Of a DNA stretch of 49,555 bases, positions 1-49,555 are shown piece by piece. A model generated the notes under the pieces. That model saw only the letters and a program-made list of their open reading frames with translations, was not told the DNA's origin and did not search any database. Each line of letters begins with the position of its first letter. Within the stretch, counting starts at the first letter, position 1. The position numbers and the translations under genes are program-made. This DNA is from Erysipelotrichaceae bacterium (lineage in GTDB: Bacteria > Bacillota_I > Bacilli_A > Erysipelotrichales > Erysipelotrichaceae), in NCBI GenBank assembly GCA_022772735.1, contig JALEZD010000007.1, positions 1 to 49,555 of the forward strand. The letters are read 5' to 3'.

Positions 1-411
1 ATCCTTTAAAACTTCAAGTTCTTCTACACCTTTTTCATAATTACTTTTATCAATGGTAATTGATATTTCTTCAATTTTTATCCCATATTCATAATATTCT
101 TTTAATAATTCCTTTATTTCTTCATCTTTACCATTATATTTATATTCCTTAAATCTTTTACCTACATTTCTATAATCAACAATCCATTCTTTTTCACAAA
201 TGTTAGCTGACATATAAAGCTCTTTTAAATACTGTTCATCTTCCTTCATTAACTTTAAAAGTTCTTTTTCTTCTTTGTTTTGTTCGATTATTTTATCAAT
301 TATAGCTGTTTCATTTATTATCTTTTTTACGCTTGAACAGTTTCTAATAAATAATAAAATCAATATGATAAGTATTATAAAAATTAAAATTTTTTTCCTT
401 TGTTTTTTCAT
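1..411 (-). CDS. Membrane-anchored hypothetical protein, C-terminus cut by window edge
   Basis: An uninterrupted frame of 137 codons runs from an ATG at 409-411 off the left edge, so the C-terminus is missing. It begins MKKQRKKILIFIILIILIL, a basic start followed by one hydrophobic helix to about residue 22, which reads as a signal anchor. The rest is charged and rich in Glu and Lys, probably helical and outside the membrane. A Shine-Dalgarno AAGGGG lies just upstream. I do not recognise the family. It lies downstream of the sugar importer operon but behind that operon's terminator, so it is probably a separate unit. Confidence 0.6.
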   Translation of the reverse strand, partial: MKKQRKKILIFIILIILILLFIRNCSSVKKIINETAIIDKIIEQNKEEKELLKLMKEDEQYLKELYMSANICEKEWIVDYRNVGKRFKEYKYNGKDEEIKELLKEYYEYGIKIEEISITIDKSNYEKGVEELEVLKD

Positions 412-459
412 ATAATGTATCCCCTTACATATACTATATTATCTATTCAATGTTTTTAA

Positions 460-513
460 AACAAAAATCTGGTATTTACTGTTTTTAAATCAAAACACAT
501 TAAAATACCAGAT
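460..513 (-). terminator. Intrinsic terminator of the sugar ABC importer operon
   Basis: Perfect 11-bp arms (467-477 ATCTGGTATTT and 503-513 AAATACCAGAT) enclose a 25-base loop. On the minus strand the stem is followed by a T-rich tract. It lies just past the stop of the last permease gene and before the next minus-strand gene. Confidence 0.7.
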
Positions 514-525
514 ATAAATTAAATA

Positions 526-1353
526 TTATCCTTTTACAGCCCCAATTGTTATACCCTGTGTAAAAGATTTTTGGAAGGCAATAAACATTACTACGATTGG
601 AATAGCCGCAAGTGATGCTCCTGCCATAAGTACCCCATAATCAGTCGCAAATTCACCCTGCAATGTCGCAAGTCCAAGTTGCAATGTTAAATTACTTCTT
701 GCATTTAACATTATAAGTTGTAAAAAGTAATCATTCCAAGAACTAATAAATGTAAAAATCGCTAGTGCTGCAATTCCAGGTTTAACCATAGGAATTACAA
801 TATCAGTAAATATTTTTATTTCTGAACAACCATCAATTTTAGCAGCTTCTAAAAGCTCACTTGGAACAATTTCAGAAAACTGCTTCATTAAAAATATCCC
901 AAATGGCCATCCAATTGCAGGTAAAATAACTGCCCACAATGTGTTATGAAACCCCATAAAACTTACTTGTTTAACAAGAGGAACAAGTACAACCTGTTTT
1001 GGTAGTGCCATTGCAAATACAAACATAGAAAACAAGAACTTATCACCATAAAATCTTTTCTTTGCTAGAACATATCCTGCTGCTGCAGAAACTAAGCACA
1101 CTAACAACATTGTTGTAATAGAGATGAATATAGAATTAAATAACCATTGCCATGCAGGTTGTTTAAATAACACTTGCCAACTTTCAAGAGTAGGCTTGCT
1201 AACAAACCATATTGGTGGAAGTTTTAAATTATCAGCCCTTGTTTTAAAAGAACCAGTAATTACCCAATAAAAAGGAAATATAAATACTACAGTCAAAATA
1301 GTTAACAAACTCATTGATGAAATGTTAAATATAGCTCTTTTTAACTTTTCCAT
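526..1353 (-). CDS. ABC sugar importer, MalG-type permease (probably sialic acid)
   Basis: Inner-membrane permease of the carbohydrate uptake family 1, 275 residues as usual for MalG/UgpE-type proteins. About six hydrophobic segments are visible. The cytoplasmic EAA loop, which contacts the ATPase, is seen as EAAKIDGCSEIK then PMVKPG near residues 168-195. Its ATG shares one base with the stop of the upstream permease gene, and its AAGGAGG ribosome site lies inside that gene's end, so the two are translationally coupled. Substrate is inferred from the divergent sialic acid catabolic genes; systems such as pneumococcal SatABC have the same design. No ATPase gene is nearby, so a shared MsmK-like ATPase encoded elsewhere is likely (inference). 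Confidence 0.88.
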   Translation of the reverse strand: MEKLKRAIFNISSMSLLTILTVVFIFPFYWVITGSFKTRADNLKLPPIWFVSKPTLESWQVLFKQPAWQWLFNSIFISITTMLLVCLVSAAAGYVLAKKRFYGDKFLFSMFVFAMALPKQVVLVPLVKQVSFMGFHNTLWAVILPAIGWPFGIFLMKQFSEIVPSELLEAAKIDGCSEIKIFTDIVIPMVKPGIAALAIFTFISSWNDYFLQLIMLNARSNLTLQLGLATLQGEFATDYGVLMAGASLAAIPIVVMFIAFQKSFTQGITIGAVKG

Positions 1354-2294
1354 TATTTAACCTCCTTTTCAGTAAACACTTTAAATTGAATTAAACTGAA
1401 TATACCAATTATTATTGCTAGTACAACCCCCATTGCATTAGCATATCCAAATTTATATTGTTTAAATGCAGTTTCATATACTAGATACATAATTGTACTT
1501 GTATTATAATTTGGACCACCACTAGTTAATAATTGTATTAAAGAGAAACATTGGAATGTATTAATTGTTGTAATAACAACAACATATAAAGTTGTAGGCA
1601 AAATACCAGGCCATTTAACATATTTAAATACTTGCCAATCTGTTGCACCATCAATTTGTGCAGCTTCAACCTGTGATACATCTAAATTACCTAATGCAGC
1701 TATATATAAAATTATTGGTTGACCAACTGATGTTGTTATTAAGATGATAACTATCGCCCAAAATGCAAATCTTTTATCACCCAGCCATTGTATTTCTTGT
1801 GCAATAACTCCTGCCCTCATTAAAACATAATTTAAAACACCACTATATGGATCAAACATCCATTTCCATACAACTACAACTGCAACTGTACCAGTAACTA
1901 CAGGCAAATAAAATATACCTCTAAATACGCTTCTTAAAACTGCATTCTTTTTATAAAGAACAACCGCAGTAAATAAGCTAAATATAACTATTATTGGAAC
2001 AGCAACTAAAACCAAAACAACTGTATTTTTTAATGATTTTAAAAATATTTCATTTGAAAACAGTTTAATATAATTATTTAAGAATACAAATTCAAATTTC
2101 TTATTTGTATAATTAAACAAACTTGTAACAACACCTGTAATTATTGGTATTACAACAAATAAACTAAAGAATGCCAAGGCAGGTGCTAAAAATAAATAAG
2201 ATGTTACTGTCTGCCTTTTATCAATAGAAAGATTTTTATACCAATTCCTTATTATATCGAATGGATTTTTACTTTTATTTTTTATCTCATTCAT
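1353..2294 (-). CDS. ABC sugar importer, MalF-type permease (probably sialic acid)
   Basis: Integral membrane permease of 313 residues with an N-terminal cytoplasmic stretch, a first helix near residues 33-55 and about six helices in all. The EAA loop reads EAAQIDGATDWQVFKYVKWP near residues 210-230. It forms the heterodimeric channel with the downstream MalG-type subunit and receives substrate from the lipoprotein encoded upstream. A good Shine-Dalgarno (GGGAGG) precedes the ATG. A hairpin separates it from the binding-protein gene, suggesting lower expression than the binding protein. Substrate assignment rests on gene context. Confidence 0.88.
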   Translation of the reverse strand: MNEIKNKSKNPFDIIRNWYKNLSIDKRQTVTSYLFLAPALAFFSLFVVIPIITGVVTSLFNYTNKKFEFVFLNNYIKLFSNEIFLKSLKNTVVLVLVAVPIIVIFSLFTAVVLYKKNAVLRSVFRGIFYLPVVTGTVAVVVVWKWMFDPYSGVLNYVLMRAGVIAQEIQWLGDKRFAFWAIVIILITTSVGQPIILYIAALGNLDVSQVEAAQIDGATDWQVFKYVKWPGILPTTLYVVVITTINTFQCFSLIQLLTSGGPNYNTSTIMYLVYETAFKQYKFGYANAMGVVLAIIIGIFSLIQFKVFTEKEVK

Positions 2295-2353
2295 AATCTA
2301 TCCTCCCAAGTATTCTATAAAAATTAAGGGGCAATTGCTTGCCCCTTTAGTTA
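2295..2353 (-). terminator. Attenuating hairpin between binding-protein and permease genes
   Basis: Nine-base perfect arms AAGGGGCAA (2326-2334) and TTGCCCCTT (2339-2347) with a TTGC loop, followed on the minus strand by AATTTTTA. It starts right after the binding-protein stop codon. The weak T tract suits partial termination or 3' end protection, which would keep binding-protein mRNA in excess. Confidence 0.75.
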
Positions 2354-3700
2354 TTATTCATCCAAAGTTTCGTTAGCATTATTAGTGAAGTATGCAGCTG
2401 CATCTTCTGGAGTTTTATCTCCTGTTAACATTGCTTGAAGTGATTGCCACCAGAATGGACGCATACTTGCAAAACCATTCACAGTATTGTAGTAAGAACC
2501 ATAGTATCCAGATAATGATGCATAGTATTGCATATTTGCATCACCTTCATATAAATCTCCAAAGCTCTTTCTAACTGGGAAGCAATTTGTTGCTACAACA
2601 TTTTGTTTTCCAATTACTTCATCATCAGCCAAGAATTTTACAAATTCTTTTGCAGCTTGAATTTTAGTTTCATCTTTGTTATTGAAAATTGCATAACCAT
2701 TCACTAGATATTCTAATGTAGGTTTTCCATCTTTTGAAGGAAGTGATACACCAACTGCTTCAATTTTTGATTCATCTAATGCAGCTTGTCTTGCAACATG
2801 TAGGTTTGGTGACCATAAAGCAACAGCCCAGAATGTTGCACTTGTTGGAGTTGAGAAATGATCTAATGCATCATTTGCAGCACCTGCTGTATTTGAAGTT
2901 AACCATCCTTCATCAACACCTTGTTTAACAAGTTTGTATGCTTCAACACCTTCAGTAGTATCCATAGTGTATTTAGTTAAATCTTCATTCATTATTTTAG
3001 CACCAGTTAAGTTTGAAATAAATGCACGAGTACCTTGGTCTCCACCTTGTGCCCCAGCATAAATTTCTACACCTTTGTAACCTTTTGATGCCATTTCTTT
3101 AGAAAGAGCTATGAACTCTTCAGTTGTCCAAGTTCTATCACCTTCAAGATTAACTTTATCTAAAAGACCAGCTTCTTCTAATGCTGTTTTATTTACCGCC
3201 ATAACAAATGGTGCAGCACTTGTTGGATACATCCAATAATTTGTTCCATCAGAAGATGCTTGTAAAATGTTTTTACTTGCAATATCAGCTTCAAGACCTG
3301 TTTCAGCATATAAATCATTTAATGGTACTAAATAACCACTTGTTCCATAATCGATAATTCTACCAGGTGCATCGAATAATACATCTGGAGCTGTTCCACC
3401 TTGAATTGCAGTTACAATTTTTTCTGGACCATTTTGGAAATCGATCATTTCTACATTAACTTTAATATTAGGATATTTTTCGTTGAATGCAGCTACTAGG
3501 CTTTCTTCATACTTACCAGCCACTCCATCAACTGTTTTAAAAGTTGGGAATGCCCACCAAGTGATTTCTGCCTCTAATTGAGTTAAATCTGTTGTTTCTG
3601 TTCCACTCTCTGCAGTCTTTGTTTCTTCTTTGTTTGAAGAACAGGCTACAAGATTGAATGAAACAAGCATTGCTAGTAAAGATACTAATAACTTTTTCAT
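2354..3700 (-). CDS. Extracellular sugar-binding lipoprotein of the ABC importer
   Basis: Solute-binding protein, family 1 (MalE-like), 448 residues from the ATG at 3700; a longer reading from 3721 is possible but GGAGGAAATT sits exactly before 3700. The start MKKLLVSLLAMLVSFNLVAC is a lipoprotein signal peptide with lipobox LVAC, so the mature protein is lipid-anchored outside the membrane and hands sugar to the two permeases. The fold is suggested by ITWWAF near the N-terminus, GTAPDVLF, and WWQSLQAM near the C-terminus. It is first in the operon. Sialic acid is the likely substrate because the catabolic genes are divergent from it. Confidence 0.88.
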   Translation of the reverse strand: MKKLLVSLLAMLVSFNLVACSSNKEETKTAESGTETTDLTQLEAEITWWAFPTFKTVDGVAGKYEESLVAAFNEKYPNIKVNVEMIDFQNGPEKIVTAIQGGTAPDVLFDAPGRIIDYGTSGYLVPLNDLYAETGLEADIASKNILQASSDGTNYWMYPTSAAPFVMAVNKTALEEAGLLDKVNLEGDRTWTTEEFIALSKEMASKGYKGVEIYAGAQGGDQGTRAFISNLTGAKIMNEDLTKYTMDTTEGVEAYKLVKQGVDEGWLTSNTAGAANDALDHFSTPTSATFWAVALWSPNLHVARQAALDESKIEAVGVSLPSKDGKPTLEYLVNGYAIFNNKDETKIQAAKEFVKFLADDEVIGKQNVVATNCFPVRKSFGDLYEGDANMQYYASLSGYYGSYYNTVNGFASMRPFWWQSLQAMLTGDKTPEDAAAYFTNNANETLDE

Positions 3701-3739
3701 AATTTCCTCCCTAGTATTCAATCTTTTTGAATGTTTGTT

Positions 3740-3761
3740 CCAAATATCATAAATTATTTGG
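3740..3761. promoter_or_regulatory. Inverted repeat in the 5' leader of the importer operon
   Basis: Arms CCAAATA (3740-3746) and TATTTGG (3755-3761) around eight bases. It lies downstream of the predicted importer -10, so it could be a repressor operator (a NanR/RpiR-type regulator would fit) or a leader hairpin. The regulator gene is not in this window. Confidence 0.4.
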
Positions 3762-3779
3762 AGCGTAACTTACATGCAT

Positions 3780-3808
3780 AATATAACATACACTTTTATA
3801 TTTGTAAA
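3780..3808 (-). promoter_or_regulatory. Promoter of the importer operon
   Basis: On the minus strand, -35 TTTACA (3808-3803), a 17-base spacer and -10 TATATT (3785-3780), with TG one base before the -10 (extended -10). The -35 lies inside the cre-like site. Confidence 0.65.
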
Positions 3809-3816
3809 CGCTTTCC
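3803..3816. promoter_or_regulatory. cre-like site (CcpA operator)
   Basis: TGTAAACGCTTTCC matches the Bacillota catabolite response element (consensus TGNAANCGNTTNCA, read on either strand) at all but one conserved position. It covers the -35 box of the importer promoter, a location expected to repress uptake when glucose is present. CcpA itself is not in the window. Confidence 0.65.
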
Positions 3817-3834
3817 ACAAAAAATATTTTTTCA

Positions 3835-3863
3835 TTTACAAAACTGAACGTAAGTGATATATT
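3835..3863 (+). promoter_or_regulatory. Promoter of the nan catabolic operon
   Basis: -35 TTTACA (3835-3840), 17-base spacer, -10 TATATT (3858-3863), preceded by TGA giving an extended -10. The hexamers are identical to those of the divergent importer promoter, implying matched basal strength. Confidence 0.65.
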
Positions 3864-3925
3864 ATCTTTGAAAATACACTCCATAATTTTATTGGTTTTT
3901 GGAGAAAGTAACCAAAGGAGGAAAA

Positions 3926-4633
3926 ATGAATAAAAACGAAGTATTAGAAAAATTAAAAAAAGGACTTATAATCTCATGTCAAGCACTAGAAGGAGAAGTT
4001 TTCTATAGTGAAAAAGGTGGATTAATGCCTTTATTCGCAAAAGCTGCATTAAAAGCTGGCGCAATAGGTATACGTGCAAATTCAGTAAGAGACATTTTAG
4101 AAATCAAAAAAGAAGTAGACTTACCTATGATTGGTATAATAAAAAAAGATTATCCTGATTTTGAAGCGTATATTACACCAAGTATGGATGAAATTGATGC
4201 ACTTGTTAAAACAAATGTTGAAATTATCGCATTTGATGGCACTAAAAACACTCGTGCAAATAATTTAAGAAACAAAGAATTTATTAGACAAATTAAAGAA
4301 AAATATCCTAATCAACTATTAATGGCTGATATTTCAGACTTTAATGAAGCAAAAGAATGTATAGAAGCTGGTGTTGATTTTGTAGGAACTACACTAAGTG
4401 GATATGTAAAAGGTAATGAAATTATTGATGGTCCAGATTTCCAATTGGTAAAAGATATTGTTGAAAACTTTGATACACCAGTTATTGCAGAAGGAAGAAT
4501 TCATTCACCTGAAGATGCGTTAAAAATGTTAGAAATTGGTGCATTCTGTGTTGTTGTTGGTGGTGCAATTACTAGACCATATGAAATAGCCAAAAGATTT
4601 GTAAACTCAGTAAAAAAATTAGGAGAAAAATAA
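3926..4633 (+). CDS. nanE: N-acetylmannosamine-6-phosphate 2-epimerase
   Basis: Converts ManNAc-6-P to GlcNAc-6-P in the cytoplasm, the last dedicated step of sialic acid breakdown. The 235-residue length and the TIM-barrel pattern fit Nan[12 protein letters not shown] near residue 15, [10 protein letters not shown] near 65 with a candidate catalytic Lys, ADISDFNEA near 140, and [10 protein letters not shown] near 190. I chose the ATG at 3926 because AAAGGAGG sits directly before it; the earlier in-frame ATG at 3899 has no such site. It is first in a tight operon with nanA, yhcH, nanK and an esterase. Confidence 0.93.
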
Positions 4634-4634
4634 T

Positions 4635-5558
4635 ATGAGTAAATTTAAACATTATGAAATTAAAGGAGTTATCCCTGCATTAGTTACACCATTTGATGAA
4701 AACGAAAACTTTGATGAAAAACGAATGAGAAATTTAGTTAACTTTTTAATAGAACAAAAAGTTAATGGTTTTTATTTGACAGGTTCTACAGGAGAAGGAT
4801 TCTTAATGACTCCAGAAGAAAGAAAAAAAGTTGTTGAAGTTGTAATTGATGAAGTTAAAAACAGAGTTCCTGTTATTGTTCATATTGGTGCAATTTCTAC
4901 AAAAGTTTCTATTGATCTTGCAAAACATGCAGAAAGTGTTGGTGCAGATGCAATAAGTTCTGTTCCTCCTTTCTACTGGAGATTTAGTGAAAACCATATT
5001 TTCAATTATTATAAAGATATTTGTGATTCATGCAATCTTCCTATGATTGTATACAATGTACCTTTAACTGGATTAATGGGATTTGATTTTATTAAAAAAC
5101 TTTCTACTATTGAAAATGTTAAAGGAATAAAATACACAGCTTATACTCATCAAGATATATACAAGTGTAAAGAATTAAAAGAAAATTTTATGGTTTATTC
5201 AGGAGCTGATGAAATGGCTGTATCTGGAATAATAAACGAAGCTGATGGTATTGTTGGTTCATTCTATACAATGTTGCCTGATTTATTTGCAAAATTATTT
5301 GATAATGTTAAAAACAACAAAATAGATGAGGCTCAAAGACTACAAAAAATTGCAGTTGCTTTAATTGAAGCTTCATTAAAATTTGATTACTACTCTGTGA
5401 TTAAAGAAAGTACTAAATGGATGGGTGTTGATTCTGGTTATGTAAGAAAGCCATTTATAAATGTCACTAATGAACAGTTAGAAATAGTTAAATCAGATTT
5501 TAAAGCAATTAAAGAAAAATATAATGCGGATGATATTTTGGTGCTTAAAAACTTATGA
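4635..5558 (+). CDS. nanA: N-acetylneuraminate lyase
   Basis: Cytoplasmic class I aldolase that splits N-acetylneuraminate into ManNAc and pyruvate. The 307-residue protein carries the family signatures: GSTGE at 50-54 for the pyruvate carboxylate, catalytic Tyr140 in VYNVP, and the Schiff-base Lys166 in KGIKYT. These residues are spaced as in E. coli NanA (Tyr137, Lys165), which separates it from dihydrodipicolinate synthases, as does the sialic acid operon. It begins one base after the nanE stop and its own stop overlaps the next start (ATGA). Confidence 0.93.
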   Translation: MSKFKHYEIKGVIPALVTPFDENENFDEKRMRNLVNFLIEQKVNGFYLTGSTGEGFLMTPEERKKVVEVVIDEVKNRVPVIVHIGAISTKVSIDLAKHAESVGADAISSVPPFYWRFSENHIFNYYKDICDSCNLPMIVYNVPLTGLMGFDFIKKLSTIENVKGIKYTAYTHQDIYKCKELKENFMVYSGADEMAVSGIINEADGIVGSFYTMLPDLFAKLFDNVKNNKIDEAQRLQKIAVALIEASLKFDYYSVIKESTKWMGVDSGYVRKPFINVTNEQLEIVKSDFKAIKEKYNADDILVLKNL

Positions 5559-6001
5559 TTTTAGGAAATATTAAAGATATTAAAAGATATTTAGGAATCA
5601 ATAAGAATTTAGATAGTGCAATTAATTTTATTTTGTGTAATGATTTATCAATACTACCATTAGGCATTACATCAATAAATGATAATTGTTATTTAAACAT
5701 AATGGAATATTCAATAGAAGATAGCGAAAACACTCTGTTTGAATGTCATAAATTATGGGGTGATATTCACTTATGTATAAAAGGTGAAGAAGCCATCGCA
5801 ATTACTGACTTACAAAATTTAAACATTTGTGAAGAATATAATGAAGAAAAAGATATTATGTTTGGAACTTCAGACGATTTTGTAAAATATAAAATTGACT
5901 ACAATCACTTTGCGATTGTATTTAATGATGATCCTCATAAAGTAAAAGTTTTTACAAAAGATAGATTTATAAAAAAAGCTGTCTTTAAATTTAAAATTTA
6001 G
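5555..6001 (+). CDS. YhcH/YjgK/YiaL family protein (NanQ-like sialic acid anomerase)
   Basis: A 148-residue cupin-like beta-sandwich protein of the YhcH/YiaL family. The family core is visible as ECHKLWGDIHLCIKGEE near residues 63-79, where His, Asp and His side chains form the putative metal site, and HFAIVFNDDPHKV near 117-130. E. coli NanQ of this family speeds the anomer change of Neu5Ac released by the transport route, feeding the lyase with the right form. Overlap with nanA by four bases and its place before nanK support that role. It has no signal peptide and acts in the cytoplasm. Confidence 0.85.
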   Translation: MILGNIKDIKRYLGINKNLDSAINFILCNDLSILPLGITSINDNCYLNIMEYSIEDSENTLFECHKLWGDIHLCIKGEEAIAITDLQNLNICEEYNEEKDIMFGTSDDFVKYKIDYNHFAIVFNDDPHKVKVFTKDRFIKKAVFKFKI

Positions 6002-6011
6002 GAGGCTACTT

Positions 6012-6878
6012 ATGAAAAAGTATTTAGGAATTGATATCGGTGGGACTGATGTAAAACTTGGTATAGTTAATGAAAATGGTGAAATTTTAAGAAAAGCCAG
6101 TTATAGTGTAAATTTTGATAATTATGTTACACCAATTTTAAATACCGTATTAATAAAAGCCGAAGAGTTTTTAAATAATGAAGAAATTTTAGGGATTGGT
6201 GTTTCTGCGACAGGGCAAATTGATGATAAATCTGGAGTTGTTATTGGAACTTCAGGTTTTTTACCAAACTATTTAAATTCAGAAATAAAAAAAGAATTAG
6301 AATTAAAATTCAACAAAAAAGTATATGTAGCAAATGATGGAAACTGCATGATTATTGGAGAAAGATGGAAAAACAAATTAGATTCCTCTAATATAATTGG
6401 AGTTGTCATTGGAACTGGTATTGGTGGAGGAATAATTGTAAATAACCAGATTTTACTTGGCGAAAAAGGTATTGCAGGTGAAATTGGTCAAATTACAATT
6501 ACAGGTGGAAAGTTTGAAGATTTAGCTTCAACACGAGCATTAGTAAATAGAATTAAAAATATTGTGAAAAAAGACGATATTAATGGGAAGTGGATTTTTA
6601 ATAATTTAGATAACAAACAAATATATGAAGAATATAATAAGTGGTTAGATGATGTATGTGAAGGGTTAGTATCATTAATTCATATATTTAATCCATCATG
6701 TATTATTATTGGTGGAGGAATTAGTTTACAACATGAATTATTTATTAAACCTTTAGAAGCCAAAATTAAAAATAAAGCACTAATTCGTTTTCATGAAAAC
6801 CTAAAGGTTATACCTGCTTCTTTAGGAAATGATGCTGGTTTGATTGGAGCAGTATTCAATTTAATTAGCCATGAGTAA
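6012..6878 (+). CDS. nanK: ROK-family N-acetylmannosamine kinase
   Basis: Phosphorylates ManNAc with ATP to ManNAc-6-P, linking NanA to NanE. The 288-residue protein starts with the ROK phosphate loop DIGGTDVKLG (residues 8-17), has the catalytic Asp109 in VANDG and a second ATP motif GTGIGGG at 134-140. The usual ROK zinc knuckle CXCGXXGCXE is absent and the usual GEIGH is GEIGQ (156-160), so this is a zinc-free ROK protein. A GGAGG site precedes the ATG. Glucokinase or another amino-sugar kinase is possible by family, but the operon makes NanK by far the best call. Confidence 0.87.
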   Translation: MKKYLGIDIGGTDVKLGIVNENGEILRKASYSVNFDNYVTPILNTVLIKAEEFLNNEEILGIGVSATGQIDDKSGVVIGTSGFLPNYLNSEIKKELELKFNKKVYVANDGNCMIIGERWKNKLDSSNIIGVVIGTGIGGGIIVNNQILLGEKGIAGEIGQITITGGKFEDLASTRALVNRIKNIVKKDDINGKWIFNNLDNKQIYEEYNKWLDDVCEGLVSLIHIFNPSCIIIGGGISLQHELFIKPLEAKIKNKALIRFHENLKVIPASLGNDAGLIGAVFNLISHE

Positions 6879-7731
6879 ATATATTGTACTTTGTATTTCT
6901 GGTCAATCTAATGCTGTTGGATATGATGAATCAGTAATTGATGAGAATTATATAAAAAAGTTCAATACCAACAGAATTTTTCAATTAGGATTTTTTGATG
7001 ATAAAAATTTACAAATAATTCCACTAAATGAAGTTACTCATAGCTTTCAAGATATGAGACCATTTTCAAATCCAAATAACTATCTAGAAAATTTAGGTAC
7101 AAAAGGTATTCAATTACCTCTTGCCAATTTACTATTAAGATATATACCTGAAGATTATAAAATTTTAATTATTACTTGTGCATATGGTGGTACGGGATTT
7201 TTATCTGATAAAACCGGTAGCTATGATAGTGAAAACCTAAAACCTATAAATACTAAGTATTGGGATGTAGAATCTCCATTTTACTTAGCTTTAAAAGATA
7301 GATTAGAATATGTTTTAAACTTAAATGAAAATAATTTATTTTTAGGAACAATCTGGATACAAGGTGAAAATGACTTTGAAAATAGTAATGAACATTGTAA
7401 TAAGTTTAAAGAGATGACTGATGATTTCTTTTTACACTTTAAAAACAAATTTCCTAATAGAGTTTATAAAGGAAATTGGAATAAAAACATTTGGTATAAT
7501 GTTGAAACTGTATCATATTGGTATGAATATGAAGGTTGTAAAAACATTTGGAAAAATTACAAAAATTGGAACTTAAAAACATATGTACCAATCCCAAAAG
7601 AAACATATTCAAACGCAATAAACGGAACAGGTATAACATCTAAAAATTTATTCAGTCATTTTGGAAATAATTCATTTGTAGATGTTATTTCATTGGAAGT
7701 TATTAAAGCTATTTCTAAAAGGTTTGTATAA
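6871..7731 (+). CDS. SGNH-type sialate O-acetylesterase
   Basis: Removes O-acetyl groups from host sialic acids so that they can enter the lyase pathway. The 286-residue protein has the SASA/SGNH block I serine in SGQSNAVG (Ser13), the block with TCAYGGTGF near 102-110, and WIQGEND at 162-168. A late SHFGN near residue 263 may supply the catalytic His. There is no signal peptide, so it should act inside the cell on imported sugar. It overlaps nanK by eight bases and ends the operon. Confidence 0.82.
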   Translation: MSKYIVLCISGQSNAVGYDESVIDENYIKKFNTNRIFQLGFFDDKNLQIIPLNEVTHSFQDMRPFSNPNNYLENLGTKGIQLPLANLLLRYIPEDYKILIITCAYGGTGFLSDKTGSYDSENLKPINTKYWDVESPFYLALKDRLEYVLNLNENNLFLGTIWIQGENDFENSNEHCNKFKEMTDDFFLHFKNKFPNRVYKGNWNKNIWYNVETVSYWYEYEGCKNIWKNYKNWNLKTYVPIPKETYSNAINGTGITSKNLFSHFGNNSFVDVISLEVIKAISKRFV

Positions 7732-7746
7732 ACAAATCTTTTTTTA
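7719..7746 (+). terminator. Terminator of the nan operon
   Basis: Stem AAGGTTTGT (7719-7727) with ACAAATCTT (7732-7740), one G-T pair, loop ATAA, then a T tract. The loop contains the esterase stop codon, so the terminator overlaps the gene end. Confidence 0.75.
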
Positions 7747-8421
7747 ATGGTAAAAAATCCAATGTAAGTACGCTTCCTCTTCATCTTCAAATTCTTCTTG
7801 ATAATCAATATAAAATTCATCCGGATCATCATATAATTCTGCATGATATTCCTCATCTATTTTTTCGCTATTATCATATCTTAAAGGTTGAATATTTTGT
7901 TTATCTATATTTAAACTCCATAAATCATTTCTATCACTTATTACATAATCATCTTTTCCATTTAAAGTAATTATTCTATATGTGTAAAATTGTGGATCAA
8001 AAACTAATCTATTTATATTAATTTTTTCATAGAACATAAAATCAATACTTGAATACCCCATAATATCGATAAGATTAGATGAATTAATTTTTTCAATTAA
8101 TTCAATACTTTTCTCATTATAAAACTCCTTAGTATTAACCAATACCATGTCAGAATTACTATTTAAATATTCAATTGGATATACAGCTATTATTTCATTA
8201 TCTGAAAGGTATTTATCATCAATATATTCAAAATAAAAATATTCACTTTCTAATTTTGAACATAACACTTTTGCACCAATTTCAATTTTAGGGATTTCAA
8301 CTTTAATAACAGTTTTTTCATCATTATTTTTATTAGTTTCTTTAGTAAAGATATAATTCAAAACTAATATACACTGTACTATTATTAGTATGATTACTAT
8401 AATTCTAAGTATTTTCTTCAT
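7744..8421 (-). CDS. Signal-anchored hypothetical protein
   Basis: 225 residues, family not recognised. The N-terminus MKKILRIIVIILIIVQCIL is a single membrane helix, followed by a polar extracellular region with many Tyr, Asp and Glu. The C-terminus is strongly acidic (EEFEDEEEAYLHW). There is no Shine-Dalgarno before the ATG; instead a -10-like TAAAAT lies exactly six bases upstream, which suggests a leaderless mRNA. It is convergent with the nan operon and divergent from htpG, and the two promoters share their -35 region. Confidence 0.65.
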   Translation of the reverse strand: MKKILRIIVIILIIVQCILVLNYIFTKETNKNNDEKTVIKVEIPKIEIGAKVLCSKLESEYFYFEYIDDKYLSDNEIIAVYPIEYLNSNSDMVLVNTKEFYNEKSIELIEKINSSNLIDIMGYSSIDFMFYEKININRLVFDPQFYTYRIITLNGKDDYVISDRNDLWSLNIDKQNIQPLRYDNSEKIDEEYHAELYDDPDEFYIDYQEEFEDEEEAYLHWIFYH

Positions 8422-8427
8422 ATATAT

Positions 8428-8457
8428 ATTTTATTAAAACTTTCTAATTATTGTAAA
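8428..8457 (-). promoter_or_regulatory. Putative promoter giving a leaderless mRNA for the anchored protein
   Basis: Minus strand -35 TTTACA (8457-8452), 18-base spacer, -10 TAAAAT (8433-8428), then six bases to the ATG at 8421. No ribosome site is present. Confidence 0.45.
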
Positions 8458-8479
8458 CAAATTTAAAAAGTGATATATT
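8451..8479 (+). promoter_or_regulatory. htpG promoter
   Basis: -35 TTGTAA (8451-8456), 17-base spacer, extended -10 TGA-TATATT (8474-8479). The 14 bases AAGTGATATATTAT around the -10 also occur unchanged in the nanE promoter. Confidence 0.65.
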
Positions 8480-8483
8480 ATAT

Positions 8484-8510
8484 TTAGCAGTCTACTCGAA
8501 AGAGTGCTAA
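8484..8510. promoter_or_regulatory. CIRCE operator (HrcA site) before htpG
   Basis: TTAGCAGTC (8484-8492), nine bases, GAGTGCTAA (8502-8510). The CIRCE consensus is TTAGCACTC-N9-GAGTGCTAA, so 17 of 18 conserved bases match and the spacing is exact. It lies between the -10 and the ribosome site, the standard position for HrcA repression. Confidence 0.85.
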
Positions 8511-8520
8511 GGAGGTATAT

Positions 8521-10416
8521 ATGGCTAAAAAACAATTTAAGACTGAATCAAAAAGATTATTAGATTTAATGATTAACTCTATATACACAAATAGAGAAAT
8601 ATTTTTAAGAGAACTTATATCAAATGCTTCAGATGCATTAGATAAAAGATATTATCTTTCACTTACAAACGAGGACAAAAAAGTTAATAAAAAAGATTTA
8701 AAAATTAAAATTGATTTAGATAAAGACAACCGAGTAATAACAATTTCAGATAGTGGAATTGGTATGAGTAAAGATGAGTTGGAAAACAACTTAGGCACAA
8801 TCGCAAGAAGTGGTTCTTTAGAGTTTAAAAAACAACTTGAAGAAGGTGTTAAAAATGTTGATATTATAGGACAATTTGGGGTTGGTTTTTACTCAGCATT
8901 TATGGTCGCAAAAACTATTGAAGTTATTTCTAAAAATGTCAATGATGAAAATGGACATATATGGATTAGCAGTGGTGAAGATGGATATACTATAGATGAC
9001 TACAACACAAATGAAATTGGAACAAAAATAATTTTAAAAATAAAAGATAATACTGATAATGAAAATTTTGATGAATTTTTAGATGAATATACAATAGAAA
9101 ATTTAGTAAAAAAATATTCTGATTATGTAAGATATCCAATAGAAATGGAAGTTACTACTTCTAAGAAAAAAGAAGATAGTGATGAATATGAAGATGTAAA
9201 AGAAATTAAAACTTTAAACTCAATGATTCCATTATGGAAGAAAAATAAAAAGAAAATTAGTGATGAAGAATATAATGATTTTTACAAATCAAAATTTAAT
9301 GATTGGGAAAATCCACTTAAAGTAATTCATTACAATGTTGAAGGAACGACATCATATAGTGCACTACTATTTATCCCTTCAAAAACTCCATATAATTTTT
9401 ACAATACAGATTATGAAGTTGGACTAAAATTATACAGTTCTGGAGTATTTATATTAGATAAGGCAAAAGACTTAATTCCTGATTATTTCAGATTTGTTAA
9501 GGGAATAATTGACAGTGAGGATTTAAACTTAAATATATCTCGTGAAATTTTACAACAAGATAGACAAGTTAAACTTCTTGCATCATCAATTGAGAAAAAA
9601 GTTAAATCAAGCTTAGAAGATATGCTTAAAAATGATAGAGAAAATTATGAAAAACTATTTGATAATTTTGGATTAAATATCAAATTTGGTTTATATCAGG
9701 ATTTTGGAGTAAATGTAGAAAAGCTTAAAGATTTAATATTATTTAAATCTAGTTTAAATGATAAATATACAACACTTAAAGAATATGTTGAAAGAATTAA
9801 AGATGAAAATAAGGTAATATATTATGTAAGTGGTAATTCAATTGAAGAAATCAAAAAATCACCACAAATGGAAAAGTTTATTGATAAAAACATAGAAGTT
9901 TTATATTTTATGGATGATGTTGATGAGTTTGCGATAAACATAATGAGAGCTTACGATAATATTCCATTTAAGTCTATTAATCAAGGTAATGTCGATTTAG
10001 ATAGTGATGAAGAAAAGAAAGTTAAAGAAGAAAAAACATTAGAAAATAAATCTCTTCTTGAAAGTTTGAAAGACTCAATAAAGGACTATGTAAAAGATGT
10101 AAGAATTTCTTCTAGATTAAAAAACAATCCAGTATGTTTGGTATCTGAAGAAGGATTATCAATTGAAATGGAAAAAGTTTTAGCACTAAATCCAAATGGA
10201 AGTGATGTTAAGGCAACAAAAATTCTTGAAATAAATCCAAATCATGAAATATTTAAAACGCTTCAGGATGTATATTCAAATAATCCAGAACTAATAAAAG
10301 ATTATGCTGAAGTATTATATGATCAAGCATTGCTTATTGAAGGTTTAACAATTAAAGATCCAGTTTCTTACGCTAATAAAGTATGCGATTTAATGATAAA
10401 AGCATCAAAAAAATAA
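8521..10416 (+). CDS. htpG: Chaperone HtpG (Hsp90)
   Basis: ATP-driven cytoplasmic chaperone, 631 residues, normal for bacterial Hsp90. The GHKL ATPase domain shows NASDALDK (35-42), DSGIGM (78-83) and GQFGVGFYSAF near 117-127; the middle domain has LNISREILQQ near residue 340 with the catalytic-loop Arg; the C-terminal dimerisation domain completes the protein. AAGGAGG precedes the ATG. It is a single-gene unit between a CIRCE operator and a terminator, so heat control by HrcA is expected. In B. subtilis htpG is not an HrcA target, so the regulon differs here. Confidence 0.96.
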   Translation: MAKKQFKTESKRLLDLMINSIYTNREIFLRELISNASDALDKRYYLSLTNEDKKVNKKDLKIKIDLDKDNRVITISDSGIGMSKDELENNLGTIARSGSLEFKKQLEEGVKNVDIIGQFGVGFYSAFMVAKTIEVISKNVNDENGHIWISSGEDGYTIDDYNTNEIGTKIILKIKDNTDNENFDEFLDEYTIENLVKKYSDYVRYPIEMEVTTSKKKEDSDEYEDVKEIKTLNSMIPLWKKNKKKISDEEYNDFYKSKFNDWENPLKVIHYNVEGTTSYSALLFIPSKTPYNFYNTDYEVGLKLYSSGVFILDKAKDLIPDYFRFVKGIIDSEDLNLNISREILQQDRQVKLLASSIEKKVKSSLEDMLKNDRENYEKLFDNFGLNIKFGLYQDFGVNVEKLKDLILFKSSLNDKYTTLKEYVERIKDENKVIYYVSGNSIEEIKKSPQMEKFIDKNIEVLYFMDDVDEFAINIMRAYDNIPFKSINQGNVDLDSDEEKKVKEEKTLENKSLLESLKDSIKDYVKDVRISSRLKNNPVCLVSEEGLSIEMEKVLALNPNGSDVKATKILEINPNHEIFKTLQDVYSNNPELIKDYAEVLYDQALLIEGLTIKDPVSYANKVCDLMIKASKK

Positions 10417-10436
10417 TCCACCAGGATTATTTTTTG
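10407..10436. terminator. Bidirectional terminator between htpG and the glutaredoxin-like gene
   Basis: A-rich arm plus AATAATCC (to 10419), loop ACCA (10420-10423), GGATTATT and a T tract (10424-10435). The A and T tracts on the two sides let it work on both strands for the two convergent genes. The htpG stop lies inside it. Confidence 0.8.
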
Positions 10437-10437
10437 T

Positions 10438-10722
10438 TTATTCACCTTTTAATACATAGTCAAATACAGTTTTAATACTTTGTTTACAATGATCAAATGT
10501 TTCAAACAAATATGCCTCATACATTTTTTTATCACCTACAAACATGCAAGGTACTGCATGATAATCATACTTCTCAATGATTTCTGGATGTTCATTCTCT
10601 TCAATCCAATCAACTGTAATTTTTGAATATTCTGAATTTTCGCTAATTAATTCTTCAATAGCTTTTTTTGCATTAACACAATAAGGACAAGTGTTAAGAT
10701 GAAAACAAGTAATTTTTTCCAT
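10438..10722 (-). CDS. Glutaredoxin-like thioredoxin-fold protein
   Basis: 94 residues with the redox motif CPYC at residues 12-15 (HLNTCPYCVNAKKAI) and the cis-proline loop HAVPCMF near residue 57. This is the layout of a small glutaredoxin, a cytoplasmic thiol-disulfide exchanger. A third Cys lies right after the cis-Pro and a fourth near residue 79. A GGAG site precedes the ATG. It probably forms one transcript with the two genes upstream. The electron donor cannot be told from sequence. Confidence 0.8.
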   Translation of the reverse strand: MEKITCFHLNTCPYCVNAKKAIEELISENSEYSKITVDWIEENEHPEIIEKYDYHAVPCMFVGDKKMYEAYLFETFDHCKQSIKTVFDYVLKGE

Positions 10723-10732
10723 AATTTCTCCT

Positions 10733-11161
10733 TTAATCTATATATCCTTCTAACTCTTTTTCAAGATACTCATCAATTCTTTTTATTTCATTCCACAAAT
10801 ACGATAATTGATTTTTTGTTTCATTTAATTCTGATTGAACCATGATATCCATAAAAAAGTTGTCAAATCCAATATCAAAAAGTTGAGACATAAATCCATT
10901 ATCTATACCTTGAGGTAAACTATAATTTATATCATTCAATTCTTTTGAAAGTTTATCAAGTTGATACTCAATTTCATTTAATAAACTATTTACATCATCA
11001 ATTTTACTTCTTTTGATAAGACTTGTAATAAATCCCCCACCAATCATATCAAATATTCCCCAATTTTTAGCGCTATTTAATTTATCTATTGCTTTATCAA
11101 TTAACTCTAATATATTTTTTGAAATAAGTTTTGCTTCTAAAAGTTCTTTTCCTCTATTCAT
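10733..11161 (-). CDS. Conserved-looking helical hypothetical protein
   Basis: 142 residues, no signal peptide or membrane helix. Long stretches look helical with heptad-like Leu/Ile spacing (LLEAKLISKNILELIDKAI, then LNETKNQLSYLWNEIKRI), with a central glycine-rich NWGIFDMIGGGFITS. This resembles small uncharacterised cytoplasmic proteins of Bacillota whose role is unknown. GAGGT is the ribosome site. It sits 8 bases after the CDF transporter gene and just before the glutaredoxin-like gene, so it is likely in the same operon. Confidence 0.65.
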   Translation of the reverse strand: MNRGKELLEAKLISKNILELIDKAIDKLNSAKNWGIFDMIGGGFITSLIKRSKIDDVNSLLNEIEYQLDKLSKELNDINYSLPQGIDNGFMSQLFDIGFDNFFMDIMVQSELNETKNQLSYLWNEIKRIDEYLEKELEGYID

Positions 11162-11169
11162 TTTTACCT

Positions 11170-12336
11170 CTAGCTATATAAATGCTCAATTTTCATTTTC
11201 AAGTTAATACAATATGGTTCATATTTTAACTTTGTATTAATAATATCAATAATTTCATCATTACTCAATTTAAATTCATATGGTACAACTAAATCAAAAA
11301 TTAAATTAACACAGTTATCTTCATGAATTGTTCTAAAATCATGGATTTGATTTTCAGGATTTATATCCTTAATAATCTTTTTGATTTTTTGATAATATTC
11401 AGAAGTAATTCTATCATCAATATCTATTGGATCCATATGCACACTAAATTGTATTCCTGTTTCCTTTTCAATTTCACTTTCCATTTTATCTATGATATTA
11501 TGCGCTTCAATAAAATTAAATTTACTATCAAATTCCACATCACAAAAACCAAACTGTCTACCTTCTCCATAATTATGTATCATTAAATCATGATATCCTA
11601 TTATGTTTTCTGTATTTTCAATTATTTTTTTAATTTTGTTTAATACATCATCATCCATCTTTGTACCTAGCAGTACACTTGAGCTATCTTTAATAATTTC
11701 ATATCCACTTTTTAAAATAAATAATGAAACTATAACTCCCATAAAACCATCAATAGGCAAATTTGTAAACTGTGAAAAAATCAAAGATATAATTGTTGCA
11801 CTAGTTGCGATTACATCATTAAACGCATCTTTACCAATCGCATTCAATGCATCACTGTTTATAAGCTTTCCCAAGTTAATATTAAATTTACTTAACCAGA
11901 TTTTTATCAGTACAGACACAATCAAAATTATTAAACTTGCATAAGAAAATATTACTTTTTCAGGATTAAATATTCCAATTATAGAATTTTTTAATAATTC
12001 ATATCCAACTAAAATTATTATTATTGACAAGACAAGACTAAGTATATATTCAAATCTTCCATGTCCAAAAGGATGTTTTTCATCTGCAGGCTTTGATGCA
12101 AGTTTATATCCAACAAAAGTTATTATCGAATTACTACAATCCGATAAATTATTAAATGCATCTGAAATAATAGAAATCGAATTAGCTGAAGTACCTATTA
12201 TTAATTTAAAAATAAACAAAACAATATTTAAACTAATACCAACAATTCCACTCAACAACCCATATGCCTCTCGAACTTTTGGATTTTTAATATCACTACT
12301 ATTTTTTATAAATTTATTTACTAAAAATCGTGTCAT
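11170..12336 (-). CDS. Cation diffusion facilitator (CDF) family metal exporter
   Basis: Proton-driven exporter of divalent metal ions in the cytoplasmic membrane, 388 residues from the ATG at 12336, chosen because AAGGGAG lies before it. Six helices are followed by a cytoplasmic alpha/beta domain (residues about 215 to the end) with HDLMIHNYG and SVHMDPIDID. By alignment with E. coli YiiP, the transport site is Asp59 and Asn63 in helix 2 (SDAFNNLSD) and Asp170 and Asp174 in helix 5 (KDAFNDV). The His of zinc-type CDFs is missing, which points towards manganese or iron rather than zinc (inference). It is the second gene of an operon divergent from a WYL regulator. Confidence 0.88.
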   Translation of the reverse strand: MTRFLVNKFIKNSSDIKNPKVREAYGLLSGIVGISLNIVLFIFKLIIGTSANSISIISDAFNNLSDCSNSIITFVGYKLASKPADEKHPFGHGRFEYILSLVLSIIIILVGYELLKNSIIGIFNPEKVIFSYASLIILIVSVLIKIWLSKFNINLGKLINSDALNAIGKDAFNDVIATSATIISLIFSQFTNLPIDGFMGVIVSLFILKSGYEIIKDSSSVLLGTKMDDDVLNKIKKIIENTENIIGYHDLMIHNYGEGRQFGFCDVEFDSKFNFIEAHNIIDKMESEIEKETGIQFSVHMDPIDIDDRITSEYYQKIKKIIKDINPENQIHDFRTIHEDNCVNLIFDLVVPYEFKLSNDEIIDIINTKLKYEPYCINLKMKIEHLYS

Positions 12337-12823
12337 ATTTTGCTCCCTTTTGAATATTAATTCTAACACGATAAATAATAAAATGCATAATTAATGGTAA
12401 ATATATAGAAGAAACTGCAACAATTACACTAACTAAATTAATAAATATTAATTTCCCAAAAACTAACACCAACAAAAGCATTATTAAAAATAATATAACC
12501 CAATTCAAAACTAAACTTTCAAGATATAAAGAATATTTTATTTTTTTATAAATTTTATATGAAACAAAACAATTTAAAGCAGAAACAACTAAAATCCCAT
12601 TATATATCCCTTCAACATTATTAACACTTAAACTAATAAAGTTTAAAAGCCAAATAAATAAAAAATCTAAATCAATTTTAAACTTAAAATCATCAATAAA
12701 AATCAAATACAAAGCATTTAAAATTGATAACACAATTGATGGAATATACATTTCATCAAAACAATAAGCATAAGAAACCATCATTAAACTTGAGGATAAG
12801 TAAAAAACTTTTTTCACACCCAT
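12314..12823 (-). CDS. Small multi-pass membrane protein upstream of the CDF exporter
   Basis: 169 residues, almost entirely hydrophobic with about five predicted helices; family not recognised. I start it at 12823, seven bases after a clean GGAGG; an upstream ATG at 12838 overlaps that site and is unlikely. Its end overlaps the CDF gene start by 23 bases, so the two are co-translated. It may assist or accompany the metal exporter, but only its position supports that. Confidence 0.65.
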   Translation of the reverse strand: MGVKKVFYLSSSLMMVSYAYCFDEMYIPSIVLSILNALYLIFIDDFKFKIDLDFLFIWLLNFISLSVNNVEGIYNGILVVSALNCFVSYKIYKKIKYSLYLESLVLNWVILFLIMLLLVLVFGKLIFINLVSVIVAVSSIYLPLIMHFIIYRVRINIQKGAKYDTIFSK

Positions 12824-12860
12824 ATATAATACCTCCATGTCCTTACTATAGCCTAATCAA

Positions 12861-12889
12861 AGAATATGATTGTATCTTTTTAGGTACAA
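12861..12889 (-). promoter_or_regulatory. Promoter of the CDF operon
   Basis: Minus strand -35 TTGTAC (12889-12884), 17-base spacer, -10 TATTCT (12866-12861). The -35 is the right arm of the palindrome shared with the divergent WYL promoter. Confidence 0.55.
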
Positions 12890-12890
12890 T
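12869..12890. promoter_or_regulatory. Palindromic operator candidate shared by both divergent promoters
   Basis: ATTGTATC (12869-12876), six bases, GGTACAAT (12883-12890): eight-base arms with one mismatch. Each arm holds the -35 box of one of the two divergent promoters, so one bound protein could control both. The adjacent WYL regulator is the natural candidate. Confidence 0.6.
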
Positions 12891-12898
12891 GATAATAT
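12870..12898 (+). promoter_or_regulatory. Promoter of the WYL regulator, predicted leaderless
   Basis: -35 TTGTAT (12870-12875), 17-base spacer, extended -10 TGA-TAATAT (12893-12898), then six bases to the ATG at 12905. Transcription should start at or next to the A of the ATG. There is no Shine-Dalgarno. Confidence 0.6.
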
Positions 12899-12904
12899 TT
12901 TTAT

Positions 12905-13861
12905 ATGAATAAATTAAGACTATTAATACTACTTGAAATATTTATAAAATATAGTGATGAAAACCACTATATTTCACTAAAAGATATAATGTATTATTTG
13001 GAAAATAAAGGAATAAGTGTAGAAAGAAAAGTTATATACAACGATATAAAATCACTTAATTCACTTGGATATGAAATTGAAATAATAAAAGGAAAAATAA
13101 TGAAATACCACCTTTTAAATCATCCTATTGAAAGTGTTGAGGCAAAACTAATTTACGATTCATTAAATTCTATGAATTTTATATCCAAAGAAAAAACGAA
13201 TAAAATTATAGACAGTATTTTTAACCAAATAAGCATTTATCAAAAAAAGAAAATTATTAAAAACTCATATACTCCAAACAAAACAATATTAAATAAAAAT
13301 TTTCTATACATTTTGGATTCTTTACAAAATGCGATAGAAAACGATAAATATGTTAGCTTTAAATATTTTGATATTACACTAGGTAAAAACAAGAAATATA
13401 GAAAACAAAAAAGTGACTACACACTAATTCCATATTCACTAGTATTAATTCAACAAAATTATTACTGTATTTTTTACTCAGAACACTACAAAAGTTTTTC
13501 AAACTATCGTGTTGATAGAATTGATGAATTACAAATTCTAGAAAAACAAGCAATAAAAATACCTTTTGAAATTGATAAACACATACAAAAATCATTCAAT
13601 ATGTTTTCGGGTTTAAAAGAAATCATAAAAGTAGAGTTTAAAAATGATGTATTTCATAGAATTGTTGATAAATTCGGATATGACTTTACAATATTAGAAA
13701 AAAAAGAAAATAGCTTTGTAGCAAGTTTTAATATTTCTGTTTCAAATAGTTTTTTTTCATGGATAACACAATTTGGTGAAGACGCAATAATCTTATCACC
13801 AAAAAATGTTGTAGATGACTTTAAAAGTTTTTTAAACACTTTAATAAATATGTACAAATAG
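12905..13861 (+). CDS. HTH-WYL transcriptional regulator
   Basis: 318 residues: an N-terminal winged helix-turn-helix (about 1-65, with VERKVIYNDIKSLNSLGYEI typical of the DeoR/YafY type), then a WYL domain (about 140-225, YVSFKYFDIT and the YRVDRIDEL signature) and a WCX-like C-terminal part. It binds DNA and probably senses a small ligand through the WYL pocket. It is divergent from the CDF exporter operon and likely controls it and itself through the shared palindrome (inference). It lacks a ribosome site and has a -10 six bases from the start. It abuts the convergent DegV gene with no spacer. Confidence 0.85.
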   Translation: MNKLRLLILLEIFIKYSDENHYISLKDIMYYLENKGISVERKVIYNDIKSLNSLGYEIEIIKGKIMKYHLLNHPIESVEAKLIYDSLNSMNFISKEKTNKIIDSIFNQISIYQKKKIIKNSYTPNKTILNKNFLYILDSLQNAIENDKYVSFKYFDITLGKNKKYRKQKSDYTLIPYSLVLIQQNYYCIFYSEHYKSFSNYRVDRIDELQILEKQAIKIPFEIDKHIQKSFNMFSGLKEIIKVEFKNDVFHRIVDKFGYDFTILEKKENSFVASFNISVSNSFFSWITQFGEDAIILSPKNVVDDFKSFLNTLINMYK

Positions 13862-14725
13862 TTATCTTGTTTTACCAACAAAAAATACACAAAGCAAGTT
13901 TTTACCAGTATGTGCACCTACTACTGGACCACAATCACTAACTGTAATGTTTGTATCAGGATATTTTTTTAATATATTTTCACAAATAAATTCTACATCT
14001 TTACTACACATTGCATGTGTAACAAAAATATTAGAGGTATCCTCAATATTTTCTTCTATTTTATTCAATAAAAAATTTAATGAAGATTTTCTACCATGTG
14101 CCTTATGTATATTTATTAACTTTCCTTCATTATTAACACATAAAATCGGTTTAATTTTTAAAGCATTCCCTATTATTGCACTAGTGCCTGAGATTCTACC
14201 ACCTCTTTTTAAATGCATTAAATCATCTACTGTAAAATAATGATTTATTTTTAATTTTAAGCTTTCAATTTTTTTATAGTTTTCTTCAATATCAAAATTG
14301 TTTTCTTTATTAATACAAGCAAGATTTACTAAAAGTCCTTCCCCTCCACTTGCACAAAGTGAATCAACAATGTAGATTTTGTTGTCAAAATCCTCTTCAA
14401 GCTGATTTCTTGCGATTAAAGATGAATTATAAGTACTTGATAAAGCAGATGAAAAACAAATGTATAATATATCATATCCCTCTTTTAAATATGGAGTGAA
14501 AAAGTCTAAATATTTTTGTGGAGTAATTTGTGATGTGGTTGCAATAGCCCCCTTGTCTAACTCTTCAAAAAACTTTTCACAACTATAATTTCGAAAATCA
14601 GGATAATGTTCAAAAGACATTTCATTAAGATTTATACTCATTGGTATAACTTTAATATCATATTTATTTATAATATCAATATTTAGGTCACATGTACTAT
14701 CTGTTGCAATTATGTATTTATTCAT
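13862..14725 (-). CDS. DegV family fatty-acid-binding protein
   Basis: 287 residues from the ATG at 14725, chosen for the AAGGAGG site in front of it. DegV proteins bind a fatty acid and present it to fatty acid kinase (FakA) for phospholipid synthesis. The family features are IIATDSTCDL at the start, the TTSQITP and SSALSSTYNSS motifs that hold the carboxylate, VDSLCASGGEGLLV, LMHLKRGGRISG and a C-terminal DCGPVVGAHTGK. No FakA gene is nearby. It is convergent with, and directly touches, the WYL regulator gene. Confidence 0.92.
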   Translation of the reverse strand: MNKYIIATDSTCDLNIDIINKYDIKVIPMSINLNEMSFEHYPDFRNYSCEKFFEELDKGAIATTSQITPQKYLDFFTPYLKEGYDILYICFSSALSSTYNSSLIARNQLEEDFDNKIYIVDSLCASGGEGLLVNLACINKENNFDIEENYKKIESLKLKINHYFTVDDLMHLKRGGRISGTSAIIGNALKIKPILCVNNEGKLINIHKAHGRKSSLNFLLNKIEENIEDTSNIFVTHAMCSKDVEFICENILKKYPDTNITVSDCGPVVGAHTGKNLLCVFFVGKTR

Positions 14726-14775
14726 AAACCCTCCTTTTTTAATACTTAATATTGTTGTATAATTACTGTTGTAAT

Positions 14776-14852
<77 letters not shown>

Positions 14853-14863
14853 TTTGAATTTTC

Positions 14864-14887
14864 AGAGTTTTAATTAAACTCTTTTTT
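14864..14887 (+). terminator. Terminator of tRNA-Arg
   Basis: AGAGTTT (14864-14870), loop TAATT, AAACTCT (14876-14882), then a run of T to 14887. Confidence 0.75.
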
Positions 14888-15500
14888 ATTTACAAATTTT
14901 AAAAATAATATTGTTTATATTAGATAAACTTTTATCGAATTTAAAGCCATCATCAAAATTCTTAATACCTTCTATGGTAGTAATCCTATTTTTTACAATA
15001 TAATTAACCATTTTGCCTCTAGCCATTTTAGACATTGTAGAAGGACTTTTAAAAGACTCATCAACGAATTTAATATTAATTAAATTTTTATTAATAAGTT
15101 TGGAAAATTCACTTGAGGCAAGATTTACTATCAATTCATTTTTAAAAAAATCATTAACACTCTTTTCCCAAAACTTATAATGACTTTTACCTGCAATATT
15201 AAAATCCAGTCTATAGCTAATTATATTATCCAATGGTTTAAGTATTCCATACATCGCACTCAATATATAGATATTATCATTCGCAAATTCATAATCATCT
15301 TTTGTCCACAAATCTTTTTTCATATACTTATAGACCAAACCATCATATAAATCTATTGCACATTTTTTATCAAAGTTTTTTACATAAACATCAAAACCTT
15401 TTTTTATAAGTCTATCTGTTTTTGTTTGAAAAACAGGTTCACTATTACCCAAATTAAGTGTTTTACTATGTGTTTTAGCTGATCCAATAATTACTTTCAT
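14886..15500 (-). CDS. yaaA: YaaA family peroxide-stress protein
   Basis: 204 residues from the ATG at 15500; the reading from 15518 would extend beyond the family's usual start MKVIIGSAKT. YaaA proteins lower free iron and protect DNA from hydrogen peroxide in E. coli. Family signatures are visible: SAKTH near the N-terminus, LYDGLVYKYM, ILSAMYGILKPLD, YRLDFN, KFWEKSVNDFF, and the basic KMARGKMVNYIVKN near the end. There is no Shine-Dalgarno, and TATAAT lies six bases before the ATG, so a leaderless message is likely. It is followed by the tRNA-Arg terminator region. Confidence 0.88.
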   Translation of the reverse strand: MKVIIGSAKTHSKTLNLGNSEPVFQTKTDRLIKKGFDVYVKNFDKKCAIDLYDGLVYKYMKKDLWTKDDYEFANDNIYILSAMYGILKPLDNIISYRLDFNIAGKSHYKFWEKSVNDFFKNELIVNLASSEFSKLINKNLINIKFVDESFKSPSTMSKMARGKMVNYIVKNRITTIEGIKNFDDGFKFDKSLSNINNIIFKICK

Positions 15501-15506
15501 ACAACT

Positions 15507-15512
15507 ATTATA
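15507..15512 (-). promoter_or_regulatory. -10 box of yaaA, predicted leaderless
   Basis: A perfect TATAAT on the minus strand with six bases to the ATG at 15500. The -35 is poor (TTGGAT at a 19-base spacing is the best) and overlaps the zwf terminator. Confidence 0.5.
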
Positions 15513-15515
15513 AAA

Positions 15516-15546
15516 CAAAAAGTCATATTTTATCCAATATGACTTT
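15516..15546 (-). terminator. Terminator of the pgl-gnd-zwf operon
   Basis: Nine-base arms AGTCATATT (15521-15529) and AATATGACT (15536-15544) with a six-base loop, followed on the minus strand by TTTTTGTTTT. The T tract runs straight into the yaaA -10 box. Confidence 0.8.
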
Positions 15547-16897
15547 ATTTAATTAAATTATATTCCACAGGTCCATCACTACCAACTTCATATTCATATA
15601 TTGGTATATTGTTTTTAATATATGCTTGTTTTAATTCATCAATAAACTTCCAACTCAATTCAATTTGTTCCCACTTACTAAACCAAGATGAATCATTTTC
15701 AATACAAGCTAAAATCATTCTTTCATATGCTTCAGGAGTATTTAATCTAAAAATCAAATTACAGTTTTGACAAAACTCCATCTTTGCGGTTGTTATTCCA
15801 TCTTCACCCGGTGTTTTAATATTAAATTCCAAATAAACACCTTCAGTAGGTTGAATTTTTATAACCAAAACATTTGGATTAATATCATCTTTAATTCGTT
15901 TAAATTTAACTAAAACTTCTATTTCTCTTTCACTAGTCTTTTTACCAGTTTTTATAAAAAACGGAACATTTTTCCATCTTTTATTATCCACAAATAATTT
16001 AATTCCTGCAAAAGTTTCAGTACTAGAACTAGGATTCACTTTATCTTCTTGCCTGTAACCTTTATACTGTCCCAAAACAACACTTTTTTTAATATCCATT
16101 TTTTCTATTGGTCTAAGATTTTTTAAAACATCCAGTTGTTCATCAGCCAAAACACCATTTGGATTATCTAATGCAACAATTGTAAGTATTTGTAGCAAAT
16201 GATTTTGTACCATGTCTTTTAAAGCACCAGCCTCGTCATAATAATTACCACGAGTTTCAACCCCAACAGTTTCTAGTGCGGTTATTTCTATACTTTCAAT
16301 ATCATCTTTACTCCAAACTTTTGAAATAAGTGGATTAGTCTCTCTTATAGTTAATATATTCCTTACCATTTCCTTGCCTAAATAATGGTCAATTCTATAT
16401 ATGTTTTCGCTATTAAAATTTTTATCTAATTTTTCACTCAAAAATTTTGCATTTTTCATACTTGAGCCAAAAGGTTTTTCAAGAATTATTTTTGGATTTT
16501 TTAAATTATTAACTCTTAACATACCATCACTAATAACTTCAAAAAAAGACGGAGAAACTGCATAATAAACCAAATTATTATCAAAAGATGTATTTTCATA
16601 AAATTTATTTAACCCAGAATACTCATCTAGATTTGTAAAATCCATTTTATAATACTCAATATGTTTATAAAATTCTAAAAGTCTTTCTTCTTTAATTTTT
16701 AATCTTGCAAATTCTTTAATCCAAGAATCAATAATCTCTAAATATTCTTCATTACTATAATCTCTTCTACCTATAGCACAAACCTTAAAGTTTTCACCTA
16801 ATAAATTCCTAGAAAAAAGATTATATATTGCAGGCATCAGTTTTCTATATGTTAAATCACCTGTACCCCCAAATATAGTTATAGAAATTTTACTCAT
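15545..16897 (-). CDS. zwf: Glucose-6-phosphate 1-dehydrogenase
   Basis: Oxidises glucose-6-phosphate to 6-phosphogluconolactone with NADP, the entry to the oxidative pentose phosphate pathway. 450 residues from the ATG at 16897, which has GGAG before it and an 8-base overlap with gnd; the longer reading from 16969 lies inside gnd and is rejected. The Rossmann loop is FGGTGDLT near residues 9-16, and the active site RIDHYLGKEMVRN lies near 170. It is the third gene of the pgl-gnd-zwf operon. Confidence 0.95.
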   Translation of the reverse strand: MSKISITIFGGTGDLTYRKLMPAIYNLFSRNLLGENFKVCAIGRRDYSNEEYLEIIDSWIKEFARLKIKEERLLEFYKHIEYYKMDFTNLDEYSGLNKFYENTSFDNNLVYYAVSPSFFEVISDGMLRVNNLKNPKIILEKPFGSSMKNAKFLSEKLDKNFNSENIYRIDHYLGKEMVRNILTIRETNPLISKVWSKDDIESIEITALETVGVETRGNYYDEAGALKDMVQNHLLQILTIVALDNPNGVLADEQLDVLKNLRPIEKMDIKKSVVLGQYKGYRQEDKVNPSSSTETFAGIKLFVDNKRWKNVPFFIKTGKKTSEREIEVLVKFKRIKDDINPNVLVIKIQPTEGVYLEFNIKTPGEDGITTAKMEFCQNCNLIFRLNTPEAYERMILACIENDSSWFSKWEQIELSWKFIDELKQAYIKNNIPIYEYEVGSDGPVEYNLIK

Positions 16898-18272
16898 TAT
16901 TACTCCAATCGTGATGCTCAAATCCTTCTCTATCAACCCTTTGATATGTATGCGCACCAAAATAATCACGTTGTCCTTGAATTAAATTAGCCCCCAATAA
17001 ATCACTTGACAATTGTGTCAAATAAACAAGAGCACTTGTATATACCGGTAATGCAAGATTTGAAGATAAACCACTTATTACAACATCTTTTAAACTTTTA
17101 TTATTTTCAATAACTTTATTTTTAAAAGTAGGATACGCCAATAATTCATTAGCTCCATTATCATAACAATCCATTATTTCTTGAAGTAATTTAGCTTGAA
17201 TTATACATCCAGCCCTAAAAATTGATGCAATTTCTTTTAAATTCAAATTCCATTCATATTTTTTTGAGGCATCATTATAAAGTCCAAACCCTTGCGCAAA
17301 CGCAATAGACTTTGCAAGTGAATATGCTTTATGTATTGTTTCAACACTTAAATCCATATTATTTTTACTATCAATTACACCATTAAATTCTTTTCTTAGA
17401 TTTAAGTTATTTGACATAATTCTAGCTTGATAAGCGGCAGTTAAAAGCGATGCATTAAATTCTTGTTTTAATGCTTCAATACTTGTCCATCTGCCTGTAC
17501 CTTTATTACCTGCGACATCTAGAATAACATCAACTAAATCATTTTCAGTTAAACTATCCTTTTCTTTTAAAACTTTTGAAGTTATTTCAACCAGATAACT
17601 TTGAACTTCACCATTATTCCAATCATCTAAAATATTCGCAATCTCTTTATTTGAATATCTGCATACATATTTTAAAAGTAAATATGTTTCTGCAAGAAGC
17701 TGCATATCTGCATATTCAATACCATTGTGAACCATTTTAACATAGTGACCACTACCTTTTGGTCCAATATAGCTACAACATGGTTGACCTTCTTTTTTCG
17801 CAGAAATATCTTCTAATATTTTCCCAATATGATGATAAGAATCTTTATCTCCTGAAGGCATGATACTTGGTCCTTTTAAAGCACCTTCTTCTCCACCTGA
17901 AACTCCAACTCCAAAATAATTTATTCCAAATTTATTTAAATATTCAAAACGCCTGTTAGTATCTTCAAAATATGAATTACCACCATCCATGATGATGTCA
18001 CCTTTTTCAAGTAATTTAACTAATACTTCAATAGTTTCATCAACAGGGTTTCCTGCAGGTACCATTAAAAATATCTTTCTAGGAGACTTAAGAGAAGAAA
18101 CAAAATCTTCTATCTTTTCATATCCACTAAAATTTTCAATGTTTTTATCAATTAAATCTTTAGTAACTTTAAAAGTTCTATTAAATCCACTAACCTTATA
18201 ACCTCTACTCAACATATTAAGCGCAATGTTTTTACCCATTACACCTAAACCAATAACACCTATATCATTCAT
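16890..18272 (-). CDS. gnd: 6-phosphogluconate dehydrogenase, decarboxylating
   Basis: Converts 6-phosphogluconate to ribulose-5-phosphate and CO2, making NADPH in the cytoplasm. 460 residues, close to the standard length. Motifs: nucleotide loop GLGVMGKNIALNM (8-20), GVSGGEEGALKGPSIMPSG near 123-141 for substrate binding, catalytic Lys/Asn in KMVHNGIEY near 179-187, and the C-terminal DYFGAHTYQRVD tail that crosses to the partner subunit. One base separates it from the pgl stop, and it overlaps zwf by eight bases. Confidence 0.96.
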   Translation of the reverse strand: MNDIGVIGLGVMGKNIALNMLSRGYKVSGFNRTFKVTKDLIDKNIENFSGYEKIEDFVSSLKSPRKIFLMVPAGNPVDETIEVLVKLLEKGDIIMDGGNSYFEDTNRRFEYLNKFGINYFGVGVSGGEEGALKGPSIMPSGDKDSYHHIGKILEDISAKKEGQPCCSYIGPKGSGHYVKMVHNGIEYADMQLLAETYLLLKYVCRYSNKEIANILDDWNNGEVQSYLVEITSKVLKEKDSLTENDLVDVILDVAGNKGTGRWTSIEALKQEFNASLLTAAYQARIMSNNLNLRKEFNGVIDSKNNMDLSVETIHKAYSLAKSIAFAQGFGLYNDASKKYEWNLNLKEIASIFRAGCIIQAKLLQEIMDCYDNGANELLAYPTFKNKVIENNKSLKDVVISGLSSNLALPVYTSALVYLTQLSSDLLGANLIQGQRDYFGAHTYQRVDREGFEHHDWSNNE

Positions 18273-18273
18273 A

Positions 18274-19203
18274 CTATTTCACCTCCATAATAATTGAAAT
18301 GCCTTCAGGCAAACTTACAATACTTTCTTCATCACAAATAAGTCCATCCTTAATTTTTAAAACTGCAATATCATTACTTAACCTATTAGCGACAATTATA
18401 TTTTCATCAACAATCACAAAATCTCTTGGGTGAAGCCCTCTAGAACTTACAACTTGCTTTAATGTCAATTCTTTACCTTCAACATAAATAACAGAAATAA
18501 CATCCTTTGTACGAGTTGAAACATAAATGTAATTTCCTTTCATTCGTATTGCAGCAGAATCTTTTAAGTGGCTTTCTCCATTTTCTAAAACTGCAATCTT
18601 ATTAACAACTTTATTTTCAACTAAATCAACTACGTATAAATAGTTACTTAACTCACCTATTACATATAAATATTTATTATCATCAGAAAAAATTCCATGT
18701 CTTACACCTGATCCAACTTCAAAATCTATACTTCCTTCTATTTCATAATTTTTATTAATAATCACTATTTTATCTAAAAACAAACACGGAATTAAAAATT
18801 TATCATTATAAAATAAAACTTGATGGCAACCAGCATTTTCCTTAATTAAAACTTTCTTTACAAGATTTAATTCTCCATTATCAACCTTAACAACACTAAA
18901 AGTTCCTTCATGATAATTTACAGAATATATATATCCATCTTTATAATCAACAAAACAAGATGTACTATCTTCATATTCTAACTTGTTAATTTCTTTACCT
19001 GTTTTATCAAATAAACTTACTCCTGATTTATGTTCATAATCACAAACTGCACATATATAATCTTCAACAAAAGTAAGGTATTTAGGATTTTTAACCTTCG
19101 CAAACAATTCAACATTATTTAAAACATCATTTTCAAAATCAAAACTATATATACCTTCACTATTTTTAGAAGTGTATGTCCCTACATATCCTTTATATTT
19201 CAT
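18274..19203 (-). CDS. pgl: 6-phosphogluconolactonase, beta-propeller type
   Basis: 309 residues of the lactonase family with a seven-bladed propeller, which hydrolyses 6-phosphogluconolactone. The start YKGYVGTYTSKNSEGIY and the late motif GLHPRDFVI are typical of the family; SGVRHGIFSDDNKYLYV lies in the middle. The ATG at 19203 has TTGGAGG before it; the reading from 19284 is untranslated leader. Position before gnd and zwf fixes the role that the family alone would leave open. Together the three genes give a complete oxidative branch. Confidence 0.88.
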   Translation of the reverse strand: MKYKGYVGTYTSKNSEGIYSFDFENDVLNNVELFAKVKNPKYLTFVEDYICAVCDYEHKSGVSLFDKTGKEINKLEYEDSTSCFVDYKDGYIYSVNYHEGTFSVVKVDNGELNLVKKVLIKENAGCHQVLFYNDKFLIPCLFLDKIVIINKNYEIEGSIDFEVGSGVRHGIFSDDNKYLYVIGELSNYLYVVDLVENKVVNKIAVLENGESHLKDSAAIRMKGNYIYVSTRTKDVISVIYVEGKELTLKQVVSSRGLHPRDFVIVDENIIVANRLSNDIAVLKIKDGLICDEESIVSLPEGISIIMEVK

Positions 19204-19294
19204 ATTGTTACCTCCAAAAAAATTATAACATTCAAATATTTTTTTTACTTTTAATAAGCACCAATATAAAAAATAATTATACAAAGTATTTTAT

Positions 19295-19316
19295 TAAAAA
19301 AGTGATAATTTATCAC
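19295..19316 (-). terminator. Terminator of the Rrf2-oxidoreductase-hydrolase operon
   Basis: Dyad GTGATAATTTATCAC (19302-19316) followed on the minus strand by a run of T. It covers the hydrolase stop codon. Confidence 0.65.
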
Positions 19317-20056
19317 CTGTCTAAATATAAAAATTCAATTAATTTTGATGTAAAATCATCTGCATACTGAAAAATAGATCCATGTACTGAATTAGAGTAT
19401 ATGATAAGTTTGCTTCCACTGATTCTATCATGCATAATATAAGAATTTTTACTAGGAACTATCATGTCTTTGTCTCCATTAACTATTAATGTTGGCTGTT
19501 TAATAAAACTCAAATCATCATTCAAGCTTGTTCCCCATTTTTTAATTGCCTTTAATTGCTTAAGAAAACTTTTTACACTTATTTCTTTATCTTTATATTC
19601 TTTCTTTCGATTATCAAGTCGTGATAATACTATGTTTGCTTCAACTTTTCCATTATTGTCATGGTTATAAAAAATGTATCTTTTAACATCCGTTTTATTT
19701 AAAAATGCCTTAAACATATACTTAAAAGTTGTATAAGTTACTTTATCAACACCTTCTCCACCTCTATAAGCTGTGCCAACCAAAATTAAATTTTTTACTA
19801 ATTTACTATTCATACGGACAATTTCTTGCGCAATCATACCACCCATTGATAATCCTAGTAAATTTATTTGAAAATATCCTAGTTCATTAATAATAGAAAT
19901 TGCTTGTTTTGCCATTTTTGGTATAGAAGTTGGTACTATTCCTTCACTTGAACCAACACCAGGTAAATCAATTAAAATAAGATGTTGTTTTTCAGAAAGT
20001 AAATCAATTAATTTTGGATCCCAATTATCCATTGTTGCAGCTAAATGAACTAACAT
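19313..20056 (-). CDS. Alpha/beta hydrolase with no canonical start codon at the expected place
   Basis: The 247 residues from the first ATG contain the oxyanion loop VHLAATMDNWDP, ILIDLPGVGSSEG, the nucleophile elbow GLSMGG, an acid in VNGDKDMIV and a late His in SVHGS. The substrate is unknown. Coding clearly continues upstream of this ATG: in frame one reads KNQYITINDTKIAYREVG, the normal first strands of the fold, back to about 20161. That stretch has no ATG, GTG or TTG before an in-frame stop. Either an unusual start (ATT at 20161, beside AAGGAG) is used or the start was lost. It is the third gene behind the Rrf2 regulator. Confidence 0.72.
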   Translation of the reverse strand: MLVHLAATMDNWDPKLIDLLSEKQHLILIDLPGVGSSEGIVPTSIPKMAKQAISIINELGYFQINLLGLSMGGMIAQEIVRMNSKLVKNLILVGTAYRGGEGVDKVTYTTFKYMFKAFLNKTDVKRYIFYNHDNNGKVEANIVLSRLDNRKKEYKDKEISVKSFLKQLKAIKKWGTSLNDDLSFIKQPTLIVNGDKDMIVPSKNSYIMHDRISGSKLIIYSNSVHGSIFQYADDFTSKLIEFLYLDR

Positions 20057-20156
20057 TATAAGAGGTATATCTGAGTTGCCTTTTCCAACCTCTCTATATG
20101 CTATTTTTGTATCATTTATTGTAATATATTGATTTTTTATTTTTAAATAGGACGCT

Positions 20157-21164
20157 TTAATTCTCCTTAAATGTTAGTACAGTTTTCCCTTTTGAGCGTC
20201 CATTAGCAATTTTATCTAAAGCTTTGTTTACATCATTAAAGTCAAAAATTGTATCAATAGATGGTTTGATTTCTAACTTCTCAAAAATATCTGCAACTTC
20301 TTGCAATTGTGCTCCGTTAGCTTGTACAAAAATAAAATCATAATGCACTTTATATTTTCTTGCCATAGTATCATATTTCCTACCAGCCAAAGTAAATAGT
20401 ATTTGTTTCCATTTTGGTAACTCCATTCTTTTTGCAAATGCTCCATTTGGAACTGCCCTAAGAGATACTAAACTACCACCTTTTTTCATAATAGTCATTT
20501 GTTTTTCTGTTTCATTTCCACCTAATGTATCTAATACATAATCAATATCTGATAAAACTTTAGTATAATCTTCTGTTTTGTAATCTATAAATTTATCAGC
20601 ACCTAATTTCAAAACTCTTTCTGCATTACTACCATCTCCATTTGTAATGACAGTTAAACCTTTTGCCTTTGCAATAGGAATTGCCATTGCTCCAACACCA
20701 CCAGTACCTCCTGAAATAAATATTGTTTTCCCACTTTTTGCTTTCATAATTTCTAATGCTTGCATAATAGTTAATGAAGTTAAAGGAATTGCTGCTGCTT
20801 CTTCATCTGTTAAATAATTTGGAACTTTTGCTAAAATATTTTCTTCAACTGCAATATACTCTGCAAATGCTCCAATTTTATTAATTGGCATTCTTGCAAA
20901 TACTCTATCTCCTATGTTGAATTTTGTGACAGAAGAACCTATTTTCTCAACAATTCCTACAAATTCATTTCCTGCTATTTGTGGTAATTTATATGGAACA
21001 ATGAGTTTTACTTCACCCTTTGAAATCATATTATCTACCGGATTGACTCCTGCAGACTTGACTTTGATTAGTAATTCATTATTACCTATTGTAGGAATAT
21101 CTCTTTCTTGAAACTCTAAATTAATATTGTTTTTATCATATTTTGTATGTGTTGCTACTTTCAT
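20157..21164 (-). CDS. Zinc-free MDR-type quinone/NADPH oxidoreductase
   Basis: 335 residues of the medium-chain dehydrogenase/reductase superfamily, zeta-crystallin-like. The N-terminal GroES-like domain has AGVNPVDNMI and GNEFVGIVEKIG; the nucleotide loop is ISGGTGGVGAMAIPIAK near 150-166. The catalytic and structural zinc ligands of alcohol dehydrogenases are absent, which indicates an NADPH:quinone or enone reductase. ATGA overlap with the Rrf2 gene couples them. Control by that regulator, which often senses redox or nitrosative stress, suggests a role in detoxifying electrophiles or quinones (inference). Confidence 0.87.
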   Translation of the reverse strand: MKVATHTKYDKNNINLEFQERDIPTIGNNELLIKVKSAGVNPVDNMISKGEVKLIVPYKLPQIAGNEFVGIVEKIGSSVTKFNIGDRVFARMPINKIGAFAEYIAVEENILAKVPNYLTDEEAAAIPLTSLTIMQALEIMKAKSGKTIFISGGTGGVGAMAIPIAKAKGLTVITNGDGSNAERVLKLGADKFIDYKTEDYTKVLSDIDYVLDTLGGNETEKQMTIMKKGGSLVSLRAVPNGAFAKRMELPKWKQILFTLAGRKYDTMARKYKVHYDFIFVQANGAQLQEVADIFEKLEIKPSIDTIFDFNDVNKALDKIANGRSKGKTVLTFKEN

Positions 21165-21580
21165 TTATTTTCTCCTAATTCGTATAAATTTTTAATTAAT
21201 TGTTCTAAATTTATTTTCTTTAATCTTTCTAAAAATACTTGCTGGGTTTCATCAAAAACAGGTGTTAAAAGTTGTTTAATATGAAATCCAATAGGACATT
21301 CCTGATTTGGATTTTCATGTATATTAATTAATTTCTTTTCAGGATAAACACTCAAATATATATCTGCCAATGTTATTTCATTTTTATTTTTCGCTAAATT
21401 AAACCCTGATTTACCTTGGCTACTTTCTATTAACTTTGAATGTTTTAATCCAGAAATTATTTTTCTAATATGACTACTATTAGTATTTACACTTTTTGCT
21501 AGTAATTCTGATGAAGGAATATTCTTAGTTTCTGCAATATAAATCATAATATGTAATGCTACTGAAAATTTTGTATCCAT
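21161..21580 (-). CDS. Rrf2 family transcriptional regulator
   Basis: 139 residues with an N-terminal winged helix: FSVALHIMIYIA, then SSELLAKSVNTNSSHIRKIISGLKHS as the recognition part, and GKSGFNLAKN as the wing. Only one Cys is present (in QECPIGFHI), so it cannot carry the three-Cys iron-sulfur site of IscR or NsrR. It is closer to the YwnA/single-Cys type, which may sense electrophiles or bind metabolites. It leads an operon with an oxidoreductase and a hydrolase. A 27-bp dyad covers its promoter, fitting autoregulation. Confidence 0.88.
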   Translation of the reverse strand: MDTKFSVALHIMIYIAETKNIPSSELLAKSVNTNSSHIRKIISGLKHSKLIESSQGKSGFNLAKNKNEITLADIYLSVYPEKKLINIHENPNQECPIGFHIKQLLTPVFDETQQVFLERLKKINLEQLIKNLYELGENK

Positions 21581-21593
21581 ATAACCCTCCGAT

Positions 21594-21620
21594 AACTTGT
21601 ATCTGATGTAAATACAAGTT
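21594..21620. promoter_or_regulatory. Dyad operator in the Rrf2 operon promoter
   Basis: AACTTGTAT, nine bases, ATACAAGTT: perfect nine-base arms. It covers the end of the -10 and the expected transcription start of the Rrf2 operon. Confidence 0.65.
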
Positions 21621-21645
21621 TAATTTATAATATCTCTATTGTCAA
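21617..21645 (-). promoter_or_regulatory. Promoter of the Rrf2 operon
   Basis: Perfect -35 TTGACA (21645-21640), 17-base spacer, weak -10 TAAACT (21622-21617), overlapped by the dyad operator. Confidence 0.6.
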
Positions 21646-21760
21646 TATATTTAATGTTTTTATTATTTCTATAATTACAGTTAATACAAATTAAAGATAT
21701 ATCTAAAACATGCTCTGTAGAGTAACACTAATAAAATATGATATTCTTAACCATTAAAAA

Positions 21761-21816
21761 TACACCTTCGCCAGATTATACCATAATGCTTTTTATGGTT
21801 TACTAAACAAGGTGTA
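21761..21816. repeat. Nested inverted repeat of unknown role
   Basis: Outer arms TACACCTT (21761-21768) and AAGGTGTA (21809-21816) enclose an inner stem ACCATAA (21780-21786) with TTATGGT (21793-21799). No coding frame covers it. It could be a structured RNA element or the remnant of a small mobile element. Confidence 0.4.
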
Positions 21817-21857
21817 CTCCATCTTTCTATATTGTATTTATATTATATCTTAACAAT

Positions 21858-22496
21858 CTATTTTCCCCATTCTTCAATTTCAAATATATAAGAATCTTTA
21901 ATAGTTAACTTTTCTTCAATATTAATAACTGTATTTTTATATGTGACACTACCACTAACTTCAAGTGTATTTCCATTAATTTTAATATTTACCATTCCAT
22001 CACTAAAATCATTTAACTCAATAAATTTATTATTTCTTTTTAGTACATCTTTAAAGTAATAAAAACTTCCATTTTTATTCAAAGCAACTTCAAAACCACT
22101 ATCTTTTTTAGTGATTTTTTCAATATCATTTTTCTCAACTTTCAAAATATTTATATGTGAATACTTCTCAACAAATTTCACATAAGAATTTATTAAAACC
22201 TTATCTACCGTGATTTGTTCATTTTTTATTTTCAAGTATTCATCAAAATAATAACTATTAAATTTAAAACTACCATCAACTTTAAAAAAATACACTTCTT
22301 CATTTTTTACAAACTCAGAATTATACTCAATAACTTCATCATTTTCAGATAATTTCAAACTATACTCAAAACTAGAAACATTTTCAAATTTATAATTATT
22401 TAACAAAATCAAAAAATCTTCATAATCATTAAACACATTTCTTTTGTTACATCCAATTAAAATAAACAAAACTAAAAACAATAATATCTTTTTCAT
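21858..22496 (-). CDS. Hypothetical lipoprotein
   Basis: 212 residues with a lipoprotein signal MKKILLFLVLFILIGC; lipobox LIGC puts the anchored Cys at residue 16. The mature part has alternating polar/hydrophobic strands (SFEYSLKLSENDEVIEYNSEF, and later VNIKINGNTLEVSGSVTY), like the LolA/LppX-type beta barrels used by lipid-binding lipoproteins, but I cannot assign it. No Shine-Dalgarno is present; TAGAAT lies six bases upstream of the ATG, so it may be leaderless. It is divergent from the double-psi-barrel gene. Confidence 0.7.
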   Translation of the reverse strand: MKKILLFLVLFILIGCNKRNVFNDYEDFLILLNNYKFENVSSFEYSLKLSENDEVIEYNSEFVKNEEVYFFKVDGSFKFNSYYFDEYLKIKNEQITVDKVLINSYVKFVEKYSHINILKVEKNDIEKITKKDSGFEVALNKNGSFYYFKDVLKRNNKFIELNDFSDGMVNIKINGNTLEVSGSVTYKNTVINIEEKLTIKDSYIFEIEEWGK

Positions 22497-22502
22497 ATGA
22501 AT

Positions 22503-22508
22503 ATTCTA
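22503..22508 (-). promoter_or_regulatory. Extended -10 of the lipoprotein gene, predicted leaderless
   Basis: TGA-TAGAAT on the minus strand, then six bases to the ATG at 22496. No clear -35 and no ribosome site. Confidence 0.5.
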
Positions 22509-22518
22509 TCATTAAATA

Positions 22519-22547
22519 TTGCATAATAAAAAATAAATATACATAAT
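22519..22547 (+). promoter_or_regulatory. Promoter of the double-psi-barrel gene, predicted leaderless
   Basis: -35 TTGCAT (22519-22524), 17-base spacer, -10 CATAAT (22542-22547), six bases, then ATG at 22554. No Shine-Dalgarno. Confidence 0.55.
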
Positions 22548-22553
22548 TATTAC

Positions 22554-23114
22554 ATGAAGAGAATATTGATTTTTTTAATAACTATAATTTTTATTTTTGC
22601 TTCATTTAAGCATGGATACATAAAAAATATAAGAATAACTTCATATTATCCAAATGATTCAACAAACAGTAAAGAATGTACTGCAAGTGGTTATTGCACA
22701 AAAGATTTTACTCTAAATAATGAAGGAATGTATACATTTAATGGTAAGATTGTTATTGCAACACCAACATATAAATGTACTTCTCTTAAAACAGGTGTAT
22801 GTAAAAAATACAATTCACTACCAAAAGGCTATCATCAATATAATTTACATGATGAAATAAAATTAACTTTCAACAACAAACAATATGATGCAATAGTATT
22901 AGATATTTGTGGAGCTTGCTATTGGGATGAAGGATTACAAAGATATGACATATTTGTACAAGGGAAAAAATATGTTATAGATACTTATGGAACAACGTAT
23001 ATAAAAACACATATAAATTTTTACCTTCTATCAATATCAATTATTCTTATAGTTTTACTTTTAATACTAATAATTAAAAAGAAATTAAGCATTGACTTAA
23101 AACGCCATACTTAA
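22554..23114 (+). CDS. Membrane-anchored double-psi beta-barrel (3D/RlpA-like) protein
   Basis: 186 residues: an N-terminal hydrophobic segment (1-18), an extracellular domain, then a C-terminal membrane helix (about 155-176) with a basic tail. The domain resembles the 3D/RlpA-like double-psi barrel seen in cell-wall lytic proteins: ITSYYPNDS, TASGYCTKDF, an Ala-Thr-Pro strand, then YDAIVLDICGACYW and RYDIFVQG, where the Asp of LDICG is the likely key acid. Five Cys in the exported part may form disulfides. Wall-binding or glycan-cleaving activity is inferred from fold only. Confidence 0.6.
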   Translation: MKRILIFLITIIFIFASFKHGYIKNIRITSYYPNDSTNSKECTASGYCTKDFTLNNEGMYTFNGKIVIATPTYKCTSLKTGVCKKYNSLPKGYHQYNLHDEIKLTFNNKQYDAIVLDICGACYWDEGLQRYDIFVQGKKYVIDTYGTTYIKTHINFYLLSISIILIVLLLILIIKKKLSIDLKRHT

Positions 23115-23121
23115 TTTCTTT
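23078..23121. terminator. Possible bidirectional terminator between convergent genes
   Basis: Twelve-base perfect arms AAAGAAATTAAG (23078-23089) and CTTAATTTCTTT (23110-23121) with a 20-base loop; A and T tracts flank both sides. It overlaps the end of the double-psi-barrel gene and precedes the mupG stop. Confidence 0.5.
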
Positions 23122-23123
23122 TA

Positions 23124-24158
23124 CTATAATCTAATAAAATTTATAACTTCTTTGTTTGTAATATAATCAATAATATCTACATACTCAGGATGAATAAACC
23201 CAATCACATTACTTCTAGCATCCATATCCAAATCCTTTTTAATAATTTGAAGTTCTCCAGAATATCTACCTGCAAGTTTATTATCCAAAGTTATATAACC
23301 CCTTTTCCTGTAAGTATTATTTAATATTGGAACATCACTTCTTCTATCAGAAATTATTCTTACAATATTTTCTGATAAATCTTTTCTAACACTCAATTTT
23401 TTATCATAAAGATATTCAAAATCTTTATCAAGAAAAACGGGTATACTTAAAATATTATCATCTAAATATTTTTTTATTAAATTTAAAGTACTGACTTTAG
23501 CCTTACTATCCCCAATCACAACATCACTTACACCACATTTTTTAATAAGTTCTACTGCTGAAACAAATGGATTAATTGATCTATGCTTTTCGATTGTAAC
23601 TAATCCTTCATAGTTTGGAAATCTTTTTAATAAATCTCCCGAAACAAAAGCCATGATTTTAATGCCATATTCAATAAAAACTTCATTTAGCTTATTAAAA
23701 TATTCTATTGAAAGCCCTGTATTAATTTTAGGATAAAAATTATGCATTACACTAATATCCTTGATATTAACTCCATTTTTTATTGCATCAACAATGAAAT
23801 CTCTATCAACTATACTAGCATTTAAAACTATTTTAAAATCTTCTTGAAGAGATTTAATCAATTTAAAATCATCAAAACCATAGTCAAGTCTTAAAGTCTT
23901 TATACCAATGTTCTTTAAAGATATAAAATCATTATTTTTTAAATTCAATTTTTCAAAAGTAACTGGCGAAATATCTAAAACCAAATCAAAATTACTTTCT
24001 CTACAAAACTCAATAAATCTTGGCAACTCATTCTCAATTAATTCATTGCTTTCTTCAGGAATTTGTAATGAAGTAAATAAATATTTTGCCCCCATTAAAG
24101 ACGCTTCCTTTAAATACTTATAATCAATATCTTTAAAATAACTAGAAATACCTAACAT
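23124..24158 (-). CDS. mupG: MupG-type 6-phospho-N-acetylmuramidase (DUF871)
   Basis: 344 residues matching the MupG family: a TIM barrel (to about residue 235, starting MLGISSYFKD, with LRLDYGFDD, MHNFYPKINTGLS and VVIGDSKA) followed by a cyclophilin-like domain with RKRGYITLDNKLAGRYSGELQI. MupG cleaves MurNAc-6-P-GlcNAc made on import of wall fragments, so it serves peptidoglycan recycling in the cytoplasm. AAAGGT precedes the ATG. Its usual partners (murQ, a MurNAc PTS, murR) are absent; only a decayed membrane-protein tail lies upstream. Another phosphoglycosidase activity is possible. Confidence 0.85.
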   Translation of the reverse strand: MLGISSYFKDIDYKYLKEASLMGAKYLFTSLQIPEESNELIENELPRFIEFCRESNFDLVLDISPVTFEKLNLKNNDFISLKNIGIKTLRLDYGFDDFKLIKSLQEDFKIVLNASIVDRDFIVDAIKNGVNIKDISVMHNFYPKINTGLSIEYFNKLNEVFIEYGIKIMAFVSGDLLKRFPNYEGLVTIEKHRSINPFVSAVELIKKCGVSDVVIGDSKAKVSTLNLIKKYLDDNILSIPVFLDKDFEYLYDKKLSVRKDLSENIVRIISDRRSDVPILNNTYRKRGYITLDNKLAGRYSGELQIIKKDLDMDARSNVIGFIHPEYVDIIDYITNKEVINFIRL

Positions 24159-24161
24159 AAT

Positions 24162-24360
24162 TTAACCTTTATCTTCAATTTCTTTAAGATCCTTCTTCTT
24201 TAATACTTTAACAAAAAGATAGAAACATATAAAGATAAAAATCTAATCAAATATAAAAAAATCGTTGCAGGAATACTTCCAAAAGTTGCTAGATAGGTTT
24301 TAATTGGTGCTAATTCTACTATGCAAACAATAATGTTTAATGTAATGCCTGAAGAATATT
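24162..24360 (-). pseudogene. 3' remnant of a membrane-protein gene upstream of mupG
   Basis: Between the CBS-ACT terminator and mupG, the minus strand encodes a membrane-protein tail in two frames: LAPIKTYLATFGSIPATIF, then LYLIRFLSLYVSIF, and after a shift VKVLKKKDLKEIEDKG and a stop at 24162-24164, right before the mupG start. Adding one T to the five-T run at the junction restores a single frame. There is no start codon or N-terminal part. It looks like the end of a multi-pass transporter once co-transcribed with mupG, lost by deletion. Confidence 0.6.
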
Positions 24361-24389
24361 AAAAATCGTACCATTAATTGATACGATTT
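24358..24389 (-). terminator. Terminator of the liv operon
   Basis: AAATCGTA (24363-24370) and TACGATTT (24382-24389) around 11 bases, followed on the minus strand by TTTTTAA. It closes the livKHMGF/CBS-ACT operon. Confidence 0.75.
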
Positions 24390-24396
24390 CTTAATT

Positions 24397-25038
24397 TTAA
24401 ATTTCTATTGCACTTGTAACATTAAATCCTTCTTCAACAAGCTTAGTTTTCATAACTTCAAAATTTTTATCAGATGTCACAACAATAATCTCAATTCCTC
24501 TTTGCCCTCTAAATGTAGACACATTTTCAATACTTACGTTATTATTCGCAAAGCATGTAGAAATTTTAGCTATTATTCCTGTTTTGTCTTCATCAATTTT
24601 AATTACATACCTTGAGCCTTTTACTTTATACCCCAATAAATTAACGAGCGCATCAAACAAATCATTACCTGTAATAATCCCCACAACTTTTTTATTTGAC
24701 AATACAGGTAAACAACCAATTTGATTTTTTCTAATTTTTAAAACAGCTTCTTCTAATAATGCATCTGGAGATATAGTCATAACATCCCTTATCATAATAC
24801 TTTCAACTGTTGCCTTAGAAAGCAGATAATTTATCTCATGAATAGATAAACTAGTTGCCTTGCTAGGAGAGCTCTCTGCAATTATCCCTTCAGTAACTAA
24901 TCCCAACAAATTACCTTCCTCATCAACTACAGGAAGTCTGTGAAAATTATTCATCGACATTATATCTAAAGCTTTTGAAACACTTGTATCTGGGCTAACA
25001 CAATACGGATTAATACTCATACTATCTTTTACATACAT
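24397..25038 (-). CDS. CBS-pair and ACT domain protein (AcuB-like)
   Basis: 213 residues: two CBS motifs (about 5-55, MSINPYCVSPDTSVSKALDI; and 78-130, IMIRDVMTISPDALLEEAVL) and a C-terminal ACT domain (about 142-213, DKTGIIAKISTCFANNNVSI). CBS pairs bind adenosyl compounds and ACT domains bind amino acids, so this is likely a cytoplasmic sensor. It starts four bases after livF and is the last gene of the operon. Regulation of branched-chain amino acid uptake or use by energy and amino acid state is a reasonable inference; the target is unknown. Confidence 0.87.
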   Translation of the reverse strand: MYVKDSMSINPYCVSPDTSVSKALDIMSMNNFHRLPVVDEEGNLLGLVTEGIIAESSPSKATSLSIHEINYLLSKATVESIMIRDVMTISPDALLEEAVLKIRKNQIGCLPVLSNKKVVGIITGNDLFDALVNLLGYKVKGSRYVIKIDEDKTGIIAKISTCFANNNVSIENVSTFRGQRGIEIIVVTSDKNFEVMKTKLVEEGFNVTSAIEI

Positions 25039-25042
25039 ATAA

Positions 25043-25747
25043 TTATCCTCCTAAATATGCTTTTTTAACTTCTTCACTATCAGCTAATTCTTTTCCACTT
25101 CCACTAAGCACAATATTTCCAGTTTCAATAACATATGCCCTATTTGCAATAGCCAATGCCATTTTTGCATTTTGCTCTACTAATAAAATGGTAGTTCCCT
25201 GTCTGTTTATTTCTTGTATTATATTAAATATTTCTTTAACTAAAAGTGGAGATAATCCCATACTTGGTTCATCAAGTAGTAGTATTTTAGGTTTTGCCAT
25301 CAAAGCTCTACCCATCGCAAGCATTTGTTGTTCACCACCACTCAATGTTTGTGCTTGTTGTTTCAATCTTTCTTTTAATCTTGGAAATTTTGAATAAACA
25401 TTCTCAAGATCCTTTTGAATTTCTGCTTTATCTTTTCTAAGAAATGCACCCATCAATAAATTTTCTTCAACACTCATCCCCGAAAAAATTCTTCTACCTT
25501 CAGGAACCTGAGTAAGTCCCAAAATAACTATATCACGTGCAGATTTTTTTGTGATATCTTCACCATTAAATACAATATTCCCACTACTAGACTTAATAAG
25601 CCCACTTATCGCATGAAGCAATGTTGTTTTACCAGCACCATTTGCACCAATCAAAGATACAATTTCACCTTCATTCACTTCAATACTTATTCCCTTTAAA
25701 GCATGTATAACTCCATAATGGACATTTAAATCATTAATTTTTAACAT
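25043..25747 (-). CDS. livF: Branched-chain amino acid ABC importer ATPase LivF
   Basis: 234 residues, an ABC ATPase of the HAAT type. Walker A is GANGAGKTTLLHA (33-45), the signature LSGGEQQMLAMGRAL lies near 136-150, and Walker B ILLLDEPSMGL near 155-165. It starts with LKINDLNVHYGVIHALKGI, typical for LivF. With LivG it powers import through LivH and LivM. One base separates it from livG. Confidence 0.95.
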   Translation of the reverse strand: MLKINDLNVHYGVIHALKGISIEVNEGEIVSLIGANGAGKTTLLHAISGLIKSSSGNIVFNGEDITKKSARDIVILGLTQVPEGRRIFSGMSVEENLLMGAFLRKDKAEIQKDLENVYSKFPRLKERLKQQAQTLSGGEQQMLAMGRALMAKPKILLLDEPSMGLSPLLVKEIFNIIQEINRQGTTILLVEQNAKMALAIANRAYVIETGNIVLSGSGKELADSEEVKKAYLGG

Positions 25748-25748
25748 A

Positions 25749-26522
25749 TTAATCCTCCCCTAAATAAGCTTCAACAACACGCTTATTATTTTTTATTTCT
25801 TCAGGAGTACCCTTTGCTATTAGTTTACCATAATCTAACACAAAAATTCTTTCACATAAAGTCATTACAAGAGACATATCATGCTCAATTAAAATTATGG
25901 TTAAGTTAAAATCTTTTTTTATTTTATTTATTAAAGAAGTTAATTCATTTGTTTCCTGTGGATTCATACCCGCAGCTGGTTCATCTAAAAAAAGTACAGT
26001 TGGATTTGTCGCAAGTGCTCTTGCAATTTCAAGTTTTCTTTGTTCACCATATGGCAAGTTTTTTGCTAGTTCATTACGCTTTTCACCAAGCCCAACAACC
26101 TCAAGTAATTTTATTGCATTATCATGTATTCTACTTTCTTCTTTATAAAATTTAGGTAATCTAAAAATAGCACTAAAAAATCCATATTTAATATCTTTAT
26201 TCATCGCAACTTTTATATTATCTAAAACACTTAACTCTTTAAAAAGTCTAATATTTTGAAAAGTTCTCGCCATTCCAAGCTTTGTAATATTATAAGGTTT
26301 AACCTTAACAATACTTTTCATTTTTCCATTAATTTTAAGTTCTATACTACCTTCACTTGGCTCATAAACCCCTGTAAGTAAATTGAAAAAAGTTGTTTTT
26401 CCTGCACCATTTGGACCAATTAAGCCAACTAGTTCATTCTCATTAATTTCTAAGTTAACATTGCTTACTGCACTTAGTCCCCCAAAGTTTTTAGTAAGAT
26501 TCTTTACAACCAACACACTCAT
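25749..26522 (-). CDS. livG: Branched-chain amino acid ABC importer ATPase LivG
   Basis: 257 residues, the longer ATPase of the LivFG pair. Walker A GPNGAGKTTFFNLLTG (37-52), the LivG-typical MARTFQNIRLF near 88-98, signature LPYGEQRKLEIARAL near 155-169 (LPYG in place of LSGG, normal for LivG) and Walker B VLFLDEPAAGMN. Its start overlaps the livM stop by four bases (ATGA). Confidence 0.95.
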   Translation of the reverse strand: MSVLVVKNLTKNFGGLSAVSNVNLEINENELVGLIGPNGAGKTTFFNLLTGVYEPSEGSIELKINGKMKSIVKVKPYNITKLGMARTFQNIRLFKELSVLDNIKVAMNKDIKYGFFSAIFRLPKFYKEESRIHDNAIKLLEVVGLGEKRNELAKNLPYGEQRKLEIARALATNPTVLFLDEPAAGMNPQETNELTSLINKIKKDFNLTIILIEHDMSLVMTLCERIFVLDYGKLIAKGTPEEIKNNKRVVEAYLGED

Positions 26523-27469
26523 TGATTTTCCTCCTTACCTTTTAAAAATTTAGAAAGTTTAAATTCATAACTACCCAACAACCCTTTTGGTCTAAAAATC
26601 ATTATCATTACAAGAATAATTCCATACGCAATAGTTCTAATACCTGCAAAAGACTGTAAAGCAGTATTTATAATTCCAATAATTATTGCAGAAAGTATTG
26701 AACCTGTAAAACTTCCCATACCTCCAAAAACTACAATTACTAAAATATCAATAGATTTATTGAAAGAAAACATATCTGGTTTAATTACATAAAAACTTCC
26801 AGCATAAAGTGCCCCTGCAATAGATGCAATTACTGCACCAACTACAAATGCCATAATTTTGTACTTAGTAGTATTAATACCCATAGTTTCAGAAGCGATT
26901 TCATCCTCTCTTACAGATATACACGCTCTACCTATAGCACTATTACTAAAAAATAATATTATTAAAATACTAATTATCAAAAACACAAAAACTATTTTCC
27001 AATCAGCCACTTTAGTTAAAACAAGCCCCGCAGCACCATTTGTTACCTTCATATTTTGAATTATTATTCTAATTATTTCTCCAAAACCTAATGTGGCAAT
27101 CGCTAAATAATCACCCTTTAACCTTAAAGTAGGTATAGCAACAATAAGTGCCATAATTCCACTAAAAAACATCCCAAGTGCAATCCCCATATAAAATCCT
27201 GTACTTTGAGAAAAAAGTTTTAAAGCAACTCCAGCACTATATGCTCCAATAGCCATAAATCCAGCATGCCCAAGTGAAAATTGACCTGTAATACCAATTA
27301 TCATATTTAAGCTAATTGCCAGAATAATATTTATCATAACAGTAACTAAAACTGTTTGATAAACCGCATTTAAAACACCTAAAGAAATTAAAATATTAAT
27401 CAAAAAATAAATAAATACTATTAAAACTAACCAACAAAGATTAATAAATGTAAATTGATTTTTTTTCAT
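26519..27469 (-). CDS. livM: Branched-chain amino acid ABC importer permease LivM
   Basis: 316 residues, highly hydrophobic with eight or more helices. LivM signatures are clear: GQFSLGHAGFMAIGAYSAG near 63-81, RLKGDYLAIATLGFGEIIR near 116-134, and DEIASETMGINTTKYKI near 199-215, the coupling loop to the ATPases. It pairs with LivH in the membrane. Three bases separate it from livH. Confidence 0.94.
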   Translation of the reverse strand: MKKNQFTFINLCWLVLIVFIYFLINILISLGVLNAVYQTVLVTVMINIILAISLNMIIGITGQFSLGHAGFMAIGAYSAGVALKLFSQSTGFYMGIALGMFFSGIMALIVAIPTLRLKGDYLAIATLGFGEIIRIIIQNMKVTNGAAGLVLTKVADWKIVFVFLIISILIILFFSNSAIGRACISVREDEIASETMGINTTKYKIMAFVVGAVIASIAGALYAGSFYVIKPDMFSFNKSIDILVIVVFGGMGSFTGSILSAIIIGIINTALQSFAGIRTIAYGIILVMIMIFRPKGLLGSYEFKLSKFLKGKEENQ

Positions 27470-27472
27470 ATA

Positions 27473-28351
27473 CTACACCTTTTCCTTTACATTTTTCCCA
27501 AGCAATCCTGCTGGTTTAACAACTAATATAACTATTAAAACTACATAAACAACTGCATCTCTATATAAAGAACTCCAATATCCACTAACTAATGTTTCAA
27601 TAATACCAATTAAAACACCACCAAGCATTGCTCCAGGAATTATTCCAATACCACCAAATACAGCAGCAATAAAAGCTTTTAATCCAGGAATTAATCCCAT
27701 CAAAGGGTTTATAGAATTATAATATATTCCAACCATGACTCCAGCAGCACCTGCAAGTGCGCTACCAATCGCAAAAGTAAAACTAATTGTTTTATTAACA
27801 TCAACACCCATAAGTTTAGCAGCATCGCTATCTACCGATACAGCTCTCATTGCTCTTCCAACTTTTGTTTTATTTACAACAAATTGTAATGCCAACATTA
27901 AAACCACTGTTATAAACAGCATAATTATTTGTTGATATGAAATTCCAACTCCATATATCTTTATACCTCCAGCTGGCAAAAGTGCAGGAAAAGACCTTGG
28001 AGTTGTACTCATCACCTGTTGTGTTGTTGCCTCTAAAAAATAACTAACACCTATTGCAGTGATTAGTGCAGTAATTCTTGTCGCATTTCTTAATGGTTTA
28101 TATGCTATAGTTTCAATTAATATACCTAATATAGCACAAAAAATCATTGCACCTATTAATGATGGGAAAAATCCCAAATTAAATTTTGTTGAAATTATAA
28201 AACCAACATATGCACCAATCATATAAATATCTCCATGTGCAAAATTAATTAGTTTTATTATTCCATACACCATTGTATAACCTAGTGCAATTAAAGCATA
28301 AATACTTCCTAATGATAATCCATTAATTAACTGTTGAAAAAACTGTACCAT
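27473..28351 (-). CDS. livH: Branched-chain amino acid ABC importer permease LivH
   Basis: 292 residues with about eight helices. The N-terminus QLINGLSLGSIYALIALGYT is the LivH hallmark, followed by INFAHGDIYMIGAYVGF near 36-52 and VSVDSDAAKLMGVDVNKTI near 179-197 as the coupling region. AAGGGGG serves as ribosome site. A strong hairpin lies between livK and this gene. Confidence 0.94.
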   Translation of the reverse strand: MVQFFQQLINGLSLGSIYALIALGYTMVYGIIKLINFAHGDIYMIGAYVGFIISTKFNLGFFPSLIGAMIFCAILGILIETIAYKPLRNATRITALITAIGVSYFLEATTQQVMSTTPRSFPALLPAGGIKIYGVGISYQQIIMLFITVVLMLALQFVVNKTKVGRAMRAVSVDSDAAKLMGVDVNKTISFTFAIGSALAGAAGVMVGIYYNSINPLMGLIPGLKAFIAAVFGGIGIIPGAMLGGVLIGIIETLVSGYWSSLYRDAVVYVVLIVILVVKPAGLLGKNVKEKV

Positions 28352-28368
28352 AAATTAACCCCCTTAAA

Positions 28369-28406
28369 TAAAAACCAAAATAGGAGTAATGAATACCTCC
28401 TATTTT
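28369..28406 (-). terminator. Attenuating terminator between livK and livH
   Basis: Ten-base perfect arms AAAATAGGAG (28377-28386) and CTCCTATTTT (28397-28406) with a ten-base loop; the minus strand continues GGTTTTTA. Partial read-through would keep the binding protein in excess of the permeases. Confidence 0.8.
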
Positions 28407-28421
28407 ATAATTTAGCAAATA

Positions 28422-29615
28422 TTATTGTTGAGGACTTACAGATACAGCACTACTTTGTACGCCATCAACAAGTTCAACTACAAGTACAGTTTTAATTGGA
28501 GTGTGAGTTTTATCAAATGTGAAATCACCTGTTACACCTGAAAAACTTGTTTTTTCAATAGAATCTCTAAGTGCTTGGCTATCCCCACCAACTTTTTCAA
28601 TATTTTCAATTAATAAATTTGTAGAATCAAATGCTAATGCAGCAAACATACTTGGTTCTTCATTATACTCAGCTTTAAATGCTTCAACAAACTTTAATAA
28701 TTTTTCAGAAGCATCAACTGTAGTATATCCAGTTGTATAATAAACTTTATTTAAATTTGAAGCACCCGCAAGAGTAATAAGTGATTCAGAATCAAATCCA
28801 TCTCCACCAATTATTGTTGAATCTATTCCAAGCTCTCTTGCTTGTTTAATAATTAAACCAGCTTCATTATAATATCCAGCAATATACAATAAATCAAAAT
28901 CTTTAGATTTTATATTAGTTAATACAGAAGAGAAATCAGTATCTCCAGATGTGAAATATTCAGTTGAAACAATTTCCCCACCAAGTTTTTTAAATTGTGT
29001 GTCAAATGCTTCTACAAGACCTTTTGAATAGTCATTTGAATTATCACCATAAATTACAACTTTTTTTGCAGATAGAGTATCAAATGCAAATTGTGCCATA
29101 GCTGCACCTTGATATGAATCTTCAAAAGTTGTTCTAAATGAATATGCGTATACTTCACTATTTTCATTAGAAGGATCAACTTTAGTAATGTTATTTTGTG
29201 TTGCTGAAGGTGAAATTACAACTTTATTTGCACCATTTAATATTGGATATGTTGCAGCACTTGCTCCTGAAGTTGCAGGTCCAACAACCCCAACAACATC
29301 TGAACTTGCAAGTTGTGTTGCAATTGTAACAGCTTCAGTTTGATCAGATTTATTGTCATATTCTACACCAACATACTTTTCATAACCCGCTTGTTCATTA
29401 GCCAATTTAATAGCTAATTTTGCAGCTTTATTTTCAGTGTTTCCATAATCTGCAACTGCACCTGTTAATTCAAAATGAAGTCCAATCTTATATGTTTCTT
29501 TATCAGATTGTGTAGTAGTTTGATTTGTGCTTGTCTGATTACCCGCAGAACACGCAGCCAATGATGTGGCTAGTGTTAAAGCTACACCTGCTTTCAATAA
29601 TTTTCTAAAATACAT
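28422..29615 (-). CDS. livK: Branched-chain amino acid binding lipoprotein
   Basis: 397 residues. The signal peptide ends in lipobox LAAC, with the lipidated Cys at residue 22, so it is anchored outside the membrane. The periplasmic-binding fold type I is seen in KIGLHFELTGAVADYG near residue 43, VVGVVGPATSGASAATYPI near 110-128, and FRTTFEDSYQGAAMAQF near 160-176. It captures Leu, Ile, Val or related amino acids for LivHM. GAGGAGA is the ribosome site and the operon promoter is just upstream. Exact ligand range cannot be told from sequence. Confidence 0.9.
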   Translation of the reverse strand: MYFRKLLKAGVALTLATSLAACSAGNQTSTNQTTTQSDKETYKIGLHFELTGAVADYGNTENKAAKLAIKLANEQAGYEKYVGVEYDNKSDQTEAVTIATQLASSDVVGVVGPATSGASAATYPILNGANKVVISPSATQNNITKVDPSNENSEVYAYSFRTTFEDSYQGAAMAQFAFDTLSAKKVVIYGDNSNDYSKGLVEAFDTQFKKLGGEIVSTEYFTSGDTDFSSVLTNIKSKDFDLLYIAGYYNEAGLIIKQARELGIDSTIIGGDGFDSESLITLAGASNLNKVYYTTGYTTVDASEKLLKFVEAFKAEYNEEPSMFAALAFDSTNLLIENIEKVGGDSQALRDSIEKTSFSGVTGDFTFDKTHTPIKTVLVVELVDGVQSSAVSVSPQQ

Positions 29616-29661
29616 AGTTTCTCTCCTCGTTATTTTATCTTCAATTCTTGAAGTGATTTTT

Positions 29662-29690
29662 ATTATAATGAATTGATTTCACAAATGCAA
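29662..29690 (-). promoter_or_regulatory. Promoter of the liv operon
   Basis: -35 TTGCAT (29690-29685), 17-base spacer, perfect -10 TATAAT (29667-29662). One of the best promoter matches in the window. Confidence 0.75.
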
Positions 29691-29733
29691 TAACTTTTTT
29701 CATAATTTTTCTGAAAATTCTTACATTTTTAAA

Positions 29734-29763
29734 TAAAAAAAGATAAACCTCAACGAGGTTTAT
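29734..29763 (-). terminator. Terminator of thrS
   Basis: ATAAACCTC (29743-29751), loop AAC, GAGGTTTAT (29755-29763), followed on the minus strand by CTTTTTTT. It includes the thrS stop codon. Confidence 0.85.
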
Positions 29764-31514
29764 ACAATTTCTTTATTTTTTATTTCATTTAAAATAGATT
29801 CAATAAATTCATCTAAACTTAAGTTTAATGAATCTTTTTTCCCATACCTTCTTACATTTACACCATTGTTTTCAACTTCTTGATCTCCTATTACAAGTTG
29901 AATTGGTGTTTTATGAGTTTGAGCCTCTCTAATTCTGTAACCAAGTTTTTCATTTCTTGCATCTAGCTTAACTCTAATACCTAATTTTTTAAGAACTCCA
30001 TAAACCTTATTTGCGTATTCTAGATGATGCTCATGATGTACAGGAACTATTACAACTTGTTCTGGAGCAATCCATAGAGGTAAAGCTCCTTTAAATTCTT
30101 CAATAATATACGCACTAAATCTTTCAAATGTACCTAAAATAGCTCTATGAATTACTACTGGTGGTTCTTTCTCACCATTTTCGTTAATGTAATTCAATTC
30201 AAATTTTCTTGGAAGCAAGAAATCTAATTGACATGTAGAAAGAGTTAATTCATGCCCTAAAGCCGTTTTTATTTGAACATCTAATTTAGGGCCATAAAAT
30301 GCAGCTTCATTTTTTGCCTCAAAATATTTTATTCCTAACTCATTCAAAATCTCTCTCAATGAATTTTCTGCCAAATCCCACATTTGATCATCATCAAAAT
30401 ATTTCTCTTTGTTATCTTTATCTCTCAAAGATAGCCTAAATTCATAATTTTTTATACCAAAATCTTTATATACATCCAAAATTAAATCAACTACTTGTTT
30501 AACTTCTTCTTTTATTTGGTCAGGTCTTACAAACAAGTGCGCATCATTTTGACACATCCCTCTAACTCTTTCAAGACCAGTAACTGCACCTGATGCTTCG
30601 TATCTAAAATCATTACCCAATTCGCCAATTCTTATTGGTAAATCACGATATGAGTGTAAACTATTTTTAAATATCAACATATGATGAGGACAATTCATCG
30701 GTCTTAAAACAACATCTTCTTTATCCATAGACATCACAGGATACATGTTATCTTTATAATGATCCCAGTGTCCAGAGGTTTTATATAAGTCAACAGACGC
30801 AAGAACTGGAGTGTATACATGGTCATATCCTCTTTCAAGTTCCTTATCCACAATGTATCTTTCAAGTATTCTTCTAATTGTTGCACCATTTGGTAACCAT
30901 AAAGGTAACCCCGGTCCAACAAGGTTAGAAGTCATAAAAATATCTAGTTCTTTTCCTAATTTTCTATGATCTCTACTTTTTCTTTCTTCTAGCATATTTA
31001 AGTGTGCATTTAATTCTTCTTCACTGTCATAACATACTCCATAAATTCTTTGAAGCATTTTATTTTTTGAATCACCTTTCCAATATGCACCACTAAACTT
31101 AACTAATTTGAAATGTTTTATTTCCTTCACTGTTTCAACATGTGGACCTCTACAAAGATCAGTAAAATCACCTTGAGTATACATAGAAATTACTCTTCCA
31201 TCATCCATATTATTGATTAAATCAATTTTATATGGATCATCTTTAAATTGTTCTAAAGCTTCTTCAACACTAATTTCTTTTCTAACAATTCTTTTCCCAT
31301 CTTTTGCGACTTTTTTCATTTCTTTTTCAATTTTTTCTAAATCGCTTTCAGATAAAACTTCATCACCTAAATCAATGTCATAATAAAAACCTTCATCAAT
31401 TACCGGTCCAACCCAAAACATTGCATTTGGATACAAATGCTTTACTGCTTGAGCCATTAAATGTGCACAACTGTGATTTAAAACATGCAGTCTTTCATTT
31501 TCTTTAATATTCAT
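29760..31514 (-). CDS. thrS: Threonyl-tRNA synthetase lacking the TGS domain
   Basis: Charges tRNA-Thr. 584 residues from the ATG at 31514, which has GGGAGGG before it; the frame upstream is T-box RNA. The usual enzyme is about 640 residues with an N-terminal TGS domain of about 60; here the protein starts directly at the editing domain. That domain is intact: HSCAH (His14, His18) and CRGPH (Cys121, His125). The class II core has the zinc ligands in MNCPHHM, QNDAHLF and VIHRAILG, and the anticodon-binding domain completes it with [14 protein letters not shown] onward. Regulated by the T-box leader. Confidence 0.94.
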
Positions 31515-31530
31515 ATAAATTCCCTCCCAA

Positions 31531-31739
31531 TAAAAAAACGCCCACAAAAGGACGTATAACACGTGGTACCACCTTAATTCATATCCTAAGATATGCACTT
31601 TATGTAAATAACGATACAACCCGACAGTTTTTTAAACTGTAACTCCCAAGTAGTAACTATTCTTCTATTTAATTAGCTTTCACCACCCGCTAACTCTCTT
31701 ATAAAATCAAAGAAAAGTCATGTCTTGTTCAATGTTTAT
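31531..31739 (-). promoter_or_regulatory. T-box riboswitch of thrS
   Basis: The leader has the T-box hallmarks on the minus strand: AGAGAGTTAGCGGGTGGTG of stem I near 31698-31680, a specifier region AGTTACTACTTGGG with ACT (Thr) as likely specifier codon, the T-box bulge AAGGTGGTACCACG near 31576-31560, and a terminator hairpin ACGTCC-GGGCGT followed by T7 ending near 31531. Uncharged tRNA-Thr would stabilise the antiterminator and let thrS be read. The ends are approximate. Confidence 0.88.
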
Positions 31740-31745
31740 GAGTAA

Positions 31746-31774
31746 TTTATATAACTAATAAGTTTTTATGTCAA
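31746..31774 (-). promoter_or_regulatory. Promoter of the T-box/thrS transcript
   Basis: Perfect -35 TTGACA (31774-31769), 17-base spacer, -10 TATAAA (31751-31746). The start should fall near 31739. Confidence 0.75.
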
Positions 31775-32225
31775 TATTTTATGATATAAATTTTTTGAAA
31801 GTGATAACTTTAACTCTCGTATACAATTATATCCATAAGTTGTTAAATAGTTATAATTATATTTTTATAAAGGTATTGTTTGCCATAAACACTCAAAAAT
31901 ATCATTAAATACACAATCATATTATATTTTAATAACCTGTATGGTATGTCAATAAGAATATATTTAAATTATGTTTATAAATTAACTACACACAAACACA
32001 AATTTTATCAGTTTCTATTTTATTGTCGCAAAAATACAAGTTATGTATTATTATATGTTTGAGATAGCCTTGTAATTGGTAACTATTTCAATTTAAGCAA
32101 GTGGTAATAACACAATAAAAACTGATATCCATGATGACATTATCTTTTAAAGGAAAAACAAGATATTTCTGATTTGATAAAGATATTGAAATTTTTATTA
32201 GGTTTTACACTATAAGGAGAATAAG
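31775..32225. other. Gene-free spacer
   Basis: About 450 bases with short frames only and no RNA or repeat that I recognise. The last bases carry AAGGAG for the lipoprotein gene at 32226, with TATAAG overlapping it; no convincing promoter was found. Confidence 0.5.
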
Positions 32226-32804
32226 ATGAAAAAGATAATTATTCTGCTGCTTGCAACTTTACTTGTTGCGTGTTCAAATAAAAAAGAAAAGTATACTGAC
32301 GAAGAAACTGCAAAAAACTTTTTAGAAAAACTGGGTTATACTGTAACTCCACCAAAAATTGAAACAAGTTTAACAGCTCAAGAGGTCTACGATAAACTTT
32401 TATCAGTTGGCTTTACAGAAAAAACAGATGACGAAATCATAACCTTATATCGTGCTAATGATAAAAGCTTAATAGCTGTTGGATATTCCGAGGGTTTATT
32501 CAAAGAATTTAGATTCGCAAATATTCCTGACAGTTCAAAAATAATTTTTCAAATTTTGGCAGATAACGGTACTGTTGTTGATAAAAGACTTGTCTATTTG
32601 GGGGAAGGTTATGAATGCGAGTATTCTTTTGACAAAGACTCATATATGTATCCAACAAATATAGCTGATACCACATGCAATAACAATTCACTTTCAAAAG
32701 CTTCATCATTAAGAACACGCTTTGATAGCCTTCTAAAAGAAGCTGAACTAAGTATGGAAGATATAGAAGAATTATTAATAAATTTCAAAAATGTAAATTA
32801 TTAA
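32226..32804 (+). CDS. Hypothetical lipoprotein
   Basis: 192 residues, signal peptide MKKIIILLLATLLVAC with lipobox LVAC, Cys16 lipidated. The mature part begins KYTDEETAKNFLEKLGYTV and is mixed alpha/beta with no motif I know; two more Cys (in YECEYSF and TTCNNNS) could form a disulfide. It has a good AAGGAG site, unlike the leaderless envelope genes earlier in the window. Its base use looks somewhat less AT-rich than its neighbours by eye. The function is unknown. Confidence 0.7.
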   Translation: MKKIIILLLATLLVACSNKKEKYTDEETAKNFLEKLGYTVTPPKIETSLTAQEVYDKLLSVGFTEKTDDEIITLYRANDKSLIAVGYSEGLFKEFRFANIPDSSKIIFQILADNGTVVDKRLVYLGEGYECEYSFDKDSYMYPTNIADTTCNNNSLSKASSLRTRFDSLLKEAELSMEDIEELLINFKNVNY

Positions 32805-32908
32805 AGCATAAACTTAACTGAATTTTATGATAATAAGTGTATTATAAATCTAGAAATTATAAATGAAATATACTCTTAAATTTATTTTGAAGTGGGAGGA
32901 ATAAATAA

Positions 32909-33253
32909 ATGGATGTTTATGAAAAAGAAAAATTAAAGAATAAAGATAATGCGATACTACTTTCATATCTTGCTGGATTTATAACTGCATTATTCATTTC
33001 CGTAAGAAATTTAAGTACCTTTCTAGTATTTTTTGGTTCTAAATTCGATAAATTTATATGGATGTTAAAAACAACACTATTTGCTGGTATAGGTGGTGCT
33101 ATACTTGGATTTATATTTTTTTATACAGCAAAATTTTTAACATCATTGTTTTATGGTATTAATTTCAAAATAAAAATTGCCTTATTAATTATCATAAGTA
33201 TTTTATTAACTTATGTATTCGCAATTTATTATGGAATATTTCTAATTAAATAG
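32909..33253 (+). CDS. Small integral membrane protein
   Basis: 114 residues with three hydrophobic segments (about 16-36, 52-74 and 88-112) after a short charged N-terminus. Family not recognised. A strong GGGAGG precedes the ATG, 104 bases after the lipoprotein stop; the two may be co-transcribed. The bidirectional hairpin at 33343-33366 would end the message. Confidence 0.65.
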   Translation: MDVYEKEKLKNKDNAILLSYLAGFITALFISVRNLSTFLVFFGSKFDKFIWMLKTTLFAGIGGAILGFIFFYTAKFLTSLFYGINFKIKIALLIIISILLTYVFAIYYGIFLIK

Positions 33254-33342
33254 TATTGTTTAAGAATTAATTTATATGATAAATCAATATAATAAACCCC
33301 AAAAATTAAATGTATCATAATTACTAAAATTATTTAAAACAT

Positions 33343-33366
33343 TAAAAAACCACTTACATAAGTGGT
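33343..33366. terminator. Bidirectional terminator: tRNA cluster and small membrane protein
   Basis: ACCACTT (33349-33355), loop ACAT, AAGTGGT (33360-33366), with A and T tracts on the two sides. It serves the tRNA cluster on the minus strand and possibly the plus-strand gene. Confidence 0.75.
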
Positions 33367-33377
33367 ATTTTTTATAA

Positions 33378-33453
33378 TGGTGATTCCTCAGGGGATCGAA
33401 CCCTGGACCCACTGATTAAGAGTCAGTTGCTCTGCCGGCTGAGCTAAGGAATC
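33378..33453 (-). tRNA. tRNA-Lys (anticodon CTT)
   Basis: 76 bases with encoded CCA. Acceptor stem GATTCCT/AGGAATC is perfect, anticodon stem ACTGA/TCAGT holds CTCTTAA, anticodon CTT for AAG codons. Last tRNA in the Asn-Glu-Lys cluster. Confidence 0.93.
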
Positions 33454-33552
33454 ATAACGCATTAATTATGTTAACACATTTTTTTATTAATGACTACTAT
33501 TTTTAAAACTATAGAATAAAAAAAAGATGTAATATACATCTAAATTTACAAA

Positions 33553-33629
33553 TGGTGACTCGTACGGGATTCGAACCCGTGAATGACGCCGTGAAAGGGC
33601 GCTGTGTTAAGCCACTTCACCAACGAGCC
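33553..33629 (-). tRNA. tRNA-Glu (anticodon TTC)
   Basis: 77 bases with encoded CCA. Acceptor GGCTCGT/ACGAGTC (one G-T pair), anticodon loop CTTTCAC giving TTC for Glu, T loop TTCGAAT. Confidence 0.93.
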
Positions 33630-33637
33630 AAAAAAAA

Positions 33638-33713
33638 TGGCGCCTAAAACAGGGCTCGAACCTGTGACCTAACGGTTAACAGCCGTTTGCTCTACCGACT
33701 GAGCTATTTAGGC
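33638..33713 (-). tRNA. tRNA-Asn (anticodon GTT)
   Basis: 76 bases with encoded CCA. Acceptor GCCTAAA/TTTAGGC, anticodon stem AACGG/CCGTT with loop CTGTTAA, anticodon GTT. Only eight bases from tRNA-Glu, so they are processed from one precursor. Confidence 0.93.
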
Positions 33714-33725
33714 GTTTGCTTGATT

Positions 33726-33754
33726 ATATTATCATATCCACTATTCTAATGCAA
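33726..33754 (-). promoter_or_regulatory. Promoter of the tRNA-Asn-Glu-Lys cluster
   Basis: -35 TTGCAT (33754-33749), 17-base spacer, extended -10 TGA-TAATAT (33731-33726), just upstream of tRNA-Asn. Confidence 0.7.
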
Positions 33755-33803
33755 TAGATAATTTTTATTTTTTAATATTTTTTTGTAAATGATATTAAAC
33801 AAA

Positions 33804-33839
33804 ATAAAAAAACAACAAAACTTTTTAAGTAATGTTGTT
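33804..33839 (-). terminator. Terminator of the MATE exporter gene
   Basis: AACAACA (33811-33817) pairs with TGTTGTT (33833-33839), with an inner AAGT/ACTT-type stem; the minus strand then has a T7 run. Confidence 0.65.
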
Positions 33840-35197
33840 TAAACTGTAAGATTATTTGCCCATTTTTCCTTTCTAAGTAAATGATAAGAAAATATAAGTT
33901 TTATTATATCTGTAGATTGTCCAATCAAATATATCGCAAGATACCCAAAATTTGTGTAGTATGTCGCAACAAATAATATAGGTATATTAAGCAACCACAT
34001 AAATCCACTATCCATTATTAAAGTGTTTTTACTATCTCCACCAGACCTTAATATGAAATAACATTCTGCAGTAAACATATAAATCCAAAACATTATTGAT
34101 TGAACTCTAAGTACATTAATCGCAACCTGTCTAGCTTCAATAGAAACATTTTTATATAAATACGGAACTATAAAACTAGCCATAAATAACCCACACGCAA
34201 AAAATAACGACAAAACAAAACTTACCCCCAATAATTTATATGCAACAACTTTTGCCTCATCTATTTTGTTTGCGCCAAGTCTTTGAGAAACAAAAACTGT
34301 TGTTGCCATAGACATACCACCAAAAAGCGTAAAGAATATATCACTTATAGTTGATGAAACTGCATAACCTGACATAACCATCAATCCTCGTGTTGCATAA
34401 AATTTAAACATTGTTGCCATTCCAAAAGACCATAAAACTTCATTTGTACAAAGTGGAATAGCCTTAATAAGTATAGCCTTAACTAAAGACAAATCAATTT
34501 GAAAAATTTCAAAAATACTCGTATTAAAATCATATTTTTTTGCCCATAAAATAAACAAACACAAACACACTTCTACACTTCTTGCAACAAGTGTCGCTAT
34601 TGCAGCACCTTTAACCCCTAAAACAGGAAATCCAAAATTACCAAATATCAAACAATAATTCAAAACTACATTTATTATCACCGATACACCACTAGTTACA
34701 AGCAATATTTTAGAATCACCAATAGATCTTATTGCATTATTTACACTTATTATTATTGAAATTGGAACAAATGTATAAACAGCTATTGAAAAATACTCTA
34801 GGCCTACTCTTATTACATCTTCATTATTAGTAAAATATTTTAAAACATTTTCTGGAAACAATTTCCCTGTAATTAAAAATGCCAAATTTAATATCATTGT
34901 CGAAACAAGCATAAATCTAAAAGATTCTTTTAATCTCTCATTATTTTTAGCTCCAAAATATTGAGCCATAAAAACACTTGCAGCTGCAGACATGCCAAAT
35001 GTCGCAAAATTTGCAATCATATAAAATTTATTGACAGCACTAACTCCACCCATAGCACTATCCCCTAAAAATCCAACCATCAAGTTATCTACAAGATTTA
35101 CACTACTAACTATTAATTGTTGTAACATTAATGGAACTGCAATTTTTAGTACATCTAATAAAAACTCTTTATCAAATTTAAATTTATCAAAAAACAC
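33839..35197 (-). CDS. MATE family efflux transporter
   Basis: 452 residues with twelve hydrophobic segments in two related halves, the standard MATE size. VPLMLQQLIVSSVNLVDNLMVG at the N-terminus and the matching region near residue 250 (IPLCTNEVLWSFG) are typical, as are VSAVNKFYMI and FVSQRLGANKIDEA. MATE proteins export cationic drugs or metabolites by sodium or proton exchange; the substrate here is unknown. The start is GTG at 35197 with a good GGAGG. It follows the flavodiiron gene with an attenuator hairpin between. Confidence 0.9.
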   Translation of the reverse strand: MFFDKFKFDKEFLLDVLKIAVPLMLQQLIVSSVNLVDNLMVGFLGDSAMGGVSAVNKFYMIANFATFGMSAAASVFMAQYFGAKNNERLKESFRFMLVSTMILNLAFLITGKLFPENVLKYFTNNEDVIRVGLEYFSIAVYTFVPISIIISVNNAIRSIGDSKILLVTSGVSVIINVVLNYCLIFGNFGFPVLGVKGAAIATLVARSVEVCLCLFILWAKKYDFNTSIFEIFQIDLSLVKAILIKAIPLCTNEVLWSFGMATMFKFYATRGLMVMSGYAVSSTISDIFFTLFGGMSMATTVFVSQRLGANKIDEAKVVAYKLLGVSFVLSLFFACGLFMASFIVPYLYKNVSIEARQVAINVLRVQSIMFWIYMFTAECYFILRSGGDSKNTLIMDSGFMWLLNIPILFVATYYTNFGYLAIYLIGQSTDIIKLIFSYHLLRKEKWANNLTV

Positions 35198-35212
35198 TTA
35201 TACCTCCTACAT

Positions 35213-35234
35213 AAAAATGCTCAAACGAGCATTT
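35213..35234 (-). terminator. Hairpin between the flavodiiron and MATE genes
   Basis: AAATGCTC (35215-35222), loop AAAC, GAGCATTT (35227-35234); the minus strand continues with a short T tract. It ends in the flavodiiron stop and lies close to the MATE ribosome site, so it may act as partial terminator. Confidence 0.65.
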
Positions 35235-36441
35235 AATCTAAAGATTTCTTTATTTCTCTTGCAAGATTTAAAAGACTTTCATCCTGCTCTTTTTTCATAC
35301 TAGAAGTAATTTCAAAAACATCACCAACAACAGTCATATTTTTATTTCCTTCAAGTATTTCTTTTGCAACTTTAAGTGCAGTACCTCCCCAAGTTGTATT
35401 ACTTAAATAGCTAATATTTCTATTTTGAATATTAACGCCACTTAATTCTTTCAAAAAGGCTTCCATTGGATAATACAAAGTAGTATTGTAATTAACTGCT
35501 GTCACAATCAAGTTTGAATACTCAAAAACCTTTTCAATAATATAAGATGCATGAGTATGAGACACATCAAATATTTCAATATTTTTTATTCCTTCTTGTG
35601 CCAAAAAAACAGCCAATCTACTTACAACTTCTTGAGTATTGCCATACATTGATGAATACGCAATAACAACACCTTTTCTCTCAGGAGTATATGTAGACCA
35701 TTTATTATATTTCCCAAGCATAAAAGCTATATCATTTTTATTCCTATAAATTGGACCATGTAAAGAAGCCAACATATCAATTTCTAAATTCGCAAGTTTT
35801 TTAAATACCATTTGTACATTTTGTCCAAACTTACCAACAATATTTGTATAATACCTTCTTATTTCAGGTAATAATTTAATCTCAAAGTCAAATTCATCAC
35901 TAAAAATATTACCATTTAAAGAACCAAACGATCCAAAGGCATCCGCAGAAAATAATATTTTTTTACTTTTTTCATAAGTAAACATAACTTCTGGCCAATG
36001 AACTAATGGTGCCATAATAAACATTAGTGAATGTTTTCCTAATTCTAAAACTTCTCCATCTTTTACAGTAAGATAATTTTCAGAAGGAATCCCATCATAA
36101 AACTGTTCTAAAAACTTAAAAGTTTTTGCATTACCAACAAGTTTTACATTCGGATATTTTAAAACAACATTTGTAATATTCGCACAATGATCAGGTTCCA
36201 TGTGATTAATGATTAAATAATCTAAATTTCTTCCATTTAACAAGTGTTCAATATTTTCCATAAACACTCTTCCAACACTACTATCAACAGTATCTAAAAC
36301 AGCCGTTTTTTCATCATCAATAAAATATGAGTTATAACAAACCCCATCATTAAGTGGAAACATATTCTCAAATCTAGAGATAGTTCTATCACTCACACCT
36401 ATCCAATGTATATCATCATAAATTTTTCTTGTATTGTACAT
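35233..36441 (-). CDS. A-type flavoprotein (flavodiiron oxygen/NO reductase)
   Basis: 402 residues: an N-terminal metallo-beta-lactamase-like domain with the diiron ligands HMEPDH (near residues 80-85), a His in APLVHWPEV, an Asp in SADAFGSFG and a His in SLHGPIYR, then a flavodoxin domain (about 255-400) with the FMN loop SSMYGNTQEV. All diiron ligand motifs appear present. Such FprA-type proteins reduce oxygen to water or NO to N2O, protecting anaerobes. There is no rubredoxin domain, so the electron donor is separate. Confidence 0.92.
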   Translation of the reverse strand: MYNTRKIYDDIHWIGVSDRTISRFENMFPLNDGVCYNSYFIDDEKTAVLDTVDSSVGRVFMENIEHLLNGRNLDYLIINHMEPDHCANITNVVLKYPNVKLVGNAKTFKFLEQFYDGIPSENYLTVKDGEVLELGKHSLMFIMAPLVHWPEVMFTYEKSKKILFSADAFGSFGSLNGNIFSDEFDFEIKLLPEIRRYYTNIVGKFGQNVQMVFKKLANLEIDMLASLHGPIYRNKNDIAFMLGKYNKWSTYTPERKGVVIAYSSMYGNTQEVVSRLAVFLAQEGIKNIEIFDVSHTHASYIIEKVFEYSNLIVTAVNYNTTLYYPMEAFLKELSGVNIQNRNISYLSNTTWGGTALKVAKEILEGNKNMTVVGDVFEITSSMKKEQDESLLNLAREIKKSLD

Positions 36442-36549
36442 CCTAACACCTCATCTAAACCCCATATATAATACTACATCCACTTATACATAGTATATTT
36501 TATGCACTAAGTAAATACTAATACTTATATTATCAAATTTTTTAAATTC

Positions 36550-36577
36550 TTTACACTATTAAATAATAACTTATAAT
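36550..36577 (+). promoter_or_regulatory. Promoter of the aldo/keto reductase gene
   Basis: -35 TTTACA (36550-36555), 16-base spacer, perfect -10 TATAAT (36572-36577). AAGGAG follows before the ATG at 36599. Confidence 0.65.
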
Positions 36578-36598
36578 TAAAATTATAAGGAGAAAAAT

Positions 36599-37444
36599 AT
36601 GAAAACTAATTATTATACATTACATAATGGATTAGATATCCCTAAAATCGGATTTGGAACTTGGCAAATAAAAGATCCTAAAGTTGCGTATGAATCAACT
36701 CTTGCGGCACTTAAAGCAGGATATAGACATATTGATACTGCAGCAATATATGGCAATGAAGAAAGTATAGGTCAAGCAATAATTGATAGTAACATACCAA
36801 GAAATGAAATATTTATTACCACAAAACTTTGGAATAATGCTCATTCTTATGAAAAAACACTAAAAGAAATTGATATTTCATTAAAAAAATTAAAAACTGA
36901 CTATGTTGATTTATATTTAATACATTGGCCAAACCCTCTAGAATTCAGAGAAAATTTTGAAGAATCACTAAGTGAAACATGGCGAGCAATGGAAGAAATA
37001 TACAAAGTTGGAAAAGCACGCTCAATTGGAATAAGTAATTTTATGCCACATCACATAGAAAAACTATTAGACAACTCTAAAATAGCTCCTATGGTAAATC
37101 AAATTAGATTATATCCTGGTTTTGAATTAGAAGATGTTATTAATGCATGTAAAAAACATGGCATGCTTATTGAGGCATATTCCCCATTAGGAACAGGACA
37201 AATTTTCACTTCTAAAGAACTTGAAGATATTGCAAAAAAATATAATAAATCTATAGCACAAGTATGTATAAGATACATTATACAAAAAGGTTATTTACCT
37301 TTACCAAAATCGCAAACAGAAAGTAGAATAATCGAAAACATAAATGTATTTGACTTTGAAATAAGTAATGAAGATATGGAAAAAATAAAAAATATACCTA
37401 ACTATTGTGGTGACGGTGTTAATCCAGACACATGTAATTTTTAA
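36599..37444 (+). CDS. Aldo/keto reductase
   Basis: 281 residues, a TIM-barrel NADPH-dependent reductase of the AKR5-like group. Signatures: GFGTWQIKDP at the start, GYRHIDTAAIYGNEE near 40-54 with the catalytic Asp and Tyr, the catalytic Lys in TTKLWN, and the His in LIHWPNP near 112. NQIRLYPG and PLPKSQTESRI (cofactor site) follow. It reduces aldehydes or ketones such as methylglyoxal or a keto-sugar; the true substrate is unknown. It is a single-gene unit. Confidence 0.92.
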   Translation: MKTNYYTLHNGLDIPKIGFGTWQIKDPKVAYESTLAALKAGYRHIDTAAIYGNEESIGQAIIDSNIPRNEIFITTKLWNNAHSYEKTLKEIDISLKKLKTDYVDLYLIHWPNPLEFRENFEESLSETWRAMEEIYKVGKARSIGISNFMPHHIEKLLDNSKIAPMVNQIRLYPGFELEDVINACKKHGMLIEAYSPLGTGQIFTSKELEDIAKKYNKSIAQVCIRYIIQKGYLPLPKSQTESRIIENINVFDFEISNEDMEKIKNIPNYCGDGVNPDTCNF

Positions 37445-37455
37445 AAAAATATTAT

Positions 37456-37492
37456 AGCTCCCTAAACTAGATGAATAATGTTGTAGGGAGCT
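37456..37492. terminator. Possible terminator of the aldo/keto reductase gene
   Basis: Nine-base arms AGCTCCCTA (37456-37464) and TAGGGAGCT (37484-37492) with a 19-base loop. The T tract on the plus strand is weak, so efficiency is uncertain. Confidence 0.5.
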
Positions 37493-37526
37493 TAAAAATT
37501 CAATTAATAACTATTTTATTATGATG

Positions 37527-37565
37527 TTCACATAAACTTCACATTGATTTCATTCTATTTTCATA
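37527..37565 (+). promoter_or_regulatory. Four 11-bp-phased direct repeats before htrA (response-regulator site)
   Basis: TTCACA (37527), TTCACA (37538), TTCATT (37549) and TTCATA (37560) recur at exactly 11 bases with five-base gaps. One-turn spacing of direct repeats is the binding mode of OmpR/PhoB-type regulators. In B. subtilis, htrA-type promoters have TTTTCACA-like octamers used by CssR, which these resemble. Confidence 0.65.
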
Positions 37566-37600
37566 AAAATGATATATAAATAATACACGAGGTGATTTAA

Positions 37601-38755
37601 ATGACAGAAAATAATAACTTTGAAAAAGTTGAACCAATAGAAATAACATCTGGAAATATCGAAAACAATAAACCTGTAGAAGATATTAAACCTAAATCAA
37701 ATCTACCAAAGTATTTATTAATATGTGGATTATCAATTACATCAGGTTTTTTAGGAGGATATTTCTCTAGTTCAATATTCCCACAAAAAGTTATATACGA
37801 ACAAAAAAATATAGTAGAGCATACTGCAACAAATTCAGATAACATGTCAATACAACAAGTTGTCGCAAATGTACAAGATAGCGTTGTAGAGATAAATGTT
37901 TCTTCTTCAAGAAGTGGCTTTTTAAATCAACCGATATCTAGTCAAAGTGCTGGTTCTGGTGTTATTTTTACTAGTGATGGATATATAGTTACAAACAATC
38001 ATGTAATTGAAGGTGCAGATGAAATACGTGTCAAATTAAAAGATGGTCAAAGTTATAATGCAAGAATTATAGGAAGTGATGTAAAATCAGACTTAGCAGT
38101 TTTAAAAATTGATGCAGAAAACCTTATGGCAGCTACATTTGGTGATTCTAATTCTATTTTAGTTGGAGATACAGCAATCGTAATTGGAAATCCACTTGGA
38201 GAATTAGGAGGTAGTGTTACATCTGGAATAATAAGTGCATTAGATAGAGAAATTAATGTTGAAAATCAACCAATGAACTTATTACAAACAAACGCTGAAA
38301 TAAATCCTGGTAATTCTGGTGGAGGCTTATTCAATAGCGCAGGTGAACTTGTTGGAATTGTAAACGCAAAAACAAGTGCAACCTCAATTGAAGGAATTGG
38401 TTTTGCAATACCTATTAATGATGCAAAAGTTATCATTGAAGAATTAGTGAAAAATGGATATGTTTCTAATCGAGCTACATTAGGTATATACACAAAAGAA
38501 TTATCATTAGATACTTCAGAATATAAAGCAGGATTATATGTAAAAGAAGTAATTGATAATTCTGGAGCTCAAAAAGCTGGTATGAAAGCTTATGATAGAA
38601 TTGTGTCTGTTGATGGAATAGAAATTTCAACATACACTGATTTAAGCAAAATATTAAAAAAACTATCTCCAAATGATACTATTGAGGTTGTTGTTGAAAG
38701 AAATAGTGAATTAATCACACTTAACGTAACACTTACTCAAGCTATAAGACAATAA
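37601..38755 (+). CDS. htrA: HtrA/DegP-type membrane-anchored serine protease
   Basis: 384 residues: cytoplasmic N-tail (1-35), one membrane helix (about 37-60), an extracellular trypsin-like domain and a C-terminal PDZ domain (about 285-380). The triad is His134 (NNHVIEGAD), Asp164 (SDLAVLKI) and Ser239 (NPGNSGGG; most HtrA proteins have GNSGGP). It degrades misfolded secreted proteins. CGAGGTG precedes the ATG. The repeat array upstream points to control by a two-component system responding to secretion stress. Confidence 0.94.
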   Translation: MTENNNFEKVEPIEITSGNIENNKPVEDIKPKSNLPKYLLICGLSITSGFLGGYFSSSIFPQKVIYEQKNIVEHTATNSDNMSIQQVVANVQDSVVEINVSSSRSGFLNQPISSQSAGSGVIFTSDGYIVTNNHVIEGADEIRVKLKDGQSYNARIIGSDVKSDLAVLKIDAENLMAATFGDSNSILVGDTAIVIGNPLGELGGSVTSGIISALDREINVENQPMNLLQTNAEINPGNSGGGLFNSAGELVGIVNAKTSATSIEGIGFAIPINDAKVIIEELVKNGYVSNRATLGIYTKELSLDTSEYKAGLYVKEVIDNSGAQKAGMKAYDRIVSVDGIEISTYTDLSKILKKLSPNDTIEVVVERNSELITLNVTLTQAIRQ

Positions 38756-38779
38756 GATGTGTTCATCCACATCTTTTTT
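38754..38779 (+). terminator. Terminator of htrA
   Basis: AAGATGTG (38754-38761), loop TTCATC, CACATCTT (38768-38775) and T6, overlapping the stop codon. Confidence 0.85.
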
Positions 38780-38854
38780 ATTGATAACAAATATCACTTA
38801 AAGTGCAAAAAACTAATATTTTGTGTAATATTATTTTGAAAAGAGGATTAAAAA

Positions 38855-39823
38855 ATGAAAAAAGATAGAAAAGTAGTTTTAGTTGGAACTGGCTTTGTCG
38901 GTATGAGTATGGCTTACTCATTTTTAAGTACTGGTGGAGTCGATGAACTAGTATTAATAGATGTAGACACTGAAAAATCAATTGGAGAAACAATGGATTT
39001 ACAACATGGTTTACCTTATGCAAGACAAAACATGGTAATTAAAGCAGGTGGATATGAAGAATGTGCAAATGCAGAGGTTGTTGTAATTACTGCAGGTATA
39101 GCCCAAAAACCTGAACAAACACGATTAGATATGACTGCAACAAACACAAAAATCATGAAATCAATTGTTGAAAATATCATGGCTTCTGGTTTTGATGGAA
39201 TACTAGTAATCGCAAGTAATCCAGTTGATTTAATGTCATATGTAGCTCAAAAAGTTTCAAAACTTCCACCACACAGAGTTATTGGATCTGGTACTATATT
39301 AGATACTGCACGCTTAAGATATTTAATGAGTGAATATCTAGGAATTTCTTCTACAAATATTCATGCGCTAATAATGGGTGAACATGGGGATTCAAGCTTT
39401 GTGCCTTGGACACACGCTTATATTGGAACAAAAAATCTTCTTGAATACCTAGATGAAGAAGGTAGAGATTTACAAGACTTAAATGAAATTTATCATCAAG
39501 TTCAAAGAGCTGCATATGAAATAATAAACAGAAAAAAAGCAACATATTATGGAATTGGTTTATCATTAAACAGATTAGTACATGCAATACTAGATGATGA
39601 AAATGCTATATTAACTCTCTCAGTACTTCAAAATAATGAATTCAATCAAGAAGGCTTATATATTGGTGTACCTGCCCAAATTAATAAACAAGGTATTCAA
39701 AAAATAATAAAATTCGAATTAAATGCGGTTGATCAAGCAAAATTCAATTTAAGTGTTAATACATTAAAAGAAATAATTACTAGTACAATTGATCCTATTT
39801 TAGAAAATGCAAGCACATTATAG
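38855..39823 (+). CDS. ldh: L-lactate dehydrogenase
   Basis: 322 residues. Reduces pyruvate to L-lactate with NADH, regenerating NAD in fermentation. NAD loop GTGFVGMSMA (11-20), mobile loop AQKPEQTR (83-90) where Gln85 marks lactate rather than malate specificity and Arg90 polarises the carbonyl, substrate Arg153 in TARLR, and catalytic His177 in GEHGDSS. GAGG precedes the ATG by nine bases. The region upstream has TAATAT as a possible -10 but no clear Rex or other redox operator that I could see. Confidence 0.95.
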   Translation: MKKDRKVVLVGTGFVGMSMAYSFLSTGGVDELVLIDVDTEKSIGETMDLQHGLPYARQNMVIKAGGYEECANAEVVVITAGIAQKPEQTRLDMTATNTKIMKSIVENIMASGFDGILVIASNPVDLMSYVAQKVSKLPPHRVIGSGTILDTARLRYLMSEYLGISSTNIHALIMGEHGDSSFVPWTHAYIGTKNLLEYLDEEGRDLQDLNEIYHQVQRAAYEIINRKKATYYGIGLSLNRLVHAILDDENAILTLSVLQNNEFNQEGLYIGVPAQINKQGIQKIIKFELNAVDQAKFNLSVNTLKEIITSTIDPILENASTL

Positions 39824-39837
39824 CTTGCATTTTTTTA
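39807..39837 (+). terminator. Terminator of ldh
   Basis: ATGCAAGC (39807-39814), loop ACATTATA, GCTTGCAT (39823-39830), T8. It overlaps the ends of both ldh and the convergent MerR gene. Confidence 0.85.
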
Positions 39838-40669
39838 ATAACTTTTCATTTGTTTCTAAAAGTTTTATGTAGTATTCATCATAGCTTTTACTAAATTTTC
39901 TAATTAATGGTATTGCAATTTCATAATATTTTATCTTTTGCATATAATCTTTTAGACTATCATTAATTTTTTTAGCTAACGACTTATCATACTCTTCACT
40001 CTTTTTATATTCTAAATATAAATTTATATTATCTTTATTTTCATCAAACCACTCATCAAAATTGTTAACTGCATTAATTCTATTTGAAATTATATTTTCT
40101 ACTTCACTTTCTTCCATCTTATACATAGCTTCTTCAAAGTATTCTTTTTCAATTTCATCCATTTCAAATGGAGGTAATGAATTTATATAATCTACATATT
40201 CTTCGAAATATTTCTCTCCTCCATCAACAATTTTCTCATCAAAAAATGGTTTATATGAATAAAATATTAATTGTGCAATTGAATCAGGAAATATGTAATT
40301 TAATCTTTCATGTATTTTTTCTTCTCTTTCAATAACCTTTAGTTTGTCATTTATACAATTAAAATCATACTTTTCATCATAAAACATCTCTAAAATTTCT
40401 TGTTTTTTAACATCAAAATTCAATTTTCTTCTTTTATCTTTTATAATGTCATTTAAATATTTATTATTTTTTAATACATCAATTATTTCATTAATTGTAA
40501 AACCCAATTTTTTAAAAGTATTTACCTTACATAAAATCTCAATATCATTATCATTATAATTTCTATAACCATTTTCATCCCTTATTGGATTAATTATTTT
40601 CTTTTTTTCATAATATTCGATTGCTCTTCGTGTCAAACCAGTTTTTTGTTCTAACTCATTTCTATACAT
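39818..40669 (-). CDS. MerR family transcriptional regulator
   Basis: 283 residues from the ATG at 40669, which has AGGAGGTGG; the reading from 40714 begins in the promoter. The N-terminal winged helix shows ELEQKTGLTRRAIEYYEKKK, GYRNYNDNDIEILCKVNTF and KKLGFTINEIIDVL (1-75). The remaining 200 residues are helical, Glu/Lys-rich, and lack the TipAS or metal-binding Cys pattern, so the ligand is unknown. Its own promoter has the 19-base spacer typical of MerR targets, so it is probably self-regulated. It overlaps the convergent ldh end by six bases. Confidence 0.87.
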   Translation of the reverse strand: MYRNELEQKTGLTRRAIEYYEKKKIINPIRDENGYRNYNDNDIEILCKVNTFKKLGFTINEIIDVLKNNKYLNDIIKDKRRKLNFDVKKQEILEMFYDEKYDFNCINDKLKVIEREEKIHERLNYIFPDSIAQLIFYSYKPFFDEKIVDGGEKYFEEYVDYINSLPPFEMDEIEKEYFEEAMYKMEESEVENIISNRINAVNNFDEWFDENKDNINLYLEYKKSEEYDKSLAKKINDSLKDYMQKIKYYEIAIPLIRKFSKSYDEYYIKLLETNEKLLKKCKL

Positions 40670-40688
40670 ATTGCCACCTCCTAAATAA

Positions 40689-40719
40689 AATCTACTATAG
40701 CACCTAAGGTTCATGTCAA
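40689..40719 (-). promoter_or_regulatory. MerR-type promoter with 19-base spacer and central dyad
   Basis: -35 TTGACA (40719-40714), 19-base spacer, -10 TAGATT (40694-40689). The dyad ACCTAAGGT (40702-40710) lies in the spacer, the place where MerR proteins bind and twist the DNA. Confidence 0.6.
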
Positions 40720-40730
40720 TACAATAAATT

Positions 40731-40761
40731 AAAAAAGCTAAACTTTTTATAGTCTAGCTTT
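40731..40761 (-). terminator. Terminator of the adhesin gene
   Basis: AAAGCTA (40734-40740) pairs with TAGCTTT (40755-40761), with an inner ACT/AGT pair; the minus strand then runs into T6. It includes the adhesin stop. Confidence 0.7.
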
Positions 40762-43700
40762 AATTCTTTTTACATAAAGTGTTGCCATTAAAATTATCAA
40801 TGAAATTTTAAATACAATTAAATGATTATACATGCTATTTGATGAAGCTGTATTTGGAACATCATATTTAAATTCAACAAACTTAACACCTTTTACTATT
40901 TTTACATTTGAATAATATCCAAGATTGATTTCTTCTTTATGTTTAGTCACCTTAACATCCATAACTTTATCAGACAAGTGATATCCTTCTGAAGCTTCAA
41001 TTTCTTTAATTTTATATTCACCATACAATACATCAGTAAATTTAACATATCCATTATCATCACTCATTGATTTTGCAACTTCAACACCTTTTTTATCATA
41101 TAGCGCAAATACTGCACCTTTTATAACATCTCCAGTGTTTCCACCATTTATCTTTTTAAAGATTATCGTCGCTTTAATTTTAGGATTTTCTATAATTTTT
41201 TCTATAACTTTTCCATCTTCATCTATAGAAATATCTATACTCTCCAAGTTATTAGCATACCCTTCTTTTGCCTTTACTTCAATTAATTTATAATCTCCAT
41301 AAATAACATTATCAAATTTAGCTATACCATTTTCATCAGTAACTAATTCATATTTTATTTCATCATTTTGTTTTAATGCAAACTTAGTGTCATTTAACAA
41401 AATCGTATTATCTTCACTATCAACTTTTGTAATCTTAACACTACCTTTTTTGATAGTATTTGTCCAGTTATTGAAATTATAATGTTTTGCCTCTTGATCG
41501 ATATTTATATTTTCAACTCTTGTAGATAAGTTGTAGTTAATTAATGTTGATTCTTCCGATAAAACATATTCTCCATAAGTTACACTAGTAAATGAAACAG
41601 TTCCATCTTCAAAACTTACAGCTCTATATTTAACAACATCATTTTGTTTTAAAACAAATGTTACACCACCCAAAGGTTTTGATTCATCATCTGCATCCAC
41701 CTTTTTAAATGACACACTACCTTTTTTAATAGTATTTGTAATTGTTGATAAATCAATAATTTTCCCATCTTCATCTATCGCAACATCAAATTCTTCTGTT
41801 AAAAGATTATGACTTTCAATAGTTTCTATTTCCTTTAGTTTATACATTCCATAAACAACGTTATTAAATGTTACAACTCCATTATCATCACTAATAGCTA
41901 CATACTTCTCAACACCATTTTGAATCAGTGCAAATTTTACACCTTTCAGTTTTTTAGTTGTATCATCAGTATCAACTTTAACAAATGTTACTTTACCTTT
42001 TTTAATAGTATTTGTTATATTCCCTAAATCTATTGTTTCACCATCATTTTGAACTGAAACATCCTTTTCAACTGTTGAAAGATTATAATTTATTAAAGTA
42101 GAAATTTCTTTTAATTTATAATTTCCATAAACAACATTATTAAATGTAACAACCCCATTTACATCACTTATTGCTTCATATGCTGGTGTGGTAATACCAT
42201 CTTTAAACAATCCAAATTTAACTCCTTGAAGTTTAACATTCTCATCATCTGCATCTACTTTTGTAAGTGTTACTGTTGATTTCTTAAGTCTGTTTGAAAT
42301 ATTTCCCAACTGTATACTATCAGTTGTCAAAACATTTACATCTTTTACATCCGTAGATAAAACATAATTTTCTAAAGTAGAAATTTCTTTTAATTTATAA
42401 TTTCCATAAATAACATTATTAAATGTAACAACCCCATTTACATCACTTATTGCTTCATATGCTGGTGTGGTAATACCATCTTTGAACAATCCAAATTTAA
42501 CTCCTTGAAGTTTAACATTCTCATCATCTGCATCTACTTTTGTAAGTGTTACTGTTGATTTTATTTTTTCATTTGTCCAATCAAAAGTTAACTCTTTTCC
42601 ATTTTCATCTATATTTATATTTTCAACTCTTGCAGAAGATAAATAACCAGTTTTTGCAGTTTTTTCAGATAATACATACACTCCATATTTTACATTTTCA
42701 AAAGTTGCAATACCTTGTTGATTTGTTGTTGCAGTATAAATTTCATTATTACCTTGTTTTAAGACAAAAACAACATCAGATAATGGCGAATTATCCTCAA
42801 CATCTTTTTTGGTTATCGTAACTTTACCTTTTTTGATTGTATTTTCCCAGTCATTTATTTTTATTGTGTTATTATCAGTTATTCTTATCGTTTCTTCTCT
42901 GGTAGATAATATATAACCTTCTTTAGCAGTTTTTTCAATTAATGTATATTCTCCATAAGGTATATCATTAAAAAGTGCTATTCCTTGTTGGTTTGTAGTT
43001 GCACTAAATATTTCTGCATTGTTTTTCTTTAATACAAATACTACATTTTCAATCGCAGACTTTGTATCTGCATCTTTTTTAGTTATTTCAACTTTTCCTT
43101 TAATCTTAGAATTTGTTATTGTGCCCAAATCAATATCAGCACCATTTTCACTAATATTCACAATTTGTTCGTTTGTATTTAGTAAATATCCTTCAATTGT
43201 AGATATTTCTTTTAAAGTGTATTTACCATATGCAACATCATTAAATACTACTTCACCATTAGTATTACTTAAAGCCTCATATACAGCTGTATTATTTCCT
43301 TCCACAAACAATCCAAATTTTACATTTTCTAATTTAATAGTTTGGTTATCTGCATCAACTTTAACAAATTTTACATTTCTCTTTATTGGTTTATTACTTA
43401 TTTCTATAACACCTAAAAACCCCTCACCAACAACTACTTCTGTATTTGTAGTTTGTTTTTCATATCCAAGTGGAGCACGAGTTTCTTCAATTTCATATGT
43501 ATCAAAAGGTAACTCTTCAAATGCTAATTTCCCCTCTTGATTAGTTTTACCACTAAATGTTATAGCTGGATTAGTTTTACTTCTTAAAATAAATTCTGCA
43601 TCTTTTAAAACTATTTTATTTCCACTTTCATCTAAATCAGATGATACTTTAAGTATATTTATATCTCTTTTGTCATAAACTATACCTGCATTTTGAATTG

Positions 43701-46700
43701 CCGTATTTTGTGTTGGATTTAATGAAAAAGCATAACTTACAGCTTTATTGGTATCATTTTGATCTATAGTTTCAATATTATTTGCACTAACATTATTATT
43801 TTGTGATTGCGATGTATAGACTTCATCATCCAATTTTGAAAATCTTACTTTATAATTTCCTCTTTTATAAACAAAAAGTTCATATTTTCCATTAGAATCT
43901 GTTTTTGTAGTAATTGGATTTCCACTGTTATCTAAAACAACTGTATTTGTAGTTGCGTCAATTAACTCTACAGTTCTATTCCCTATTCCTTCTTCATCTT
44001 CTCTTATAAGACCATCTTTGTTTAAATCTTTATATATAATTCCGCTAACTTTATATTTTTCAAAAGTGATACTTACACTGTTTCCTTCTGAATAAAGCAC
44101 CCCATCTGTTGATACTGCACTTGAATTTACTGCGATATCTTTAGGGTTTAAATTTTCATTATATGGTATCTTTGAAGGGATAATTATTTTAACCTCTTCT
44201 TTTGATGCAATAGATTTTCCTGGTTTTAATTGTAATTTAAAACTCTTTACAAGTGAAAAATCACTTACTTCAGATTCTTTTACCCAAGCACCATCTCTAA
44301 CACTTGCCAAATCACTTCCTTGAGGTGTAAGTTGGTAAAAGACTTCAAATCTTTCCATAGCAGAAGCATTTTCAGCTAAAGATTCAATACTTCTAGAAAG
44401 TGGTGTATAAAATTGTGAATTCCTAGCAGGATATTCACCTTTTTGATTTGAAACAATACTATGATCTCCAACATATGGAAGTGTATCAATTACATACGCC
44501 TTTGTTGCTTCGGCAATGGTATTATTAAATACAGAAATTGTATAATAAAATTCTTCACCTAAATCACCTGTCGCAAACATACTCATAGTATTTTTTTCAT
44601 ATCCAACCTGCTTTTTAACTATTAATTCTAAAGGTGGAATATAATTAACAAACGAATATACATTTAAATATTTTTCATTTCTATTTCCATCACCATCTAA
44701 ATCTAATGCATCTACATATGCCCTACTATCATAAAGTGGAGTTATAACATTGTTTTTATCATATACAAAATAACTATCAATTCGATTATTTCCTCTTTCT
44801 GCATATGGTGTAATTTGTATTTTTGTAGAAACATAAAAATCATCTAGTGAATCATCTGCAGAAATAAATTCTGGTATTGTATAAATAACAGCTGTTCTAC
44901 CTGTATTTTTAAAGTTTTCAATTACTTCAGGTTCTCCAACATTGTTTTTATACCAAGATTGACTATTTTTCCTTACATAGTTAAATGCTGGAGGTAATAA
45001 TTGAATTAATTTACCTGATATTGGTTCTGATGCAAATGGTCCCCATTCACCATTACTTCTTCTTAATGAAACCCAAGACGCATAGTCTAAATATGTTCCA
45101 GATGCACTATAAGGAACAGTTTGATTACCACTAGCATCTAAATCTGATTTTGGAGAAATTGGTTGCAAGCTAGTATACGCCCAAGCAGCATTATCCTTTG
45201 CAGTATATTGTGCATCTTCAACACCATTATACAATCTTACATTCCTTACTAAAGCTTCAGAAGTACCTCTATATTCTTGCCTACTTAAATATGTTCCATT
45301 GCTAAACTTTTCCACTTCTTCACTACTTGGGAATGTTTGTGTATAAAAGCTCATTAATGTATTATTTAATCTTATTGGTGATTCAAATGCTAATTCTAAT
45401 TTTACATATTGACCAGAAGTATCGTTAATTTCAACTTTTTGTCTATATTGAATATTTTCTGCAATAACAACTTTGCTTCCATCTCTTTTTATACCGTAAA
45501 GCTTATTAGGTTGAGTATTAAATTTATTTATAACATTATCTATTTCTTCTTGTCTTCTTTCTGGTGAAAGATTACTATTTCTACTAGTAACATTCCCTAA
45601 TTGGAAATATTTATAATATGTTCTGTTATCATTTGCAACTGTTGATAATATATCTGTAACACCATAAACATCACTGACAATACCGTTTTCTTTATTATCA
45701 AATGCAGAACCATTATTATCATTATAAAGATTTATTGTATAGAACAATCCATTTTCAGTTTGTTCTTCTCGTTTGTCATATATTTTTCCATCTACAATTG
45801 TATAATGTCCTTCATATAGCCAATATCTTATTGGTGTTTCACCTGAAGAATTTAAATTATCCTTCCATATACCAAAACCTCCACCTGGAGTAAAATAAAT
45901 TGGTTTAAATCGTATTTTAATATTTCTTTCAGGTAACTCTCTTTGTCCATCTAATCCAAAATCGACATAATATTTTACTGGTATATCATATATGGTATTA
46001 AATTCTTTATTTTTAAAATTTAAATTAATTGTAAAAGTTTTTCCAGGTTTATATCTTATCCACCATGGTTCTTCAACTCTTGGATTATTAATAAAATATG
46101 TAAGTTCTCTTGTTGATGAGTCAAATGTAAAGTTATTATCCGTTATATTTGGTTCCACACCTTCTGGCAATGTTGCTACAACCTTTAAGTTTGCAGGATA
46201 CACATAACTAATAGTCCCAGTTGTTCCTGATGGAATTTCAACAAACGGTTGAAATGCTACAGGTACTACTCTACCCGTATTTCCTGTAGTAGTTTCTCCT
46301 GCAGTAGAATTAACATCATATTCCCAAATAGCATTATGTCTATATGTATTATTTGTTTCATCTATTTTAAACCATCTATTTTCATTATATCCTCTAGCTT
46401 CTGAATCTCCATATGAAAATTCTTGTTTTAATGCTTTATAAGTTTTTTCGCCAGAATAAAGTTTATTTAAACCTAAAATAGTTGCTACATTCGTATTTGG
46501 ATCTGCATTATATTTATCAGCCACATCTTTTGCGTCAACTATATCTAATTTTACAGTTATAGTATCATTATTTCTTGTTGGATCTTCTTTAAAGCTAAAA
46601 GGAAAAGGAAAAGTCATTCTAGTTCCACCAGTCAACTCTTCGAATTTATATATTACATACCAATTATCATTATCTTCAGCTTTTATAGTAGAAAATGCCT

Positions 46701-46995
46701 TTTGTGAATCAATAAAAGTTGGTTTATTTATAATATTAAGTTTGGGTACAGTCAATACTACCCATGGATTTACTATTGATGCTCCTGTACCTGATATTGA
46801 TATATCAGCAGCTGCATTAATTGGTGTTTTTACCCAAAAGTCTGTTTTATCATTTATACTTCCATCACCTTCTAAGTTGATGATTTGAAGTGTTACATTC
46901 AAAGTATCTTCCGCCTTCACATCAGTAGCCGGAAAAAATATCCCCATACACATTAAAAAACATAATAAAATCTTAATAAGTTTGTAGTCATTCAT
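40747..46995 (-). CDS. Giant Cna-B repeat surface adhesin with VPNTAS sorting signal
   Basis: About 2082 residues from the ATG at 46995 (a TTG reading from 47019 is possible; the ribosome site is weak). A signal peptide ends near VKA-ED (about 28). Residues to about 840 are a large beta-rich head with no family I can name; LELIVKKQVGYEKN begins a DUF11-like domain, then an SdrD B-like domain (GIIYKDLNKDGLIREDEEG, about 975-1040). Ten Cna-B/SpaA-like repeats of about 93 residues follow (about 1110-2030), each with VKVD/ITKKD (Lys), YGxYxLxE (Glu) and a late TNTI-type Asn, as expected for intramolecular isopeptide bonds. The end is VPNTASS, a hydrophobic helix and KRIKARL, a wall-sorting signal. 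Probably a host-binding stalk or pilus-like protein. Confidence 0.9.
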   Translation of the reverse strand: MNDYKLIKILLCFLMCMGIFFPATDVKAEDTLNVTLQIINLEGDGSINDKTDFWVKTPINAAADISISGTGASIVNPWVVLTVPKLNIINKPTFIDSQKAFSTIKAEDNDNWYVIYKFEELTGGTRMTFPFPFSFKEDPTRNNDTITVKLDIVDAKDVADKYNADPNTNVATILGLNKLYSGEKTYKALKQEFSYGDSEARGYNENRWFKIDETNNTYRHNAIWEYDVNSTAGETTTGNTGRVVPVAFQPFVEIPSGTTGTISYVYPANLKVVATLPEGVEPNITDNNFTFDSSTRELTYFINNPRVEEPWWIRYKPGKTFTINLNFKNKEFNTIYDIPVKYYVDFGLDGQRELPERNIKIRFKPIYFTPGGGFGIWKDNLNSSGETPIRYWLYEGHYTIVDGKIYDKREEQTENGLFYTINLYNDNNGSAFDNKENGIVSDVYGVTDILSTVANDNRTYYKYFQLGNVTSRNSNLSPERRQEEIDNVINKFNTQPNKLYGIKRDGSKVVIAENIQYRQKVEINDTSGQYVKLELAFESPIRLNNTLMSFYTQTFPSSEEVEKFSNGTYLSRQEYRGTSEALVRNVRLYNGVEDAQYTAKDNAAWAYTSLQPISPKSDLDASGNQTVPYSASGTYLDYASWVSLRRSNGEWGPFASEPISGKLIQLLPPAFNYVRKNSQSWYKNNVGEPEVIENFKNTGRTAVIYTIPEFISADDSLDDFYVSTKIQITPYAERGNNRIDSYFVYDKNNVITPLYDSRAYVDALDLDGDGNRNEKYLNVYSFVNYIPPLELIVKKQVGYEKNTMSMFATGDLGEEFYYTISVFNNTIAEATKAYVIDTLPYVGDHSIVSNQKGEYPARNSQFYTPLSRSIESLAENASAMERFEVFYQLTPQGSDLASVRDGAWVKESEVSDFSLVKSFKLQLKPGKSIASKEEVKIIIPSKIPYNENLNPKDIAVNSSAVSTDGVLYSEGNSVSITFEKYKVSGIIYKDLNKDGLIREDEEGIGNRTVELIDATTNTVVLDNSGNPITTKTDSNGKYELFVYKRGNYKVRFSKLDDEVYTSQSQNNNVSANNIETIDQNDTNKAVSYAFSLNPTQNTAIQNAGIVYDKRDINILKVSSDLDESGNKIVLKDAEFILRSKTNPAITFSGKTNQEGKLAFEELPFDTYEIEETRAPLGYEKQTTNTEVVVGEGFLGVIEISNKPIKRNVKFVKVDADNQTIKLENVKFGLFVEGNNTAVYEALSNTNGEVVFNDVAYGKYTLKEISTIEGYLLNTNEQIVNISENGADIDLGTITNSKIKGKVEITKKDADTKSAIENVVFVLKKNNAEIFSATTNQQGIALFNDIPYGEYTLIEKTAKEGYILSTREETIRITDNNTIKINDWENTIKKGKVTITKKDVEDNSPLSDVVFVLKQGNNEIYTATTNQQGIATFENVKYGVYVLSEKTAKTGYLSSARVENINIDENGKELTFDWTNEKIKSTVTLTKVDADDENVKLQGVKFGLFKDGITTPAYEAISDVNGVVTFNNVIYGNYKLKEISTLENYVLSTDVKDVNVLTTDSIQLGNISNRLKKSTVTLTKVDADDENVKLQGVKFGLFKDGITTPAYEAISDVNGVVTFNNVVYGNYKLKEISTLINYNLSTVEKDVSVQNDGETIDLGNITNTIKKGKVTFVKVDTDDTTKKLKGVKFALIQNGVEKYVAISDDNGVVTFNNVVYGMYKLKEIETIESHNLLTEEFDVAIDEDGKIIDLSTITNTIKKGSVSFKKVDADDESKPLGGVTFVLKQNDVVKYRAVSFEDGTVSFTSVTYGEYVLSEESTLINYNLSTRVENINIDQEAKHYNFNNWTNTIKKGSVKITKVDSEDNTILLNDTKFALKQNDEIKYELVTDENGIAKFDNVIYGDYKLIEVKAKEGYANNLESIDISIDEDGKVIEKIIENPKIKATIIFKKINGGNTGDVIKGAVFALYDKKGVEVAKSMSDDNGYVKFTDVLYGEYKIKEIEASEGYHLSDKVMDVKVTKHKEEINLGYYSNVKIVKGVKFVEFKYDVPNTASSNSMYNHLIVFKISLIILMATLYVKRIKARL
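42094..42561 (-). repeat. Near-identical 189-bp direct repeats within the adhesin gene
   Basis: 42094-42282 and 42373-42561, offset 279 bases (93 codons), differ at only two positions by eye. They encode most of the fifth and sixth Cna-B repeats (LQGVKFGLFKDGITTPAYEA in both), while other repeats have diverged widely. This marks a recent duplication or gene conversion. Confidence 0.85.
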
Positions 46996-47056
46996 AATAT
47001 GCCCCCAGTTTCCTACCAAACAGATATTATATACTATAATTTTATAATAAAAACTT

Positions 47057-47089
47057 AAAATGATAAATTTTTTTTAAAAATATCATTTT
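47057..47089. promoter_or_regulatory. Inverted repeat between adhesin and two-component genes
   Basis: AAAATGATA (47057-47065) and TATCATTTT (47081-47089), perfect nine-base arms around 15 bases, in the intergenic space from which both units are transcribed. A possible operator for the adjacent response regulator or another repressor. Confidence 0.45.
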
Positions 47090-47160
47090 ATTTCTTACAA
47101 AAAATTAAGTCTAAATATTTAAGGTTTTTTAATATAATATGATATATAGGAGACTTTATA

Positions 47161-47853
47161 ATGGATATTAATATTTTGATTGCTGAAGATGATAAAGATA
47201 TTGTTGAATTATTATCTTTATATCTAGAAAATGAAGGATATAAAATTTACACCGCTCGTAATGGAGAAGAAGCATATGAAAAGTTTATTGTAGAAGACAT
47301 TAATGTATGTATTTTTGACATTATGATGCCAAAATTAAATGGATATGATTTAGTTAAAAAAATCAGAGAAACAAGTCAAGTTCCAATTTTAATTTTAAGT
47401 GCAAAAAATCAAGACAATGATAAAATAATAGGATTAAATATTGGTGCTGATGACTATATGAGCAAGCCATTTAATCCTCTTGAAGTAATTGCTAGAATAA
47501 ATGCGATGGTTAGAAGAAACTACGATTACAATACCGAAGAAAAATCAAAAATTTTAAACTTAAGTTCAATAAAAATAAATACTGAAACATTATCTGTATT
47601 TAAAAATGATGAACCTGTATATTTAACACCAACTGAATTAAAAATTCTTATGACATTAATAAAAGAACCAGGAAAAATAATCACAAAGGTTCAACTATAT
47701 AAAAACATCAACGGTGAATATATTGAAACAGATGATAATACAATAATGGTGCATATTTCTAGATTAAGAGATAAAATTGAAGATGACCCAAGAAATCCAA
47801 AATATATAAAAACTATAAGAGGCTTAGGATATAAATTTGAAAACAATGATTAA
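47161..47853 (+). CDS. OmpR-family response regulator
   Basis: 230 residues: receiver domain (1-118) with acidic pocket AEDDKD (8-13), phosphorylated Asp53 in IFDIMMPKLNG, Thr/Ser and Lys in ILSAKNQDND and SKPFNPLEV; then a winged-helix output domain (about 130-228) with LTPTELKILMTL and the recognition helix near VMVHISRLRDKIEDDP and KTIRGLGYKF. AGGAGA precedes the ATG. It pairs with the overlapping sensor kinase. The adhesin gene lies divergently and is a candidate target. Confidence 0.94.
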   Translation: MDINILIAEDDKDIVELLSLYLENEGYKIYTARNGEEAYEKFIVEDINVCIFDIMMPKLNGYDLVKKIRETSQVPILILSAKNQDNDKIIGLNIGADDYMSKPFNPLEVIARINAMVRRNYDYNTEEKSKILNLSSIKINTETLSVFKNDEPVYLTPTELKILMTLIKEPGKIITKVQLYKNINGEYIETDDNTIMVHISRLRDKIEDDPRNPKYIKTIRGLGYKFENND

Positions 47854-49366
47854 AAAAAGACACAGACTACTCACAACACTTATATTTTATTTTAGTTTAC
47901 TTTCTATTCTTTCAGTAATTTTATTTGTTTTTGTAAACCAAAATGTTGCAATGTTTATTTCTGATAGATTGTGGGAGTTTTCTAATACTTCTATAGATAA
48001 TTACATTCATGTTTTAGAAAAAGGAGAATTTGATAAATTACCAGAAAAAAGACTATTTGGTGATAATGGATATTATGATATTTTAGATGAAAATCTAAAT
48101 ACTATATACTCTTCAAAAGAAGTTCATACTTATTCACCAATACAAATAAAATATATTTACAATGTTGATGATACATTCTATTCATTATATACATTAAATG
48201 ACAAGATAAAATTGATTTTTAAACCATCAAATGGTGATGAAGAATACTATTATGTGATAAATGAAAAAAATGAGGTTTTATCTACTGATGATAAAAACAG
48301 TCCAACTCACTTTAGCCAAGAAGAATTAGACTTAATTTATAAATATCACTATAGTACTGATAATTTATATCTAAAAGAATTTACATATAATAATAAAAAA
48401 CACTACTTAATAGGTCTTGAAGCAAAAATAACTGAAACTTATTCAAAATATGATATTGCGGTTAAAGTTACATTTGCAATTCTTTCAATAATTTATATAT
48501 CTACAATGGTTATTCTTGTATACATATTAAACAAAAAGATAAATAGACCTTTATATAAACTTAAAGAAGCAATCATGAAATATGAAACTAACATTGATAA
48601 TATTAATGTTGATGATCAAGACATAAGCGAATTATATGAAATTACCAAACAATTTAATATATTGACAAATAAACTTAAAAAGATGGATAGTATTAAAAAA
48701 CAATATGAAGAAGATAGACAAATTATGTTAGCAAATATTTCTCATGACTTAAAAACTCCAATAACAATTATTCAAGGTTATTCAAAGGCAATTGTCGATG
48801 GAGTTATTAAAGGTGATGAAATAATTAAAAAGAATAAAACTATTTATGATAAAACAGTTTATCTTAATGAACTTGTGAATACTTTCCATGAATTTAGTAA
48901 ATTAGAACACCCTGAATTTTCTTATGACTTTAAAAATACAGATATGTCTGAATATATAAGAGAATATTTAGTAAATAAATACGATGATTTAGAAGCACAT
49001 AAAATAACATTAGATATAGATATACCAGAAACATCTGTAAATTTGATGATTGATAAAAATCAATTCAAACGTGTTTTAGAGAACATAATTAATAATGCGA
49101 TAAAATACAATGAAGATGGAATCACTATAAAAATATTTTTAAACAAGTCAAAATTAGTAATTGCCAATAGTGGTAATAAAATTGATAAAAAAATTATAAA
49201 AGAAATCTTCAAACCATTTTCTATGGCTGATGAATCTCGTGGAAGTGGTGGTTCTGGTTTAGGATTAGCAATAGTAAAAAAGATTATTGATGATCATAAT
49301 TTTAAAATTTCTTTAGATACATCTAATAATTTTTATAAAGTTTCATTTGTAATTACATTCAAATAA
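47846..49366 (+). CDS. Sensor histidine kinase
   Basis: 506 residues from the ATG at 47846, overlapping the regulator stop by eight bases; an in-frame TTG at 47837 with AGGA before it is an alternative start. Two membrane helices (about 8-33 and 207-230) frame an extracellular domain of about 170 residues of unknown ligand. HAMP-like linker, then HisKA with the phosphorylated His300 in ANISHDLKTP, N box ENIINNAIKYN, and G boxes GSGGSGLGLAIV. It phosphorylates the regulator encoded before it. Confidence 0.93.
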   Translation: MIKKRHRLLTTLIFYFSLLSILSVILFVFVNQNVAMFISDRLWEFSNTSIDNYIHVLEKGEFDKLPEKRLFGDNGYYDILDENLNTIYSSKEVHTYSPIQIKYIYNVDDTFYSLYTLNDKIKLIFKPSNGDEEYYYVINEKNEVLSTDDKNSPTHFSQEELDLIYKYHYSTDNLYLKEFTYNNKKHYLIGLEAKITETYSKYDIAVKVTFAILSIIYISTMVILVYILNKKINRPLYKLKEAIMKYETNIDNINVDDQDISELYEITKQFNILTNKLKKMDSIKKQYEEDRQIMLANISHDLKTPITIIQGYSKAIVDGVIKGDEIIKKNKTIYDKTVYLNELVNTFHEFSKLEHPEFSYDFKNTDMSEYIREYLVNKYDDLEAHKITLDIDIPETSVNLMIDKNQFKRVLENIINNAIKYNEDGITIKIFLNKSKLVIANSGNKIDKKIIKEIFKPFSMADESRGSGGSGLGLAIVKKIIDDHNFKISLDTSNNFYKVSFVITFK

Positions 49367-49382
49367 CCACCAATAAAAGGAT

Positions 49383-49499
49383 CTCCACCAAAAAAGTGTG
49401 AAAATAATAAAGTAAAAAGGGACTCCACCAAATAGTGTGGAAATGAAAAAAAGGACCATCAAATAGTGTAGATGACTCCACCAAAAAAGTGTGGAAATA
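49383..49499. repeat. Cluster of four short imperfect repeats
   Basis: Copies start at 49383, 49423, about 49454 (degenerate) and 49476. The unit is CTCCACCAAAWAGTGTGGAAA-like, and CCAC with GTGG makes each a small inverted repeat. Starts are 40, about 31 and about 22 bases apart, so it is not a regular tandem array. It is non-coding. Confidence 0.6.
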
Positions 49500-49512
49500 A
49501 GAAATAAAAATT

Positions 49513-49548
49513 GCGACTAAATTAAAAAGGAAACTAGTCGCTTTTTTT
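49513..49548 (+). terminator. Terminator after the repeat cluster
   Basis: GCGACTA (49513-49519), 15-base loop, TAGTCGC (49535-49541), then T7. It could end the two-component operon, with the repeats inside its 3' untranslated region. Confidence 0.75.
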
Positions 49549-49555
49549 GATGTAA

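Follow-up and report, generated by a model that had tools for sequence, protein, structure and literature searches.

A V-P-x-T-[GSA] sorting-signal dialect and class-B-like sortases in a genus of Erysipelotrichaceae

Class B sortases are represented by the SrtB-IsdC systems of Staphylococcus aureus and Bacillus anthracis and by SrtB of Clostridioides difficile, the sole sortase of that species. In the literature excerpts used here, the single class B sortase of C. difficile has seven predicted substrates (PMC4155245), the class B substrate motifs NPQTN and NPKSS have a residue other than Gly after the Thr or Ser (PMC11987632), and NSKTA is tentatively assigned to SrtB (PMC3208642). The excerpts also give LPNTA and LPNTAS as motifs of the class D system of B. 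anthracis (sortase SrtC, substrates BasH and BasI; PMC3208642, PMC4498605), and IPQTG and VPDTG as those of the pneumococcal pilins RrgB and RrgC, respectively (PMC5640630). Published papers mention sortase together with VPDTG or VPETG; our literature search returned no paper pairing VPNTA with a sortase and none pairing VPXTG with a sorting signal.

We analyzed a 49,555-nt stretch of DNA from an Erysipelotrichaceae bacterium (the window), which encodes a large adhesin ending in VPNTASS, together with the rest of its genome (the source genome) and two genomes of the same genus, G001 and G002. Completeness is 97.5% for the source genome (27 contigs), 80% for G001, and 98% for G002. The sortases of the source genome are nearest to class B by both NCBIfam models and PDB structures, and the residue after Thr can differ from Gly, as in the class B excerpts. 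The class B motifs in those excerpts start with N, S, P, or Q, whereas the tails of the genus start with V, I, or A; the NCBIfam class B model named for LPKTx has a hydrophobic first residue, like the genus tails. The source genome is also unlike the class B systems compared in having four sortases and no fewer than 13 tails. The adhesin motif has the P-N-T-A core in common with class D of B. anthracis but starts with Val instead of Leu; moreover, no class D sortase was detected in the genus, and Ala alternates with Gly and Ser in genus paralogues. RrgB and RrgC, as excerpted, have I or V first, as do most genus tails, but are class C pilin substrates with Gly after Thr, unlike the adhesin.

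The adhesin and its C-terminal tail

The adhesin gene (46995-40747, minus strand) encodes a surface protein with SpaA/Cna_B repeats, as judged from its translation and Pfam matches. The mechanically called open reading frame starts with TTG at 47019, ends at 40747 on the minus strand, and has 2090 residues. The ATG at 46995, which gives a protein of 2082 aa, is the likelier start; GGGGG lies six bases ahead of it. A signal peptide-like stretch was recognized by eye at the N-terminus of the translation. Next comes a head of some 760 residues (40-800 in the numbering of the TTG-started frame; 44620..46902, minus strand), followed by the repeats, which gave ten stretches with the Pfam SpaA model (PF17802; 482 bits) and whose nearest solved sequence is the collagen adhesion protein 6fwv. 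The repeat domains are common to the adhesin and the SpaA/Cna_B collagen-adhesin family, whereas the head holds none of the best domain or structure stretches listed. When the head was searched against 41 genomes, matches came from the source genome only, with no relative in the 40 others; besides the adhesin itself, it matched a protein on contig 27 (31%, E 4e-58) and, partially, contig 5 (E 3e-5). The contig 27 paralogue is the sole full-length relative of the adhesin found in this search, with 32% identity across 1,511 aligned columns. The NCBIfam model for LPXTG-anchored pilins scored 32.7 bits on the adhesin against a cut-off of 95.

On the minus strand, positions 40860-40843 read GTT CCA AAT ACA GCT TCA, that is, VPNTAS (40843..40860), and Ser comes next; from the sequence and the other genus tails, cleavage is predicted between T and A. 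The hydrophobic stretch LIVFKISLIILMATLYV (40771..40821) and the basic tail KRIKARL (40750..40770) follow in the translation of the same strand. The tail therefore reads VPNTASSNSMYNH-LIVFKISLIILMATLYV-KRIKARL-stop, with 37 residues from the V to the end, within the C-terminal sequence VPNTASSNSMYNHLIVFKISLIILMATLYVKRIKARL. This is the layout of a sorting signal: an x-P-x-T-[G/A/S] motif, a hydrophobic stretch, and a basic C-terminus. The sequence-only reading had described this same ending, with Val and not Leu as first motif residue, and its letters and position were confirmed in both respects. The hydrophobic stretch contains a Lys, and the Pfam LPXTG anchor model was not among the adhesin matches at E <= 0.1. 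When the adhesin was left out and a profile was built from 12 of the 16 other tails described below, the adhesin ranked first of 141 window frames (E 0.029; runner-up 0.088), and 1 of 2000 shuffled adhesin tails reached the real score (1992 of the 2000 were reported). The score gives modest support for a sorting signal, and the position of the motif and the paralogues give stronger support.

Tails of the same layout in the genus

Tails were collected by patterns, a profile, and a domain model. The pattern [LIVMF]P[ND]TA gave 11 matches in the source genome and its reversed form none; three of the 11 were C-terminal tails with a hydrophobic stretch, namely the adhesin and two proteins on contig 21. 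The pattern V/I/M-P-N-T-[small]-[ST] gave 10 matches versus 9 for the reversed pattern in the source genome, 5 versus 2 in G001, and 3 versus 5 in G002, with tails accounting for 8 of 10, 1 of 5, and 0 of 3 matches, respectively; a narrower pattern gave 6 versus 0. VPNTA as a motif of its own was considered and rejected, as the raw matches of the wider pattern are not clearly above those of the reversed one and only a C-terminal position before a hydrophobic stretch separates them. With [LF]PxTG, the source genome gave 10 matches versus 18 for the reversed pattern, and none of the 10 was a C-terminal tail. The invariant P-N-T in the first nine tails is uninformative, having been selected by the pattern. 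One of the tails, VPNTST on contig 22, belongs to a frame cut by the contig start.

A profile of the nine tails, run on 37 genomes, gave 13 matches in the source genome at E <= 10, of which eight were rows of the profile. Additional tails were found on contig 23 (VPNTSY), contig 27 (APYTGT), and contig 12 (VPDTSS), and two matches (contig 27:16171 and contig 17:31641, a short frame) were not tails. The tail counts below leave aside weak matches of this profile in G001 (one) and G002 (five). The short frame on contig 17 (31641-31682) resembles the contig 22 tail (NTSTQANIITNSIY) with the rest of the protein absent, and is probably a decayed copy. In the three genus genomes together, the NCBIfam LPXTG model had 22 matches at E <= 10, six of which exceeded the cut-off; of the 13 tails in the source genome, four exceeded it. 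Because it also matched all 14 control genomes at E <= 10 (9 of 14 over the cut-off), this model is unspecific unless the C-terminus is inspected. Each end was therefore read: 10 of the 22 matches had a motif before a hydrophobic end, and five of these were new, namely VPDTGD on contig 7, VVETGN on contig 17, VPQTGV and VVNTSE in G001, and VPNTGD in G002. VVETGN, VVNTSE, and VPQTGV are the least certain as tails, all three being under the cut-off and the first two lacking the proline.

In total, 17 tails were obtained: 13 in the source genome, three in G001, and one in G002. The first motif residue is V in 14, I in two, A in one, and L in none; the second is P in 15 and V in two; and the residue after Thr is G in seven, S in seven, and A in three. 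These counts are biased in that the patterns required V/I/M (or L/F) and P-N-T or P-D-T, whereas the LPXTG model did not.

Five tandem surface-protein genes on contig 21 end in IPNTGS, VPNTSS, VPNTGS, VPNTAT, and VPNTAT. In four of these proteins that were scanned, the SHIRT domain was found in three, and the Pfam LPXTG anchor model passed on the VPNTGS protein (21.4 bits versus 20) and was absent in the other three. The paralogue of the adhesin on contig 27 is the protein that ends in APYTGT. Since the residue following the presumed cleavage site switches among G, S, and A both from gene to gene in the array and from the adhesin to its paralogue, Ala is not distinctive: as far as these sequences tell, it is one of three interchangeable letters and not a mark of class D (LPNTA). 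The sequence-only reading had suggested searching the genome for further [LV]PNTA proteins; two more such tails do exist, both on contig 21, but as members of a set in which Ala alternates with Gly and Ser. The array extends over about 44.5-55.0 kb of contig 21, and each tail in it is preceded by a short cysteine segment, e.g., CADEGKVWNESKQ (C-x-D-E-G-K-V-W-N-E). Outside the genus, tails were sampled from 12 weak profile matches. In G036, of the same order, five tails were read; they have T-G-D, T-S-D, or T-A-D, and the usual proline is missing from some. The position following Thr is thus variable in that genome as well.

Because the 17 tails over three genomes share one layout, we read them as sorting signals. 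The adhesin tail might instead only fix the protein in the membrane, or be a sorting signal that has decayed, with the protein left uncut. Other proteins of these genomes, such as the VAKNTTN proteins, do have a hydrophobic stretch and a basic tail without the motif, and both the Lys in the stretch and the modest leave-one-out score would fit such a state. However, all 17 tails, which were reached through two patterns, the profile, and the LPXTG model, have the motif equally far from the C-terminus, and sortases are present in the genome. We therefore consider an uncut protein improbable.

Sortases of the genus

A whole-genome search with PF04203 found a sortase in 51 of 60 genomes. The source genome was among them, with two sortases on contigs 20 and 22, and none was found in G001 or G002; a search with TIGR01076 returned the same two places only. 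A profile of 19 sortases, which includes the contig 20 and contig 22 enzymes as rows, found four sortases in the source genome (contigs 22, 20, 11, and 5), two in G001, and two in G002, with E-values of 8e-62 to 4e-43 for the eight. A fifth, partial match in the source genome (contig 1, E 0.13) was left out of this count. The sequence-only reading had suggested a dedicated sortase elsewhere in the genome and named a genome devoid of sortase genes as a refutation; with four sortases detected, that refuting case did not arise. The notion that tails are present while the same-genus genomes are sortase-free was rejected, the PF04203 result being a false negative according to the 19-sortase profile. 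When PF04203 was run on the proteins, the contig 5 kind passed in all three genomes (30.6-31.2 bits versus 26.6), and the contig 11 kind in none (26.0 bits once and no match twice). Thus, the miss is due partly to the first look of the search and partly to the model itself.

The two sortases missed by the PF04203 whole-genome search, at contig 11:8283-9011 and contig 5:53668-54345, are the core sortases of the genus. Each has one orthologue in G001 and one in G002, with 55-58% identity and in starred clades of a 25-row tree. A gene of 180-183 residues directly adjoins the contig 11-kind sortase in all three genomes, and near it are what we take to be psuG-like genes in the source genome and G001. 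The contig 5-kind sortase is accompanied by a presumably pyrR-like gene in all three genomes and, on its other flank, by a presumed transglycosylase-like gene in the source genome and G002. By eye, the N-terminus of the contig 5 sortase resembles a lipoprotein signal (LNLFIVSC-S); a similar start was seen in a sortase of G004 (LLALCSC-Q) and not in the G001 and G002 orthologues.

All eight genus sortases have the His and Cys motifs (GH and TC). The NCBIfam class B model TIGR03064 was the best match of all eight, at 76-135 bits against a cut-off of 153.75, and the class B model named for LPKTxAVK was second best in six. Against solved structures, the 19-row profile matched 15 sequences at E <= 2e-51, all named sortase B, SrtB family, or by locus only, whereas entries named sortase, sortase A, class C, or LPXTG-site transpeptidase were at 2.5e-5 or weaker. 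The contig 20, contig 11, and contig 5 enzymes, searched singly, gave the same sortase B chains. By sequence the genus sortases would be divergent members of class B or a sister group, and 'class-B-like' is the safer name.

These results bear on the proposal of the sequence-only reading that a dedicated class D-type sortase, like B. anthracis SrtC, anchors an alanine form of the LPNTA type. The comparison was a fair lead, since LPNTA and LPNTAS, the B. anthracis class D motifs in the excerpts of PMC3208642 and PMC4498605, differ from the adhesin motif in the first residue only. However, the class D model NF033746 matched none of the three genus genomes at E <= 10, although the initial step of this kind of whole-genome search is able to overlook sortases, as happened with PF04203; as a control, it matched 5 of 14 genomes, one over the cut-off. 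Nor did any of the eight genus sortases match it at E <= 0.1; the detected enzymes match class B structures instead. None of the 17 tails has Leu first, and A, G, and S alternate both among the contig 21 genes and between the adhesin and the contig 27 paralogue. This comparison supported neither the analogy with class D nor an enzyme reserved for the alanine variant, and we regard anchoring by such an enzyme as extremely unlikely.

The two remaining sortases of the source genome, on contigs 20 and 22, are 72% identical, carry GH and TLVTC motifs, and are encoded downstream of ParA genes. ParB was identified by Pfam on contig 20 and by a below-cut-off match on contig 22, and a Zeta toxin gene is present on contig 20. 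Both clusters consist of ParA, a ParB-like gene, the diverged class-B-like sortase gene, and then a gene for a membrane protein containing an Ig-like region. The two clusters probably represent a single type of mobile element present twice; no relaxase or secretion gene was identified on either contig. Such enzymes could anchor the VPNT proteins, in which case a mobile element would decorate or take over the host surface. This idea draws on the catalytic motifs, the ParA genes upstream, and the ParB or weak ParB matches, on a C. difficile plasmid that encodes a class B sortase next to a MobP2 relaxase, and on the VPNTST tail of contig 22, the one contig on which a tail and a sortase were found together, 16 kb apart. 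Against it, the mobility of these contigs is putative, and G001 and G002 have VPxT tails with only the two core kinds of sortase detected, and these do not group with the contig 20 and contig 22 enzymes in the 25-row tree. This alternative is therefore unlikely.

A scan of genome contigs with an alignment of two sortases found no relative, and neither did a scan of viral contigs for sortase relatives; a second genome-contig scan gave 80 loci of distant relatives with 23-32% identity. Distant relatives were also found on plasmids of Clostridioides, Enterocloster, and others (8 records, 23-28% identity), and phage records gave one distant match. Our literature search found no paper joining a class B sortase with an integrative conjugative element.

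Probable anchoring of the adhesin by a core sortase

VPNTASS, the hydrophobic stretch, and KRIKARL probably constitute a conventional sorting signal in the dialect of the genus, served by a core class-B-type sortase. We favor the core sortases because G001 and G002 have VPxT-type tails, yet no sortases other than the two core kinds were detected in them. The adhesin would be exported via its putative signal peptide and retained in the membrane through its hydrophobic C-terminal segment; one of the core pair (contig 11 or contig 5) would then cut between Thr and Ala, and the cut adhesin would be joined to the peptidoglycan. The tail, the dialect, and the sortases with His and Cys motifs are apparent from the sequences, and from these we infer the cleavage, the cut site, the responsible sortase, and the wall attachment, pairing enzyme and signal by co-occurrence. 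The Lys in the hydrophobic stretch, the below-cut-off scores of the NCBIfam class B model, the N, S, P, or Q in place of V at the start of the class B motifs from papers, and the location of tails and sortases mostly on separate contigs, with no detected sortase on the contig of the adhesin, count against anchoring by a core sortase. So does the low specificity of the LPXTG model that supplied part of the tails. Furthermore, another sortase could be missing from the set, because the source genome is 97.5% complete.

What is new is the V-P-x-T dialect in genomes where only class-B-like sortases were detected; we did not find this dialect described for class B. It is conceivable, though somewhat short of probable, that this is a lineage with class-B-like sortases only, two of which act as housekeepers for a dozen or more V-P-x-T-[GSA] proteins, and the diverged mobile-element sortases may share substrates with them. 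If class-B-like enzymes do serve V-P-x-T signals as general housekeepers, the idea that class B specializes in N/S/P-P-x-T motifs would have to be relaxed. Otherwise, the adhesin would be an ordinary sortase substrate. The dialect adds to the sorting motifs that searches should cover, and a sortase survey by PF04203 whole-genome search alone would report sortase-free genomes.

The adhesin gene is neighbored by a gene for a MerR-type regulator (39818-40714), and genes for a lactate/malate dehydrogenase and a trypsin-like protease lie on that side. On the opposite flank, a response regulator and a histidine kinase are encoded at 47161-49366, divergent from the adhesin gene, and this two-component pair may control it.
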